Source: Cercospora beticola
Taxonomy: Eukaryota; Ascomycota; Dothideomycetes; Mycosphaerellales; Mycosphaerellaceae
Assembly (NCBI RefSeq): GCF_033473495.1
Contig: NC_088937.1
Location: 2,976,001 to 3,040,000, forward strand
Direction: 5' to 3'
DNA: 64,000 nucleotides
Shown: positions 1 through 64,000 of the stretch, one piece after another
How positions within the stretch are numbered: the stretch's first letter is position 1
Layout of the letters: the number at the start of each line of letters is the position of its first letter
Notes under the pieces: model-generated
The model's input: only the letters and a program-made list of their open reading frames with translations
Database searches by the model: none
Told to the model about the DNA's origin: nothing
Translations under genes and position numbers: made by a program

Positions 1-59
1 CATGGTGCAGCGTCGTTACTTGAAGTATTTGCTCGCATTGCGCAGCTCAAGGCTGTTAG

Positions 60-842
60 TCAAATGGCGGCAATCCTGGATACGTGCTCAAGACGTGCTT
101 TCAGTGCGGCCAGCTCGCGTTGTTGTGTCGACACCATGTCAATAAGCTTGTCAACCACATTGTCCGCATACATGTACGTGTCCCAATGTGTCAAGTCGTC
201 TTCGATCTGCAACCCCTTTCCCAGAACCACGCGCTGCCAAAAGTTCGACCAGAATCCAGGCTTGCGTGACGAGTCCGAGATACTACACTTCTTCACAGCA
301 TCCGGTGCCTTCAACCATGGAACAGCATGCATAATCTCAGTGGCAGCAACCTCTTCTCGACTGCCGTCATCATATTTCCGATAGAGCAACTGGTCCTCCG
401 ACGACCACATAATACCCTGCTTCCCTAAGAGTTCCGTCGAAAGCAGATTTTCAGACGTCTGTGGCATGTAGGAGACTCCAGGGACCAGTATCTCCTGAAC
501 AGTGCCATCGCGCTGCACAAATGGAACCGTGGCGTCACCAACACCTAGGATAAAAGCGCTCCCAGTTACTCCAGCGCAGGCTCGAGGCATACGATATGCC
601 CTGTAGTTACTCGAGATGGCGCTAGCCCATGTGGCATGGCTTGCAGCTCCAGAATCGAGGAGATACCGCCTTTGACCGACCCGGCCCCAGTTCTGGAAGC
701 GGTGGGCGAAGTTGACGAAAATATACAGAGCGATCCACATAAAGATCAGATCTTCGACGAAGGTTTGTAGGAGGGATCGTAAGGTCGGGTCCATCTTGAG
801 GGCTGTGTCAATGTGCAACACGGAGCTGATTCGCAGTGTCAT
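60..842 (-). CDS. Membrane-anchored Copia-type retropepsin-like protein
   Basis: Intact 260-residue ORF. Residues 63-66 are DSGA within YLLDSGAASH, the active-site motif of Ty1/copia aspartic proteases. It is followed by the usual copia pattern of a glycine-rich G-V-G turn, a VSYMPQTSENLLS segment (copia proteins have YVP-x-L-x-x-NLLS) and a trailing strand-rich part. No integrase, reverse transcriptase or gag region follows. A hydrophobic helix (about residues 27-47) precedes the protease and a coiled-coil-like stretch (about 232-252) ends the protein. An internal ATG at 792-794 has a better start context (A at -3, G at +4) and gives 244 residues starting just before the helix. A TATATAA box lies upstream on the same strand. 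The gene could be a domesticated transposon protease or a solo remnant. The open frame and extra domains favour use by the host; that is inference. Confidence 0.7.
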   Translation of the reverse strand: MTLRISSVLHIDTALKMDPTLRSLLQTFVEDLIFMWIALYIFVNFAHRFQNWGRVGQRRYLLDSGAASHATWASAISSNYRAYRMPRACAGVTGSAFILGVGDATVPFVQRDGTVQEILVPGVSYMPQTSENLLSTELLGKQGIMWSSEDQLLYRKYDDGSREEVAATEIMHAVPWLKAPDAVKKCSISDSSRKPGFWSNFWQRVVLGKGLQIEDDLTHWDTYMYADNVVDKLIDMVSTQQRELAALKARLEHVSRIAAI

Positions 843-994
843 GTATCGATGCCGATGCTATGTATTGCGCTTGCGATTGTGGTAGTTGCTGAAGCTGTGT
901 TGGACTTGTGATCTTCGATGGTTGCTGAAACTGCTTTACTGAGGTTGAACGAGTAGCAGATTGCAAATTCGAAAAGGGAGAAGGAGCAAGTGAG

Positions 995-1001
995 TTATAT
1001 A
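995..1001 (-). promoter_or_regulatory. TATA box of the retropepsin-like gene
   Basis: TATATAA on the minus strand, about 150 bases upstream of the first ATG (842) and 200 upstream of the better-context ATG (794). Pyrimidine-rich sequence follows it, as is usual around fungal transcription starts. Assigned by position and consensus only. Confidence 0.4.
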
Positions 1002-2026
1002 GCGGCAATACCGTTGAGAAGATTGCAGACTCTTCAGTGTCCTCAAAATGTCTACGAAGGTAAGCGTACGGTCACCTGAATTGATCGGCCAAGCAGAGAA
1101 GGTCATTCTGGTGCGACCCTTGCGGCCTCAAGACTGGAATTGCATGTGGTCAATCGGAAATGTCAACCCTTATGCTAGGAGTCTCACTAGCTCCAGTCTG
1201 TGAAATTCCAGGCATGTCTTTGTGTCGTCTAGTCTTCTTGCCCACTCGGCGATGGCATGGCTTGCATGTGTGCCTTGTGCACGAGCTTGTCGGCATGGAG
1301 GGCTTCGCATTGCTATCAACGGCACGAGCTCTCTGCATGAATGCTGAGGTCAAAGGCGATGAGGTAGAAGAGGGCGTGTGTATCAATGTCGTAGATGTGT
1401 CGAGCATGCACGTCGGCTCAAATGGAAAGACGTGCTAGACACGACTTTGAGTCTCGTCAAAAAAGCATCACGGAAGACTCGGGCAATAACAGGCTGCGAG
1501 CCCGATTGTCAGTTGATGCAAGTCAGCATTGATCCTTGCAAGGAGTTGTGTTTTCCATAACCTGCGTTGGGAACAAAGTTGCTGAACCCTGAACGGATCG
1601 GAGCTGGAGCTTATTTTTGCAGCCAGGCTTCTTGCGACGCGTAACCAAGATCACGCAAGACCTGGTCTGCCGTGTTCATGACAGCGAACTTGCTTGTTTC
1701 AACACCCTGTTCACAGCTCGTGAAGTGATCGCAGAAGACTTGTGACTCCAGAAAGTATCTGTGCACGTGCGTGTCAGCATAAGACTGTGCCGTTCACCCC
1801 TCACCTTGTGAAGTCTTCACTCCGCGATGTGCCAATCCGCTGAAGCGCAAAGAAACCTTCGGCCAGTGGCTTGCAGGTACATGTACTTCTGGCACCTACA
1901 AGGCAGCAGCACCTCGCACAAGCTCCTGTTCGTCTGAAACTTACACACATCCACCCACGGCTACTGTGTTGCCTAGTCATTGAGCTTCGCACAAAGACAT
2001 CGCAACCGAGACAACGACCAGCCAGA
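1002..2026. other. Intergenic region, no supported gene
   Basis: Between the retropepsin-like gene (minus) and the small membrane-protein gene (plus). Overlapping open frames on both strands at 1150-1438 have no recognisable motif and look like chance ORFs. Confidence 0.5.
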
Positions 2027-2344
2027 ATGGCGAAAGATGGGGAGAGTGGGCCTTCCATGCCGCCATCGGCAATCATCTTGCTATGTTTGCTGGGCGCCGG
2101 GGCTCTTCTGCTATGTTGCTGGGCGTTGTTTCGCCACTTCTTCCACGAGCCTGAGGAGAGGTCAATGGAAATCAGCCAAATCAATCCAGAGGACGGGCTG
2201 ACACAAGCGCAATACATGCGCGTTGTCCGATTGAGGAACCAGGAATTTCTGCAGGCCAAATATGGTTACCAGAATCGCTACCCGTCGTCGCAGTACATGT
2301 CGAAGACCATGATGACAAATACGTCCTCTGTTATGTCTGTCTGA
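2027..2344 (+). CDS. Small single-pass membrane protein
   Basis: A 105-residue protein. Residues about 14-36 form one strongly hydrophobic helix (SAIILLCLLGAGALLLCCWA), followed by a short acidic juxtamembrane stretch and a polar tail containing YMRVVRLRNQEFL and a Ser/Met-rich end. The frame is open upstream to 1871, but that part has no hydrophobic or conserved pattern, and the ATG at 2027 (context AGAATGG) is the natural start. It resembles small conserved hypothetical membrane proteins of Dothideomycetes that have the same helix followed by a Y-M-R-x-V-R-x-R-N motif. Function is unknown. Confidence 0.6.
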   Translation: MAKDGESGPSMPPSAIILLCLLGAGALLLCCWALFRHFFHEPEERSMEISQINPEDGLTQAQYMRVVRLRNQEFLQAKYGYQNRYPSSQYMSKTMMTNTSSVMSV

Positions 2345-3711
2345 TGGAACGGAGCTCGGTGCAGAATGGGATCAAGGTGGCAGTCATGCGACATCATGCA
2401 GCACAGGAGAAGCGCAATCAGCGAGGAACAGACGGACAGGCTGGACTGCAACCAGACTTGTGAGTCGGAGCAGATACCAAGATTAGTGTGTCCCGAAGCA
2501 CCAATATGGAATTGCTCGGTCGATTCGCGCGGAGTATGAGATATCGGACGTGGAATTTGGGCGGACAGCGATACGCGAAGACCAAATCGCTCGAGTATGG
2601 GCGCGTGTGCAACGGCGCCTCGAAGGACGATCAGAGTCGAAGAAGGACCTGGACGAGATCGGAGATTGCGGTCGCGAGTTGGGAGTGAGAGAGAAGTTGT
2701 GAAGAAGTACGGCGGAGGCTTGATTGCGCTCCGGAAGAAGGCGGTACCTCCTAGTGGAGTGGAAAGGCAGGTGAAGTGCAGAAGTGCCGGAGGGAATAAT
2801 GTCTGGTCGACGCGAAAGTCAGCGATCACGCGATGGGACAAAAGTCGTGTCTAGCACGTCTTCGTATTTGAAGCAACATCACCTCCTCCTCAATACACCT
2901 TCGACGTCTGACATACATCTCGTCTGTTTCTTCCTTATTATCATCGACTTTGGCTACATCCAGTGGCTCTGTGTCCCGAACGCAATTCGAAGGTCGTCGT
3001 TCTCTTGCCAGATGTGATGGGCGACCACCCACCCGGTCTCCAACGATGACGACGCCAACCAAAAGCCCCGTCGAACATGTCGCCCAGCGGCAACATCTTC
3101 CGAATGCCATTGCGCGTTCTTGCTGTCCGTGAGAAGCTTCAGCGAGCTTTGTGCGTCGCGTGCTTGCAGAATCCGCTGCTCATGGTCGACACGAACATCT
3201 GCGCAGCGAACAATCTCCCGTAGATCTGCCCCGGTGGACGATCATTGAAGTCAGGTCGTCCGATCACAATCGCATATCCCTGACATTGCCGCCAAGATCG
3301 ACGACAGTGCCGTTGAATGACCAGCTTGCAGCGATTTCAGGCGGACTCATTGTCACGGACACCGGTCCTGCTGAGTGCTCCCGACGAGAGGAGAACGCCT
3401 CTTGCCTTTCGTACACTGATTTCCACGGGTTAGCACAACTTTGCGTGTGCACGATATGCGCATATCAATCCTGACATGCCGCGCTGGAAACTGGTGCCGG
3501 ACACGCTCCTATCTGCACATTTCCACCCAGATGACGCGGCGCTGTTGTTCCACGCAGTTCCCACTGCGAAATTGAGCACTGTCAAACGCGGACGCCGCGC
3601 GCCTGTTGGCATTGTGGACAATGCATTCTGCTTCTTATACCCCACTGGACGACTTTGCCATGCACATACGCTCCCTTGCCACTTCCTGCAGAGTGCGCTT
3701 CTTCCACACAC
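2345..3711. other. Intergenic region with one possible unassigned coding exon
   Basis: The frame at 2487-2702 (plus) is open for 71 codons after a TTAG acceptor-like sequence. It has protein-like composition (EFGRTAIRED, ARVWARVQRR), but I found no start or donor that connects to it. Open frames at 3151-3474 and 3430-3711 are not convincing. Confidence 0.35.
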
Positions 3712-5670
3712 ATGTCTTATCCATTTTTCTTGACATTTCTTACCACAATCCTTACGCCATGCTTAGCTGACCAAGTGGCCTTCCATGCCGACTCGCAGTA
3801 CAACGATGGTAAATATGGCAGCTATGTTACACAGATCTTCAAATCGCATCCGCAGGTTACGGCAGTGCCGATTGTCAATTTCATGAAACCTTTCACTTCC
3901 TGCGATGATGGATCTTACCTCTTTCTTGCCCCTCGAGGAGATGCCGCGGATGCGACGCCGATGATATTGGACGTCACCGGAAGTCCCATTTGGGCGTCAA
4001 CGCAGAAGTACGGCGAAGTATACAACCTACAAGTGCAGAAATACAAGAACGAAGCATTTCTTACATTCTGGGGCGGCAATGATGCAGTGGGTGGCCATGG
4101 CATCGGGACATACTTCATGCTCGATCAGCAATATCAGGAACGATACCGAATTGAAGCCGCCAATGGCTTGGGCGCCGATTTACATGTCTTCACCATTACG
4201 GAAAGTGGCACTGCTCTCATATCGATCTACGACACAAAATATACCAACCTCGACAGCAAAGTCGGATATGAGAGGCAAGGCTGGATTTGGGATTCCATAT
4301 TCCAAGTAATTGACCTCGAAACGGGAGAAGCTGTGTTCGAATGGCGTGCCAATGACCACATTGAAGTGGCACAGTCCTATGCTGCTGTCAATGAAGCTGC
4401 AGAGACAGACCCTTGGGACGCTTACCATCTCAACTCAGTAGAGAAGGACAAGGAAGGAAATTACCTCATCTCTTGCCGGTATCTGCGTGCGCTTATCTAC
4501 ATCGATGGCAGAACAGGAGATGTCCTCTGGCAACTCGGTGGCCATAAAAACTCTTTCACAGATCTATCCGGCGGCAAAGCCACGACATTTCTCGGGCAGC
4601 ACGACGCACATTTCCTCGAAAAGGACGGGAAAACGTTCGTCACATTCTTCGACAACAACGCAGACTGGGACCATAGCATGGACGACCAATCCAAAGGAAC
4701 CAGAATTGAACTCGACTTCGAAGCAAGGACCGCGAAACTCGATGTCGCAATGTACGATCCCACAACCAAGATTCTAAGTTCTTCCCAGGGCTCTTACCAA
4801 ACCCTTCCAAACGGCCACGTAGTTCTCGGGTACGGCTTCAACGGCGCTATGGCCGAGTTTTCCGAAGATGGCAAACTCCTCTGCGATGCCTACTTCCAGC
4901 CTTCTTCGACTTTCGGCACAGGAGCAGTGCAAAGTTATCGAAATCTGCGATTCAATTGGACTGCTTATCCCATCACGAAGCCTTCACTCGTCTTCGACGA
5001 GCAAACGCTCTACATGAGCTGGAATGGCGCAACGGAGGTCGCCTCGTGGTTACTCGTGGACTTTGATGACGACGAAACCAACAACGCTGCCACTGATGAC
5101 AATGACGATGAAAATGTCAGACCGAGCAGAAGGAGTCCCTCGTCCACAACTCTAATTCCGAAATCAGGTTTCGAAACAGAGTACAAGGTCGACATCAATA
5201 CGAGTCTCAAACGCTTTTTGCGCGTCATAGCATTGGATTCCACAGGCCTACCGCTTGGGACATCCGAAGCAGTAGATATCGGCGACTTAGCAGCTGTGGA
5301 AGCCGAAGCAGATTCGATGGAAGAGGAGAAACAACGAATTGCTAATGAAACCATCGATCAAAGGATCTTGATTGGATTCGGTGGATTGGCAGGGTTGAGC
5401 GTCGTGCTTGTCTTGTTGTGGAGCTTTACACGTCGGCGTAAGGCGGGGTATAGAGTCGTGGGCCATAGACATCAAGGATCGGAAGAGAAAGAGAATGATA
5501 GACGTGGAGCGTTTATTCATGCTTGGCAGCATTTGCGGGCGAAGTTGCCTGGTAGAAGGGATAGCGGGGATGATTGGGGAGATTTGGCTGCTGCAGAGGG
5601 ACTGTTGACTGAGGAGGAGAGTCGAATGATCGCTTTACAGATACCTGGAACTGGTGGTGGGTATAGATGA
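3712..5670 (+). CDS. Arylsulfotransferase-family (ASST) membrane protein
   Basis: A 652-residue protein of the fungal Arylsulfotran_2 family. The start at 3712 gives a signal peptide (MSYPFFLTFLTTILTPCLA); the frame is open upstream to 3655 but would bury it. The body has the beta-propeller-like pattern of this family, including a HADSQYNDGKYG opening, GQHDAHFLE, and a DNNADWDHS segment. Near the C-terminus (about residues 573-590) a hydrophobic helix is followed by RRRK and an acidic cytoplasmic tail, so the protein is predicted type I, with the propeller in the lumen or outside the cell. The family is named after bacterial aryl sulfotransferases; the substrate in fungi is not established. 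No introns. Confidence 0.8.
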   Translation: MSYPFFLTFLTTILTPCLADQVAFHADSQYNDGKYGSYVTQIFKSHPQVTAVPIVNFMKPFTSCDDGSYLFLAPRGDAADATPMILDVTGSPIWASTQKYGEVYNLQVQKYKNEAFLTFWGGNDAVGGHGIGTYFMLDQQYQERYRIEAANGLGADLHVFTITESGTALISIYDTKYTNLDSKVGYERQGWIWDSIFQVIDLETGEAVFEWRANDHIEVAQSYAAVNEAAETDPWDAYHLNSVEKDKEGNYLISCRYLRALIYIDGRTGDVLWQLGGHKNSFTDLSGGKATTFLGQHDAHFLEKDGKTFVTFFDNNADWDHSMDDQSKGTRIELDFEARTAKLDVAMYDPTTKILSSSQGSYQTLPNGHVVLGYGFNGAMAEFSEDGKLLCDAYFQPSSTFGTGAVQSYRNLRFNWTAYPITKPSLVFDEQTLYMSWNGATEVASWLLVDFDDDETNNAATDDNDDENVRPSRRSPSSTTLIPKSGFETEYKVDINTSLKRFLRVIALDSTGLPLGTSEAVDIGDLAAVEAEADSMEEEKQRIANETIDQRILIGFGGLAGLSVVLVLLWSFTRRRKAGYRVVGHRHQGSEEKENDRRGAFIHAWQHLRAKLPGRRDSGDDWGDLAAAEGLLTEEESRMIALQIPGTGGGYR

Positions 5671-6274
5671 GGGCTTTCATATATTCGAATGGGAGAAGAT
5701 TCATGTCCAGTTGTAATTCTTGCCCATAAGTGTTTGTGAGAAGAAGCCTGATGTTCGAGCCAGGTGGCCCAACATCAAGTACTTACTCCAAGACCACTGG
5801 GATAGAAATGGGATCTGACCAATCACAGCAAAGTGGCGCTAGTGGATGTATGTTTCCAAACGTTTCCCAAACGTTTCCGAAACGTTTCGCACATTCTACA
5901 ACTGACTGCTAGAGAAATATATCGAGATCGACCAATACTGGGGTCGACTGTCAAAATCTTACATTCAAGCTCGCAACTGACAAGCTATAGTGGGATAGTT
6001 GTTTCGAACAGCCTGTATTGACTGTGAGAGCGCGTCTTTCATGTAGCAAATGGGACAATCGTCTTTGTATGGCCTTGTAGTATGGCGCTGCGACTTATTC
6101 TGGGCGATAGCTAGTCAATGAACTCAACTTCTCAGAATCAATCACCGCAAATCCTTCACTGGTACATTGAGCTAATACTACATTTTCTACAATTCACGCC
6201 GAAGGCGGGAAATTGTTACTTTCTAAATTTCGATCTTGGGTATCAAATCATGTTCTCCTTCCTTCAACACCCCC
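5671..6274. other. Intergenic region between convergent genes
   Basis: No supported gene. It holds three phased AAACGTTT palindromes, listed separately. Confidence 0.6.
5858..5887. repeat. Three AAACGTTT palindromes at exact 11-bp spacing
   Basis: Self-complementary octamers AAACGTTT start at 5858, 5869 and 5880, separated by CCC and CCG. This is either a short 11-bp minisatellite or a helically phased protein-binding site. Confidence 0.7.
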
Positions 6275-8851
6275 TCACAATTGACTCGTGATCTGCGCTT
6301 GCACCCACTTCTCCAGACCACCCTTCGCAATGATATCCTGCACATTCGGTGGCAACTCTCCGACCTTCTGAGTCCAGGTCTGACCTCCCTCACCTTCCTG
6401 AATCACGACCTGACTCCTTCTCACATCCCACGTGAATGTCCAGCCTGTGCGAACTGTAAGCTCCTTCTCCGCTGGCTTGGAAGTAGGAGCTGGAGGCGGA
6501 GAGTCTAGCGACTCTGCATTCTTGCTCGGCTCAGTGATTGCAGCCTTTCCTGCTTGGCCGGTCGAGGACGCGCCATGTCCGAAGGAAGCTCGGAGACGCT
6601 CGATGAGCTTGGGGACTTCGACGCCCATGAGAGCATTGTTGATTGAGTTTCGCTGGAAGATGTTGCCGAAGCTGCCTGCAACTGTGAGAGGAATGCCTTT
6701 AGCGAGTATGGCAGTTGCAGCTTGTTCTCTTGACGATCCGCAGCCAAAGTTGAAGCCTGTTACGAGAATGTCGCCAGCTTTGGCGATCTTGGCGAAGTTC
6801 TTGTCGTAGTTCTCCATGACGACTGTCGCCATCTTTGCAGGGTCGGCACTGAAAGCATCGTCGTATGTGTATTTGCCGGGGTAGATACCGTCTGTGTTGA
6901 TGTTGTCGCCATCGCACCAGATGATCTCGCCAGACACCTTCTCAGGGAAGCCAGGCAAGATCTCAGTCAATCCAGATGACGAGTCCTCAGGCGCAGCTGC
7001 TGTGTCCGCTGCTTGGGCGCCAGAAAACCTTTGCTCAGCTTCTTGAACCGCTTGTTCAGCCTCTCGAACCAGCTTATCGAGCGCGTCTTCGATGCTGATC
7101 ATGCGTTCTTCCTCCGCAACGCCGTCGCCTTCGCCGCGGCGTACGCCTGACCAGCCCTCAGGCTTTTGGTACCAACCAGGACCTGACAGCTTTCCGCTCA
7201 AAGCACTAGCAGCTACCACTTCAGGGCTTCCCAGATAGGCCTTCGCATCGGTGCTGCCCATGCGACCCTTGAAGTTGCGGTTGCTGGCCGAGATGCCGAC
7301 CTCACCAGGTTCAAGCAAACCAGTTCCAAGACCGATGCAAGGTCCACAGCCAGATGGGAGAGGTTCTGCGCCAGCATCAAGCAAGACCTGCCAGTCGCCT
7401 TGCTCTTCAGCTGCCTTCTGCTCTGGAAGTGATGCTGCTGCGATGTAGAATTTGACCCCATCTGCGATTTTAGGCACCTTTCCGTCTGGACCAGTCGCTG
7501 CGCGGAAGACCTTTGCAGCAGCTTCGATATCGGATCGTCGAGAGTTCGTGCAGGACACGAGGTAAGCCTTGTTTACGGGAATGTTCTGAGCCTCGAGCTC
7601 ATTGAGCGGCGTAGCAACTTTCACAGAATTTGGTCCAGCAACATAAGGGCACAAAGTCGACAAGTCCAGGAAGAGCTCCTTTGCATATGTGGCTCCTGCG
7701 TCAGCGGCCAGAGGGTTCGCGAATAGTTCGTCCAGTCTTTCGTGATTGAAACGATCCGTCGTCAGACTTGACGTTGCCGATGGGTCTCTGTACATGCTCG
7801 CTTCCGTTGCCTTGTATCTCAGCCAGCCCTTCAGCACGTCGTCGATCGGAAAGAGTCCTGAAAGAGCACCCCATTCTGTGGTCATGTTGGCAATGGCAAG
7901 TCGGTCATCGACAGGCAGGCTGCGCATCGTGTTGGTGGATCCTGTGAACTCAATAGCATGATTCAAGACTTCATCGTTGTTGAAAAGTCCAGCCAGTGCC
8001 ACGATCACGTCCTTCCCGGTGACACCTTCTGGTAGAATACCAGTCAAAGTCACCTTAGCGATCGGAGGAATCTGCCACCATGTCCTGCCAGTGGCCCAAA
8101 TACTTGCAGCGTCTGTTCTCACGACTGGCGTGCCGAGGCATCCCACGCCTCCGTACATGTTGGAATGACTGTCACTAGCGACAGCCATTGTGCCCGGCCA
8201 GGCGTATCCCTCCTCGACCATAATCTGGTGTCCAATGCCGCGTCCAGCGGGATAGAAGTCTACACCCTGCTTCTTTGCGAACGATTCGATCTTCTCGTAC
8301 TTTTCGAGGTTCTTCGCGCTCTTGTTCTGCACATCGTGGTCCAATGTCATCACCACCTGCTTGTTGTCGTGGATCTTGGTGGCCCCAATGCTCATGAACT
8401 TGGTCGCCACAGGCCATGAATTGTCATGGGTCATGCAGTGGTGCGGTGAAAGGGTGACATAGTCGCCAGCCTTCACAAACTTGCCGTCGGGCAAGCCTTG
8501 CGAGTATCTCTGGACAATCTTCTCAGTCAATGTTTGTGGCGTGGTTGGAGTCGTAGCGGGCTTGCTCAGGATATCGGCAGGCGTGTTTTCCAGCTGCGAT
8601 GGAAAGGCCTCGACGGCGGCGGCGAGACGGGCTGATCGCGTGGTAGAGATGCATCGCGGGCGGTGGTGGAGATATGAGGTGGTAGCGAGGGTCGGCTGTC
8701 GTAGTCTGGCAGCAGGACGAGGCAGTGCGAGGCTCTGTTATTGCTGTCAGTGAGGGTTGTTCTCTCACTGTTCTCATTGTTGCTCTGCTTCACTCACGCT
8801 CCTGGTCAGCCTCTGCACGCTCCTCGCCGCTCCAGCTCTGAGTGCCGCCAT
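6275..8851 (-). CDS. lys4: Homoaconitase, mitochondrial (lysine biosynthesis)
   Basis: Catalyses homocitrate to homoisocitrate conversion in the alpha-aminoadipate lysine pathway. From the [10 protein letters not shown] segment at 8530 the protein runs 751 codons without an intron and closely matches fungal LysF/Lys4. It includes the 4Fe-4S ligands SCTNSR (Cys 327 counted from that point) and GCGPC (Cys 395 and 398), and the C-terminal swivel domain with [13 protein letters not shown]. The same frame continues upstream as an Arg/Ala-rich presequence to about 8745. A likely intron has donor GTGAGT at 8795, branch CACTGAC and acceptor AACAG. The probable start ATG at 8849-8851 ([12 protein letters not shown]) does not join in frame through that donor, so the first exon joint is unresolved; a donor at GTGCAG is an alternative. 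It is divergent from the serine gene at 9153. Confidence 0.9.
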
Positions 8852-9152
8852 TGCGGCTCGATACACTTCGATCAGAGACGTCCGACTATCATTGAACACT
8901 GCACCACTCTCTCTCGATCGATCGTCAACTCGCTGTGTCTCGAAGATGTAATGTCAGCCAATGGCACGCGTGGTAATTCTCGACGAAACAAATTCCCGGA
9001 GAGCTGCGATGTCGGCTTGCTCGCTTCCAACCTCTTGGCCTCGCATCATCCCGCCAACGACTTCATGTCTGACTCAGGAACGCATTGGAGCAATCAACAA
9101 CAACTTTTTCGCGACCACTTGATCTGTTTCTGAATTCCACATCGATCCCAAG
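8852..9152. promoter_or_regulatory. Shared divergent promoter of homoaconitase and phosphoserine aminotransferase
   Basis: About 300 bases separate the probable start codons of the two divergent amino-acid biosynthesis genes. It contains a perfect general-control element at 9070-9076. Confidence 0.6.
9070..9076 (+). promoter_or_regulatory. Gcn4/CpcA-type site TGACTCA
   Basis: Exact TGACTCA, the core recognised by Gcn4/CpcA/Cpc1 bZIP activators of amino-acid biosynthesis. It is 77 bases upstream of the serine gene start and about 220 upstream of the homoaconitase start. By chance one such 7-mer is expected in this interval only a few percent of the time. Confidence 0.5.
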
Positions 9153-10409
9153 ATGCCTTCTCGACAAGATGTTCACTACTTTGGAGCTGGTCCTGCACCA
9201 CTTCCAACACCTGTTCTGGAAGAGGCATCTAAAGCTCTACTCAACTACAAAGACACCGGAATTGGCATCACAGAAATTTCCCATCGCAGTGCAGATGCGA
9301 ACGAAGTTCTTGCAAATGCCCAGAGTGCCCTTCGTCAGCTGCTAGATATTCCGGAATCAGATGGTCCCGATGGCTATCAAATCCTCTTCCTGCAAGGAGG
9401 TGGCAGTGGAGAGTTCTCCGCAGTCATCTTCAATCTTGTCTCCGTCTGGGTCGCAAAGCAATTGAAAGATCTGGGAGGTGATGAGGAGAAGCTGAAGCAA
9501 GTCGTACAAGAGCAATTGAAGCTAGACTATTTCGTCACTGGCTCCTGGTCTCTCAAAGCATCGCAAGAAGCAGCTCGCCTCTTGGGCGCCGAGCACGTCA
9601 ATATTGTCACCGATGCGCGCAAACACCGCGATGGAAAATTTGGCGTGATTCCAGAGTCCTCCGCCTGGACAGCTAGCAACGGCGAACCAGCATTGACCTA
9701 CTACTGTGACAACGAAACCGTCGACGGTGTAGAATTTCAATCCACACCCACAGGCAAGAACCTCGTCGCAGACTTGAGCAGCAACTTCCTCTCCCGTCCC
9801 GTCGACGTCCGAAAACACGCTGTCATCTTCGGCGGAGCACAAAAGAACATTGGAACCACAGGCGTTACCATCGCCATTGTCTCCAACGCCTTCTTGCCCC
9901 CACACGCCGAATATGCCAAGCCAGAAGTACTGCGCAAACTTGGTCTTCCTATCGGTCCAATCGTCTTCGATTACCCTGCCATCGCGAAGAACAACAGCTT
10001 ATATAACACTCTCCCCATCTTCGATGTCTACATCGCCGGCCAAGTCATGCAACGCCTCCTCACCATCCACAAAACCCAAGACGGACAAGCGCGTATCGCA
10101 GGCCAGGCAGCTGAAAGCAACCAAAAAGCTTCTCTCCTCTATGGAGCGCTGGATAGCCATCCTTCAGTCTACCAAGTCGTTCCAGACAAGAGCGTCCGCA
10201 GCAGGATGAACATTTGCTTCCGCGTCAAAGGCGGGGACGCCGATGCCGAGAAGGCTTTCCTCAAAGGTGCAGAAGATCTCGGACTCAAGGGATTGAAAGG
10301 TCATCGCAGTGTGGGCGGTATGAGAATTAGCAATTACAATGCTGTTCCTGTTGAGGCGGCGGAGAAGTTGGAGAAGTATCTGCAAGAGTTTGCGAAGGGG
10401 AATCAGTAG
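9153..10409 (+). CDS. ser1: Phosphoserine aminotransferase
   Basis: Converts 3-phosphohydroxypyruvate to phosphoserine using glutamate and PLP, the second step of serine synthesis. The 418-residue intronless ORF has the family opening (VHYFGAGPAPLP), the GITEISHRSADAN segment, FLQGGGSGEFSA for phosphate binding, and the PLP lysine in FGGAQKNIG (Lys 231). The C-terminus has the substrate-binding SVGGMRISNYNAV. Length matches the fungal family. It shares a promoter with homoaconitase. Confidence 0.95.
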   Translation: MPSRQDVHYFGAGPAPLPTPVLEEASKALLNYKDTGIGITEISHRSADANEVLANAQSALRQLLDIPESDGPDGYQILFLQGGGSGEFSAVIFNLVSVWVAKQLKDLGGDEEKLKQVVQEQLKLDYFVTGSWSLKASQEAARLLGAEHVNIVTDARKHRDGKFGVIPESSAWTASNGEPALTYYCDNETVDGVEFQSTPTGKNLVADLSSNFLSRPVDVRKHAVIFGGAQKNIGTTGVTIAIVSNAFLPPHAEYAKPEVLRKLGLPIGPIVFDYPAIAKNNSLYNTLPIFDVYIAGQVMQRLLTIHKTQDGQARIAGQAAESNQKASLLYGALDSHPSVYQVVPDKSVRSRMNICFRVKGGDADAEKAFLKGAEDLGLKGLKGHRSVGGMRISNYNAVPVEAAEKLEKYLQEFAKGNQ

Positions 10410-10690
10410 AGGAGAAAGCAATGTGTGTGACTGGGCATTAGCGTGGAGTTTGGCTGGGTGATATATAAAAAGAGATGGGACGATTCAACACAAGACATGT
10501 TGAGAGAATGACATGAAAACGACAGTGGTTAACCACGAGTAGAAATACAATATAGAGTTTCCTGAATTTGATGCATCATGAATTTCTAATTCTATACTTC
10601 AGTAGGGTCCGCCGCCTTTGCGGCAGCTCATACTCGCTCATTGATGCTATAAATCATCACACCTTCATCCACTTCATTCCTTGAAAACAT

Positions 10691-11939
10691 CTAATCCTCA
10701 TCACTGTCCATCAACTCCGCCAACTCCGCCTCCTCCTCCGCAGTCAGCATCCCCTCCCCACCTTTCTTCCCCTTCCCCTCATCCTCATCTTCCTCACCAC
10801 CTTCTACCCTCTTCCTCCTCTCCTCCATCCACTCCTCCATAACCTTCCTCTCCAAACTCCACCCCCTCACCGTCCCATCAATACTCACACTCACAACTTT
10901 CTTTCCCCCTTGCAAAGCAACCAACCCCGTAACCTCCTCAAAATGTCCCTCATAAACACAAATCTCCTTCCCACTTCCGGCATCCCACACTCTCACCTCC
11001 TCATCTCTACACCCCGTGACCACAAGCCCCAAATCCTCGAATGCAAGCACACAACGCACGAAATCCGGATGTTGAAGTGTAGTATCTGCTTCCCAATTCC
11101 GTTCTCGAACAAGATGCTTGGCAGTCTTATCTGCTGATGCAGTCCATAGATCCCCTGAAGAATCGAATTCGAGGGCGTAGATGCTTGTTTCATGCGCGAG
11201 TATTGGGGTTTCCAGGCTCGACGATGCTTCTTTAGCGGAAGATGGAGAGATTTCCCAGCGTCGGATCTCACGGGTTGAACTTGATGAAAAGAGTGTGAGG
11301 TTCGAGCCTGGTGAGGAAGACTCCGATGGGAAGGAAAGAGAATCAATAGCAAATGATGCGAGGGCTTTAGTGTGACCTTTGAGTTTATGGATCGGAGTGG
11401 AAGTTGTGAAATCCCAGATTATGATTGTGGCATCTGCGGCGCCGGAGATGAGTATGGGTTTTCCTTCTAGGGATGTGGCGAGAAGGCATTTGAGGAAGTC
11501 GGTGTGGGCGGACAATTTCTGAGCGCTCCTTTCTGAGGTCTGTTTGCAGAGAGGGATGCCATAGATCGTTTTGTCCCAGCTGCCCGTGAAGAGGGTTTTG
11601 GTGATGGGACAGATCGTTAGGCAAGTCAGTGGTGCGGCACTTCCATCAAAGATTTTGGTGACTTGGCGGCTCTGTGGGATCGCATGTTAGGGGCATAATC
11701 GATGAATATATAGGAAAGACGTTCTTACACACTTCCAGATCTACTCGCTTGACCTCGCCGCCGGCCTCCGCTACGTAAATGGCATTCTCATTGAAAGGGT
11801 CGGCAATTGCTGCGAGGATTTTCGAAGACAACTTGATCGGATCTCCATGCTTGTTCTTCGACTTTGCTGCTTTGCGTTCAGATGTTGCGATGGCTTCGGT
11901 CGTTTGGAAGTAGTGTCCGGGGTCGTTCGATCGTGACAT
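10691..11939 (-). CDS. WD40-repeat protein
   Basis: Two exons: 11733-11939 (69 codons) and 10691-11671, joined through a 61-nt intron with donor GTGTGT and acceptor CACAG. The join reads VDLE then SRQVTKIFDG in frame and gives 395 residues. The protein is a chain of WD40 blades, with visible GH/WD-type motifs such as LFTGSWDKTIYG, SGAADATIIIWD, TASADKTAKHL, GCRDEEVRVWD and VSIDGTVRGWS. It ends in a Lys/Glu-rich tail and LTAEEEAELAELMDS. The family resembles small conserved scaffold WD40 proteins of ascomycetes; a precise orthologue (for example Trm82/WDR4) cannot be claimed. Confidence 0.8.
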
Positions 11940-12632
11940 GATGACGGACGAGGTGCCTTGTCTAGCGTTTGCCCGCCAAGTGAGTGAGGTTTCCGTGTGT
12001 CGAGCTTGAAGTTACACGAGGTGGCGTTGCAGGATAATGGGAGACTCCGCTCGCCTCGTGGCCGCCGAACTGTCGCCGTTTCAGCAGTTCATCAAATGGT
12101 GACCTGTGCGCTATAGGGATTGAGATTAGTCACTGTATTTCTGTTTGCCAAGGCCAGGCGCGGCCGGTGGTTGAAGTTTATCCTGGGCCCGAAAGGCAGA
12201 AGAACCCGGTCGGCGACGCCACATGCAGACGTCGCGTGCAGGCGAGCACGTCGAATCATCACTCCGCGCGCATCCCACTTCGCTGCAGCCGTCACGCCAG
12301 CTGCCAGCCCCAGCCGAGATGATCCTCTCATCAGCAGCAGGAGCCGCGCGCGCTGCTCACGTTACAGCCGGCTGCCGTGCTGCGGACCCAATGGAACCAG
12401 AGCACGCCTAAACTCGGCCGCAGGACCCTCTCTGCCAGCAGCATCCCGAATGGCGCATCTGGGCAACGATGCCACGCGCAGTAGCGGCCATGCTATGCGC
12501 TATACCACGTTCGCTATGCTGCGGCCGCCTTTGACTTTATGAGGCGGGTCGCGACCTCAGCGCATTCTCGCTCGCTTCTCCTCTGCTCTCTTGCTCCCTC
12601 CAGCGTCCATCGCATCGTCCTCAGCCGCAGCG
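11940..12632. other. Divergent promoter region of the WD40 and permease genes
   Basis: GC-rich, with overlapping ORFs on both strands that have no recognisable protein pattern. No gene supported. Confidence 0.5.
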
Positions 12633-14410
12633 ATGGCCTCGGGATCGTCCTCGTCGTCTTCGGCGCAGCCTGCGCATATGGCTACCGAGGATGTCATCAC
12701 GAAGACCCAGGTGTCCCAGAACTCCCGCAACATGACCCAGTTCGATCGCATCGATGATGAGGATTTGGACTATCATGGACACCTCAAGTCGTCGAAAGAG
12801 GATGATCGGGGCTTCACGCGGAATGACCAGAAGGACATGTCCCGTATGGGCAAGAAGCAAGAGCTGCGGCGGAATTTCAGAGGCTTGTCGACAATTGCCT
12901 TTGTGGTCATCCTGCAGGGTACATGGGAGGTGTTGCTTGCAGCCTCATACCAGGGCATGTATAGCGGAGGGTTGGCAGGGCTGTTCTGGTCCTATGTTTG
13001 GACCTTTTGCGGCTTCTCGCTTGTGGTTGTCAGTTTGGCTGAGATGGCTTCCATGGCACCGACGTCGGGCGGACAGGTGAGTCGAACTCTCCGGTGTAGA
13101 ATGATAACCTTATCTGAGCGAACACTAATCTGTGAATAGTACCATTGGTATGTTCTTGTGAAATATTGTTGCCGGCCATGGACTGACTTTGTAGGGTTTC
13201 TGAATTCGCGCCTGCCAAATACCAGAAGCTGCTTTCATACTTCACCGGTTGGATGAGCACACTCTCGTGGCAGGCCGGCACAGCGTCCGGCCCCTTCTTG
13301 GTTGGTACTATGATTCAAAGCGTGGCCGCGATCAACAATCCGTCCTACGCAGGAACAAATTGGCAAGGAACGTTGTGTGTCTGGGCTATCACGATCCTTG
13401 TCCTATTCGCCAACGTATATGGTGGAAACGCCATGCCGGTGTTCCAGAACCTCATGCTCATCTTGCACGTCTTTGGCTTCCTCACAATCATTGTCTGCAT
13501 CTGGGTCCTGGCTCCTCGAAATGCCGCGAGCGTTGTCTTCACCGAATTTTACAATGGCGGTGACTGGCAGACCATGGGTCTCGCACTCATGGTTGGCCAG
13601 ATCTCTGCAATTTACGCTTGTATTTGTTCCGACGCGGCCGCTCACATGTCCGAAGAGATCAAGGACGCGAGTGTTACGGTACCCAGGGCCATGATCGGAT
13701 CCTACGTGTTGAACGGTGGTCTCGGCATCATCTTCCTGGTTACATTCCTCTTCTCGGTCGTGGACCTGGAAGGTGCACTAGAGGCCGACTATCCTTTCCT
13801 CTACGTCTTCCAGAACGCATTTTCGATCCAGGCCGTGAACGCACTGAGCTCGATCGTCATTATCCTGATCTTTGCTGGAACACTGTCCTACAACCTCTCC
13901 ACCTCGCGACAAACATGGTCGTTTGCTCGTGACAACGGACTCCCTTTCTCTGGCTGGATCAGCAAGGTCAACACAAAGCTCGAAGTCCCCGCGAATGCAG
14001 TCATCGTGACTTGCGCCTTCACGATTGTTCTCTCGTTCATCAACTTCGGCTCGGACGTGGCCTTCAACGCCATCATCTCGCTGAACCTGGTATCCCTGAT
14101 GATCACCTATCAAGTGTCCATCGCATGCGTGCTGTACAGACGAGTCTATCAACCCGAGTTGTTGCCAAAAGCAAGATGGAGTCTTGGAAAGTATGGCGTT
14201 GCCATTAATATTGGCGGACTTGCATACTCGAGCTTCGCCTTCTTCTGGTGTTTCTGGCCGAACATTCGCAACCCTTCGCTTGTGGACTTCAATTGGTCGG
14301 TTCTTATGTTTGTCGTTGTTGGATTGATCGCCGCGATAGATTGGGTGGTCAGAGCCAGGCATGTCTATACGGGGCCTGTGGTTCTTGTCGAAGGGTTTAG
14401 AGATTACTGA
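12633..14410 (+). CDS. APC-family amino acid/choline permease
   Basis: A 555-residue permease from three exons: 12633-13076, 13140-13147 (only 8 nt) and 13195-14410. The introns are 63 nt (GTGAGT...AATAG) and 47 nt (GTATGT...TGTAG). Joining them restores the strongly conserved GGQYHWVSEFAP of fungal AAT-type transporters, which supports the microexon. The N-terminus is Ser-rich and cytosolic. TM1 starts at GLSTIAFVVILQGTWE and is followed by about 11 more hydrophobic helices, with AHMSEEIKDAS VPRAM-type loops typical of the Hnm1/Uga4/GabA group. Substrate (choline, GABA or another amine) cannot be read from sequence. The upstream in-frame 12591 codon is TTG, so ATG 12633 is chosen. Confidence 0.88.
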
Positions 14411-14556
14411 GCTAGAATTTGGCAGTGAATGTTGAAGCATAGGGCTTCCGTCCTCCGACGTGCCCTCCTTTCGGGCATCTAGCTCCGATTTCTGCTTCTC
14501 TATTTGTTCCTCGTGCCTACACACTCGACACTCGCAGTGCAAGTCGGCTTGACAAG

Positions 14557-14780
14557 ATGGCTAACACGCACAGCGGACAGGATGCCGCAACTTCGTCGAC
14601 ATCGGTTGGTAACAATCGTAGAGCTCGCTTGATTCGATGCTAATTACCCCCTAGTCGAACACCACGCAACCCTCATTCGACAACAGATTCCCTCCATCCA
14701 ACCCCTACATCGCCTTTCAACTCGCCTTCATGGACAAACAAGGCGGCAAAGCTCGATTCGTTCGTATCCCTCTTCCCTGA
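14557..14780 (+). CDS. Possible two-exon small protein
   Basis: An ATG at 14557 opens 16 codons ending DAATSSTS. A 50-nt intron (14605-14654, acceptor CCCCCTAG, branch-like GCTAAT) would then join to a Pro/Phe-rich exon that includes FDNRFPPSNPYIAFQLAFMD and stops at 14780, giving 57 residues. The donor for this frame is the poor GTTGGT. The better GTAACA four bases on puts exon 2 in a different, longer frame. The product is not recognised. Confidence 0.3.
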
Positions 14781-14864
14781 CCAACATCTCACCCATCCCC
14801 CTCTCGAGTAAGCCCCCATCTGACAATCCCTCAGGCGCATCCCTTCCTAACCTTCGACACAACA

Positions 14865-15779
14865 ATGCCCCACACCATCAGAAAAGTGCTTCGAAACCGC
14901 TACTTCATGCACCTCCTCCAAAACATCTTCTCCCGCCTCTCCCGCCGCCAACTCCTCGTCATCGAACGCGTTTGCAAATTCTGGCAAGAAGTTCTCATCT
15001 ACTATTCGCCGAATTTGGAGGAGTGGTTGTTTTACAGCGCTGTTGAGAAGCGGACGGTTTGTGTTTTTGAGACGAATGAGCAGAAGAACGTTCCTGTTCC
15101 TTCTACCCCTTCTTCTGCTTTCTCGGATTACGAGTTCGAAACACTACGACTCGTTGATAGGATTTCAGGGACTGTTGGACCGCTCTGCGTGCTCAGAGAA
15201 AAGGAAAATGGGAAGGAGGGGAAGATGTTCTATGGTGTGGAAACGAAACAGAATCCTTATCTCCTGAGGCCGATCAAGTACACGCCAAATTTCCTGTACA
15301 GCGGGCTGAAGTTCTCGTATCAGATCTTCTCTGGAACGAGGTTTACCATTCCGACGGAGACTTTGGTTGAGATTCGGGATTTTGGGTTGGCGGACAGTCG
15401 GATGGGGATGTTTTTGACTCAGCCTCCGGTTTGTGAGGTGAGGGTCAGCGTACTTGATCCTTTTGGTGGGGATGGCGAGGGCGGCATGAGCAATACGAAG
15501 AAGAAGAAGGAAAAGAAAGGAGAAGATGAAGCTGTTGAGCCGAGTGTGAGGGATTTGGTTGTGAGAGAGGAGGAAGGTGTGAGGTTGAAGCATCTCATCA
15601 GGGACATTGGGCCGGATTTAGTGCAGAGGAGATTTGAAGAGTGGACGGTTTCGATTTTGGTCGGGAAGGGAAGTTTGGTCGGTGGAGAGACGGCTGTGTT
15701 TCTCAAGGAAATGGATAAGACAGAAGCGGATGAGCGAGGACTGTTGGAGAGGATTACGGATGAGATGGAGTTGGATTGA
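14865..15779 (+). CDS. F-box-like protein
   Basis: A 304-residue ORF. Residues about 15-45 (FMHLLQNIFSRLSRRQLLVIER, then VCKFWQEVL) fit an F-box with a leading variable segment. The rest has no recognised domain and includes a lysine run (KKKKEKK) around residue 208. F-box proteins of this lineage-specific type are very numerous in Mycosphaerellales and usually lack known targets. It is convergent with the putative minus-strand hairpin RNA that ends about 400 bases downstream. Confidence 0.55.
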   Translation: MPHTIRKVLRNRYFMHLLQNIFSRLSRRQLLVIERVCKFWQEVLIYYSPNLEEWLFYSAVEKRTVCVFETNEQKNVPVPSTPSSAFSDYEFETLRLVDRISGTVGPLCVLREKENGKEGKMFYGVETKQNPYLLRPIKYTPNFLYSGLKFSYQIFSGTRFTIPTETLVEIRDFGLADSRMGMFLTQPPVCEVRVSVLDPFGGDGEGGMSNTKKKKEKKGEDEAVEPSVRDLVVREEEGVRLKHLIRDIGPDLVQRRFEEWTVSILVGKGSLVGGETAVFLKEMDKTEADERGLLERITDEMELD

Positions 15780-16160
15780 GGTTTAACCCAGATGAGATTG
15801 CTTCACTAAGTTGGCTGAGAGATGGATACTGTTCTACTTTCGGGGTCTAGAAGATGTGTGAAAGACGGAGAACAGTGGTGCGATATTGTGTCGCCGATGG
15901 CGACCTGCACAAAGGTCTTACACTGAGAGCGATGGCCGAGACTCATCCCATAAGGGCACTTTGTATAAGTTACGATACTGAATTCAAGAAGCATAGCAAG
16001 CAGGCGATGATCAGAAGACTCACAGTAGTCACTGAGCTTCCAAGGAATGTCACAAGTGAAGATCTGAAATTCATTGAATATAATAATACATTTCCCCCCA
16101 TCTCAGTCACAGACAGAAGATTCCGAGTGTAGAAGAAAATTCCACCGCTTACGACTCCAG
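15780..16160. other. Intergenic region between the F-box gene and the hairpin array
   Basis: No supported gene and no clear hairpin of the array type. Confidence 0.5.
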
Positions 16161-18090
16161 GCCGCCACCAGTGGATTTCAGGCACCAGGCCCCAATAATA
16201 ATACAATCAAGAGAAAAGAGAAGAGAAAGTTCCCCAAGCCGACTCCGACGCACAGCATCATCGTCCCCTAAAGCTGCCATCCAGCGGCATTCCAGTCCAA
16301 GACACCAGGTCTCGGTAAGAGAAGTAAAGAAGTCAGAAGATGAAATACCAGAGAAGTCACCAGTGATTCTTCAGCATGATGAACGAGCCAGTCATCCATC
16401 GGAATGTATTTTGTGCTTTGTGTTTCATTTTGAACGTGTGAAGTCGCCAACCAGCGGCGATGATAGAATGGTGCCCAAATCACCAGGATCTGGACATCAC
16501 AGTCCGAAACGAGCCAGTCATTCGTCCTTGGAGAAGAAGATCAAAAGTCCATCGCTAGCCGGTAGTGATGAACAACGATCAAGACACCAGTGTCTCATCG
16601 TGGTAAACAGTAGGGGGATGTGAATCCGACGAGCCGGTCGCCAGGTGTTGTTTCGTCATCTTTCTGATAAACACCATCCAGTAGCGTTCTTCGAAGTCCG
16701 AGATACCAGAACTTGGACCCGGATTGAGTTGAAAGGAGTGGACTGAAGAAAGCCACCAGGGCAGAGTCCAAGCAGACGAGACTAGCCCGATCGCTGTGAA
16801 ATCGAAGTGGTGGAGAATTGCCAACCAGCGGCGATGTTCCCAGTCACAAGAGACACCAGGCCTCGTGGACGAAAGAGAAGAAAGGCCTCCAGGGCTGTAA
16901 CAAAATACGCAAAGTCCAGCTCGCATAAAGTCATAATCGTCGTTGGTCTCGTAGTTACTATCCAGTAGCAACTTGGCAAAAAGAGACACCAGGTCTCGAG
17001 AGAGGGAAGAAACAAGTAAGCATATAACCACCTGGGCCACATGATCATCGCGATAGCCAGATCGCTTGGATAAATGAGATTGCTATCCGGTAGCGAACCT
17101 CGTGCACTGGGAAGACACCCGGTCTCCAGTGAGATGAGAAGGAGTAGCCTCCAGGGCAGGATTCAAGATCGACGAACCAGTCATCGATCTTGTAGTGTAC
17201 AACGACGCTGCCAGCCAGTGACAGTGCCGCTTGGTAGGCAGAGTCGCCGGGACTTCTGCACAAAAAGTCACGAACCAGTCGTTTCTTGAAGATCGTGTCG
17301 TCATGAGAATCGCAGTCCAGCCACAATCGTCCAGCTCATAACATCGTAAGAAGAAGAAGAAGCATATCGTCGCCTGGACCATATCTTCATCGAAGGACAA
17401 TCCAGTCGTCCAGCTCAGTCATAAAATTCGTAAAGTTCGCCATCCAGTAGCTTCGTTGCATGTCACATCTCATCGAAAATCGCTATCCAGTAGCGATTCC
17501 ATCAGGTCGTGATAGAAAAGAGACACCAGTTCTCATTCGTCAAATCCATCGGAGAAGAAGTAGAAATTTCCAAGGAGCGTAGAAGCCACCAGGGCTGATC
17601 TGTCGTTCATCTTCGCTCGTGGCAATTCGTAATCTTCGTGAAGGTAGATGCTAGCCAGTAGCATTTCGTGTATTCGTTAGGTCGTTAGGGTCGTTAACAT
17701 GAGGCGCCGGGCCTTCATGATGTTTTTGACAAAGGAGATTCGTGATGTGAAAGGAGTGGAAGTGGTCGTTATGGTGTCGTTGTCGTAAAGATTCGTCTTG
17801 TGTGTCGTTGTCGAGTATCGTGAATGTGATTGTGGAGGAGGCGAGAGATCCGGGGTCGATGTTCGATGTTTGTTTCCGGCAAGGTTTGTCTGTCGTCGAT
17901 GCATTTCGTAGCAATTGACAGGCGAGGATCTGCAGCTGGTGGAAAGGATCATTTTAGGTCTTGATACGGCTCCTGTGCCATGGTCGAGTGTGGCCAGGCC
18001 CATGCTTCCCCATCAACATATGAGGAGTAGCATCCAGGGCTGATGTGGCATCGATGCTGGAAATCGAGGCACCGGCCTCGGTTGCGCAGT
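16160..18090 (-). ncRNA. Array of 25 or more CNGG-loop hairpins (Smaug/Vts1-type elements)
   Basis: On the plus strand the pattern is stem, N-CCNG, matching stem. On the minus strand the loop therefore starts CNGG. Clear examples, as arms with minus-strand loop: 16550-16570 CATCGCTA/TAGTGATG, CCGGC; 16582-16595 AGACA/TGTCT, CTGG; 16696-16718 GTCCGAG/CTTGGAC plus a T-A closing pair, CTGGT; 16953-16973 AGTTACTA/TAGCAACT with one mismatch, CTGGA; 16983-16997 GAGAC/GTCTC, CTGGT; 17050-17065 GCGAT/ATCGC, CTGGCT; 17080-17096 TTGCTA/TAGCGA, CCGGA; 17105-17131 CACTGG+AGAC/GTCT+CCAGTG, CGGGT; 17164-17192 twelve-base arms with one mismatch, CTGGT; 17238-17259 GCAGAGTC, CCGGC; 17478-17498 AATCGCTA/TAGCGATT, CTGGA; 17584-17596 AGCC/GGCT, CTGGT; 17646-17666 AGATGCTA/TAGCATTT, CTGGC; 17698-17719 CATGAGGC with one bulge, CCGGC; 18062-18083 AATCGAGG/CCTCGGTT, CCGGTG. 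Others with 3-6 bp stems lie between. There is no long consistent ORF. Smaug and Vts1 SAM domains are known to bind hairpins with CNGG(N) loops whatever the stem sequence. Transcription is inferred, not seen. Confidence 0.75.
16270..17670. repeat. Diverged ~130-bp higher-order repeat underlying the hairpin array
   Basis: Hairpins of the same stem class recur about every 130 bases. GAGAC-type stems occur near 16582, 16850, 16983, 17113 and 17520. GCTA/TAGC-type stems occur near 16552, 16676, 16955, 17081, 17480 and 17648. AGCC/GGC-type stems occur near 16752, 16884, 17147 and 17584. CGA..TC-type stems occur near 16383, 16510, 16630, 17171 and 17271. The usual order within a unit on the plus strand is GCTA class, GAGAC class, AGCC class, CGA class. 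This looks like an old tandem repeat whose units have diverged while pairing was kept. Confidence 0.6.
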
Positions 18091-20505
18091 GTTCCAGCGG
18101 AATGGGATGGCAAGAGACAGTGCTCGAGGAGGTATGGGTGTTGTAGTGTTGAAGATATGGCCCGGACGTGCTCAGGTGAAGTCTGCAGCGGAAGCTGAGA
18201 GTGCAAATGCCACAGTGGAGCCAGCCACTGCAGTAAACGCCATGATGAATGAAAAGATGAAGGAGTGGAAGAAAGCTGATTAGGCTTTGCAGCTGCTGTT
18301 GCTGCTGCTGATGAGATGTTGGGATTGAGGAGAAATTCGTCCTTCTTAAATGTCTGAATCTGTCTCCTTGCGATGCTATCACACCATCGCGGTGCATGTT
18401 GTCGGCGTTTCTATACTTGGCTTGTGCCTCAAGCCTTTCCATAGAACTTACCTTGTCGCTGTCGTGATGGCCCAGGAGACAACTAAGTGACCTATCAGGT
18501 GGTAGCATCAAAGCATACAGACCCCACCGGAGGCACATGACAGGCCGAGCAACAGAGACAGCCCAGAAGCATTCACTCCACCAGTGCTGCGATAGCTCCT
18601 GGGCATGCTGGATCCTCCGAACTAATTATGGATACAATCTGTTGTTACAGAGTAGCCCACGTGGAGTAGTATGGCACGCCGAAGCATACGGCCGACTACT
18701 TGCGCTTGCCTCTTTTGGGGATATGAAGTTCCGGTAAGGCTGTGTTGGAAGGATGTTTCCCAAGGCGAGCGTCGGTTCAGATGATAATAACGCCGTCGCC
18801 GAGAACGTCAGGTTCGCAACAATCGAATCGTGCTTATTGATTTCAGCGTACTCCAGCGCAGAGCAGTACGTCATGTACTGGAGTTGATGCTCGCACACCG
18901 AGCTGGCGCTTTTCGGCATGACACAAGGATCTCCACAGATCTCATGCTTTGACCTCGTGCCTTATCGAAAGAGCCGCCAGCTAGGCATATGTGCAGATTG
19001 AGGCTCTGGTCAGGCACGCGATGCGCAAAGCCCAAAGTCCATCGGACGCCGTCCGATCGCGCCATGCCAGGAATGTGATAGAGCAACTGGAAATGTGTCG
19101 AACGGAAGATCCGATGAAACGTCCTTGGCTCGAAAGTACCGGGGAGCGGCGATAATGCCAAGGTAGACCTAAGTCCATGGTCATAACTTGATGTAAATGG
19201 AGTAACACAGAGGTGATGCCAAGCCTGAAGTGAAAGCGCCGAGCTAGTGTATGGCAGAGGATTTTCGCCGACACAGCTGTAGACGCTTCCGCTCCTCCAC
19301 TGTCCGTTTCTGTTAGCTGATATCTTAGACGGAGTCGCCCACTGAACAATGCTGCAGCTGTGAATTGGTCATGCGTGCTCGCGTATCTTGAGTTGATCTG
19401 CGGTCATGTGCAGATCTCTGGAGATATTCGGCCGCTTCTATAGGTCTCACATGTACGGCGTCCTAATGACTGCTCGCACGGTCCTATGTGTGTGCTCGTC
19501 GAGTCCCTGCCTCCAACAAGGCACTCGGTGTACCTACTGCTTCAGACTGTCAGCAAGCTACAGTGTCAGCGATATTGTTCGATAGATACACAGCCACGCG
19601 GCACTATTTGCGGTGAGTCCAAGCAGCACGAAGTGTTTGCAATCTGAGTCGCACTTCGGAGCGGGAGACCTCAGCACGCGATTACATGCGGCTCCTTCTG
19701 TGCACGCCTCACGTGGAGTGTGCGTGCAAGCCAAAGCGCTTTGTTCGGCGAAAACGCCGGCACGCCGAGCAGCCTCCGCCGTGACGTGAAGCGTTTGAAG
19801 AGGGCTCCGGCGCTATGATGCCGAGCTCGGTGGCTCACGGATACTTCATCATTGCAGGAGCAACTTCCTTCGCATTCGAGTCGGAATGTTGCCTTTTGCA
19901 TTGGTCTATGAACCGCCCAGACTGGGTGGACTTGGGACGGAGCCAGAAACAGTGAAACCGTGCCGTGTCGCGAAGCTGGTGCAATTTCTTCGGGCTGGCG
20001 GTAAGCACATGATGTTATGTCTTCTCTCGGATGATGGACTGTATGCTTAGTCAATTGCGTGGTAGACGGTGCAGAGTGTGAGGAAGGAAAGGAGTGCATG
20101 TCGTCTGGAGGAGAAATGAGCTAGAGTGACACAAGCTTTCCCGTGACTCCGGAATGGCATGGGTGTGATGGACGACAGTACTGTAGGGAGAGCAGTAGTA
20201 AATGACAGACCGTAGAAGCATTGAACAGATCTGCCTCGTCGCTGATTAACAGCTGCCGTGTGTGCATGGTGCGATGGTCTGGAGTCAATGGGAAGAGGAG
20301 TTATGGTGATGCCTGGCGAGCGCGGTGATCATCGTCATCGCTCGACACGCGCCACACCTGTGCCCCGCCGCAGCAGCAGGCGCTCGTCTGGTACAAAGAC
20401 ATCAACTCCACCATCGCGTGTACTGTACCGTAGACCAGCGTGACATGTGATCACTGTCGTTCTATCCTCAGGCAAGTAACACACCGGTCACCTGCAGCAG
20501 GAACG
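18091..20505. other. Gene-poor region
   Basis: No gene that I can support in 2.4 kb. Minus-strand codons 18243 to 18175 encode a 23-residue peptide resembling a bare signal peptide (MAFTAVAGSTVAFALSASAA), followed by a stop. A 194-codon minus ORF (17954-18538) with a short Gln run overlaps it in another frame. Either could be a leader of the hairpin RNA or a decayed secreted-protein gene. Confidence 0.4.
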
Positions 20506-23076
20506 ATGCCGTCCACCCCGCCGCTGGGAGCAGCAGACGCTGCCCGCGATCCCCCCAGTCCGCCATCGCCCACCGCCAGCTTCTACGACATGTCCGACGA
20601 CGAGGAGACCGAGTACAGCACCATCCGCCACAGCAAGACTGGCAAGGGCGTCAAGCTGCTGTACTGCAAGAGCAAAGTCTACGTGCATCCCACGCAGTCG
20701 GCCAAGGACAATGTCGACGGCTGGCTCGCTCTGGTGCAGCAGAAGCCCGCCGAAGAGGCAGGCAGCAGCTCAAGTAAGCCCAAGCGGACCGACTTGCTCC
20801 TGGCCTGGGTGCCAGACAACACCCTCGGCTCCGAGACGCGAGACACATACACCAAAGTCGAAGGCGCCGACATCGAGGCCCCGCCCAACCAACGCAACCT
20901 CGTTCCCCGTCCACCCGTCGTCACCACTCACAGCTCCAGCTTAGGCACATATGCCTTCGCTGTACCCGTGTCCGATGTCTTTTCCATTCTGGTACGACCT
21001 CCGAGCACCGGATGGTGGTTCGGGAGCATCATCATTAACACCCGTGCTGGAGACAGCTTCCCTGCCCTCTTCTTTCACGATTCCGAATGTCAGTCGACCA
21101 TTGCGCGGAGAAAGAAGCTACAAAGGGAGAACTTCAGTATCAGTGCAGAAGATGGGCACATGTTCTGGGGCGGAGATGAGGTGGTGGAATGGTTGAAGAA
21201 ATATGTTGTCGTGGAGAGATCACTGCAGGAGCCGAGTGTGTACATGATCGATCCCAGTGATGCAGACAAGCTTTCGTTCGGTAGTGGAGGAAAGCCAACT
21301 CCAGATAAAGTCAAGAATGTCCTCGAAGGCAAACACAAGGACGAGCCGAACAAGGACAAGAGGAAGAGTGCCGGACAACAAGATCCTGTCATGAAGGTGC
21401 TGCAGAACGCAAGGTGGAACTTCATGGAGAAGATGGCTCAAGTGACCACGTTCACTCGAAGAACAGCGCAGGCTGTGGCGGAGAACAAAAACATCCCGCC
21501 GCAAGTCAGGCGATTGATGCAGAACCCACAAGTTCAGACGATGTCGGATGAGTTCGACTCTGCAAGGATATATCTGGCGAGATGGGCTATGGGCATCGCA
21601 GAGCAGTCTGAGCGAGAGCGAAATCAACGCATCTGGACTGCCAAGGATGTGCTCGAGATGGAAGACACCGAGCTTGGCGAATTCGAGGTGCTAGACATGG
21701 AGCAGGGCATGAGCTTGGCCGACCGGAGAAAGCCGGTCACCGTGAAGGAATGGGAGGGCTTTTTCAATGCGAGAACAGGACGACTTGAGAAGACGCCAGA
21801 TGAGGTGAAGGAGCGCATCTTCCACGGCGGTCTGGCTGACGACGGGGTGCGCAAGGAGGCGTGGCTGTTCCTGCTTGGTGTATACGAATGGGACAGCACG
21901 AAAGAGGAACGTCATGCTCACATCAACAGCTTACGCGACGAGTACATTCGTCTGAAAGGCGCATGGTGGGAGAGGATGGTCGACGAAGCTGGCACGCTGG
22001 AAGAGCGTGAATGGTGGAAGGAGCAGAAGATGCGCATCGGTAAGTCTTCTACCCACATAAATGTTAGCACTACTGCTGATGGATTCGCTGACCGTGCCAT
22101 TCATGGCCAAATAGAGAAAGACGTGCATCGCACTGATCGACACCTTCCACTTTTCGCTGGCGAAGACATCCCTCATCCCGACCCAGACAGCCCATTCGCC
22201 GAAGCAGGAACCAACGTCCACATGGAACAAATGAAAGACCTTCTCCTGACCTACAACGAATACAACCGCGACCTCGGCTACGTACAAGGCATGTCCGACC
22301 TCCTCGCGCCCATCTACGCCATCGAACAAGACGACGCCGTCGCCTTCTGGGGCTTCGCCAAGTTCATGGAACGCATGGAACGAAACTTCCTCCGCGACCA
22401 ATCCGGCATGCGCCTCCAACTTCTCACCCTCGACCAACTAGTCCAACTCATCGACCCCAAACTCTACGAACACCTCGCCAAAGTCGACAGCACAAATTTC
22501 TTCTTCTTCTTCCGCATGCTCATTGTTTGGTTCAAACGCGAATTCGAATTCGAAGCCATTCTCCGTATGTGGGAAGCTCTTTGGACGGATTACTATTCTG
22601 CGGATTTCCACCTCTTTATCGCAGCTGCGATATTGGAAAAACATCGGAATGTTATTATGGAGCATTTGAAAGGTTTTGATGAAGTACTCAAATATGTGAA
22701 TGAGTTGAGTGGGACGATTGATTTGTATTCTACGCTTGTGAGGGCGGAGAGTTTGTTTAGGAAGTTTCAGAGGATGGTGGAGGCGATTGATCGGAAGAAT
22801 AATTTCCCTGAGGCGCCGGTTGTTGTTAGACAGAGGTTGCCGCAGCCGCCACCGAGGGATGCTGGGACGAGACCTGGGAGTGATGGGAGGCCGAGGACGG
22901 CGAGTTCGAGTGGGGCTGCGGTTTCGGGGAGGGAGCAGAGGCCTGGGGAGGCGGCAGCGGCAGGACAAGATGCGACTAAGGCGGAGAAGGAGAGGGTTAT
23001 TAGTCCTGAGTTGAGGACTTTGTTGAGTCGGGAGCCGGCGAAGCTTTCGAAGGAGGAGGTGAGGGAGCATTCTTAG
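20506..23076 (+). CDS. gyp7: Rab GTPase-activating protein, GYP7 type (TBC domain)
   Basis: Two exons, 20506-22039 and 22115-23076. The 75-nt intron (GTAAGT...AATAG) keeps the frame open if retained, but splicing restores MRIEKDVHRTDR, giving 831 residues. The N-terminal part matches the Gyp7 regulatory region (YCKSKVYVHPTQSAKDN, a PH-like fold). The TBC domain (about 425-745) carries the arginine finger in RTDR (517-520) and the glutamine finger in LGYVQGMSD (Gln 569). The C-terminus is disordered, rich in Pro, Arg and Gly. Gyp7 proteins stimulate GTP hydrolysis on Ypt7/Rab7-type GTPases at the vacuole. The upstream in-frame start at 20440 is less likely. Confidence 0.9.
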   Translation: MPSTPPLGAADAARDPPSPPSPTASFYDMSDDEETEYSTIRHSKTGKGVKLLYCKSKVYVHPTQSAKDNVDGWLALVQQKPAEEAGSSSSKPKRTDLLLAWVPDNTLGSETRDTYTKVEGADIEAPPNQRNLVPRPPVVTTHSSSLGTYAFAVPVSDVFSILVRPPSTGWWFGSIIINTRAGDSFPALFFHDSECQSTIARRKKLQRENFSISAEDGHMFWGGDEVVEWLKKYVVVERSLQEPSVYMIDPSDADKLSFGSGGKPTPDKVKNVLEGKHKDEPNKDKRKSAGQQDPVMKVLQNARWNFMEKMAQVTTFTRRTAQAVAENKNIPPQVRRLMQNPQVQTMSDEFDSARIYLARWAMGIAEQSERERNQRIWTAKDVLEMEDTELGEFEVLDMEQGMSLADRRKPVTVKEWEGFFNARTGRLEKTPDEVKERIFHGGLADDGVRKEAWLFLLGVYEWDSTKEERHAHINSLRDEYIRLKGAWWERMVDEAGTLEEREWWKEQKMRIGKSSTHINVSTTADGFADRAIHGQIEKDVHRTDRHLPLFAGEDIPHPDPDSPFAEAGTNVHMEQMKDLLLTYNEYNRDLGYVQGMSDLLAPIYAIEQDDAVAFWGFAKFMERMERNFLRDQSGMRLQLLTLDQLVQLIDPKLYEHLAKVDSTNFFFFFRMLIVWFKREFEFEAILRMWEALWTDYYSADFHLFIAAAILEKHRNVIMEHLKGFDEVLKYVNELSGTIDLYSTLVRAESLFRKFQRMVEAIDRKNNFPEAPVVVRQRLPQPPPRDAGTRPGSDGRPRTASSSGAAVSGREQRPGEAAAAGQDATKAEKERVISPELRTLLSREPAKLSKEEVREHS

Positions 23077-23421
23077 GCTTTTGGAGAGGAGGAGTATGAT
23101 GATTTCATGAATGGATTCGATCTCTGAGGCATAGTATGATATTGCATGAATAGGAGCTGGCGCAGGTGTTATGGGAAGGGTATGGAGGGTGTTTTGATAT
23201 ATGATGGAATCAATGCGAGACATCAGAGGAGTTTTAGAGCAGGCAACACAGGACACGACATTGAGATTTTACGAAAGAAAGATGAGCGTTGCCGAGGTTT
23301 GAGGAGGGAAAACCTGCGAATGCAATCGTTGAGATCCATTACACTACGCTCAATCACATTCATCACGATGCATATAACGCTATCAAATCTTTCTTACGCA
23401 GGTTATTGACAATTTCGCTAC
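23077..23421. other. Short 3' intergenic region between convergent genes
   Basis: Lies between the ends of the GYP7-type gene and the metalloreductase gene. No gene or clear repeat seen. Confidence 0.5.
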
Positions 23422-25332
23422 CTACCAGCCATATGTTTCTGTCCACAATGCAATACCCTGCGCCCCCGTGCCCTTATGCACAGCCCTCTCATCCGACAAT
23501 CTCGCCACAAACGTTCTCGTCTCGGCTGTGATCGACAGTCCTCCGCAAACTACTACTGCCGTCTCGCCCAAGGCGTTCTCCACCGGATCCCGAATCAGAG
23601 CGGCGACGTCCGGCCGGCCGGAGAGGAGGGTCAGACGCGAAGAATCCGATGTGGTGGTGTCCAGGGGAATAGTTTGGAAGGGTGATGAGGAGTTGTAAGT
23701 TGATGTTGATGATGCGGAAAGGGAGTGGGAGTGGCGTTTGACATCTTCTGAATGGCCAGGCGCCGGGGTGATGGCGACGTCGATAGATTGTTTGGTTGTC
23801 ACAGGGGTGTTGGTAGGCAGTACTTCCACTGTCTGTGGCCCTGCCGTTGATTTTGTGACGTGGATGTGAATTTGCAGACGCGTTCGGCTCGATACTTTCG
23901 CGTGTTCAAGTACAGCCTGGAGTTCTTGCTCAAACCAATTGCAATGTTCTTGAGATCGAATGATCCAGTGAAGATGGATCTTGCGGAGACATGTCTCGCG
24001 CTGCATCAGATCTTGTAGAATTGGAACGATGAATGTTGCGCCTGTTGAGCACGCTATGAGGACTGCGGTTTCGCAGTGTGAGATGTCTGGCGGAGTGCCC
24101 CAGGGTCCGCTAATGAAGGCTCGGTGCCTCGGATTCGACCCAGCTCTTCTGTCAGCGGACTTGTACAGGGTTCTGGAGAACCCGGATCGTGCTTGGATGA
24201 GCAGATCAAGCCCTCTGGAAGCAGTCGTGCTTGCGATGGTGAAGGGATGGAATTCTAAAGGCCGTAGACCAGGCATGTAGAGATAAACATGCTGCCCGGC
24301 TTGCCAGGTGAAATCGGGGTTATCGATCCTGAGGCGGACGACATCTCCAGAAAGTGCTTGAAGACTTGTCTCATATCCTGGCGACTTTGTGGAAGATCGA
24401 CCCAGTAAGTGCATGTTCCTCGTAAGTCCCCAGATGATTCGGACTCCCCAATCAAAGGCGACGAAAGCTACAGCCATCCAGATATTGTAACTCGCATAAT
24501 GGGGTACGTGAACATAGAGTAGCCAGAGAAGTGTGCCTGCAGCCGCGATATGCTGTAGAACAAAGAGCTCGTAGCACAAGTCACGGAAAAAGCCAAATCC
24601 AGATAGCAACATCCAGGTTACAACACCCCATGCCCCAAAGCCGTACTTGACCATGGGCATCATATCCAGCTGCATCGTGACAATTTTGGCCAGACTCCAT
24701 TCTGTGTAGAAGAAAGACCAATGTACTATTGCCGTGAGCCACATTGTGCGCGCAGCCCATCTGTGCAACCAGTTGAAGCGTTCGTAAGAAATTCCCGTAA
24801 GAATGCTGATGGGATTAAACTTGCATGAGAGCAGGTAGACGAAGGGTATTTGGGTGACTGTGACCCAGGCGGCTCTGAATCCAACCTTCTCCCACTTGTA
24901 GGCGTACATCGCGTCGCCTTTCTTCAGTATCGTCCCTGTCCATAGAAAAGATAATATGACAATCCAGTAGAATGCCAGTGTGAGCCATTTTCCAAGCGGT
25001 AGCGGACTGAAATATCTGCTTATCCTGCCAGTAAAGTACACGGGCTGTGGATACGACATTTCTCGTGCTGTCGCTGTGGCTGTCGCAAATGCCTGTGAGA
25101 TCCATCCTCTGGGTCGTGAAGGTATGCTCTGAGGATCTCGTCGTTGCAGCTTTAATCTTGACCTTGTCTGTATCGTGTTCGCCAGTTTGACAATCGTGAG
25201 AAGTCCGACGCAGCCTGCGATTCCATACCAGAGTCCTCGACCAAATGTTTCGTCTTCTGGGGTAAAGATGCCTCCGCTCATGGTCATGCTACTCATGTCA
25301 TGGCCACCATGGCGCTTTGCGTGCATTGACAT
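23422..25332 (-). CDS. Ferric/cupric reductase transmembrane component (FRE family)
   Basis: A 636-residue intronless FRE-type metalloreductase. The two bis-haem histidine pairs have the exact 14-residue spacing of the family (His 190/204 and His 261/275). HPFTIAS (362-368) binds FAD, CSTGATF binds NADPH phosphate, and CGGLS plus a C-terminal ETYGW complete the reductase domain. The N-terminus is rich in His and Met (MSMHAKRHGGHDMSSMTMSG), resembling extracellular metal-binding stretches of copper transporters. The gene is divergent from a BIM1-like copper protein 630 bases away, which suggests copper rather than only iron uptake; that is inference from context. Confidence 0.9.
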   Translation of the reverse strand: MSMHAKRHGGHDMSSMTMSGGIFTPEDETFGRGLWYGIAGCVGLLTIVKLANTIQTRSRLKLQRRDPQSIPSRPRGWISQAFATATATAREMSYPQPVYFTGRISRYFSPLPLGKWLTLAFYWIVILSFLWTGTILKKGDAMYAYKWEKVGFRAAWVTVTQIPFVYLLSCKFNPISILTGISYERFNWLHRWAARTMWLTAIVHWSFFYTEWSLAKIVTMQLDMMPMVKYGFGAWGVVTWMLLSGFGFFRDLCYELFVLQHIAAAGTLLWLLYVHVPHYASYNIWMAVAFVAFDWGVRIIWGLTRNMHLLGRSSTKSPGYETSLQALSGDVVRLRIDNPDFTWQAGQHVYLYMPGLRPLEFHPFTIASTTASRGLDLLIQARSGFSRTLYKSADRRAGSNPRHRAFISGPWGTPPDISHCETAVLIACSTGATFIVPILQDLMQRETCLRKIHLHWIIRSQEHCNWFEQELQAVLEHAKVSSRTRLQIHIHVTKSTAGPQTVEVLPTNTPVTTKQSIDVAITPAPGHSEDVKRHSHSLSASSTSTYNSSSPFQTIPLDTTTSDSSRLTLLSGRPDVAALIRDPVENALGETAVVVCGGLSITAETRTFVARLSDERAVHKGTGAQGIALWTETYGW

Positions 25333-25961
25333 GGTGGGCAGTATTGCGTGTATCGATGATTTGCCGTGTCCAGATGGCCCTATCTTGCACGTCGAAGCCT
25401 TTGACGTCGGTATCCAGTCTTGACAATTGTTGCCGTGCGTGCCGGGACTTGCATATGACCGACCGTGGCGCGCATTCAGATGATTCTGAAGTTAGGGGGC
25501 CTTGATGGCACTAGGCCGCATTCATCTCGAAGAACCAGCAACACTTCTCGGGCGTGAAGTCGACTGTGAGTCCAAAAGTCTGTGCTTGGACTGTGCTATG
25601 TTTCCAGGTGATTTTGGAACGGCGGCTGGGGCGGGCATAGTTGCAATTAAGCTTCCGAATACATGCTCAGAGCTAGTCCAATATAGCTCATTTCTTGGCA
25701 TTAGTGACACTGCAATCCATGGTCCAGGCCTATGGGAAATAAGTCAAAATGCGCCTGGACAAGAATTGGATGGTCGAAGTGCTTGCCGTTTTCGCGGGTA
25801 TCAGCGATACCGTCGTGCTCCACGTGGGTGCATTCGCGAGATCTTTTAATATCAGCCCATTCCCCTGCTGACGGTAAGCTGATTTGGCTTTCCTCCTCTC
25901 TCCTCCCTCCACTTCACGTTTTCAACTTCCAGTAAGAAGTTCGAACAAGCAAGACTTCGCC
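25333..25961. promoter_or_regulatory. Shared divergent promoter of metalloreductase and BIM1-like gene
   Basis: 629 bases between two divergent start codons. No ORF inside is convincing. I could not pick out a defined copper- or iron-response element with confidence. Confidence 0.4.
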
Positions 25962-26654
25962 ATGGTTCGCTCCCTGCTCTTCGGTCTCGCTGCTGCGACA
26001 CTCGCCTCAGCGCACTTCGAACTCAACTGGCCACCCACGGCCGGCTTCAATGACGACGAACAGCCCAACGCGCCTTGTGGCGGCGCGACCGTGACTGTCG
26101 ACGACAGCGCACCAGAGATCAACGTCGATCGGTTTGCCGCCTCCATCTTCAGCTCCCACCCAGCTGGGTCGTGGTCATTCTTCGCAACCACCAGCACCCA
26201 AGAGCCATACAACTTCACCGAGATTGTGCCTGTCATCAACAGCACAGGCGTCGGGACTTTCTGCCTGAACTACCTAAGAGCGCCAGCAGATTTCGCTGGC
26301 CAGAGCGGAGTGCTGCAAGTGATTGACAGCTCGGTCGATGGTACCCTGTACCAGGTAAGATTTGCGTAAGCCATGGCCCTCGAAACCGTTTCCTGACAAA
26401 GACAGTGCGCACCCGTCAAATTTGTGTCTGGAGCCAACAACACCGTATCTGAATTCTGCACGAACCAGACCTCTGGCTTCACTGCAGAGTGGACTGGCGA
26501 GTCGAGTTCAGTCGAACAAGGATCCAGCTCGTCCAACACCTCCCAAGGCGAATCGAGCCCATCATCATCGACCTCGGCTGCTGGAGCTGCTGCTGCCACT
26601 GCAGTCGGCAGCGTACTCGGACTTGGACTTCTTGCCGCCGGTTTGGCCTTTTAA
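25962..26654 (+). CDS. BIM1-like copper-binding GPI-anchored protein (X325/LPMO-like)
   Basis: Exons 25962-26354 and 26406-26654 (51-nt intron, GTAAGA...GACAG, restoring LYQCAPVKF) give 213 residues. A signal peptide ends SA, so the mature protein starts with His (HFELNWPPTAGF). That is the hallmark copper-binding N-terminus of LPMOs and of the X325/BIM1 family, and the NAPCGG motif follows. A second candidate ligand is His 49 of the mature chain (SSHPAGSW). Four or more cysteines are paired as in the family. The Ser-rich tail and terminal hydrophobic helix (VGSVLGLGLLAAGLAF) indicate a GPI anchor. In Cryptococcus, Bim1 helps copper import and is not an oxidative polysaccharide enzyme; the same role is inferred here. 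Confidence 0.88.
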
Positions 26655-27002
26655 AGGTGCGGACAGATGACTTGAGGCAACGGCATTCGGCCAAACCGGG
26701 GGAGTGCAGGTAGCAGTTAGCGACCCGAAATGCAATTTCCTACGCCTCTCGGATTTCCGTGGTGATGCAGAAGGCTCGCCCTCGCGTGACTCCTATCTGT
26801 ATCTTCTCCCATGTGCTGCAACGACGTTATGAGAAGAAATGCTTGTTCTTTAGTGCTGACAAGCTTGATCATTGTCCTTTCTTTCCTTGCCATCCCACAT
26901 TTCGCTTAGCGGCCCGAATCCGCTGCGGGCGACGCGTCAGTTTCGTGTCAAGCAACTTCCGCTACCACTTTCATGCAAGACATGTAATTTCATGGTTTCG
27001 CC
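26655..27002. other. Intergenic region upstream of the gamma-tubulin complex gene
   Basis: No gene. An MCB-like ACGCGT lies at 26932-26937, 66 bases before the next start codon. One such hexamer is expected every 4 kb by chance. Confidence 0.4.
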
Positions 27003-29666
27003 ATGGACGACCCGATTTCTCTGGGCCGCCCGTTCGAAGCTGGGCAATTATGGCCAAAGTCACTCTTACCTGACCTACCGGATGAGCAGAGCATCTTTGG
27101 AAAGCTGGACAGCAAAATCGAGGCTTTGGAGGCACTAGAACACGACGATGCCGGATACTTCAGCCTTGATTTGGACATCCCGCACTTAGGAGATGGAGAT
27201 GAAGAGCTCAGCCCACCGCCCGCTGACTTCGAACGTCCGCCATCGCCTGCTGATGAGGACCTCGCTGCAGCTGAAGACGACCTAGTTTGGAACTTCGACC
27301 CTGAGAAGGATGACAGACCTGAGCTGCCCAGACTCTGTACCTGGGAATATTTTGAAAGGAAAACTCATGCAGCTGTAGACGGGGCTACTTATCTTTCAGA
27401 AGCGGGACCAGCTGCCTTCGATGCGTTAACCAAATCCTTCGAGACAAGCATTGGAGTACTGCCGCAGGATTACGCTCTCAGATCACTATGCTTGTTGGCT
27501 CTTGGTCGCTCATCTAGTCTGTTCCAGTGGAACCATGACGAGGACAAATTCACGGCAATGCTGGAAGACGCGGTGATGACTGGAACAAGTTTAAGTTGCT
27601 CAAGCAGCTTGATGAAGGACCTGGTGGCAGCGGGTACCATGATTGTGAAACTTCGCAGTTTTGCCAACTCTTCTCGCATCTCAAATGTTTGCCCTGCAGC
27701 AGTGGCATTGCGATCATGCGTGGCCCTCATTCTTGACGCCGTCGAGGAAAACATATCCCGCGGAGTGAGCAGTGTGCGGTCGGCGCTTCAATTGCAGCAG
27801 CTGGTGAAGGGTCCTGCAACATTGCTTCGGCTTCTCATCGCGATGTGCGAAAGAACAAAGGCGTTTAATAACGACGAGGACTTTCTGTCGCTATTGTCGG
27901 AATTCGTGCAAGAACTGGCCGAGCGGGAACCACAATTCTGTGCAATCTTGCAGTCCATCTTGGCCAGGGTTTCAGCTCCTTGGTTGGAGGAACTACTTGC
28001 AGATCTCGGTTTAAGTCGCCAAGTACCAGGTCGTCGTGAGGCAGGACCTGATACACCGGTGCTTGAACATGAGCAGAGACATGGATTTCTGAGCGCGGAT
28101 GATCGAGATCTTGTACGAGTCACGAAAGATGCCGTCACTCTGCTCAGAGAGCATTCACCCGATCACGCGCTACTGGTTTGTGGCAGTAAAGTCATTTCCA
28201 GTCGTCTTGTGGGCATGAACAACCACTCGTCACAAGGAGACTATGTTGCTAAGCAATACGAAGAAGAAGCAGCAAATGCCATGGTGAGAAGTGACAAACC
28301 AGCAACTAGTGCTTTTGATGAGGATGTATCTGGTGGTGAGCCTAGGGATGCCCTTCCTTGGGATGAACTCCATCTTTCGGAACTGGATGTTTTGATGTCT
28401 GAAGCACCCGGAAAGAAGGCGACTGGTTCTGAGAAGCTTTACGATGATGTGCTCAACGTCCTGTCAGCCAATGCCGTAGAAAGCTCATTGGAGCTTCTAT
28501 ATACCTCAGCTACTTTGTCACCTATAGAGCACTTCCGGCCAGTCATCATCGTCCAGCATAGGCTGGTGAGTGGAGTGCTTCTGCGACAATTACTGCGACA
28601 ACACGAGCTACACAAGCAACTAGAACTTCAGCGTTCCTTCCAAATGCTCGGAAATGGCACCTTTGCTGCTCGATTGTCGAGGGCTCTGTTTGACAAAGAT
28701 GTACAATCTGCTGAAAGGAAGCGCGGCGTGATCCCTACTGGAGACGATCTAGGTCTTCGTGTTGGAGCTACGAAAGATCAAAGATGGCCACCAGCAAGCT
28801 CAGAACTGCAGCTCTCGCTTATGGGTCTCTTGGCTGAAGCAAGCAACAGCGAGCATACATCATCTGCGCAGGCTTCAGTCTTGAGCTTTGCGATACGCGA
28901 ACTACCAGAGGAGGAAATCGAACAAGTCCTTGATCCTCATTCAATACATGCCCTGGACTTTCTCAAGATTCAATATACAGCACAAGCACCACTGGACTCA
29001 GTGATCACAACAATATCACTTCGCCATTATGATCAGATCTTCCGCTTCCTGTTGAAGCTGTTAAGGCTGCTGCACGTCACAGCAGAACTGCCCAAGACTG
29101 CACCAAACAGTCGCTGGGAGCCTGTTGACGCTGAGACACTATCGTTTGCGCATCGAGCTAGAGAATGTGTCACTGTACTTGCAGACCACTTCATGAGCAT
29201 CGGGATCACTCCTCCCTGGCAGATTCTCATCGCTACCATAACGTCGCTTGAAACTGATCTTCAGTCCGAGGATGAGAGCGGAACTTTTGGCGCGAAAGCT
29301 GCTATGGATATTGAAGGTCTGCGTCATATGCACGAGGCGTGTCTAGACCGCATTCGTACCCGACTCTTTTTGAAGAAGAAACAGCAGAAATTGTATCGCG
29401 GTATAGAGGATGTGCTGAGTAGCATACTCAAGTGTGCGACGGGGTTGCAGACGGAAACCACAGATACCGTGGACAGAGCAGATCACGAGCGTTTTCGTCA
29501 GGACCTCGTGCATCTGCTGAATGCACTGGCTGAAACAGTCGAGAAGCCAGCGAAGACAACTTCCGCTATGGATGCGGAGGATGCCGACATGACCCGGGTC
29601 TTGTTGTCGAAGTTGGACTGGAATGGATATTACACTGGTATCAATCATGCGCGTAGCACAGCATGA
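27003..29666 (+). CDS. Gamma-tubulin complex component (Spc97/Spc98 family)
   Basis: An 887-residue intronless protein of the GCP family, which builds gamma-tubulin ring complexes at spindle pole bodies. The N-terminal 100 residues are acidic and variable. From about residue 110 (CTWEYFERKTHAAVDGATYL) the protein shows the helical GRIP1-like part. The GRIP2 region near the C-terminus includes LDFLKIQYTAQAPLDSVI and LRHYDQIFRFLLKLLR. It ends in LLSKLDWNGYY. The size and the weak match in the N-terminal part suggest the GCP4/5/6 class rather than the GCP2/3 core; I cannot decide which. Confidence 0.82.
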   Translation: MDDPISLGRPFEAGQLWPKSLLPDLPDEQSIFGKLDSKIEALEALEHDDAGYFSLDLDIPHLGDGDEELSPPPADFERPPSPADEDLAAAEDDLVWNFDPEKDDRPELPRLCTWEYFERKTHAAVDGATYLSEAGPAAFDALTKSFETSIGVLPQDYALRSLCLLALGRSSSLFQWNHDEDKFTAMLEDAVMTGTSLSCSSSLMKDLVAAGTMIVKLRSFANSSRISNVCPAAVALRSCVALILDAVEENISRGVSSVRSALQLQQLVKGPATLLRLLIAMCERTKAFNNDEDFLSLLSEFVQELAEREPQFCAILQSILARVSAPWLEELLADLGLSRQVPGRREAGPDTPVLEHEQRHGFLSADDRDLVRVTKDAVTLLREHSPDHALLVCGSKVISSRLVGMNNHSSQGDYVAKQYEEEAANAMVRSDKPATSAFDEDVSGGEPRDALPWDELHLSELDVLMSEAPGKKATGSEKLYDDVLNVLSANAVESSLELLYTSATLSPIEHFRPVIIVQHRLVSGVLLRQLLRQHELHKQLELQRSFQMLGNGTFAARLSRALFDKDVQSAERKRGVIPTGDDLGLRVGATKDQRWPPASSELQLSLMGLLAEASNSEHTSSAQASVLSFAIRELPEEEIEQVLDPHSIHALDFLKIQYTAQAPLDSVITTISLRHYDQIFRFLLKLLRLLHVTAELPKTAPNSRWEPVDAETLSFAHRARECVTVLADHFMSIGITPPWQILIATITSLETDLQSEDESGTFGAKAAMDIEGLRHMHEACLDRIRTRLFLKKKQQKLYRGIEDVLSSILKCATGLQTETTDTVDRADHERFRQDLVHLLNALAETVEKPAKTTSAMDAEDADMTRVLLSKLDWNGYYTGINHARSTA

Positions 29667-29893
29667 CTATAGGGCAACATCGGCTTATTGCGTGGTATGT
29701 GCTCGCAGTCTGCTCAAAAGGGACAGTCTGGGCTGTGCTCCGGCATGCATTCCGTTGATGAAGAATGTGTCGAGCCCGCCGAGAAAGGGATATCTTTCAA
29801 GTAGCACGTGGCTATCTATCTGAAGACCGTATCCTAGTCGACCTGCGGTCGCCGATCGAGCGCGCCCTTGAGCCTGCTTACGCCTCGAACAAC

Positions 29894-30976
29894 ATGGCTA
29901 CCTTACGAAAATTCGCCCTGGCTCTAAGTCTTATCGGCCTTGTGCTTGCGCAGGACACGCCACAGCCATCCGCTTCTGAGACCACTGCCGCAACTTCTTC
30001 GCCTACGACAACTGCGGTGCAATGCGGAGGAGCGAACTCTGCGAATGGAACAATCTACTCCGATACTTCAAGTGGAACCAACAAGACATTCATCATTGAA
30101 TGTGGTGTCGACTATAATACCACCGCAAATGAGCTTCTTGCCTATCTGACTGTCAGTGGACCGGTTGAGCTTCTTTTGTCAAGTTGCATCAGTTTGTGCG
30201 CCAATACAGCTGGTTGCGTTGACCTCAGCTTGACCGGTAGAGCCTGCTTGTTAAAATCCAGTATCACTGGACGCAACGCTGTTCCAAGAGAGGACGACTT
30301 CGGTGGTGCTCGCCTGCTATCGCCCTTGCCAGAGGTTGCATCAGTACAGACCGCATTAGCAGAGACTGCATCAGCAGAGCCTGCATCAGCAGAGGCTGCA
30401 TCCGTGGAGATCGCCACGACTGAATCTCTAACGTCTACGATCGCATCTTCAACGTCTACTCTTACATACTCGACGGCTACGACAACCGTACATTATGCTC
30501 CCAGCGCAACGCCGAATGACCCCAACTGGATTCTCACTCCGTTACCGTATGCGCCATGGATGGATCTTCCCCCGACGAGTTCGCGAACTATTCTGGCATC
30601 TTCAACTGCCTCTCCGATCTCCTCAGCAGCTGCCGCGGCTGGCGCAGCAACTACCTGCAGACCAGATACAACACCGCAATGCCCAGTCTGTAACCGTAGG
30701 TTCATGACAATCGAAGACCCGGAGGACTCGGCCAACGCATACGGTTTCCGAATTCAATGCGGGACCGAGTACCTGGGTGGGGCCATGGAAGGAGGAGGCG
30801 AGGGCTACAGAGGGCTCCGAGGCTTCAGATTCTGCACTGAAGATTGTGCTTACACGCCAGGCTGTGTTGCTGTTGCTTACGATTACGTGGGAGGCGTCTG
30901 CTCGTTCATTAGCACGACTGAGGGGGGAACTCAAGCTAATAGCAGCATCTGGGGGGCGTTCTCGCTGGACTACTGA
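29894..30976 (+). CDS. Secreted PAN-like cysteine-rich protein
   Basis: A 360-residue intronless secreted protein. The start at ATG 29894 gives a clean signal peptide (MATLRKFALALSLIGLVLA). Two PAN/apple-like modules with the pattern C-G-x-x-Y...C-x3-C-x5-C...C are visible, one at about 50-125 (IIECGVDY, CISLCANTAGC, RACLL) and one at about 285-355 (IQCGTEYLGG, CTEDCAYTPGCVAV, GVCSF). Between them lies a Thr/Ser/Ala-rich linker that contains a short 18-bp minisatellite (about 30355-30412; peptide ASAEPASAEA). Such proteins are common cell-surface or apoplastic proteins; no enzyme activity is predicted. It is convergent with a related gene at 31770-32803. Confidence 0.72.
   Translation: MATLRKFALALSLIGLVLAQDTPQPSASETTAATSSPTTTAVQCGGANSANGTIYSDTSSGTNKTFIIECGVDYNTTANELLAYLTVSGPVELLLSSCISLCANTAGCVDLSLTGRACLLKSSITGRNAVPREDDFGGARLLSPLPEVASVQTALAETASAEPASAEAASVEIATTESLTSTIASSTSTLTYSTATTTVHYAPSATPNDPNWILTPLPYAPWMDLPPTSSRTILASSTASPISSAAAAAGAATTCRPDTTPQCPVCNRRFMTIEDPEDSANAYGFRIQCGTEYLGGAMEGGGEGYRGLRGFRFCTEDCAYTPGCVAVAYDYVGGVCSFISTTEGGTQANSSIWGAFSLDY
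30355..30412 (+). repeat. 18-bp minisatellite inside the PAN-like gene
   Basis: About three diverged copies of a GCATCAGCAGAGCCT-like unit encode the repeated TASAEPASAEA peptide in the linker. Confidence 0.5.
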
Positions 30977-31769
30977 GTGAACGAAAGCTGCACGTCTAGT
31001 CGTAAGCTAGATGAATGCCATGAAAACAGTATGTAGTGAGCTTGCCAGCTAAGATCGCAATCGCTCGACAGAATGCACAGCTCGCTATCGTCATCTGCAC
31101 GAGTCATTGTCAGGTTATGTTTTGGTCTGCGAGCAAGTGGCCGACGAATTCACTGCATCACCTTAGAGCACTTGACAGGAGGGATTTCTTTATCATTTAC
31201 TGCCCCAATTAAGTTGCGACAGCTCAAAGGCTGGCTGCACACATCTCCGATGCGAAGACGAGGTAACAGCCCTTGTCTCTCCAATGGAAGTATGCGTTGC
31301 AACGAAAGAGAGATCGTACTTTATTAGGTTGGCATTGCAACACGAGACAAGAAATAGTTCCATGCTGCAAGTTGAAGTTCGACGCATTCTAGTACGGGCA
31401 GAAGTCGCATATCGCCAGACCACTCAAGTAATGCTATAAAGGAATATGCCCTATCCGTGTTTCGACTTTTACACTCGTCATACCTTGGACCGCCCCACAC
31501 TGAGCAACAATCTTATACGTAGCTTGTATTAAGGGCCATGTTCCATTAATCCGACTGTAGGCCATCATCATAATGTCGAATCTGGAATACTGCGTCATAA
31601 GCTTCGATGTAGTTCTTTCCATGACCGACACAATCGTTGATCTTGCTCGTCCATAGATTCCGGGCGGTCATGGCGCCTCCATCCAATATTTGACTGAAAG
31701 AAAGGCACCGTGCAGTGTCATTCGACAATCTGAAATGCCGTCGTGCCTTCAAGGTACCGTTCTTGCGTC
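30977..31769. other. Intergenic region between two convergent PAN-like genes
   Basis: About 790 bases. Small minus-strand ORFs (31434-31631, 31546-31773) are overlapping and have no recognisable pattern. No gene supported. Confidence 0.45.
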
Positions 31770-32803
31770 TCATACGGTGACTGTCACAGTCTGCTGGTAT
31801 TGTACCGTTGATCTAACGGTGGCGATTGGGAATTGGGTATTGATGATCGTGTTCTGCAGCGCAAGAGTGCTCAACGCTGTTCCAACAACGGTCGTCGTCA
31901 CTACAGTCGGTACCACAGTCACCACTTGCTGTGTCGTGATCTGAACAATGGTAGTGGTGAAGACTTGTAGCGACACGAAAGTAGTGGGCACGACCCGCAA
32001 GGAAAGGGAAACCGCTGTCTGGTCCGGCAAGGTTGTCGAGACTGTGGCCGTTTGGGTGATCGCCGAGGTGACGGTAGCCGAACGAGTTCCGACAGAGATA
32101 CTTGTGAACGGGAACGCGGTGAGACTCGTGCGGGTGATGAATATGGTGGTGATGTATTGGACTCGAGGGGGCGCGTAGTAGATCTAGGTCGATCGATGAG
32201 CATCTCGCCTTGAGTCAACAGGAGCTGGCGAACTCACCTCATTATATCCAGCCCAATAAGGAGCTTTGATGATTGCAACATTGTTTGCACCATCGTCTGG
32301 ATCCTCCGTGAAGGATATGGGCAGTCGTTCATTGGGTTCGTCAGGCTCAGAGTCTAGCACAGTCCAGCCGAAGCAGTCACCAATGTTCGTGCCAACATCA
32401 GGCGCATCTGTCACAAGCAGTAAGTCAAGTGTGAATTCGTCTTCCGCGCGATGACCGTACCTGGGTCGGAAGGTAGAAAGTTCCACGCGAGGCAGTACGG
32501 ATCCACATGGCCTAGTCAGCCTGTCAGTGTCGTGGCTTCGCAAACGGATAGATTTGAGACTGTACACAGAATCAGGCATTGTGATCTAGTCACACCAGAT
32601 TGCGTGACGTCGCCATTATCGTCCAGATACGAAAGCATGCCCGCGTTGCATCGAATGATATACAACTCGCGCCCAGCTGGGGCGGCAGTGAAATATTGCA
32701 GGGTGTTGTTGTCGCCAGGGCATGAGAAATCACTCATATCAGCCCTGGCCCTGTGGACCCAAAGAGTTGAAACGAAGCATGCCAACAGCCGTAGGGTTCG
32801 CAT
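31770..32803 (-). CDS. Secreted PAN-like protein with Thr/Val-rich tail
   Basis: Four exons on the minus strand: 32566-32803, 32461-32511, 32238-32407 and 31770-32183, giving 290 residues. The introns are 54, 53 and 54 nt (GTACAG...ACTAG, GTACGG...GACAG, GTGAGT...CCTAG). The signal peptide is MRTLRLLACFVSTLWVHRARA. A PAN-like module follows (ELYIIRCNAGMLSYL, then CLILCHVDPYCLAWNF). The C-x3-C-x5-C spacing matches CISLCANTAGC of the neighbouring gene at 29894, which supports the first intron. After an acidic segment the last 137 residues are a Thr/Val/Ser-rich stalk (VVTVVPTVVTTTVVG), likely O-glycosylated. Role unknown. Without intron 1 the frame meets a TGA. Confidence 0.65.
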
Positions 32804-33296
32804 CTCGAAAGAACCCGGCGCGTAGGCAGAGAGGGGTGAAAACAGAGACAGACGGGAGCGAATGCTTGAAGATGCAAAGATGAGAGGTGATTACTCGCCA
32901 GATGTTCCTCGCGTGCATACCACGGCGCTATGCGCGTACATTCCTCGGATCCGATGGCTTTCTTATGTTTCGCGTCAATAGTGCATGATCTCTAGACTGC
33001 ACATTTGAGCAACAGAGTATCGCGCACCCGAGTCATGTCAAAACATCCCGACTCTCCTAGCCGCTGCATCGGTGACTAGTGGTTGTTCTTCGGACTTGTT
33101 CCGTGTTCCCCAGCCAAGAGACAGTGGGATGATTGCGTGAAGATGTCCCAGCCTCTCGGAATGAAGATTTGTCGTGGTTTGTCGTGGCAACAAGCCGGAG
33201 TTCCACTGTCAATAGCTTCATTGCACTATATCCGATAGGGATGGGTATAATCTGTACACAATGTTACGATTTCTTCGGCTGACATGCATCGCATGT
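32804..33296. other. Intergenic region
   Basis: Between the PAN-like gene promoter and the END3 gene end. It includes a short direct repeat TTTGTCGTGG near 33170. No gene seen. Confidence 0.5.
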
Positions 33297-34514
33297 CTAT
33301 CGTGCGCCTGCTCGCTCCGCCTCGATCTGAGATTTCAGGTCTTGCAACACCTGCTCTCTTTTGCGAAGATGCGCCTCTAGTCCATCGATCTGTTCCTTAA
33401 CCATTGCGATCTCATCGTTGAAAGACTTCAGGCTCTGTCCGCTCTTCGCTTTGCCTTCGCCGTTCTCGAGGTCGCGCAATTCTCGTCTCTTGTAATCCAG
33501 TAGCTGCTCCAGCTCCCGCTTCACGAGCGCAGGCTTTGAATCTTCTCGTCTTCCACCTCGCGATCGCTTCTTTTCTGCCGCTTCTTCGACTTTGGCCATC
33601 TTTTCCTCGATCTCCTTGAGCTGCTTCTTCAGCCGCACTTCCTCCCAGTCCGCGTCTTTCGGTGTGTTGCCAAAATCGGTGCCCTTTGGTTTCCGCTCTC
33701 CTACACCTAAGCGTGACAAATATGTGTCTCCAAACTTGGCTTTCTTGCCCGTCAACGTGTCGTCCCGCTTATTCGTTCCCCACCGATCAGCTGCGGACTG
33801 CACACGATCGATGTTGTATTCTATTCGTCCTTGTTCGAAGGTGGCTCGTAGTGAAGGAGGAACAGATCGCGGTATTCTATAACCTTCGTGTCGATTATTG
33901 AGAATATGCAGAAATGCTAAGCAAGCGTCTTTGTTGATGCCTTCCTCGCTCTTCGGATTGACCAAGTTCCATGCACTTCTGACATCCGTGTCTGGAACAT
34001 CCAGACTTTCATATAGCTCAGCAAGCGCCTCAAATCGTATCAGACCCGTTCGCGTGTCCCTGCTTGATGTGTATATCTCTTCATATTTGGTGCGTTCATT
34101 CGGTGGCATATACCAATCGAATCCATCTTTCAAGCCTTCGTTGCCCTCGTCGTCGTAATCAGGCCGCTCCCATCTCTCCCCTCCGCCACTGACAGCGCGC
34201 GTTGCCTGTACAAGATGGGCCTTGCTCTCTGGCACCAACCAGTCCGGTAGTGTCTGTGGCACGTCCAGGTACTCTCCGTTCATGATATCATATATCAGGC
34301 GCATCGCAACGCAGAATTCCTCAAAGTCCAGGCGGCCGTCATTGTCGACGTCTGCTAAGTCCCATATTCTCTCCAGTTTATTCTCCGGCAGCTGTGAGTT
34401 CTTGAGCACGGAGGCAGCCTGGGTGCCGTCCAAATGTGACGAGCCATTCGAGAGCGATGAGAAGATCTCCCAGTAACGGTCGATCTCCCATTGCTCAATC
34501 CGCTTCTCGGGCAT
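33297..34514 (-). CDS. end3: Endocytosis protein END3 (EH domains, Pan1 complex)
   Basis: A 405-residue intronless protein matching fungal END3, a subunit of the Pan1-Sla1-End3 actin-regulatory and endocytic complex. The first EH domain starts right at the N-terminus (MPEKRIEQWEIDRYWEIFSS) and contains a canonical EF-hand DVDNDGRLDFEEF (residues about 53-65). A second EH-like region follows (FDWYMPPNERTKYEEIY). The C-terminal 130 residues are coiled coil with END3 repeats (KRELEQLLDYKRRELRDLE). The frame is open upstream to 34643 but the conserved start is at 34514. Confidence 0.93.
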   Translation of the reverse strand: MPEKRIEQWEIDRYWEIFSSLSNGSSHLDGTQAASVLKNSQLPENKLERIWDLADVDNDGRLDFEEFCVAMRLIYDIMNGEYLDVPQTLPDWLVPESKAHLVQATRAVSGGGERWERPDYDDEGNEGLKDGFDWYMPPNERTKYEEIYTSSRDTRTGLIRFEALAELYESLDVPDTDVRSAWNLVNPKSEEGINKDACLAFLHILNNRHEGYRIPRSVPPSLRATFEQGRIEYNIDRVQSAADRWGTNKRDDTLTGKKAKFGDTYLSRLGVGERKPKGTDFGNTPKDADWEEVRLKKQLKEIEEKMAKVEEAAEKKRSRGGRREDSKPALVKRELEQLLDYKRRELRDLENGEGKAKSGQSLKSFNDEIAMVKEQIDGLEAHLRKREQVLQDLKSQIEAERAGAR

Positions 34515-35149
34515 GGTGAATATAGCTGTGGCGGACGTGTAGTGTAGGGCAATGCGTTCGTGTTGTGTTGTGAGAGTTGTCTTAGAGCTTGCGAAGCGAC
34601 TGCGGATGCTCGGAAAGCTTGGAGCATGTGACGACAGCGCCAAGACTACAACGACTTCACTTGCCGTACGATTGTACCTCCCAGCTTTCTAGTAAAACAG
34701 GCCGAAGGATCGCGCTCCAAGCTGCACCTTTGAAAAGCACCAATTTTAGGCAAGGTTCAAGTGAACGCTTTCCTGGCCATAGGGTATAGAGAAATTATGT
34801 TCACAACACACTGCATTTAGCGCTCCTGCTATCTATGGTGGCTCTTTCCCAATGGCGAAGGAAGCCAAGATCAGATTTACATGTAGGCAAGTGCAGCTCT
34901 GGCCTACTTGCCTCAACTCGGTATCACTTTCCTGCGCAGTAGTGAAGACTTGTGAACGCTTCCTGCCAAACTGAGAGAGAGAGGGTGAGAGATTGCAACT
35001 TGCAGTCGCTCTGTTTCAAACAGCATGACAGACCCATTTCTCCAACGCACTATCGATTGGGCCCATCGATACTTCACTCGGAGTCACGTCTGCGTGTTCA
35101 ACAGCCACACGCACTCCACAGCTATACGCACTCTCCAGTCATACGCGCC
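34515..35149. other. Divergent promoter region of END3 and an F-box gene
   Basis: About 635 bases; no gene or strong motif recognised. Confidence 0.45.
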
Positions 35150-36133
35150 ATGGATCACATCAGTCAGCTTCCTCCCGAGCTCAAAGCGATGATCTTGGGC
35201 TAGTTGTCCACAAGAAAAATCATGCAAGATATCCGCGCTATCAACAGCGACTTCCGCGCTTTCGTGGACAACCCTGGCATCAACGTCTTGCTCTTCAAAC
35301 CCGTGGCAGATCGAGAAAGACGGAGGCTTCGGGCGGAGGTGTCTGAAGTGACGAGCTTTCCAGAGGGCATGGATCTGTTAATCGCTTATCGCCGCTTCCT
35401 TGCCCGGCGTGGCCGGTGGAACAGGCCTGAATGCCAAGAATGGACGAATCGTATCCTTGCGCAACGATGGATGCAAGCACGCTTACGCTCTCGAGAAGTG
35501 GATTGGAGCCCGGATGTCGAGCGCTGGCATCTTGATTGGATCCTATTTCTGCTTCGTGTGCTCTTGAGCCTCTATTTGCAACTACGCCGCCCCGGGCATC
35601 GTCTCTGGAATGACATACCACAATTTACAGATCTAGCCCATTTCAAGCAGTTTGTGGTGGCTAGAGGATCCCTTCCCCCTCGGTGGTTGCTTGAATGCGT
35701 TCGCACAACTAGTGCCAACAATGGATCACCGCAAGCTACACTGAACCTTCTGACGAATTGGTTCGTTCTGATTGCACATGGGCAATTGCAATGGTTGAAA
35801 GGGCGACAAGCCCCCTCACGCACCCTCCTGCCGTCTGTGTTGGCAGTGACGAGAGTCAGCTATATCGGTCGTAACACCCTTGTCGGGATGGCGGCAGGCC
35901 ACGGCTTACGTCCGGATCGTCGGGTTAGGGCGGTGGCGGCTGGAGATCTGCAGCGAATCCTCGGAATACCCGACATCCCAGGCTTTGGACCCGCCGAGTA
36001 CGATGTGGAAGCATGTTATTGTATTCGTACACCCCCGACCTACGACCGACTTCAAAGTGCTCTTCGTGGTGAAGATGCACCATTGAAGCGTCAGCAACAA
36101 AGCTGGATCCTAGAGCAGATGTATGTGTTTTGA
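35150..36133 (+). pseudogene. F-box gene with an in-frame TAG
   Basis: ATG 35150 begins MDHISQLPPELKAMILG, the first half of an F-box (L-P-x-E-L-x-x-x-I). The next codon is TAG (35201-35203). The same frame then continues open for 309 codons as LSTRKIMQDIRAINSDFRAF (second half of the F-box) to a stop at 36131. There are no other disruptions. A single C-to-T change (CAG to TAG) explains it. Options are a recent pseudogene, a read-through stop, a sequencing error, or use of a downstream ATG (35222) giving a protein without half of the F-box. The rest of the protein has no recognised domain. Confidence 0.55.
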
Positions 36134-36277
36134 AGGATGATCGATCATGCAGGCTGCTCAGCTGGCCACTCGAGCATTCATTGGAGGGCGATGCTCACAT
36201 AAGGAGAGATGGGGTTGCTCTTGTCGATATATTCTTTCAGAAGCACTACAGGAATGAGCCAACAATAGGTCTTGTCC

Positions 36278-37288
36278 TCACTTGTCCGAAAAGTCCTCCA
36301 CTCCGAACGCCTGGTCAACCTCCCACGATGGCGCATCAAGCTCTACACCAGCCCACCACTTCTCGATGAATTCATCCACGGACACCGGCTTCACTAGCGG
36401 ATACGCCATATTCATCTCATCTCCCACGAGAGCCCAGCCCTTCGCCATCGCAATCCTTGCCTGATTATAAAACGTCTTACTCGGGTCCTCCCTCGCCTCC
36501 CTCTCCAGCACCTCGATCGCATTCTCCCTCACCAGAAACTTCCTCGAACTCACCCTCTCCAACTTCCTCACAATCTCCTTGAAACTCGTCACATCACCCC
36601 TCATCCCCATAACAGGCTCCCACTTCCTCTCCGTACTCAACGCCTCCCACACAAACCTCGCCACATCCCTCATATCCGTCAGAACCATCTTGCCCGAGCC
36701 ATCACCGGCAAAATCCGCCGTTCCAGCTCGAATATTAATCACGAAATTCCAAGGTCTCAATCCCGCTAAAGCTTCTTCCTCTCCAGATTTGCATCCCTCC
36801 CGAATCCCGACCTCCGTCATACCTTTCGGCGTACCAGTCGCGAGAACAGACATGAAAAGCCCGCATTCGAATCGAGTGTACTCTAATCCACTCTGCTGAA
36901 CGACTTCCCAAACACGAGCTTTCGGTTCGTAGAGATCAATGCCTTCGTATCCTCGGCCCGCGTACTCGGATGGAGCGAAGCGTTTCACACCGGCTTCGAC
37001 GCCGGCTGTGATAAGAGCCACTTGGGCGGAGTAAAGTGCTTCTGGGGAACCGCCACCGATGAGGGAGAGGATGGTGTGGACGTCTTTGAGGTTGTTGACG
37101 AGTTGGGAATGGTTGTTGTAGTCTGTTACTCGGACTTCGACGTCTTGAGCTGAGAGATCTGGTTGAAGAGAACGGGAGAGGACGATGAGCTTGTGTTTCC
37201 CGTTGTTGAGCTTGTTGGGGTGAAGGAAGGTCTTGAGCATTGTGAGGCCGAAACCTGTGGTTGCTCCTGCCAGCGCTACGGTGACCAT
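36278..37288 (-). CDS. NmrA-like / isoflavone reductase-like NAD(P)-binding protein
   Basis: A 336-residue intronless Rossmann protein of the NmrA family. The N-terminal VTVALAGATTGFGLTML is a G-x-x-x-x-G-F-G dinucleotide-binding loop. VKRFAPSEYAGRG (about 100-112) and the LEYTRFECGLFM stretch are typical of isoflavone-reductase-like members. Members act either as redox sensors or as reductases of aromatic substrates; the substrate here is not determinable. Residues at the catalytic Lys of plant isoflavone reductases are not clearly conserved. It is a stand-alone gene. Confidence 0.82.
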   Translation of the reverse strand: MVTVALAGATTGFGLTMLKTFLHPNKLNNGKHKLIVLSRSLQPDLSAQDVEVRVTDYNNHSQLVNNLKDVHTILSLIGGGSPEALYSAQVALITAGVEAGVKRFAPSEYAGRGYEGIDLYEPKARVWEVVQQSGLEYTRFECGLFMSVLATGTPKGMTEVGIREGCKSGEEEALAGLRPWNFVINIRAGTADFAGDGSGKMVLTDMRDVARFVWEALSTERKWEPVMGMRGDVTSFKEIVRKLERVSSRKFLVRENAIEVLEREAREDPSKTFYNQARIAMAKGWALVGDEMNMAYPLVKPVSVDEFIEKWWAGVELDAPSWEVDQAFGVEDFSDK

Positions 37289-37862
37289 TTTAGTTGTTTT
37301 GAGGAGACCGACGGGGAAGTGGGATCAAAGCGACTCCAATGAAATCAAGAATCTGGTCAAGAGCAGAGGACTGTGCTGATGATGCTTTTCAGGGGAATGG
37401 AATATGAGAGTGCTGTAGCAGTACCATCAAGGAGACGTAGAACAATATACTTATAGGCATTTTTTGTGCGCGATTCGAGAATCCTACCGTCTTATCTCCT
37501 CACTTTCCACCGTCAAAGTCCGTTAGACATTGGTAATGTGGCACCATGTTGAGCAGATTGGATCCTCTTTTCTCAAGAAGTTGCATGTCGACGGGCTATA
37601 TATCTGACCGGCTGCCAAGACTTTGAGCAAGTTAGGGCTGCCTGCCGCTCACCGAGAATTTCCGCTGGCATGCTTGCAGGAGATTCCGACCGGCCTATGT
37701 TTTGCTCGTATCATGCTATTGTCTGAAAATCTCGTTCTCTGGCCTATCCACTCATATCAGTCATTCAATATCGTTGCTTGTACAAAAAGGGTATAATCAT
37801 TGCTTTAAACGACGCACGTATATCCATCACGCTCAAAAATCAGACTTCTTCACCATGACCGT
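37289..37862. other. Intergenic region upstream of the NmrA-like gene
   Basis: No gene supported; a plus-strand ORF (37702-38142) is the antisense shadow of the neighbouring gene. Confidence 0.5.
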
Positions 37863-39900
37863 TTATGCAGATGCTTTCGAAGTTTTGGAGGACGGGCTCT
37901 TCAACTTGCGGCCAATACGGGACACCAGACTCGGCTTCCGCTCACTCGTTGTCTGCGGAGTAGATGTCTCTAGTACTGGGTCACCCAAGCCTTGTTCCGC
38001 AAACCGAGATCCATCACCAGTCGCCGGCGGCCTTGACCCGAGCGAGCCTCTTTCTGTACCCGGGATGCGGCCTGACGTGGTGTTTGGCGAGGCCTTGGTC
38101 TCAGGATTTTTGAGCGCTGCTGGCGAGTCGGTATTGGAGTGAGCAGGTGGATCGGGATTTCGCGCTTGTGTGACTGGTGGTAATGCTGTGAGAGGAGCGG
38201 GCATCTCACTGTCCTCATTGACTTTCTGCAGGGAGTCTCGTGGTGCTGTAGCATGCTCAGAAATCGCCACGGAATTTCTACTGGGCGCCAGGCTTGCGCG
38301 CCTCTCTCGCTCTATCGACGCTTTCTCACCGAGCACGATACCTCCAGCAGTCGGTATCCTGCCAGCGGTTTTGGTTGAGAAGCGGCGACTGTCAAGAGTG
38401 GACGGCGATGTCTGGGTCGTTCCGACTGAGGTGGTCCTTGTCAAGCTCGACCGAGTGCTGTTGGTATCAGAGTCGCCATACACCTTTCCTTTGCCCTTGT
38501 CGCGCTTGGGCGACGCAGCGCCAGGTGGCACGTCAGCACCAAGGTGATTTGGCGGCCGAACCGCACTGTCCAGTTTTGGTTCAACAACAGCAGGCTTTGT
38601 GTCGTTGGCCACAGGAGCTGCTTGCTGCACAGGTGAGGACTGTGTGGGTAAAGGTCGCTTCTCCTTGGCGACCTTCACAGGAACGGAATGCTCTCCCAGA
38701 GCAGGCAGTGGATCTGATCCAGCTGGAGCTTTCGCTTTCGGGTCAAGATCTGTCTCGCCTGACGCGCCAGAGACGCTCTCTCGTTTGGCGAATGGGTTGC
38801 TGAAGAGTGAGGAGATGCGTGTAGACCCACTCTTCGCAGCTTTGTCTCCGCTCTCTCCCACCGGCTCGGACTGCTTCACCGGTTCTGGCCGTGGTTCCAC
38901 AGAATTGCTATCACTGATCAGATTGGTTTACGAACAAGCTACACACTCGCTAACTAAAGTACTGGGTGGTGGTGCTTGCACTGATAGCTTTGTTCACCTG
39001 GCACGCGCGTACTCACCTGCTTTCTTCCTTCTTGGTGTAGGCTCCCGCGGTGCCCTCCACTGGCCCATGGTTGCTCGTCTTCGGTTCCAGTGCGCCAGTT
39101 GGCTGCTTATCGACCTCCGCAGCTATCGAGCACTGTTAACCCCCAGAACAGTATAATTCTGGATAATTGGGGTACTTACTGACGAATGCCAGGCCCTTGT
39201 TAGACTGTGCTGGATCTTCCTTACCACCCAGGGCACCTTCAGCAACGGCTTCTTTTATGGACGAATGCTGCTGGGTGCCAGCGCCATGTGAAGACTGTGT
39301 GTCTGCTGCGCTAGAAATGCCAACGAATTGCAAGCCCTCATTCGTTGTGGCTGGATCCTGCTCTCTCGCCGCGGCGCTTGACTGCTCGACACCAGAAACA
39401 CCCGGCGCTGCACCAGTATGCTGAGCAGCCTTGCCACCTAGTGTCGAATCTTCTGAATTCCCGGCATCGTACGGCTGATCAGCAGTTCCTTCGCCAGTCA
39501 TACCAGAGACTGGCTCTTGACCCTGCTGCTCTGTGACTGTGGCGTTGTTGGAGGTCGTCGAGCTCTGCAAGCCCACTGCTGAGGCCAGAGTAGAGAGAAT
39601 TCCTCCCCCAGGGGCGAGAGCCTTCAAGGGAGCTGCAACGTTCTTGTCATCGGCAGCTATACATGAAGACGTCAGCTTTTTGAAACCTGAAGAAGTCCTA
39701 CGAAGCTTGTTCTGTAACTCACTCGTAGAATTGGCACTCTCGCCAGCAAGGTGAGAATCTTCCACATTGCCGGAGTCGTAAGGCTGATCTGCTGTACCAG
39801 CACCTGTGACGCCGCTCACAGGCTCTTGGCCTTTGGTTTCATTGTTCGCGGTGGTGGTGTTGGCATCGCCCAAGCCAACAGCATTCTTTAAGGTTTCCAT
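37863..39900 (-). CDS. Low-complexity protein with duplicated GQEPVSG repeats
   Basis: Four exons: 39723-39900, 39180-39656, 39017-39122 and 37863-38913, with introns of 66, 57 and 103 nt (donors GTGAGT, GTAAGT, GTGAGT), giving 603 residues. Every joint keeps the frame (NST-TADDKN, LAFV-TAEVDK, KKEES-SDSNS). Residues about 24-54 and 105-134 are copies of one motif (GQEPVSGxTGxGTADQPYD, then xGNxEDSxLxG). A second pair, DPATTNEGLQFV and DPAQSNKGLAFV, occurs later. The C-terminal half is a Ser/Pro-rich disordered region with SLFSNPFAKRES and ends in basic RIGRKLKSPSSK. Conserved hypothetical in this group as far as I can judge; function unknown. Confidence 0.72.
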
Positions 39901-40748
39901 ATCTAGGCGCAATCGCCCCAAACCCAATCACTGGGCCCACGATTCAAGCTCAGCTGAGGACGAACGTGTCACAAGTCGGAAATCGCAAACGCGTGTCTGT
40001 ACTTTCGGATGAATGTGCCGGCGGAGGTCAGCCTTGAGTCGCCAACGAGGGTCTGTCGGTAGTGCAGATAAGAATCTAGCAAGAACGAGTAAGTGGAGGT
40101 GAATGTCAATGACCAGATAGCCGCATGAGATAAACTCTGAAGCTGTCTTCTAAAATGGAGAAGCTTCAAGGCAGAGCATGCGGGCACGCGATGTGATGAT
40201 GACGTTCCTAGCTTCGATCTCCAGCCGCCGCAAGCACAGAGCGATCCAATCAGTGGCGCGACCAACACTTCCTTTCACCACGCAGCATGAACAGGAAACA
40301 GGTTGGTACAATTGAAACCACAGACAGAGAGATCTTCAACGCACCCGTCTGTCATTGCGCTGTGTACGTAGATCTTGTAACAGGAACAGATCTCACGCTG
40401 TCCTGGTTTGTGGAGGCAGTGCCAGCTGCACGGCAGCTTGACCCCAAAGCTTGGCCTCCAACTTCGTGGTGCTAGAGCTCCACCAGACAGCTTCTATTAA
40501 AACATGCAAGCGTGAAAGGGTATCATTTGTAGCATGCATCATCCTGTTTTCCCATGGCCTGAAACCCGATTTTGTAATTCAAACACGCCTCAAACTCCTC
40601 GCTCAAGCATTTCAACCAGACGTCAATCGGAACGCGTGGCCCGTGGTGATGTTGGACATGTCGCAGATTCCTGTTCTTGCATGGATGTACATTCCTGCTT
40701 CCCAGGTAGCCATCGTCCAAGGGGCTCTCAGAAGGCAAGATTCGTGGC
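39901..40748. other. Intergenic region
   Basis: About 850 bases between the repeat-protein promoter and the RING gene end. Short ORFs at 40287-40801 lack recognisable features. Confidence 0.45.
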
Positions 40749-41621
40749 CTATGCCCTTTGCTTGTCCTTGTAGTGCATATCGTAGTGCTTCTTCGTCATG
40801 AAAGAGATGGGTATCATATCCGCCTTCTTCTTGTGTGAAAGGTTCTTGCGACAGACGGGACAACTGCCATGGCCTCTGTCGTTGGTCCTCGCAGCCGCAA
40901 CGAGAGCTTGATGCAAACACTCGTGGCAGAAGAAGTGTCCGCATGCGGTTGCAGTGCAATTCGTGAAGTTCTCCAGACAGATGATGCACTGCCTACGCCC
41001 AATCTTCTGAGGCATCGAATCATCAGAAGCCTGCTGCTGTGCTCTGATGGCTTCTTGTTGTTGAGCTTGCAATAGCTCCTCTTCTGCTGACGGTGCCTCG
41101 TTTGCCAGGTCGATCTCCTCTATCTCACCTCCTGATGCACGCCTACGTTTGGCACACCCATCACTGCCCGATGCCGTGGCATCTGTTGATCGCTTGCGTT
41201 TTGTTTGGCGCGTTGGTGCTGGTGGAGAGGTTTCTGTAAGATCTACGACGCTCGAGCGGCGAGCACGCAGACGGCGTGCCATTACTTCTTCGTTGTCGTC
41301 TTCAGAATCGGTGTCCTCGAGTGTGACGAATTCGTGCGAATCGAGCGAGGTGGGTGTGGAAGCTTCGGTGGGGCCTGCGGGCGGCTCGTCTTGGTCGAGG
41401 TTGAAGGCAGGCAGAGGCGCTCGCTCGAATTGCAGGTATGGCAGCGGCTCGAGCTGTTCTGTTTGCTCGCGGCTCGCGTCTGGAAAGAACTCGTCGTGCC
41501 GAAGTGAGTGTCGTGCAGGCGCGGAAGACAATGTTGGAGAGGAGCGGGGTAGGGGTGGCGGCGTGTCGTGAGCATAAGCCGTCGGGGCGACATGTTCACT
41601 TGCAGCGTCAATTATGCTCAC
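40749..41621 (-). CDS. slx8: SLX8-type RING E3 ubiquitin ligase (SUMO-targeted)
   Basis: A 290-codon frame ending in a C3HC4 RING (residues about 212-257: CIICLENF, CGHFFCHEC, CPVCRKNL) and a conserved tail (MIPISFMTKKH). Upstream are two SUMO-interaction-like motifs, SVVDLTET (about 124-131) and IEEIDLAN, plus a basic KRKR stretch. This is the layout of the Slx8 subunit of SUMO-targeted ubiquitin ligases, which act in genome stability. The frame begins with a GTG and no in-frame ATG lies near it, so a small 5' exon or a different start is missing from my model. A likely ATG region is 41640-41660. It is divergent from MIP1. Confidence 0.75.
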   Translation of the reverse strand: MSIIDAASEHVAPTAYAHDTPPPLPRSSPTLSSAPARHSLRHDEFFPDASREQTEQLEPLPYLQFERAPLPAFNLDQDEPPAGPTEASTPTSLDSHEFVTLEDTDSEDDNEEVMARRLRARRSSVVDLTETSPPAPTRQTKRKRSTDATASGSDGCAKRRRASGGEIEEIDLANEAPSAEEELLQAQQQEAIRAQQQASDDSMPQKIGRRQCIICLENFTNCTATACGHFFCHECLHQALVAAARTNDRGHGSCPVCRKNLSHKKKADMIPISFMTKKHYDMHYKDKQRA

Positions 41622-42034
41622 TGCTCGGTGGCCTGCATTGTAGACTCACTTCCCATCGTGATGAGATTCACGGATCCGGCTGCCATCTGGCTCCTCCACA
41701 CCTCCTCCGAAGTCGCCTTCCCAATCGTCCAACGCCTCGAAGCCCCAGGTCGACATATCGACGGTAGGAATAGTGGGATGGGATTACATGGTCGAGGATA
41801 TGGAATGCAGATGTCGGAACTGGTCAAGGCCAGAACCCACGAGATGATCGGCACGCTTCGGACGCCACTGCACAAGCCACGCGAGCGCCGGTAAAACGGG
41901 AACAGGGCCTGAGCTCGGTAGGGCTGAGAAGCAATGCTGGTCCATGACATGCTTCACTCGGCCTGCCTCAGTCACGCATCGATCACGCTCATCAGCAACA
42001 TGTCCTGACGGGGAGCCAGTACATCGCACACGCC
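41622..42034. other. Divergent promoter region of the SLX8-type gene and MIP1
   Basis: About 410 bases; it may contain the missing first exon of the RING gene. No other feature seen. Confidence 0.4.
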
Positions 42035-45000
42035 ATGCGATCACCATGCCATCGCCAACTGGTCAACGCCGTCGAAAGGACTCAGCAAAGCTCACTCCTC
42101 GGTCGCATTCCCCTGACGCGCTCGCGTGCGCGCAAAGGTTATGCCACCGCGACGGCCACGCAAGAAGTGCAACATGAGCCACCCACACGCTCACTCGCCA
42201 TTCCGACTACGCCAAGACACAACGAGATAGGCGTTCAGCAAGTCAGCGCCTATGTTCACTCACAGTTGTTCCCATCACCCACAGCCCCGAAGGCAGACGA
42301 AGAATTGGTGGCACTAGCTAAGGACCATCTTGCCCGGCATGAGTTGCTCGGCAAGACGAGTGATACCTCAGAGCCCGTGGGCTTCGACTTGCCTGACCTG
42401 CAAGGTGCATCGCTGGACGAGCACTTCTACAGATTGGGCATGGACAGTGCTGAGCCATACTTGAGCCTGGCCACAAAGTATGCCCGTGCCTCGCCGCCAC
42501 CTAGGCCACGACGATGGGTGCAAAGGAGTGGATGGACCAAGTATCATCCTGATGGCACTGCAGAGCCAGTGGAGTACCCGCAAGAGGAGGTTATCACCTT
42601 TGATACAGAAGTAATGTGGCACGAGACGAGCTTTCCGGCCATGGCTTGCGCAGTCTCGGATCAGCATTGGTACGCCTGGCTCTCACCTTGGTTATTAGGC
42701 GAGAGTGAGAACGATAGGCATTTGATACCATTGGGTCCTCGCAACAAACCACGAATCGTTGTGGGCCACAACATTGGCTACGATCGAGCACGGATATCTG
42801 AAGAATACAGCTTGGAACAATCAAAAACCTTCTTCGTGGACACGATGAGCTTGCATGTTGCCACGAATGGCATGTGCAGCCAGCAAAGGCCGACTTGGAA
42901 CAAGCACAAGAAGGAGCGAGACATGCAGGATAAGATTGCCGCCTCGGATGACAGCGCAGACTTGGCCTCGCTACTTGAATCTGGAAAGGCATCATTCGAT
43001 AGCGAAGAGGAGTTGTGGGTTGGTAGAGCTTCGGTGAACAGTCTTCGAGATGTTGCCAAATTCCACTGCAACATCACAATCGACAAGGCCCGTCGAGAGT
43101 GGTTTGGAGAGCTGGATCGCGCAGGCATTGTAGAGCGCCTCGATGAGCTACTGGACTACTGTGCGGCTGATGTGGACATCACTCACAAGGTCTACAAGAA
43201 GGTCCTGCCACTGTTCCTTGAGACTTCGCCCCATCCAGTTTCGTTCGCCGCTCTCAGACACTTATCGACAGAAATTCTGCCCGTGGACAAGAGCTGGGAG
43301 GCATTTATCGCAAACGCAGAAGCTACATATCATCGACTGTCCTCGGGCGTGCAGGAAAGATTGGTCGATCTGACAGAACGAGCAGTTGCGCACAAGAGCG
43401 AGCCTGGAGTATATCGCAACGACCCGTGGCTGTCGCAGCTTGACTGGAGCGGTCAGGAAGTCCGGATGGTAAAAGGCAAGAAGAAAGGGGATCCACCACG
43501 TCCGGCTGCACGACAGAAAAAGCCAGGAATGCCTATGTGGTACAAGGACCTCTTCAGTACTAATGATGCGGAGATCGCACTCACTGTGCGCACCCGTATC
43601 GCGCCTTTACTTCTCCGCATGGCATGGGACGGTCATCCTCTCATTTGGTCAGACAAGTACGGATTCACATTCAAAGTCCCGCATTCGCACTCGCAAAAGT
43701 ATCGTGACCAAGGCATGACTGAATGCGACATGATGGAGGAGGAGAACTTGTCGCTGCACGACGACCTGGATCACACTTACTTCAAGTTGCCTCACAAAGA
43801 CGGGCCCGAAGCGCGCTGCACTTCACCCCTTGCGAAAGGATATCTTCGATATTTCGAGAACGGCACCTTGTCTTCCGAATATGCATATGCCAAGGAAGCT
43901 CTGGAAATGAACGCGTCGTGCTCATATTGGATCAGCGCTCGTGATCGCATCATGTCGCAGATGGTCGTTTATGAGAAGGAGCACGACGCTTCGGTCTCCA
44001 GTGATCTGGGTTACATTCTGCCACAAGTCATCCCCATGGGCACCATCACCCGCCGAGCTGTCGAGAACACTTGGCTCACGGCGGCTAATGCCAAAAAGAA
44101 TCGTGTTGGCTCTGAGCTCAAGAGCATGGTGAAGGCGCCACAAGGATATTCTTTCGTAGGTGCAGATGTCGACAGTCAAGAGTTGTGGATCGCCTCGGTT
44201 GTGGGTGATTCGAGTTTCCGAATTCATGGTGGCAATGCCATTGGATTCATGACATTGGAAGGTACGAAAGCAGCAGGCACGGATCTGCACTCGCGCACGG
44301 CAAAGATTCTGGGCATATCTCGTAACGATGCCAAAGTCTTCAATTATGGTCGGATCTATGGCGCAGGCCTGAAATTTGCACAAAGCTTACTGCGTCAATT
44401 CAATCCTTCTGTGACCGAAGAGCAGGCGAAAATCACCGCAACCAACCTATACCAGGAAACGAAAGGTGCCAAGTCTGGTAGCAAGGCGCTTCGTGATCGC
44501 AAGTTCTGGCGTGGCGGGACCGAGAGCCTGGTCTTCAATAAGCTTGAGGACTTTGCGGAGCAGGAACGACCTCGAACGCCTGTCCTTGGAGCAGGCATTA
44601 CAGAAGCCCTTATGCGACGCTTCATCAGCAAGGGAGGTTTCATGACCAGTCGCATTAACTGGGCAATCCAGTCGTCAGGCGTCGATTATTTGCATCTCCT
44701 CATCATCAGCATGGAGTATCTTTGCAAGCGATACAACATCAATGCTCGTTTAGCATTGACCGTTCACGATGAGATCCGATATTTGTCGAAGGATGAGGAT
44801 AAATATCGAACAGCGATGGCGCTTCAAGTCGCCAACGTTTGGACACGAGCCATGTTCAGTCAGCAGATGGGCATCGATGACTTGCCACAGTCGTGCGCCT
44901 ATTTCAGCGCTGTCGATATTGACCACGTGCTGCGCAAGGAAGTCGACATGGATTGCGTTACACCTTCGCATCCAGACAAGATCCCGCCCGGCGAATCTCT

Positions 45001-45613
45001 GGACATTCTTCAGCTTCTGGCGAAAGGCGATCAAGCTTACCTGAACCCGGCTGAAATTCCTACCCAGGCTCCACGACCAGAAGCGTTCCAATACACACCT
45101 CGGCGACCTATCATGGAGAGTCTGCAAACGCCAAACGCGCAAGCCTACCTTCGAGCTCAAATAGCGTCCTCGCCAGCGGAGCTGAACAAAATCATCCGCG
45201 ACATGAAAAAGCCCGCCACGAGCAAGAAACCCTTCCCAGACGAGGAAGATGGCAACGATGGCGGCTTCCGACCAACAAAGCCAGCAACGAAAGCGAAATC
45301 CTCATCTAAGCCTCGAACTCGAAAGCCCAAAGCCACAAGAATCCAGCAACCTCTCATCGCAGCGAAGAGAACTTACCCCAACTCTCGAACTTTCGACATG
45401 CCTTTCTATGACAATGTCTTCGCCAGAGCCGACGACTGGGCTCAATTCGGCAACGATGTATCGTCTTCTTCAGAAGCCAAGACCACAGGCAAAGGCAACC
45501 TCGTCGGCGCACCTTCGACTCTTGGACTAGGTCTTATCAAACGAGCTCCTTTCAATCATGCTTCGACGAGGTCTGTATATCGATCAACTGCGGCGACTAC
45601 GCCTGTATATTAG
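42035..45613 (+). CDS. mip1: Mitochondrial DNA polymerase gamma
   Basis: A 1192-residue intronless family-A DNA polymerase that replicates mitochondrial DNA. The N-terminus is Arg/Ser-rich and acid-poor, as in a mitochondrial presequence. The 3'-5' exonuclease has FDTE (about residue 188) and VVGHNIGYDR (about 246). The polymerase has motif A (GADVDSQELW, about 709), motif B (KVFNYGRIYGAG, about 766) and motif C (TVHDEIRY, about 910). The C-terminal 180 residues are a disordered Lys/Pro-rich extension, as in fungal but not animal enzymes. All catalytic acidic residues are present. Confidence 0.96.
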   Translation: MRSPCHRQLVNAVERTQQSSLLGRIPLTRSRARKGYATATATQEVQHEPPTRSLAIPTTPRHNEIGVQQVSAYVHSQLFPSPTAPKADEELVALAKDHLARHELLGKTSDTSEPVGFDLPDLQGASLDEHFYRLGMDSAEPYLSLATKYARASPPPRPRRWVQRSGWTKYHPDGTAEPVEYPQEEVITFDTEVMWHETSFPAMACAVSDQHWYAWLSPWLLGESENDRHLIPLGPRNKPRIVVGHNIGYDRARISEEYSLEQSKTFFVDTMSLHVATNGMCSQQRPTWNKHKKERDMQDKIAASDDSADLASLLESGKASFDSEEELWVGRASVNSLRDVAKFHCNITIDKARREWFGELDRAGIVERLDELLDYCAADVDITHKVYKKVLPLFLETSPHPVSFAALRHLSTEILPVDKSWEAFIANAEATYHRLSSGVQERLVDLTERAVAHKSEPGVYRNDPWLSQLDWSGQEVRMVKGKKKGDPPRPAARQKKPGMPMWYKDLFSTNDAEIALTVRTRIAPLLLRMAWDGHPLIWSDKYGFTFKVPHSHSQKYRDQGMTECDMMEEENLSLHDDLDHTYFKLPHKDGPEARCTSPLAKGYLRYFENGTLSSEYAYAKEALEMNASCSYWISARDRIMSQMVVYEKEHDASVSSDLGYILPQVIPMGTITRRAVENTWLTAANAKKNRVGSELKSMVKAPQGYSFVGADVDSQELWIASVVGDSSFRIHGGNAIGFMTLEGTKAAGTDLHSRTAKILGISRNDAKVFNYGRIYGAGLKFAQSLLRQFNPSVTEEQAKITATNLYQETKGAKSGSKALRDRKFWRGGTESLVFNKLEDFAEQERPRTPVLGAGITEALMRRFISKGGFMTSRINWAIQSSGVDYLHLLIISMEYLCKRYNINARLALTVHDEIRYLSKDEDKYRTAMALQVANVWTRAMFSQQMGIDDLPQSCAYFSAVDIDHVLRKEVDMDCVTPSHPDKIPPGESLDILQLLAKGDQAYLNPAEIPTQAPRPEAFQYTPRRPIMESLQTPNAQAYLRAQIASSPAELNKIIRDMKKPATSKKPFPDEEDGNDGGFRPTKPATKAKSSSKPRTRKPKATRIQQPLIAAKRTYPNSRTFDMPFYDNVFARADDWAQFGNDVSSSSEAKTTGKGNLVGAPSTLGLGLIKRAPFNHASTRSVYRSTAATTPVY

Positions 45614-46276
45614 TTCAAGAGGAGGAGACTGTAAATATTGTATCAGTCATTATCAGCGACATTGTGTACAGCAGGTGGACAGAATATTGTATGAGTGTGA
45701 GACAAAATCTGACGACGACATGGCTGTACCATTTTTTGTTGTTGTTCTTGTAATGATATGATAGCAGCCGCCTGCAGTCCAGTGCAATGTATGAAAAATC
45801 TGAAAAGACTGGACAACTTTGCGCTGAGATCTCCATTCATGCCTCCATGGCTCACGCGCTCCATCCTTGCTCAACGCAATGAGTCCATTTCGCCGTCCTT
45901 CCAATATTCCGTGACCCAAGACTCTGTTTCGGCTCAAGGGCTTGGAGGCTCAAGGGCTTGGAGGCTCAATGGCAAAATCTAGCGGCTATTCGTTTACACG
46001 CGGCATTAATCTTTTGGGGGTTCACAACGAATGACGACGGAACAATTCGGAAAAGCAATTGTGTTTCGAAGGTGTAATGACCGAGGTATTCAGCAATCGA
46101 AGCTCATGGAACATTATCGTGCTACGGAGAGAATACCATTCGGTTCGTAGTCGCGGCAGAGTACGAGTAAGGCAACGCGAGAAGCAGTGAGTGCAATTTT
46201 GGAAGTAGCTTTTCATTCATTTCTTCATGATGTGCAATTCATCCTAAACACAATGCTCGTAACACATGAGGTATAT
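45614..46276. other. Intergenic region between convergent MIP1 and FBA1
   Basis: No gene. It contains a short 16-bp tandem repeat, listed separately. Confidence 0.55.
45931..45972 (+). repeat. 16-bp tandem repeat, 2.5 copies
   Basis: GGCTCAAGGGCTTGGA occurs exactly twice (45931-45946, 45947-45962), followed by a partial third copy. Confidence 0.8.
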
Positions 46277-47562
46277 CTACAATTGGTTGGCAGTGTTGAA
46301 ATCCGTGAGCGCGACCTGGATACGCTTTGACATGGTCTTCTCACCCTCGCGCACCCACACTCTTGGGTCGTAGTACCTGTAACATTGTTAGCATGTCTGT
46401 GAAAGTGATTGTGAATCAATGAAACGTACTTCTTGTTTGGCTTGTCCTCGCCATCTGGGTTGCCAACCTGGGAGCTGACGTAGTCCTTCTTGGAGATCAT
46501 GTAGTCGCGGATACCCTCGGTGTATGCGTACTGGAGATCGGTGTCGAGGTTGACCTTGACGACACCGTAGCTGATGGCATCGAGGTAGTCCTGCTTGCTG
46601 GATCCTGATCCACCGTGGAAGACAAGGAAGACTGGCTTCTCGTCCTTGGTGCCCTCCTTCTCTTGCACGTACTTCTGGTGCTTCTGGAGGAGCTCTGGTC
46701 GAAGCTTGACGTTGCCTGGCTTGTACACACCGTGCACGTTACCAAAACCAGCAGCGATCGAGAAGTATGGAGAGATTGGTGCGAGAGTCTTGTAGATCTC
46801 GTAGATGTCCTCTGGCTGGGTGTAGAGAGAGTTGTTGTCAACATCCTCGTTGTTGACACCATCCTCCTCACCACCGGTGATACCAATCTCCATCTCGAGG
46901 AATTGCTTCATTGGCGCAGCGCGCTTGAGGTAGGCAGCGGTGGTCTCAATGTTCTCCTTGACAGACTCCTCCGACAGATCGATCATGTGCGAGGAGAAGA
47001 GTGGGGTGCCGTTGGCCTTGAAGAACTTCTCGTCCTCGTCGAGCATGCCGTCCAACCATGGCAGAAGCTTCTTGGCGCAGTGATCGGTGTGGAGGACGAC
47101 TGGAATGCCGTATGAGGGAGCGACAGCGCGGATGTAGTGGGCAGCTGCAACTGCACCAGCAATGGAAGCCTCCTGGTTCTTGTTTCCAACACCCTTGCCG
47201 GCGAAGTACGCGGCACCACCCTGGGACATCTGCAGGATGAGAGGAGACTTCGCATCGCGGGCAGCCTCGAGCGAGGCGACTACGGTGGAGGAGGAGGTAA
47301 CGTTGATAGCTGGGATGGCGAACTTCTTCTCCTGGGCGTACTTGAAGAGGTTCTTGACATCATCTGCGCAAAAATGTTAGTGTGACTGGTAAAAATGCCT
47401 CTCCTGCCATTGGACGACAAGGAGCGGCGAATTGAGCTTCATGAGGCTTTTGGGAATCCATTGAGTGGAAGAGAGTTGCCGCAAACGCTGCCTCTGCTGG
47501 AGTTCGCTCGACTCACCTCCGTAGATGACACCAGCCTTGGTGGACAGCACGCTTTGAGCCAT
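46277..47562 (-). CDS. fba1: Fructose-bisphosphate aldolase, class II
   Basis: Cleaves fructose-1,6-bisphosphate in glycolysis. Three exons: 47517-47562, 46430-47363 and 46277-46376. The introns are 153 nt (GTGAGT...GCGCAG) and 53 nt (GTACGT...TTACAG). The product is 359 residues, exactly the usual fungal length. Zinc-site residues are visible in VVLHTDHCAKK, GFGNVHGVY and FHGGSGS, and the SSSTVVASLEAARD and KVNLDTDLQYA segments are typical of class II. It ends YYDPRVWVREGEKT, then DFNTANQL. It is divergent from PRP19. Confidence 0.96.
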
Positions 47563-48262
47563 GGTGAATTACTGTGGTGAACTTTTTCCAATTACTCGTT
47601 TCGCAAAAAGAGTTTCGGGGATGACCTTGATGGGTTGTCGAGGGTAGATGTATGAGGGAAGCTTGGTGTGAGCTGGGAAATATAAGACAAACAGTCGAGG
47701 GCTGGAGCGAAGACTTTGTCACTGCCTTCAGCACGACGTCAATCCAAGGCCGCTTGGTGGGGTCGAGGGGTAGTCACATCCCTGCGCCTTCCGTGGGCAC
47801 CTCCGCCAATCCGATCATTTCCGAAGTGCAAACTGCCAGCCGTGAATGCGGCTTCGGCGCGTGGCATTGTTTGTTTGGTCGCATGCTTCACCGTCCGCTA
47901 TCTCGCTGTCTTCACGCAGAGCTGGAGAGGCGCAAAGCTGCTGTGCGACGCCGGAGATGTGATCGATGGCCGCACGAGCGGTGTTGCTTCGGTCAGGGCG
48001 CTGGTCCAGACTAGAAGCAAGCCGGTGAGATAGCCATAACGTCGTTGTGGGGGGTCATGACCAAAAGGCCCGGTTGCCATGGCTCGTTGAGAATTGAGGT
48101 GTTGGCCAGTCTCACTCGTCCAGACCGCCGCATTTCTGCCTCAGGTGTCTCCAAGTCGGTGAAATGTAACGCCGGTGGCTGCGTCCCAGTTGAGATTTCC
48201 CTCGATCGCGACACGCGCGCGACGAGAGCTCCATTCCAGCACCAAACTTCCTGAGCCTCATC
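47563..48262. other. Divergent promoter region of FBA1 and PRP19
   Basis: 700 bases; overlapping short ORFs only. Confidence 0.5.
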
Positions 48263-49879
48263 ATGTTGTGCGCAAGTGAGTACAATGGAAATATCTCGAT
48301 CTCAGACTTCGCTAACGCCGTCGCACAGTCTCCGGCGAGGCGCCGCAAGAGCCGGTGGCCAGTCGCAAGAGTGGTCAGTCCGGCGCAATGCATCAATGTC
48401 AAATCACATAAAGGCTTACAGTAGGTGTAGGCAATGTCTTCGAAAAGCGCTTGATCCAGGCTTACATCTCCGAGCATGGTACCGATCCCGTCAATGGCGA
48501 AGAGCTCTCCGTGGACGACCTCGTGGACCTCAAACAATCGCGCACCGTTAAGCCTCGACCTCCAACCCTCACTTCGATTCCGGCACTCCTCTCGACTTTC
48601 CAGAACGAATGGGATGCGATTATCCTTGAGGCGTACCAATTGAAGCAACAGCTTGCGGAGACGAGACAGGAGTTGAGCACTGCGCTATATTACAATGATG
48701 CAGCCCAAAGAGTCATTGCGCGCTTGCAGAAAGAGCGCGATGAGGCTCGGGATGCCTTGTCGAGAGTGTCAGTCAGTGGCAGTGCGAACGGCGCGAATGG
48801 CACGAATGGAGATGCGATGCAGGTCGACAACCAGCCACTGTCTGGAAATGCTGCAGCCAAGGTGACGGAAACACAAGAGCGTCTTTCGAGCACACGCAAG
48901 CAACGCGCTGTGCCACAAGATTGGGCCACCGGCGATCACATTCAAACCTACGATGTCAAGGCTTCTGCAGAGACCCAATTCACTGGGGCGAAGCACCTGG
49001 CGGCTGACTCCTCCGGCGACTTCTTCTTGACTGGCGATTCGGATGGGACCATGGGCATCTTCGACCTGGGAGCAGGCTCTTTCACAACGAGAAGCAATCT
49101 TGGCGCTGGCGCTATTCTCAGTGGTGCTTGGGCGAATGATAAGCAGGCTGTGTCGACTGCGAACGGAACGGTCGTGGTGGCTCAGGATGGTGCTGTATTG
49201 GGCAAATTCCAGCAACATGCCGGAGCTGCCAACGCACTTGCTAGTCATCCAAGCGGCGATCTCCTGGTCTCTGCTGGCTACGACAAGAGCTATATCGTAT
49301 ACGATCTGAGCACAATGCAAGTCATGACGCAGGTCTATGGTGATATTGGTAGGTCACAACCCAGCCTCTCCGCGTCTACGCATTCTTGTTCACCGCAACT
49401 AACATGCTCCAGAACTCACAAGTATTGCCTTCCATCCTGATGGTCACCTAATCGCCGCAGGAGGCGCCGATGGATCTCTCCGATTGTACGATGTGAAGAG
49501 CTCGCAGCTGGCACACACTTTCCCGTCACCTTCGGGAGCCAACCCTGTATCAGCAATTACCTTCTCCGAAAATGGAACCTGGCTCGCGTCTGCCAATTCT
49601 GGTCAGACCACAGTGACAGTCTGGGATTTGCGGAAACTCAAAGCACTGCGCACCATCGATGCAGGTCTAGCGGTAACTGGCCTCGCTTGGGACTACACTG
49701 GACAATTCTTGGCTGCAAGTGGCCCTGGCGGAGTTGTCGTCTCACAATATACTAAGAGCAGCAAAACATGGAGCACGCCCCTGACCAAGGCTCTTCATGC
49801 GCTGGACGTGAAGTGGGGTTCCAAAGCACAGAGCCTTGTGGCGCTGACAGACAGTGCCTTGGTCGTTTTGGGGGCATGA
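48263..49879 (+). CDS. prp19: Pre-mRNA-processing factor 19 (U-box E3 ligase)
   Basis: Four exons: 48263-48275, 48329-48373, 48431-49348 and 49413-49879; introns of 53, 57 and 64 nt. The product has 480 residues. The first exon is only 13 nt (MLCA plus one base). Splicing rebuilds the conserved MLCAISGEAPQEPV, then GNVFEKRLIQAYI, of the U-box. A central coiled coil (QNEWDAIILEAYQLKQQLAE) mediates tetramer formation, and seven WD40 blades fill the C-terminal half. Prp19 is the scaffold and ubiquitin ligase of the spliceosomal NTC complex and also acts in DNA repair. Length matches the family. Confidence 0.94.
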
Positions 49880-50412
49880 AAGGTCGATGCAGCAATCGGT
49901 AGGCTGACTATGCCTACGCTCTCTTGATTTTGAAGCGCCTACTGAGTTCACAAGGCCCATCTGGGAGTAAATGGTTCGAGCTGGATAGCAGCGCGTGTGT
50001 AGCATAGAAATCTCGGATATAGCAGCTCAATTCCGAACCCTTGCCACTTCACAGTTCACAGTCCAACACATGCTTGCACACTCTCCTGTCCATACACGAA
50101 CGCGTCCTTCTCGCCTCCACGCGATTCTCGATCCCACCCTCTACCCGTCTCTGTTCTTGCAGCGACCGCCGAAGCAGAGGTGTTCGCTTGTTCAGCAGGC
50201 TGTAAGGCTTTGTTCCACCTGCGCAAGCCACCACCACTCCACCCTTGGTTTGGCGCCGCGCTCTCGACACCAACACACCACTCGACCGCCGCTTTCGCAC
50301 TTTCGCGTCCCTCCGACACAGGCAGTGTGACGAGCTGCCGTGCAGCAACACCTTCCATTTTGCGTAGACCGAACAGATCAGCCGAGCGGTGGCTTCGAGC
50401 AGTGACGACAGC
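49880..50412. other. Intergenic region
   Basis: Between PRP19 and the SIM-rich gene. CT-rich 5' leader-like sequence from about 50090 on. No gene seen. Confidence 0.5.
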
Positions 50413-51894
50413 ATGGACGGCGGAGATTCGGGCAGTGGCTCTGGAGGTTACCCGCTGCTTCGCCGTGAGAGCACGAAGGTATGCACTACATTTCTCACTC
50501 ATGAGATCTGGACGCCACTTCACTTGTCAGAGCCTGACATGATTGCACAGCGCAACTACAATACAATGGCGTCGAGCCACAGAAGCTCTTCACCCGACTC
50601 GCTCTTCGTGACGCAGGACGACCATTACAACAACGAGCACGCCGCACAGCGACCACGCTTGTCAAACCGATTGGCCTTGCCACGCCTACCACCTCGCTAT
50701 CCTGGTGACGGACTGGACTTTCGCAGGCCCATGACGTCGAGTAATGTTGGTGGCAGCAACGGCAATGGAGGACGTTCAAATGACACTGGAGTAATCGATC
50801 TGACAGCGGAGGATGATATGCAAGAGACAACAAGACGTTCAGGGTCAATCTTTGGTGAACCGTCAGGCGGGGCTTCACGTGCTCAACGCGGCCCACGCTT
50901 CGGAAGAAACATAATTGATCTCGAAAGTGAATCAGAAGCTGAGGAACGTCCGCGGCACAGCTCACATGCTGCTGCCTCACATACACAACCGCCGAATTAC
51001 TTGACTTTGTTTCCGCCGCGTGCACCTAGCACGACCAACCCACATCCGCGCTTTGCTGGACTTCGCCGTCCACAGCGTGCACCACCATTCGAGACAGACA
51101 TGGACGACCTCAATCCCGGACGCTCGAGATCGAACGCTCGAATTCGCCTCAATGGCGACTCTGCACGCGGCCATCGAAGCGTGACACCATATCCGAACGG
51201 CTTCGCCGAGCCTATTGATCTCACTGGCGACGACGACGATGTGGTGTTCGTCGAAACCAGGGCGGGCGTAAACGCAGACCGGCCGACAGCGACAGCTGGT
51301 GCCGGCACGCGCTCCATGACCGATCGACTTAACGATATCAGGGCCATGACTGGCGGCGGACGGCTTTTCCACCACCTCCATAACTTGCAGCACGCACTCG
51401 GCGCGTTTGCCAGGGACACTCATGACCCTATACCTCACATGCCTGCAGCCGGACCCCTCGCAATCGGCCTCGAATTCGATCTGCCTGCATTCGATATGGG
51501 CATTGCGGGTGGAAATCAAACTACCGCAGACAAGTACGAGCCACCTGCTGCGGCTTCTAAAGGCTTCACGCGAACTCCGGCCGAGGATGATGTTCTGGTG
51601 TGTCCCAACTGCGGTGATGAGCTTGCTGTCAGCGAGGATGAGAAGAAACAAGAAGTATGGATCATTAAGAAATGTGGCCATGTAAGTTGGAAGTCATGGA
51701 ATTCTAGGCTTCACCATGCTAACTATGTACAGGCGTATTGCGGAACCTGTGCTCAGTATCGCACGAAGACGTCGAGAGGAAAAGGAAAGGCCCCAGCGCA
51801 CCGCATGCCACTACCGTTCAGGGAATGCGTGGTCCACGGGTGCAACGAGAAAGCTGGCGCAAAAGCTATGCTTCACGTGTTTTTGGGCAGTTAG
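50413..51894 (+). CDS. SIM-rich zinc-binding protein, Slx5/Rfp-like
   Basis: Exons 50413-50478, 50551-51681 and 51733-51894; introns of 72 nt (GTATGC...GCACAG) and 51 nt (GTAAGT...TACAG), both in-frame if retained. The product is 452 residues. Three SUMO-interaction-type motifs stand in the disordered N-terminal half: GVIDLTAEDD, NIIDLESESE and EPIDLTGDDDDVVFVE. The C-terminus has a RING-like zinc module (CPNCGDEL, KKCGHAYCGTC, CVVHGCNEKAG). The layout is that of Slx5 / S. pombe Rfp1, partner of Slx8. The first Cys pair is spaced as in the fungal family often labelled cell cycle control protein. ATG 50413 is preferred; the upstream 50389 codon is GTG. Confidence 0.72.
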   Translation: MDGGDSGSGSGGYPLLRRESTKVCTTFLTHEIWTPLHLSEPDMIAQRNYNTMASSHRSSSPDSLFVTQDDHYNNEHAAQRPRLSNRLALPRLPPRYPGDGLDFRRPMTSSNVGGSNGNGGRSNDTGVIDLTAEDDMQETTRRSGSIFGEPSGGASRAQRGPRFGRNIIDLESESEAEERPRHSSHAAASHTQPPNYLTLFPPRAPSTTNPHPRFAGLRRPQRAPPFETDMDDLNPGRSRSNARIRLNGDSARGHRSVTPYPNGFAEPIDLTGDDDDVVFVETRAGVNADRPTATAGAGTRSMTDRLNDIRAMTGGGRLFHHLHNLQHALGAFARDTHDPIPHMPAAGPLAIGLEFDLPAFDMGIAGGNQTTADKYEPPAAASKGFTRTPAEDDVLVCPNCGDELAVSEDEKKQEVWIIKKCGHVSWKSWNSRLHHANYVQAYCGTCAQYRTKTSRGKGKAPAHRMPLPFRECVVHGCNEKAGAKAMLHVFLGS

Positions 51895-52308
51895 TTGCAC
51901 ATTTGCAACGATTGCGAGTACATTTCAATTCCCCCAACGGAAAGCTTTCAAGCAGGACTCGACTCGGCGACGGGTTATGCATGATGGAGTTAGGAGGGTT
52001 TCAAGCATTGGAAGCATGGCGTTCACTTTAGCGTCATCTGTTCGTTATGCCTCATTGAGGAGATGCAGGATACGCTAGAGCTGTATGAATGTAAGAAGAT
52101 ATGATCGAATACGCATTCTGCGTTCTGTATCTTTCCTTTCACATCACATTGCACAGCACATGCTGTAGCAGGGGCAGATCCGTGCCTCGGTGGAAGTGAG
52201 CTTGGCTTGGCAGGCGCGGTACAGGGTCCAAACAGTGGGAAGCTACCCATGGACTTTTTATCCACCTGTTGAGAACAGCTCACAACTCACCACGATATTG
52301 TCCACAAC
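51895..52308. other. Intergenic region
   Basis: About 410 bases, no supported gene. Confidence 0.5.
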
Positions 52309-53080
52309 ATGAACCGCCCGAAAGACTCACAGCAGCCTGTCCCTGCGGTCTCGAAAGAGGCTCGCAAGCAACCATCCTTCGGCCCGAAGAACATCTACCT
52401 CATCCTCTACAACTTCATCTCCGCACTCCTCTGGTCCGTTGTTCTCGGCCGCGTCCTCGCAATCTCCTCCACCAAAGGCTGGCAATACGTCTTCACCGGC
52501 ACCGCAGATTTCACAAAATGGACACAAACGCTCGCAGGACTTGAAGTCTTGCATGCCGCAGTTGGTATATCACAACCATAAATCCTCTATTGCAAAGAAG
52601 ACGCACAGGCTAAGTACTTCCGTTTCTTCTTCTCTCAATATAGGCCTCGTCCGCGCACCTCTCTTCACAACTCTCATGCAAGTCGCCTCCCGCTTCCTCC
52701 TCGTCTGGGGCATCGCGCACAATTTCCCCGTTCACACCGCTTACTCGCCCGCCTACTCTACTATGCTCATCGCCTGGAGCGTGACGGAGATTATTCGCTA
52801 CTCGTATTTCGCGATCAATTTGACATACGGCAAAGTTCCTGGGTTTTTGACGTGGTTGAGGTACAACACTTTCCTTGTGTTGTATCCGCTGGGGATCTCG
52901 AGTGAGTGTTGGTTGGTCTATCGCGCTGTGGAGCCGGCGAAGAGGTGGAATGCTAGTTGGGAGTGGGTGTTAAAGGCGATTTTGTTTGTGTATGTGCCGG
53001 GGGCGTATGTGCTTTATACGCATATGATGAGGCAGAGGGGGAAAATTATGAAGGCTGCGAGGGAGAAGAAGGTGCAATAG
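52309..53080 (+). CDS. phs1: Very-long-chain 3-hydroxyacyl-CoA dehydratase (PHS1 type)
   Basis: Third step of the ER fatty-acid elongation cycle, needed for sphingolipid acyl chains. Exons 52309-52564 and 52644-53080 (79-nt intron, GTATAT...ATATAG) join as HAAVG-LVRAPLFTT, giving 230 residues. Six hydrophobic helices are visible. The catalytic Tyr and Glu are in LYPLGISSE. The C-terminus ends with a lysine-rich ER-retention-like tail (KIMKAAREKKVQ). Length fits the PTPLA family. Confidence 0.93.
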
Positions 53081-53569
53081 TGGAATGGGATAAGATGGAT
53101 GGGGCGCCACAGTTGGTGGGATGGCATGAGACGTGTATACTCGGATAAAGCCTGCGGTGGGGCGGCACGAAGAGGCAATGCCTTCGATGCAAGATGTCAG
53201 GCAAGCCTCAAGGCATTGAGCAGGCCGTTTTGCAGGGCATCGTAGGAGGTGTATGCTGCAGCGAGTCGCCCAGTAGGTGATGATGCAGCATGATGTGGTT
53301 GCCACGACTGAGCAATGGACTGAAAGTACGAACGCCAATACATAATATGAACAAAATGCTCTACTCTGATATCACTCACTTCCTTTTATGGCTCGACTCG
53401 CGATCAATGGCAGCCCATGCTTTTCACAGAAGCATTCGCCATTAAAGTTCATGGAGCTTGAAATCTTGGCTCGCTGAATCCCAAAACCTCACGTCTCGTA
53501 CGTGTGCTCTGTCGTTCCGACAACAAATGCATTCACCCTCCCCTCGCCTTGCTTCCGCTGGTGCCTTAT
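53081..53569. other. Intergenic region
   Basis: About 490 bases; no supported gene. Confidence 0.5.
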
Positions 53570-54985
53570 ATGGGACGCGAGTGGAGACCAAGTCTCGATG
53601 GCATAGCTGAATCCACACGAGAAGATCGCACCTTCTCATATGCACCACATAGCATGCAACCCCGTCGGCGGAAGGACTCTGGCCTCCTCGGACGCTTCCA
53701 ACCTACGAAAGCGGGCACCACCCGCAAACGTCGAGATGCCTACAACTCGGCGCCTAAGCGATGGGCCAAGTATGCTGCCATCATACTGCTGGCCTGGACA
53801 GTGATCGAGGTCCTACTCGCCAAAAATGCCATCAGTCGCGAGGCTGCCACAAAATCCCCGGCCCTTGGCGGAGAGAAGATCTTCATAACCTCGATTCACT
53901 GGACCTCAGAGAATATGCTACGATACAACTGGATCCCACAGGTGATAGAGCTGACGAAGGCTATCGGCCGCGAGAATGTCTTTCTCAGCATCTACGAGAG
54001 TGGGAGTTTGGACGACAGTAAAGGCGCCTTGCGAGAGCTCGACGCTCAACTAGAAGCAGCTGGCATCAGTCGGAGAATTGTGCTGGAGAATACGACGCAT
54101 TTGGAGGAGATGGAGAAGAGACCTCCTGTAGGCGTGAAGAAGGAGGGGTTCATTCAGACACCAGAGACAGGACCTACGACGGGGATACCGGGCTTTGACT
54201 ACACACCATCGGGCAAGATGGAGTTGAGAAGGATACCTTACCTTGCGAAGGCAAGGAATCTGGCATTGGATCCGCTGTTTGAGCTGCACGATAAGGGGTT
54301 GAAGTTCGACAAGGTCCTGTTCTTGAATGATGTTGTATTCGACAATCATGACATTCAGACTCTACTGCACACGAACGAGGGAGAATATGGCGCTGCATGC
54401 TCATTGGACTTTTCCAAACCTCCTAGTCTGTATGACACATTTGCTTTGAGGGATATTGATGGCAAGGAGCCACTGATGCAAACATGGCCATTCTTCGGTA
54501 ATGGGAAGAGTCGAAAAGCTCTCAAGAACAGCAAACCCGTGAGAGTGAAAAGCTGCTGGAATGGCATGGTCGCTATGCCGGCGGAGGCCTTCTACGGTGG
54601 CTACCGATCACTGAATTTCCGTGCTCTGCCCGACAGTCTGGCAGACTCACATCTCGAAGCTTCGGAATGCTGTCTGATTCACGCCGACAGCCCCTTCTCG
54701 ACATGGAAAGGCGTGTACCTAAACCCAAACGTGCGTGTTGGCTATCAGCCAGAAGCCTATGGAGTGGTACACAAGGCGAATTGGGTCTCAACGTTCCGAG
54801 CTGTCCATGGTATCTGGATGAATCGACTGCTGCGCTGGACTTCGTTCATCAGGCATCGGACTTCGACCATACAGCAGAGGATTGCAGAGTGGAAAGCAGC
54901 GTCCGAAACGCATTTTGAGGGCGGAGACTTTTGCGCGATAGATGAGATGCAGGTCATCTACGAATTTGGCTGGGCTCATGTTTGA
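53570..54985 (+). CDS. CAP59/CMT1-type mannosyltransferase-like protein
   Basis: A 471-residue intronless type II membrane protein of the CAP59_mtransfer family, named after Cryptococcus capsule proteins Cap59 and Cmt1 (an alpha-1,3-mannosyltransferase). Residues about 67-84 (YAAIILLAWTVIEVLLA) are the single signal anchor. The lumenal part has IFITSIHWTSENMLR, RIPYLAKARNLALDPL and the putative metal site VLFLNDVVF in place of a DxD, then SCWNGMVAMPAEAFY and ASECCLIHAD. In ascomycetes the family modifies glycans in the Golgi; the acceptor is unknown. ATG 53570 is chosen; the frame is open to 53504. Confidence 0.85.
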   Translation: MGREWRPSLDGIAESTREDRTFSYAPHSMQPRRRKDSGLLGRFQPTKAGTTRKRRDAYNSAPKRWAKYAAIILLAWTVIEVLLAKNAISREAATKSPALGGEKIFITSIHWTSENMLRYNWIPQVIELTKAIGRENVFLSIYESGSLDDSKGALRELDAQLEAAGISRRIVLENTTHLEEMEKRPPVGVKKEGFIQTPETGPTTGIPGFDYTPSGKMELRRIPYLAKARNLALDPLFELHDKGLKFDKVLFLNDVVFDNHDIQTLLHTNEGEYGAACSLDFSKPPSLYDTFALRDIDGKEPLMQTWPFFGNGKSRKALKNSKPVRVKSCWNGMVAMPAEAFYGGYRSLNFRALPDSLADSHLEASECCLIHADSPFSTWKGVYLNPNVRVGYQPEAYGVVHKANWVSTFRAVHGIWMNRLLRWTSFIRHRTSTIQQRIAEWKAASETHFEGGDFCAIDEMQVIYEFGWAHV

Positions 54986-55630
54986 GTACCTCGCTGCAGA
55001 TGTACAGTTGTACAGAAAAGAAAAACGCAGAGTGAAGTCTCGTTTGGTATATGGGCTTCTGGTCAATTGGAACACAGAACAACTGCTAGAACGAGGCTAA
55101 TGCCATGTGTCAGAGTTCCATCGTCTCTTCTCGTCAAATCTCTATACAATGTTGTCGATGTTAGCTTCGCCCTACCTTCACGTTGCATTTCAAGCTTCAG
55201 CGTCCTTGGTCTCCGACTTGCCATTTGACAACAAGCCTGATCAATACATTGTGAAGGCCTCTGCAGTGATGGCTGTTGCTCACACACGGTACGGATCCAG
55301 CAGGCTTCTCTCATCTTCGACACCGCAGTTCTTGGGTCCAGAAGCGTCTCTGTTCATTGCCAAAGATTTCCCCTCGCACTCAAGCATAATGCAAGAGATC
55401 AACAGAAGGACGCAGTCCATAAAGAACTTCATACATAAGCAAACAAAAGATTTCCACAGATTGGACGAGATTTCCAGCATAGGTCACAACCAACGCTTTT
55501 CTCGAGCAACAGCTTCCCTCATCGACGTATTTTGCCGACCGTCTGAGTGGGATCCCACTTCAAATCGCTCTCCTATCGCCTCACAGTCAATTTAAAGCCG
55601 TCCCAAGACCACTTCCCCCATTCAAAGGAA
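54986..55630. other. Intergenic region
   Basis: A 162-codon plus ORF (55107-55595) has no recognisable pattern and is probably chance. Confidence 0.45.
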
Positions 55631-56286
55631 ATGTCAGCCACCATCCCCCAAGAACTCCGTAAGCACAAATTTGCATACAACCCGAGATTCTACTAACCAA
55701 CTTCCCAGCCCCCAACTTCTTCACCCAAGACTCCGCCTTAGGAGTCCGAAACCCCCTATGGGGCAGAATCAAACCCCGAACAAGGATCACCCTCGAACAC
55801 CACGAAGATGCCCTCCGCTTAGGAGCTCGCTATACAATCGAAGACCTCGTAGACTTCGTAGCTACTGCCCGACCTTCCATTTCGGTCGATATACGACATG
55901 TCAGCACACGGCTCACGGATGCCGGAGACTTCGTGGCCAAAGCATATGGTGTGGAGCGTGCGGTTGTTAGACGAGAATTTGAGGCTGCGCAGAAATTGTT
56001 TGGTGTGAGTAAGAGGAAGGATTTACTTGCTGCGGCGAGGAGGAGGGGGAGGGAGAAAAGGAGGGGGCGTAGTGGGTCTGCTAGGGAGGCTTTGAGTGAG
56101 AGAGTGGCTACTGTGCCGACTGAGGATGTGGCTGAGGATTCTGATGAGATGGAGACAGTGGAGCTTATGAGGGTGGAGCGGGCTGCGAGTATTCTTGCCG
56201 GGCTTTCACGAAGAGCATGGGAAGAAGAAATAAGTGTCGAAGAGTGTGAGGAAAGGATGAGAGAGCGTGAAGACGGGTTTGACTAA
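55631..56286 (+). CDS. Hypothetical basic/acidic protein
   Basis: Two exons, 55631-55658 and 55709-56286, with a 50-nt intron (GTAAGC...TTCCCAG), encode 201 residues: MSATIPQEL, then PPNFFTQDSALGVRNPLWGR. The N-terminal half looks globular (TIEDLVDFVATARPSISVD). The middle is very Arg/Lys-rich (SKRKDLLAAARRRGREKRRG), suggesting nuclear or RNA binding, and the C-terminus is an acidic helix. I do not recognise the family. The splice joint is supported by the frame change and a stop inside the intron. Confidence 0.6.
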
Positions 56287-56495
56287 ACGAGATATCACAC
56301 TGGCGTTTTGGTGTGTTCCTCCGCTGCAACGATACAGCCATGGCATTTAGCATTGAAATACTCAACATGACGGATCGGAAATGAACGAGAACGTTGGATT
56401 TCGAACATCTTTTTTCGTGACCTTTCCTTTAATTCATACAGCTATCTGAACATGTACCGGCAATCCTTAAACGAGTGTGTGATACTGCCATACAA

Positions 56496-56759
56496 GCAGG
56501 CCTGTGTCCAATCGCGAGTCTCTAGTTAGCTTGGCAGTCTCCTCGTACGGTGCTACACCAAGCCTAGGCGTCTTAAGCCCTTCGAAAAATCGTCCAGCGA
56601 TTAAACAGAGCCCACAAATCCCAGCGCAGGCCTGCCTGCGTCCAATCTCGAGTCTTTAGCTTGGCAGTCTCCTCGTGCGGTGCTACACCAAGCCATCAGG
56701 CGTCTCAAGCCCTTCGAAGGTCGTCCTGCGATCAAACAGAGCCAACGAGCACCAGTGCG
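56496..56759 (-). repeat. 130-bp tandem duplication with CNGG-loop hairpins
   Basis: Two adjacent copies starting at 56496 and 56626 share long identical blocks (for example AGCTTGGCAGTCTCCTCGT and GGTGCTACACCAAGC). Each holds a GCTTGG/CCAAGC stem. On the minus strand there is also a short hairpin with a CNGGN loop: 56588-56602 (AATCG/CGATT, loop CTGGA) and 56719-56733 (GGTCG/CGATC, loop CAGGA). The repeat lies 50-310 bases past the stop of the minus-strand gene at 56808, so it may be its 3' UTR. Confidence 0.75.
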
Positions 56760-56807
56760 GAGCTTCCTTCAACGTTCTTCAGTCATGCAACTTCTCCTTC
56801 CCTCGGC

Positions 56808-57254
56808 CTACTCAGATCCTTCACCATCGACCGCCTCCTGATCACCACCCTCAGCATCTCCGTGAGCTGGAGCAGCAGCCATAGCATCTCTATAAATCCC
56901 GTTCATCGAAGTCTCCGCAGCCCGCCTCAAGAAAACCCCATTGTCCTGCTGCGTGACATCGTAGGCATACTTGATCTCTTGTCTCGGCAACTTGTGCTCA
57001 TCAGCGACTATGGTAATAGCCGTCTGAACAAGCTTCGAGATCCTAGCCTCGGCCACACGCGGCGAAGTCATGTTTGAGACTTCGCGAACCGTCAACTTGC
57101 TGGTGAGTAGAAGGAAATCGAGTTGCTCTTCGAAGGAGATCTCCTTCTTCTTGCCACGGTGGGCGGGTCCGAGGACTGGGGTATTGATTCCGTTGGACGA
57201 GTGAGGTGTAAAGATAGCGTCAATGTCGATTTCGATTTCGGTGATTTCGACCAT
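56808..57254 (-). CDS. Hypothetical acidic protein
   Basis: A 148-residue ORF. The N-terminus MVEITEIEIDIDAIF is acidic. A central region (EEQLDFLLLTSKLTVREVSN, then VAEARISKLVQTAITIVADE) is predicted helical and has coding-like composition. The tail is Gly/Glu/Asp-rich. Not recognised. Possible CNGG-loop hairpins lie just downstream on the same strand. Confidence 0.5.
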   Translation of the reverse strand: MVEITEIEIDIDAIFTPHSSNGINTPVLGPAHRGKKKEISFEEQLDFLLLTSKLTVREVSNMTSPRVAEARISKLVQTAITIVADEHKLPRQEIKYAYDVTQQDNGVFLRRAAETSMNGIYRDAMAAAPAHGDAEGGDQEAVDGEGSE

Positions 57255-58159
57255 GATGGGTGGTCGTGCTGTGTTGTCAGTGTTGTGAAAGTTGTGTTGG
57301 TTTGTCTGTGTTGCTTCGAGGGTAGGGAAGCGGATTTGTGGGTTGTGATGGAGAGGAGAAGAGAGGAGTACAGTGCAAGATGCCCTGCTTAAAAGTCTTC
57401 GACGCCATAGGAGTGAGTGAACGGCTCGAGTGAATACCTCGAGAGAGCACCATGGTATTGTGAATGCTCATCCAACACGTGAGGGAATTCCCGTAACTGT
57501 GAATCGCCTATTCTGTTCACGAGTATTGAAAGGAAGAGATGTGTGCACAAAGCCGTTGTTCACTAAGCAGTCAGCAACATCACAAAGAAGACAGACGTGG
57601 AGAGCTGGGTAGGGTTGACGAGAGGGATAATAGGGTATTTTGTTGTGCATGACCAAAGCTAACTCAATGGCGCCATGCCTGTCAATGCTGTAATTGACTC
57701 TATCAGTCTGCTTCAGTCTCTTCTCCTTCTCGGCGGGGCCAAACCTCTGCGCTATGCATCTCTATACGTGTGGTGGCAGACAAAGGGGGTGGCGGCGTGG
57801 TGGGTATCGATGCGGGCGTCTCATACGTGCGTCGTGATCTCGTGCTTCGGGTAGATGCGAGGTATTAGCGGGAGGGGGGAACTCGTTGAGGATCCTCCGC
57901 AATGGTTTTGCCGCGGGATAGATACCAGGTGAGTGGCGGATCTCGTTGGTAGTCTGTTGTCCATCCGACATGGTGGCCAGTCCCTTTCACTCCAATACCA
58001 TCAAAGAGTGGTGAAGAAGTGGCCGAATGCGCAAAGGTCTCTATGGGCAGAGAGGCAGTGTGCGCGCGACGATGAGGGCCGAGACTTCAGCGATTCTCGT
58101 ATCTCGCCATTCTCGCCAGCTACCATTGCCCTTGAGGAAGGCCATCGGAACCAGGCTCG
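57255..58159. other. Intergenic region
   Basis: About 900 bases; short overlapping ORFs without features. Confidence 0.5.
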
Positions 58160-61121
58160 TCAGGATTTCCGGTGCTTAGTGCTACGCCCGGCTAGGACAT
58201 GGTCACGTTGCGAGCGGCTGCAGCTTTTGAGATATTAGCCGGAATCCTTGACAGCAACATGAAGGAAGTGCCGTCGATGACAAATTGGCACCAGTTTCGA
58301 GATGTGCTTACCTGATTGCTGCTTGATCTGCTCTCGGGCCCAGCGAGCAGTGTCTTGCGTACGTTGGGAGAAGTCTTTGTTGGCACGAGTCTCACGGGCC
58401 ATGGACGTGAGCCACTCGTGTCGGAAGAACTGGCTGATTTCGCCTCCGGGGAAAGCCTCGGAGATGTCGCTAAGAATGACAGTCAGTGAATAGAAAACAT
58501 AAGTGGAGATTTGTGAACATACCCAATGACACCCATGCTAGATCTCAAGAGTGCTTCAGTCCGGTTCGGGTCGAGGTATACGCTGTGTAGAAGCTGGAAG
58601 ATCGATTCGATGTAGGGTTGGAGCAGTTGCTGCTTGTTCGATCCTCGTAATGCCATGACGATCCCGCTCCAGGCGTCCATAATGCCTTCACGAAGGGACA
58701 CGATGTAGTCCAGCATCTCGAAACTCGATGCATTTTCCTGTGTGCTGATGCCTGCAGCTTGCTGAAGAACCTGGGCGACAACGGAGAGGTAAGGCTCGAA
58801 TTCGCCACCGATAGCTTGAGCAATATCACCAAACGACTGCAGGATCGCCGGCTTGAATTGATTCCCCAACGTGGTGCTGCGGAGATTGGTGAGGAGACTG
58901 TTCATAAAGTCGTTGCAGTATGGCTGGACCTTCTGATCGAGCGCACGGGCGATGTCAGTAACGAGGCCGATTGCAATCGAGCAGACCTGTGGCTCTTCCT
59001 GGTTGTTCAGCGCCTTGAGCAGGAAAGGTTGAACGTCTTTCATGTACTTGTCGAAGTCGCCCTCCAGAGCGTTTGCGAGCGCGCCAATAGTGGCAAACAC
59101 GGTGTCGGGTGCACTGGACTTGGGTGGCAGAGCTTGCAACAACTGTAGGGAGAGCAACATGATGCGATCAGCTTGTGGGGCGATCTCTTTCTCGAGGCGC
59201 TGAACGATGGCCATGATGACAGATGCGAGGGATGTGCGGAGCTCATCAAGAGTGAGTCGCTCCTCCACAGAGACCACTTGCACATTGATCGTGCTCTCAA
59301 GGCGCTGGAAGACAACTTCGCACAAGCTAGCAACCATGTGCACGCAGTCATTGGCAGCATTAGTGACGAATGCGTTGAGCACTTCGTATGCCGCAGTGCG
59401 AAGCATGTTGTCAGGGGTGCTCTCGGTAAGCTGGAGCAAGTGTTGAACGCTGGCCTGGAAGTGCTGGGAAAGTGCATTTGTCTGACAACCGGGTTCGCCA
59501 GCGAATCGATCGGCCAAGTTCATAAGTGCCCAGCAGCAAGAGCTGGCCATCTTTGGGTGCGAGGCCAGACCTTGGAAAAGTGCGGTGATAAGTGGCTGCA
59601 GGTGTTCCTGTGGATCGATGCTGTCCGAGACTGCTTCACAAATTCTGCCAAGTGCGAAAGCGGCAGAATCTCTGACCTGGACGTGGGCGTCGCCCATCAT
59701 CTGAATCAACACGGGAAGAGCTTGCTTGACGAGAGGATCAAGGACCTTCTCATCCGGGCCCTCCATCATCGCGCCAAAAGCAGATACGGCTGCGTCCCGA
59801 TAGTGCCAGTCTTCGCTTCGCAAGTTCTTCTCCACGAAAGCCAGGACTTGGGGTACGACCTGGCTGCCAACAGCCTGCGCCCAGAGCTGGACACACTGGT
59901 ATGCTGCGCGTGAGATATTGTATTCGTCATCGCCCGCATCCTCGTCCTGCTTTGCGAGCAGCTCCAACAGCACAGGCACAACTTCTTGAGTCGCAACACG
60001 TGCGAAGTTGAAGTATGCCCGCAGCTCGGTGCTGCCCTCTGCCTGTGCCTGAGCATTGTCGTCCTCGATACTGATCTCTTCTTCGCACACTGTGCACCAG
60101 AATTCCACAGCCAATTTGGCAACATCTTCTTCGTCATTCTTCATGCCCTGAATCGTCAGGCCGAAAAGTGCCTTCTCCATATAGAAGCGCATCTTGTCGT
60201 AGTACAAGCCCATGATTCGGTTCAGGCATCCGTAAGCACCCTGCTGGATTCGGGTGTCTTCGGCCTGTGTAGCTTCGCAGATGACCTGCATGATGTAGTT
60301 GCGCTCGCCCTCATTTTCGAAGTTGGTTCGCACGAACTCAAGAGAGTCGCCGAGGGCTGTAATGGCAGCATTTCGGATGTCTACGTTTGGCTCCTCTTTC
60401 CGTGCACCTTGCACAACCGCAGTCAAAATAGCATTGCTGTGTTGTGCCAGACTATCCCTCAAGTCCTGATCGTCTGTTTCGCAGATGAAACCAATTGTGG
60501 TGAGAGAGGATTGTTTTGTGCGGTCTGATCCGTTGCCCACATTCTTGACGAGTGTTGCCATCAGCTCCGGCCATTGCTCTCGGGGCAGATCGATAGCAGC
60601 AATGGCGGCAATGAACTGCGCCGCTGATTGTCCTGCTCGGGCATCGTTCGATTCGAGTGTCTGCAGGGCAAGCTGCTTGACCTGGGTCTTGATCTGGGGG
60701 TCTATTTGCTCGAGCCATCGCTGCTGGACTTCGCGGAGGCGGGTGTAATCACGGGCGGAGAAGGAGTTCTTGAGCGCGAGGCCGGCGGCCATGCGCACAG
60801 TGGCGTCGGCTTGCTCATTGGCGAGTCCGCTGGCAAGGGTGGTGAGGTATTGGGACTGTGAATTTGCAGCGGGCGGTCAGTGGGTGTTCCGTGGGCAAGA
60901 GAGAGGGATGTGTGGGTGGGCGAGAGAATACTTACGAAGTCCTGCTCGGCAGCCTGTTGCAGCTGCTGCTCGGCCTGTGATCGAGTGTTCGCGTCTGCAT
61001 CCCCGTTAGCCGTCTTTATGGTCTGTTTGGTGAGGCAGAAGGTGCCAAGGGTATGCCTCATCGGCGCTGCTCAACACATACCTGGCGAGAGAGTGCCGGC
61101 CAGGACCTGATTGACGTCCAT
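58160..61121 (-). CDS. kap95: Importin subunit beta-1 (karyopherin 95)
   Basis: Five exons: 61082-61121, 60936-60994, 58523-60855, 58312-58469 and 58160-58191, with introns of 87, 80, 53 and 120 nt. The product is 873 residues, the normal length. Splicing gives MDVNQVLAGTLSP-DANTRSQAEQQLQQAAEQDF-SQYLTT at the N-terminus and GVIG-DISEAFPGGEISQFF near the end. The whole protein is HEAT repeats, with the acidic loop EEEISIEDDNAQ that contacts Ran and importin alpha. It carries NLS cargo with importin alpha through the nuclear pore. The last 11-codon exon (AGRSTKHRKS end) is the least certain joint. Confidence 0.94.
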
Positions 61122-61762
61122 ATTGGCGGTGCGAGTGATGCGCCGAGCGGGTGTGTGTGTGGAAGTCGAGCTTCGGCGCTCTAATTAAACAGTCATGTAA
61201 GAGCGAGCGGTGGTCGCAAACGAAGTTTAAGATTCGTGTGGACGTGGATCTGCAAGGGTTTGGGCTCTGGCCGATCTTGCCTCCTCCACACTCGGGCGCT
61301 GTCTGCAGCCAACAACTGAGCGGCGGTGGGAAAACGAAAGGAGTGCGGATTCTGGTGGGTGCTGGCGACAGAAGCGTTGCAAAAAGACAAGCCGGCCTGG
61401 GAATTGCGTGGAAGAAAACGCGCTTTTGGATGCCCCGCGCAACGCAGCCAGCCCAAGCGCTCTCGCTCACCCCTGGATGAGAGACCGCCACGCCACGCTC
61501 GAACACGGCTTTCGTGCAGAAGAACTAAAAAATTGCCCGCACTCGACACTTACGTCAGAAACGTCAGACAACGCGCTGCAGACCGGTCACGCGACTCAGT
61601 TGAGCTGCCTTGTATAAGCCTTAGAAAATCGTGGCATGCATAGAAATTGCTATCAAGAACGCTATTGGGTATCATCAATCAGAAATTCACGCAAAGTACA
61701 ATACAGCGTTGTACAAGTGGACGAGCCCATGCCTTCAGTCCTTTCGCCTCCGTCCCCGTCCT
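61122..61762. other. Intergenic region upstream of KAP95
   Basis: About 640 bases, minus-strand promoter of KAP95 and downstream region of the RNR-inhibitor gene. No gene supported. Confidence 0.5.
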
Positions 61763-62458
61763 CTATTCAACATCCATAGGCACAAGAAATGTTGCTTCCT
61801 CGAAATCATCGTCGTCAACTATCTGCACTCCAGCAACGAGCGACTTGCGTGGAGAACTTTTCATTCTAGCCAAGGGTCGTGCATTGGTCGCTCCATCAAG
61901 TCCGGCATCGTCACCGAATTCTCCTTCGTCAAAAAATGCATCCATATCAGATTCCACTTCATCCTCGTAGCTACGTTTCTTGGAGCTTGCGTCTTGCGAG
62001 CTTGTCCCGCAGAAGCTGTTCTGACTTGATGCGATCGTGCTCTGTGATCTTGCTAGATCTGGGATATCATCTGCCCGCCTATCGAGGGCGGGCGGTGCTG
62101 AGGATATCGGCTGCGAAGAGAGTCCACCAGTCTTATGTAGCCCGCAGAATGGCATGAGCTCATTTGAGCTCGAGTTTATGGCGCTGATGCTCGGTCGCGA
62201 GGGCGCCGCAGACGAGTGTGATTGAGAGGGATCCGAGCTTGGGAACGGGAACCCCGGCGACCCCAACGTCTTATGTGTTTTGTATCCTTCTGGTACCGAC
62301 TTGCGGACTCTCATGCCGACGCTGAGCAGCGAAGATTGTGTTGCATCGTCGAGTGGAGGGGACAGTGGTGATCTCGCGTTCGTTGCCCGGCCAAAGAAAG
62401 AGTTCAGTGTCGTCTGGTTGGAGGGTTGGTATTGTCGCTTTCGTGTATGGCCCGACAT
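61763..62458 (-). CDS. Ribonucleotide reductase inhibitor (Spd1/Dif1-like, RNR_inhib family)
   Basis: A 231-residue intronless disordered protein. Family signatures are LLSVGMRVRKSVPEGYKT (residues about 44-61) and NELMPFCGLHKTGGL (about 99-113). Spd1/Dif1/Sml1-type proteins restrain ribonucleotide reductase or control localisation of its small subunit. Residues 15-22 (QTTLNSFF) form a perfect PIP box (Q-x-x-L-x-x-F-F), so PCNA binding is predicted. In S. pombe, Spd1 is destroyed through PCNA and CRL4-Cdt2. The C-terminus is strongly acidic (VESDMDAFFDEGEFGDDAG). An ACGCGT box lies upstream. Confidence 0.85.
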   Translation of the reverse strand: MSGHTRKRQYQPSNQTTLNSFFGRATNARSPLSPPLDDATQSSLLSVGMRVRKSVPEGYKTHKTLGSPGFPFPSSDPSQSHSSAAPSRPSISAINSSSNELMPFCGLHKTGGLSSQPISSAPPALDRRADDIPDLARSQSTIASSQNSFCGTSSQDASSKKRSYEDEVESDMDAFFDEGEFGDDAGLDGATNARPLARMKSSPRKSLVAGVQIVDDDDFEEATFLVPMDVE

Positions 62459-62580
62459 GGCGTTGGCTGGTATTTACTGCTTTGGTCGCGATGTCTGTGC
62501 AAAGGCGGAGCAGTCGTGAGCGTTGTCGTTGCTGAGAGAGCCGTGCACGATGACGGAAATGGCAGGAGAGACACGTCGGA

Positions 62581-62586
62581 ACGCGT
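62581..62586. promoter_or_regulatory. MCB-type ACGCGT upstream of the RNR-inhibitor gene
   Basis: Palindromic ACGCGT, the MBF (Mlu cell-cycle box) core, 123 bases before the start codon of the minus-strand gene. It fits an S-phase regulator, but such a hexamer occurs by chance every 4 kb. Confidence 0.35.
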
Positions 62587-63190
62587 CGAGGTGGAGGCAG
62601 GAATAACCGGCGTGTAATTGGCTCGATCACACAAGCCTTGCACTTGGTTCGTGACTTTACCTGGCACTTTCATCAGCGTGATATTCTTGTTGGCAGCAAC
62701 CATCCTGCACGGGATATGCCATCATGCGAATACGACCTTGGGCAATCTACCGGCCAGCCGTGGACTGTTGAACGGCATCGAGATGGCACGAAGGCTTGAA
62801 TGCCGGATCTTTCCCACGCTGCGCTGCGCTGGCGGAGACACACGTGCGGCGAGAGCCTACGATATGGTGCGGAGAGCATTTTACACAATGGATCCCGCTG
62901 TCGATCGCATCTTTGTGGTTCCTCAAGGGCTGATCCGTGAAGAAGCGAAGCGGAGCTGGAGCAAAGATTTCATTTGAGCAGACGTGATGACCTCCTGGGT
63001 CTTCATCTGCTGCTACCTTTTCTGTACACGCACGGAACCAATATGGCTCTTCCATCTCGAGCAGCAACACGCTGTGGTGCAAGCTCTGCTGTACAAGCGT
63101 GGAACCCATACAGCTCTCCCATTCCAAGCAGCAACATTCTGTGGTGTTCATCCTTCACTTGGCCGGCCAAAGAAGTCAAGAACACAATGC

Positions 63191-63260
63191 TAGCCTCCCA
63201 AAAAGTCAATCACACAACGCAAGCCTCCCAAAAAGTCAATCACACAACGCAAGCCTCACA
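63191..63260 (+). repeat. 30-bp tandem repeat, 2.3 copies
   Basis: The unit AGCCTCCCAAAAAGTCAATC plus CACACAACGC repeats nearly exactly at 63192 and 63222, with a third partial copy (AAGCCTC). Confidence 0.8.
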
Positions 63261-63287
63261 ACTCGTCTCTCTCCACAGCACCTAGCT

Positions 63288-63998
63288 TCAGTCCTTGCGG
63301 CGATTGTCCATTCGCAAAGTCATGGACACTCCAAGTCTGTACGGCTGCCCAGGGCGTTCGACCTTGGTACGCTTCGCTGGACCATCGTTTGCTGCAACTG
63401 GGACACTCTGGGCCGCATCACCGCCATTGGTCTGGTCGGGAGTCTGCTCGTCCGTTTCCATCGGCTCGTCCGTTTCCATCGGCTCGTCCGTTTCCATCGG
63501 CTCGTCCGTTTCCATCGGCTCGTCCATTTCCATCGCATCGCGCTTCTGCGGCTTTGGAGGCGGGAAATTGATCTGCTGAGATTTGGCCAGCAGTGCTCTC
63601 CAGTGCTCGTCGGTCAAGACTTTGCCCTCATTCATCTCCTCCTCGATTGCAGCGAAGTGAGAATCGACAAGAGCTCTCTGTTCATCCGACACTGCTCTCT
63701 TCATCATCACGCCCTTCTGAATCATCAGTTTTGGCATGTACTGCAGCAAGAAGTCTGCGTGGAGTCTGTCCCGCTTTCTCTGCTTCGCAATCCCGTTCTC
63801 GAAGAGGTCAAGAGCATCGCATTTCTTGCATGTGAAGACCTCATCCTGAGCTTGCCGGAAATGCTCAAAGTCAGCCTTCAGGAACTCGTCGCGGTCGGGC
63901 AAATCATAGTGCGCCTCGCCTTGAAAACCTTTTCCGACACAGCCTGGATGGAAAGGCTTGCTGCACGTGTCGCACTGTAGCATGTACTGCAGGTCCAT
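63288..63998 (-). CDS. PHD-finger-like protein, 5' end beyond the window
   Basis: The last 236 codons of a minus-strand gene. The start of this piece (MLQCDTCSKPFHPGC) and EVFTCKKCD are the second to fourth zinc-ligand pairs of a PHD finger. The first C-x2-C pair is missing, so the gene very likely begins outside the window and the Met at 63998 is probably not the start. The middle is helical (FLLQYMPKLMIQKGVMMKRA). The C-terminal part has DEPMET repeated four times from an 18-bp minisatellite, then a basic KRTKVERPGQ tail. PHD fingers read histone tails; the specific complex is unknown. Confidence 0.75.
   Translation of the reverse strand: MDLQYMLQCDTCSKPFHPGCVGKGFQGEAHYDLPDRDEFLKADFEHFRQAQDEVFTCKKCDALDLFENGIAKQRKRDRLHADFLLQYMPKLMIQKGVMMKRAVSDEQRALVDSHFAAIEEEMNEGKVLTDEHWRALLAKSQQINFPPPKPQKRDAMEMDEPMETDEPMETDEPMETDEPMETDEQTPDQTNGGDAAQSVPVAANDGPAKRTKVERPGQPYRLGVSMTLRMDNRRKD
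63458..63532 (-). repeat. 18-bp coding minisatellite (DEPMET units)
   Basis: On the plus strand GGCTCGTCCGTTTCCATC is repeated about four times with near identity, encoding DEPMET on the minus strand. The high identity implies recent copy-number change. Confidence 0.85.
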
Positions 63999-64000
63999 CG

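Follow-up and report, generated by a model that had tools for sequence, protein, structure and literature searches.

Decoy RNAs that capture RNA-binding proteins form, to our knowledge, a small group. In bacteria, CsrB/CsrC and RsmY/Z are RNAs whose many constant-loop hairpins sequester the translational regulator CsrA/RsmA, and in fission yeast the non-coding RNA meiRNA/sme2 ties up the RNA-decay factor Mmi1 through clustered sites. The mammalian long non-coding RNA (lncRNA) NORAD carries at least 17 functional Pumilio sites within old, diverged repeats whose motifs outlast the rest of the sequence (PMC4947167). For the Smaug recognition element (SRE), PMC4053848 gives the consensus CNGGN0-3 and names 5-nt loops and CUGG as most predictive for Smaug; CGGG ranks second for the yeast and the human protein. 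For all three proteins, according to the same paper, a G right before the loop works best, as a preference and no requirement, A, C and U being functional too.

Hairpins with CNGG loops were found in an array on the minus strand of the window, i.e., the whole 64-kb stretch of Cercospora beticola DNA that was analysed (Table 1). Its dense part holds 36 elements between 16151 and 17714, and a single outlier lies at 18065-18080. When a contiguous stem of at least 4 bp was required and G.U pairs were permitted, the minus strand of 16,100-18,120 contained 28 strict CNGGN pentaloop hairpins (20 with stems of at least 5 bp, 16 with at least 6 bp), compared with a mean of 0.62 and a maximum of 5 in 1000 dinucleotide shuffles, and the plus strand contained none. 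A chance origin of the array is excluded. The sequence-only reading, which had placed hairpins of this loop type on this strand at this position and had proposed the shuffle comparison, was borne out on both counts; its start at 16160 was nearly right, the array reaching slightly lower to 16,151, and its stems of often 6-11 bp were a fair description, the longest having 12 bp. Its figure of at least 25 hairpins rightly indicated many and was an undercount, given the strict 28 and a wider count of 37 elements (38 rows, one element being listed in two registers). The wider count also takes in loops of 4 and 6 nt and stems of 3 bp, provided that two or more of the three pairs are G-C, and the shuffle comparison applies to the strict 28, not to the wider 37. 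One base is common to two of the 37 elements.

Table 1. Features of the hairpin array and its surroundings. Hairpins are named by their loop; P is the pairing probability of the loop-closing pair.
Feature	Position	Strand	Stem (bp)	P	Remark
Whole CNGG-loop hairpin array	16151..18080	-			37 hairpins, about 1 per 50 nt
ACGA-rich stretch	17250..17920	-			in the 5' half of the putative RNA; ACGA 28 times vs shuffle mean 10.3, maximum 19 (1000 shuffles)
A/T-rich patch	16060..16095	-			follows the last hairpin; possible signal for 3'-end processing, judged from sequence alone
CCGGUG	18065..18080	-	5		6-nt loop
CCGGC	17702..17714	-	4	0.94	
CUGGC	17648..17664	-	6	0.89	
CUGGU	17584..17596	-	4		
CUGGA	17476..17500	-	10		
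CUGGA	17439..17451	-	4		
CUGGA	17395..17411	-	6	0.32	
CAGGC	17369..17379	-	3	0.82	
CUGGA	17308..17328	-	8	0.36	several G.U
CUGGU	17270..17282	-	4		
CCGGC	17242..17254	-	4		
CUGGC	17208..17224	-	6		
CUGGU	17164..17192	-	12	0.90	longest stem
CUGGA	17147..17157	-	3		GC
CGGGU	17111..17127	-	6		alternatively CCGGGUG, 5 bp
CCGGA	17082..17094	-	4	0.87	
CUGGCU	17050..17065	-	5		6-nt loop
CAGGU	17021..17043	-	9	0.68	
CUGGU	16983..16997	-	5	0.86	
CUGGA	16953..16973	-	8		
CUGGAC	16906..16927	-	8		6-nt loop
CUGGA	16885..16895	-	3		GC
CUGGU	16850..16864	-	5		
CUGGU	16820..16832	-	4		
CUGGU	16752..16762	-	3		GC
CUGGA	16669..16689	-	8		
CCGGC	16626..16644	-	7		
CUGG	16580..16597	-	7		4-nt loop
CCGGC	16555..16565	-	3	0.83 / 0.64	extra candidate, mismatch after 3 bp; left out of the 37 (fails two-G-C rule, though closing pair likely)
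CUGGC	16507..16523	-	6		
CUGGU	16472..16496	-	10	0.82	
CUGGU	16444..16460	-	6	0.54	
CUGGC	16378..16400	-	9	0.87	
CUGGU	16297..16315	-	7	0.86	
CUGGA	16275..16289	-	5		
CUGGU	16180..16192	-	4		
CUGG	16165..16174	-	3		4-nt loop; base 16165 common with 16151..16165
CUGGA	16151..16165	-	5	0.81	

The same search of the minus strand gave one hairpin with a loop of 4 nt, three with 6 nt and one with 7 nt; of the 33 rows that span these lengths and 5 nt, 28 were pentaloops, and the pentaloop register is specific because the other loop lengths gave so few. The lone 7-nt row is a pentaloop element read in another register. The background density per 2 kb was 0.72 on the plus strand and 0.61 on the minus strand of the window (array taken out), and 0.69 at 34 other genome loci (276 strand-kb), with at most 5 hairpins in any of the 68 strand-loci. 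These loci were retained from a set of 42, eight being dropped for overlap with the array or as a repeat of another locus, and their value is if anything high because 24 of the 34 were chosen for holding a CTGG hairpin. Likewise, an SRE-style score reached 14.2 in the array, compared with 0.13 on its plus strand and at most 3.03 in other 2-kb intervals clear of the array. Tandem Repeats Finder called nothing in the array, and diverged direct repeats are present within it.

Regarding further arrays, a blastn search of the whole array against the genome (E up to 1, simple repeats and common words skipped) returned the self-match only. The single-hairpin covariance model, run on the window, recovered its 28 training members and four weak outside matches (E up to 5). 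The first class pattern gave 9 matches, 3 of them in the array, and the second gave 27, 2 of them in the array, compared with 31 for its reversed control; no further array was present at the loci examined from these patterns (the first 20 for the second pattern). A three-CTGG pattern matched 11,082 times and has no bearing on a second array.

When considering the loop, CNGG accounted for 28 of 55, 20 of 31 and 16 of 19 of all pentaloop hairpins at minimum stem lengths of 4, 5 and 6 bp, respectively, and the corresponding numbers of pentaloops with one mismatch at a required loop position were 3, 1 and 0. The constraint sits at C1, G3 and G4, and the earlier statement that the loops vary only at N was nearly exact. 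CUGG loops formed 22 of the 28 in the array and 10 of 42 background hairpins (p 7e-6), CCGG occurred four times and CGGG once among the 28, and CTGG was the commonest CNGG on the window's minus strand overall (350 of 931). The array agrees with the SRE in having CNGG 5' in the loop, a stem of free sequence, a 5-nt loop and U at position 2, and departs from it in the base preceding the loop, which was A in 13, C in 11 and G, the SRE preference, in just 4 of the 28. The proposal that these are Smaug/Vts1-type hairpins accordingly held for loop sequence, loop length, position-2 preference and tolerance of any stem, and fits less well at the preceding base.

The stems covary. Paired stem cells amounted to 85.7% in the array and 48.3% after shuffling, cells with two-sided changes to 83 and 32.4, and the covariation score to 0.991 and 0.284 (each 0 of 500 shuffles as high); further pair types numbered 28, compared with 23.3 (1 of 500). 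Slid registers, used as a control, paired 33-49% of cells, and each of 7 positions in the stem showed 4-6 standard pair types. One measure, a count of those stem pairs in which two-sided change occurs at all (7, compared with 6.2; 123 of 500), fails to separate array from shuffle. At positions 5-8 of the arms, which played no part in hairpin selection, arms formed 2.50 pairs with their own partner, compared with 1.57 under permutation (maximum 2.25 in 5000). Additionally, 18 G.U and 6 A.C wobbles were counted at stem positions 3-6 (p 0.011), or 19 and 8 by the extending count (p 0.026), a bias that fits RNA made from the minus strand. The folding energy of the whole region was ordinary (z -0.82 on the minus and -0.45 on the plus strand, 100 shuffles each); the minimum-energy fold of the minus strand placed CNGGN in 14 of its 47 hairpin loops, and the closing-pair probability exceeded 0.3 at 15 sites only. 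This ordinary total energy and the diverged direct repeats are what could be said for an account with no RNA function at all, in which the hairpins would be palindromic sites in DNA, a by-product of mutation or the work of chance. We find this account scarcely credible: chance is ruled out by the hairpin count, the G.U wobbles suit RNA of one strand, and DNA sites should conserve their arms and not the spacer, whereas here the arms vary around a fixed, oriented spacer.

The array locus, flanked by an F-box-like gene and a TBC RabGAP gene, is apparently non-coding. A protein-coding reading obtained nothing from Pfam, where seven of the eight ORFs of the locus had no match and one an insignificant match (E 0.049, under the cut-off), from a homologue search with two of the ORFs (none at E up to 10), or from the loop frame, the loops being spread over all three frames (11, 10 and 7). 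The locus ORFs scored -0.30 to 0.07 on a hexamer coding measure that is overfitted and misses probable genes; elsewhere, its 8 training ORFs scored 0.52-0.63 and other ORFs of at least 150 codons at most 0.21, probable genes included, and the score is too weak to tell untrained genes from non-genes. Rfam gave no match at gathering score and no tRNA was found within the window; a bacterial promoter/terminator scan carries no meaning in a fungus. ACGA is a second, strand-specific enriched motif. It was not positionally coupled to the hairpins, 11 of 28 lying upstream of a core at a distance of 6-20 nt, compared with 9.3 expected (p 0.31), and ACGACG occurred 45 times across the whole window, compared with 28.75 expected, just 2 of them inside the array.

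The genome contains five SAM_2 matches (L001-L005), and the comparison of SAM domains covered L001, L002 and L004. The SAM domain of L004 matches the yeast VTS1 structures (E 5e-17), and a protein of Cercospora kikuchii that UniRef calls VTS1 is 100% identical to its open frame over 98%; by these similarities, L004 is a clear Vts1 orthologue. The best SAM_2 match, L001, was rejected as Vts1, being closer to other SAM proteins including Ste11. Seven RNA-contact residues of yeast Vts1, Leu496 and Arg500 among them, are named in PMC9893680, and 5 of these 7, counted on alignments, are kept here; Leu496 is replaced by Lys and Arg500 by Thr (Thr/Ser in the lineage). The suggestion that the fungal Vts1 homologue reads the hairpins thus gains an encoded orthologue, qualified by the two residues that differ from yeast. 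Those residues, the A or C preceding the loop, and ACGA as a second motif marking the same strand speak for a reader other than Vts1, an RNA-binding protein or a machine that shares its loop preference. We regard such a reader as improbable: C1, G3, G4, the pentaloop and the CUGG preference are jointly close to the Smaug family, and among the SAM_2 proteins L004 groups with Vts1, while L001 and L002 group with other SAM proteins.

The locus is best read as probably encoding an lncRNA which would take up many Vts1 molecules, a titrating decoy comparable to NORAD for Pumilio being its likeliest role. Transcription of the minus strand at about 16.1-18.1 kb would yield an RNA built largely of SREs, and the SAM domain of Vts1, judging from its specificity, would read the CNGGN loops, so that many Vts1 molecules could occupy one RNA; the 37 elements lie in 1.93 kb of DNA and presumably belong to a single RNA. 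Occupied Vts1 would be less active on ordinary mRNAs with one or few such hairpins, which would thereby be spared Vts1-driven deadenylation and decay, and the strength of the decoy would track the level of the array RNA. Because Vts1 targets are normally degraded, the decoy would have to be abundant or decay-resistant. The array would have arisen through old tandem duplication, after which spacers and stem sequences drifted and the loop and pairing were retained, as in NORAD.

The decoy function is an inference: an RNA under Vts1 control, or one on which Vts1 assembles as on a scaffold, would leave identical sequence. In the former case, a multi-site non-coding or 3'-untranslated RNA would be bound by Vts1, which together with CCR4-NOT would keep it silent or very unstable, perhaps with release at one stage. 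The sequence evidence is identical to that for a decoy, SREs in yeast and fly tag mRNAs for repression and decay (PMC3468468, PMC4053848), and a longer minus-strand transcript, with its start anywhere up to about 20.4 kb, could have the array as its 3' part; in our judgement, however, 37 elements in 1.9 kb with no protein recognised there seem excessive for a regulated target, which we consider unlikely. In the latter case, the RNA would nucleate Vts1 condensates (granules) and raise Vts1 activity rather than lower it. Yeast Vts1 condensates bind SRE mRNAs and the [SMAUG+] state is hyperactive, as reported in PMC10380529, and many sites per RNA would favour multivalent assembly; no sequence feature distinguishes scaffold from decoy, condensation in this fungus is conjectural, and we hold a scaffold to be distinctly unlikely.

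Returning to the decoy, a more specific proposal can be advanced tentatively: the array may specify a fungal lncRNA with about 37 SAM-domain sites and a linear ACGA motif for another protein, which sets the level of free Vts1. The Vts1 of this lineage has altered Leu496 and Arg500, so that the sponge may have changed in step with its protein. A natural 37-site array would serve as a tool to pull out and titrate Vts1, offer a clean test of the site number and RNA level needed for a sponge, provide a natural record of SAM-domain tolerance in stems, loop positions 2 and 5 and the closing pair, and bring to light a post-transcriptional layer of control in a lineage of crop pathogens. Among the matches listed in the Vts1/Smaug literature, with few subscription papers covered, there was no decoy RNA for the Smaug family.

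When compared to the SREs of fly nanos and Hsp83 and of yeast Vts1 targets, the array shares the short any-stem hairpin with CNGG 5' in the loop and the favoured 5-nt/CUGG loops, and differs from the favoured SRE in having A or C, not G, ahead of the loop; the SREs described in these sources sit in mRNAs, whereas the 37 elements fill an apparently non-coding locus (PMC4053848, PMC2573929, PMC2895634). Like NORAD, the array (its RNA being presumed) would offer many sites for one repressive RNA-binding protein; NORAD has linear Pumilio sites and an experimentally shown action, while the array, which is fungal, has hairpins suited to a SAM domain and a putative action. CsrB/CsrC and RsmY/Z resemble the array in their many hairpins with a constant loop motif, and are bacterial and shorter, with GGA loops and an unrelated protein. 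Likewise, meiRNA/sme2 is fungal with clustered sites, and differs in its linear motifs, its protein and its action at its own gene locus. Set beside these systems, the array could turn out to specify a natural RNA sponge for Smaug/Vts1 proteins, the first of its kind.

The minus-strand array of CNGG-loop hairpins claimed by the sequence-only reading was borne out, with 28 strict hairpins (CNGG in a loop of exactly 5 nt on a contiguous stem of at least 4 pairs, G.U permitted) on the minus strand of 16,100-18,120 and none on the plus strand by the same count. The comparison with shuffled sequence proposed in that reading gave a mean of 0.62 and a maximum of 5 strict hairpins in 1000 dinucleotide shuffles of the minus strand, and for stems of at least 6 pairs 16 hairpins were observed against 0.09 in shuffles. 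A wider rule, which also admits 4-nt and 6-nt loops and accepts 3-bp stems if two or more of their pairs are G-C, yielded 37 elements, or about one per 50 nt, a figure without a shuffle control (38 rows, one of which repeats a listed element in another register; two elements share one base). The rest of the window contained 0.72 (plus) and 0.61 (minus) strict hairpins per 2 kb, and 34 other loci of the genome (276 strand-kb) contained 0.69 per 2 kb, with a maximum of 5 in 68 strand-loci. These loci remained from 42 after eight were dropped for overlap with the array or duplication of another locus, and since 24 of the 34 had been chosen because they contained such a hairpin, the background is not flattered. 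Its top count came from the minus strand of L002, a SAM_2-matching locus, where five CNGG pentaloop hairpins lie within 2 kb opposite a SAM-domain gene, probably by chance.

Coordinates of the array, its surroundings and other features (window positions unless a contig is named)
Feature	Position	Strand	Remark
CNGG-loop hairpin array, wider count	16,151-18,080	minus	
Extra site outside the wider count	16,555-16,565	minus	fails the two-G-C rule; closing pair likely, P 0.83
A/T-rich patch, candidate transcript end	16,060-16,095	minus	past the last hairpin
GTAAGT after CAAG	~18,450	minus	upstream of the array
F-box-like open frame	ends ~15,779	plus	Pfam match just under cut-off
TBC RabGAP open frame	starts ~20,434	plus	
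Two copies of a 131-bp unit	56530-56794		76% matches
Tandem array, 30-nt unit x3.1	63167-63261		90% matches
Tandem array, 18-nt unit x5.0	63446-63535		98% matches
SAM domain of L004, the Vts1 locus	C7:1,371,496-1,371,651		structure and homologue matches

The stems of the array are real pairs under constraint. In an alignment of the 28 strict hairpins, standard pairs make up 85.7% of cells (48.3% with the 3' letters shuffled), two-sided changes occur in 83 cells (32.4 shuffled) and the covariation score is 0.991 (0.284 shuffled), each value being reached by 0 of 500 shuffles, and registers slid by 1-3 columns are only 33-49% paired. Further pair types numbered 28 against 23.3 (1 of 500 shuffles), and the tally of pairs showing at least one two-sided change did not separate from shuffles (7 against 6.2; 123 of 500). 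The inner columns are biased because rows were selected for four inner pairs; at outer positions 5-8, outside this selection, there are 2.50 pairs per hairpin against 1.57 with arms exchanged (maximum 2.25 in 5000 permutations), and all 59 unselected CNGG sites have 2.71 of 4 pairs against 1.76 (maximum 2.20). The informative strand is the minus strand. An A.C pair on one strand is a G.U pair on the opposite strand, and at positions 3-6 of the 25 cores that begin with two Watson-Crick pairs, the minus strand shows 59 Watson-Crick, 18 G.U, 6 A.C and 17 other pairs (G.U against A.C, p 0.011; 19 against 8 by an extending count, p 0.026). Additionally, each CNGG site was given the probability that a loop of 4-8 nt is closed by the base before its C (RNAplfold, window 170, span 120, 25 C), and these values were added up, following the first step of the method described in PMC4053848 without its sampling step. 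This score for Smaug recognition elements (SREs), the CNGG-loop hairpins bound by the SAM domains of Smaug and Vts1, was 14.2 on the minus and 0.13 on the plus strand of the array, against 0.5 for the median 2-kb window and 3.03 for the best one clear of the array (124 windows per strand). The folding of the region as a whole weighs against the reading. The closing pair has a probability above 0.3 at 15 sites at 37 C and above 0.25 at 21 sites at 25 C, and CNGGN makes up 14 of the 47 hairpin loops when the minimum-energy structure is computed with a span of up to 60. The folding stability of the whole region is no greater than that of shuffles (z -0.82, 100 shuffles), because the stems are short.

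Judged by its composition, the loop bears the hallmarks of recognition by a SAM domain. Among all pentaloop hairpins, whatever their loop sequence, CNGG accounts for 28 of 55 when the stem has 4 pairs or more, 20 of 31 with 5 or more and 16 of 19 with 6 or more; 3, 1 and 0, respectively, deviate from CNGG at a single required position. Loop position 5 is variable (U 12, A 9, C 7), and position 2 is mostly U (22, with C 4, G 1, A 1), against 10 of 42 background hairpins (p 7e-6); over the whole window, too, U is the most frequent choice for N in minus-strand CNGG (350 of 931). In fly embryos, Smaug binding and repression are reported to be predicted best by 5-nt loops and, among the four CNGG forms, by CUGG (PMC4053848); the yeast Vts1 SRE is described as a hairpin with the loop CNGGN(0-1), enriched in Vts1 targets (PMC2573929). 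The array departs from two reported preferences: a G before the loop, best in the fly study and reported also for the yeast and human proteins (PMC4053848), is found in 4 of 28 hairpins (A 13, C 11), and CGGG, favoured alongside CUGG by the yeast and human proteins (PMC4053848), is rarer in the array than CCGG.

Regarding the protein, a six-frame search of the genome (36.07 Mb, 10 contigs; the window is C3:2,976,001-3,040,000), with introns ignored, returned five SAM_2 matches. Among these, L004 is identified as Vts1 by homology: its SAM domain matches yeast VTS1 structures at E 5e-17 and fly Smaug at 5e-6, and its open frame shows 100% identity over 98% with a Cercospora kikuchii protein that has the UniRef name RNA-binding protein VTS1, which makes the fungus probably a Cercospora. 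Along the alignment to yeast, L004 keeps five of the seven reported contact residues (Arg464, Lys467, Tyr468, Leu496, Gly497, Arg500, Lys501; PMC9893680), with Leu496 replaced by Lys and Arg500 by Thr. Among 120 homologues listed, the motif was found in 118; 67 of these combine Lys496 with Thr or Ser at position 500, and the other 51 have Arg500. In a 19-row alignment, Septoria, Pseudocercospora, Zasmidium, Dothistroma, Zymoseptoria, Baudoinia and Teratosphaeria are among the former type, and Cladosporium and Aureobasidium among the latter. The replacements may alter binding specificity, e.g., at the closing pair.

The array sits between the F-box-like and TBC RabGAP frames, on the strand opposite to both. 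Eight ORFs in or upstream of it gave no significant Pfam family, the two of these searched for homologues gave none at E up to 10, and the CNGG loops are spread over all three frames (11, 10, 7). The A/T-rich patch could be the end of the predicted transcript, and the GTAAGT could be a splice donor marking the start of an intron. The array contains diverged direct repeats, e.g., six 15-nt copies (80-93% identity to their reference) and five 20-nt copies (70-85%), and therefore probably expanded by ancient tandem duplication; loop and pairing would have outlived the remaining sequence. NORAD, the mammalian Pumilio-binding lncRNA, is described in similar terms, its motifs having outlasted the rest of its repeats (PMC4947167). 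A blastn comparison of the whole array with the rest of the genome found no relative. ACGA is also enriched on the minus strand, with 37 occurrences in 16,150-18,100 (12.4 in shuffles; maximum 23 of 1000) and 28 in 17,250-17,920 (10.3; maximum 19). Per kilobase of this strand, 17-18 kb tops all 64 with 29 (mean 5.4), against 3 in the opposite orientation. This strand-specific enrichment falls mainly in the 5' half of the presumed RNA and shows no positional coupling with the hairpins; a second protein may bind at ACGA.

With an array of SRE-like hairpins, its strand and covariation, and a Vts1 orthologue in hand, we propose that the array would be transcribed as one RNA, and that this RNA is very probably bound by Vts1 through its hairpins. 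The departures from yeast, namely two contact residues of Vts1 and the base preceding the loop, are counted against this. In yeast, Vts1 is reported to drive deadenylation through Ccr4-Pop2-Not (PMC3468468). Competition for Vts1 between mRNAs and an RNA that offers dozens of sites would titrate the protein; we lean towards such a decoy, with less assurance than for binding itself. The same binding would be kept if the RNA were a super-target of Vts1 or a scaffold for Vts1 condensates like those described in [SMAUG+] yeast (PMC10380529), and the outcome would differ from that of a decoy. The sequence-only reading knew of no Vts1 sponge in filamentous fungi; likewise, no Vts1 or Smaug decoy RNA is among the literature matches listed, from a search mostly outside subscription papers. 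As a kind of system, the array belongs with protein-sequestering RNAs, and a hairpin-built sponge for the Smaug family, in a fungus, appears to be new.
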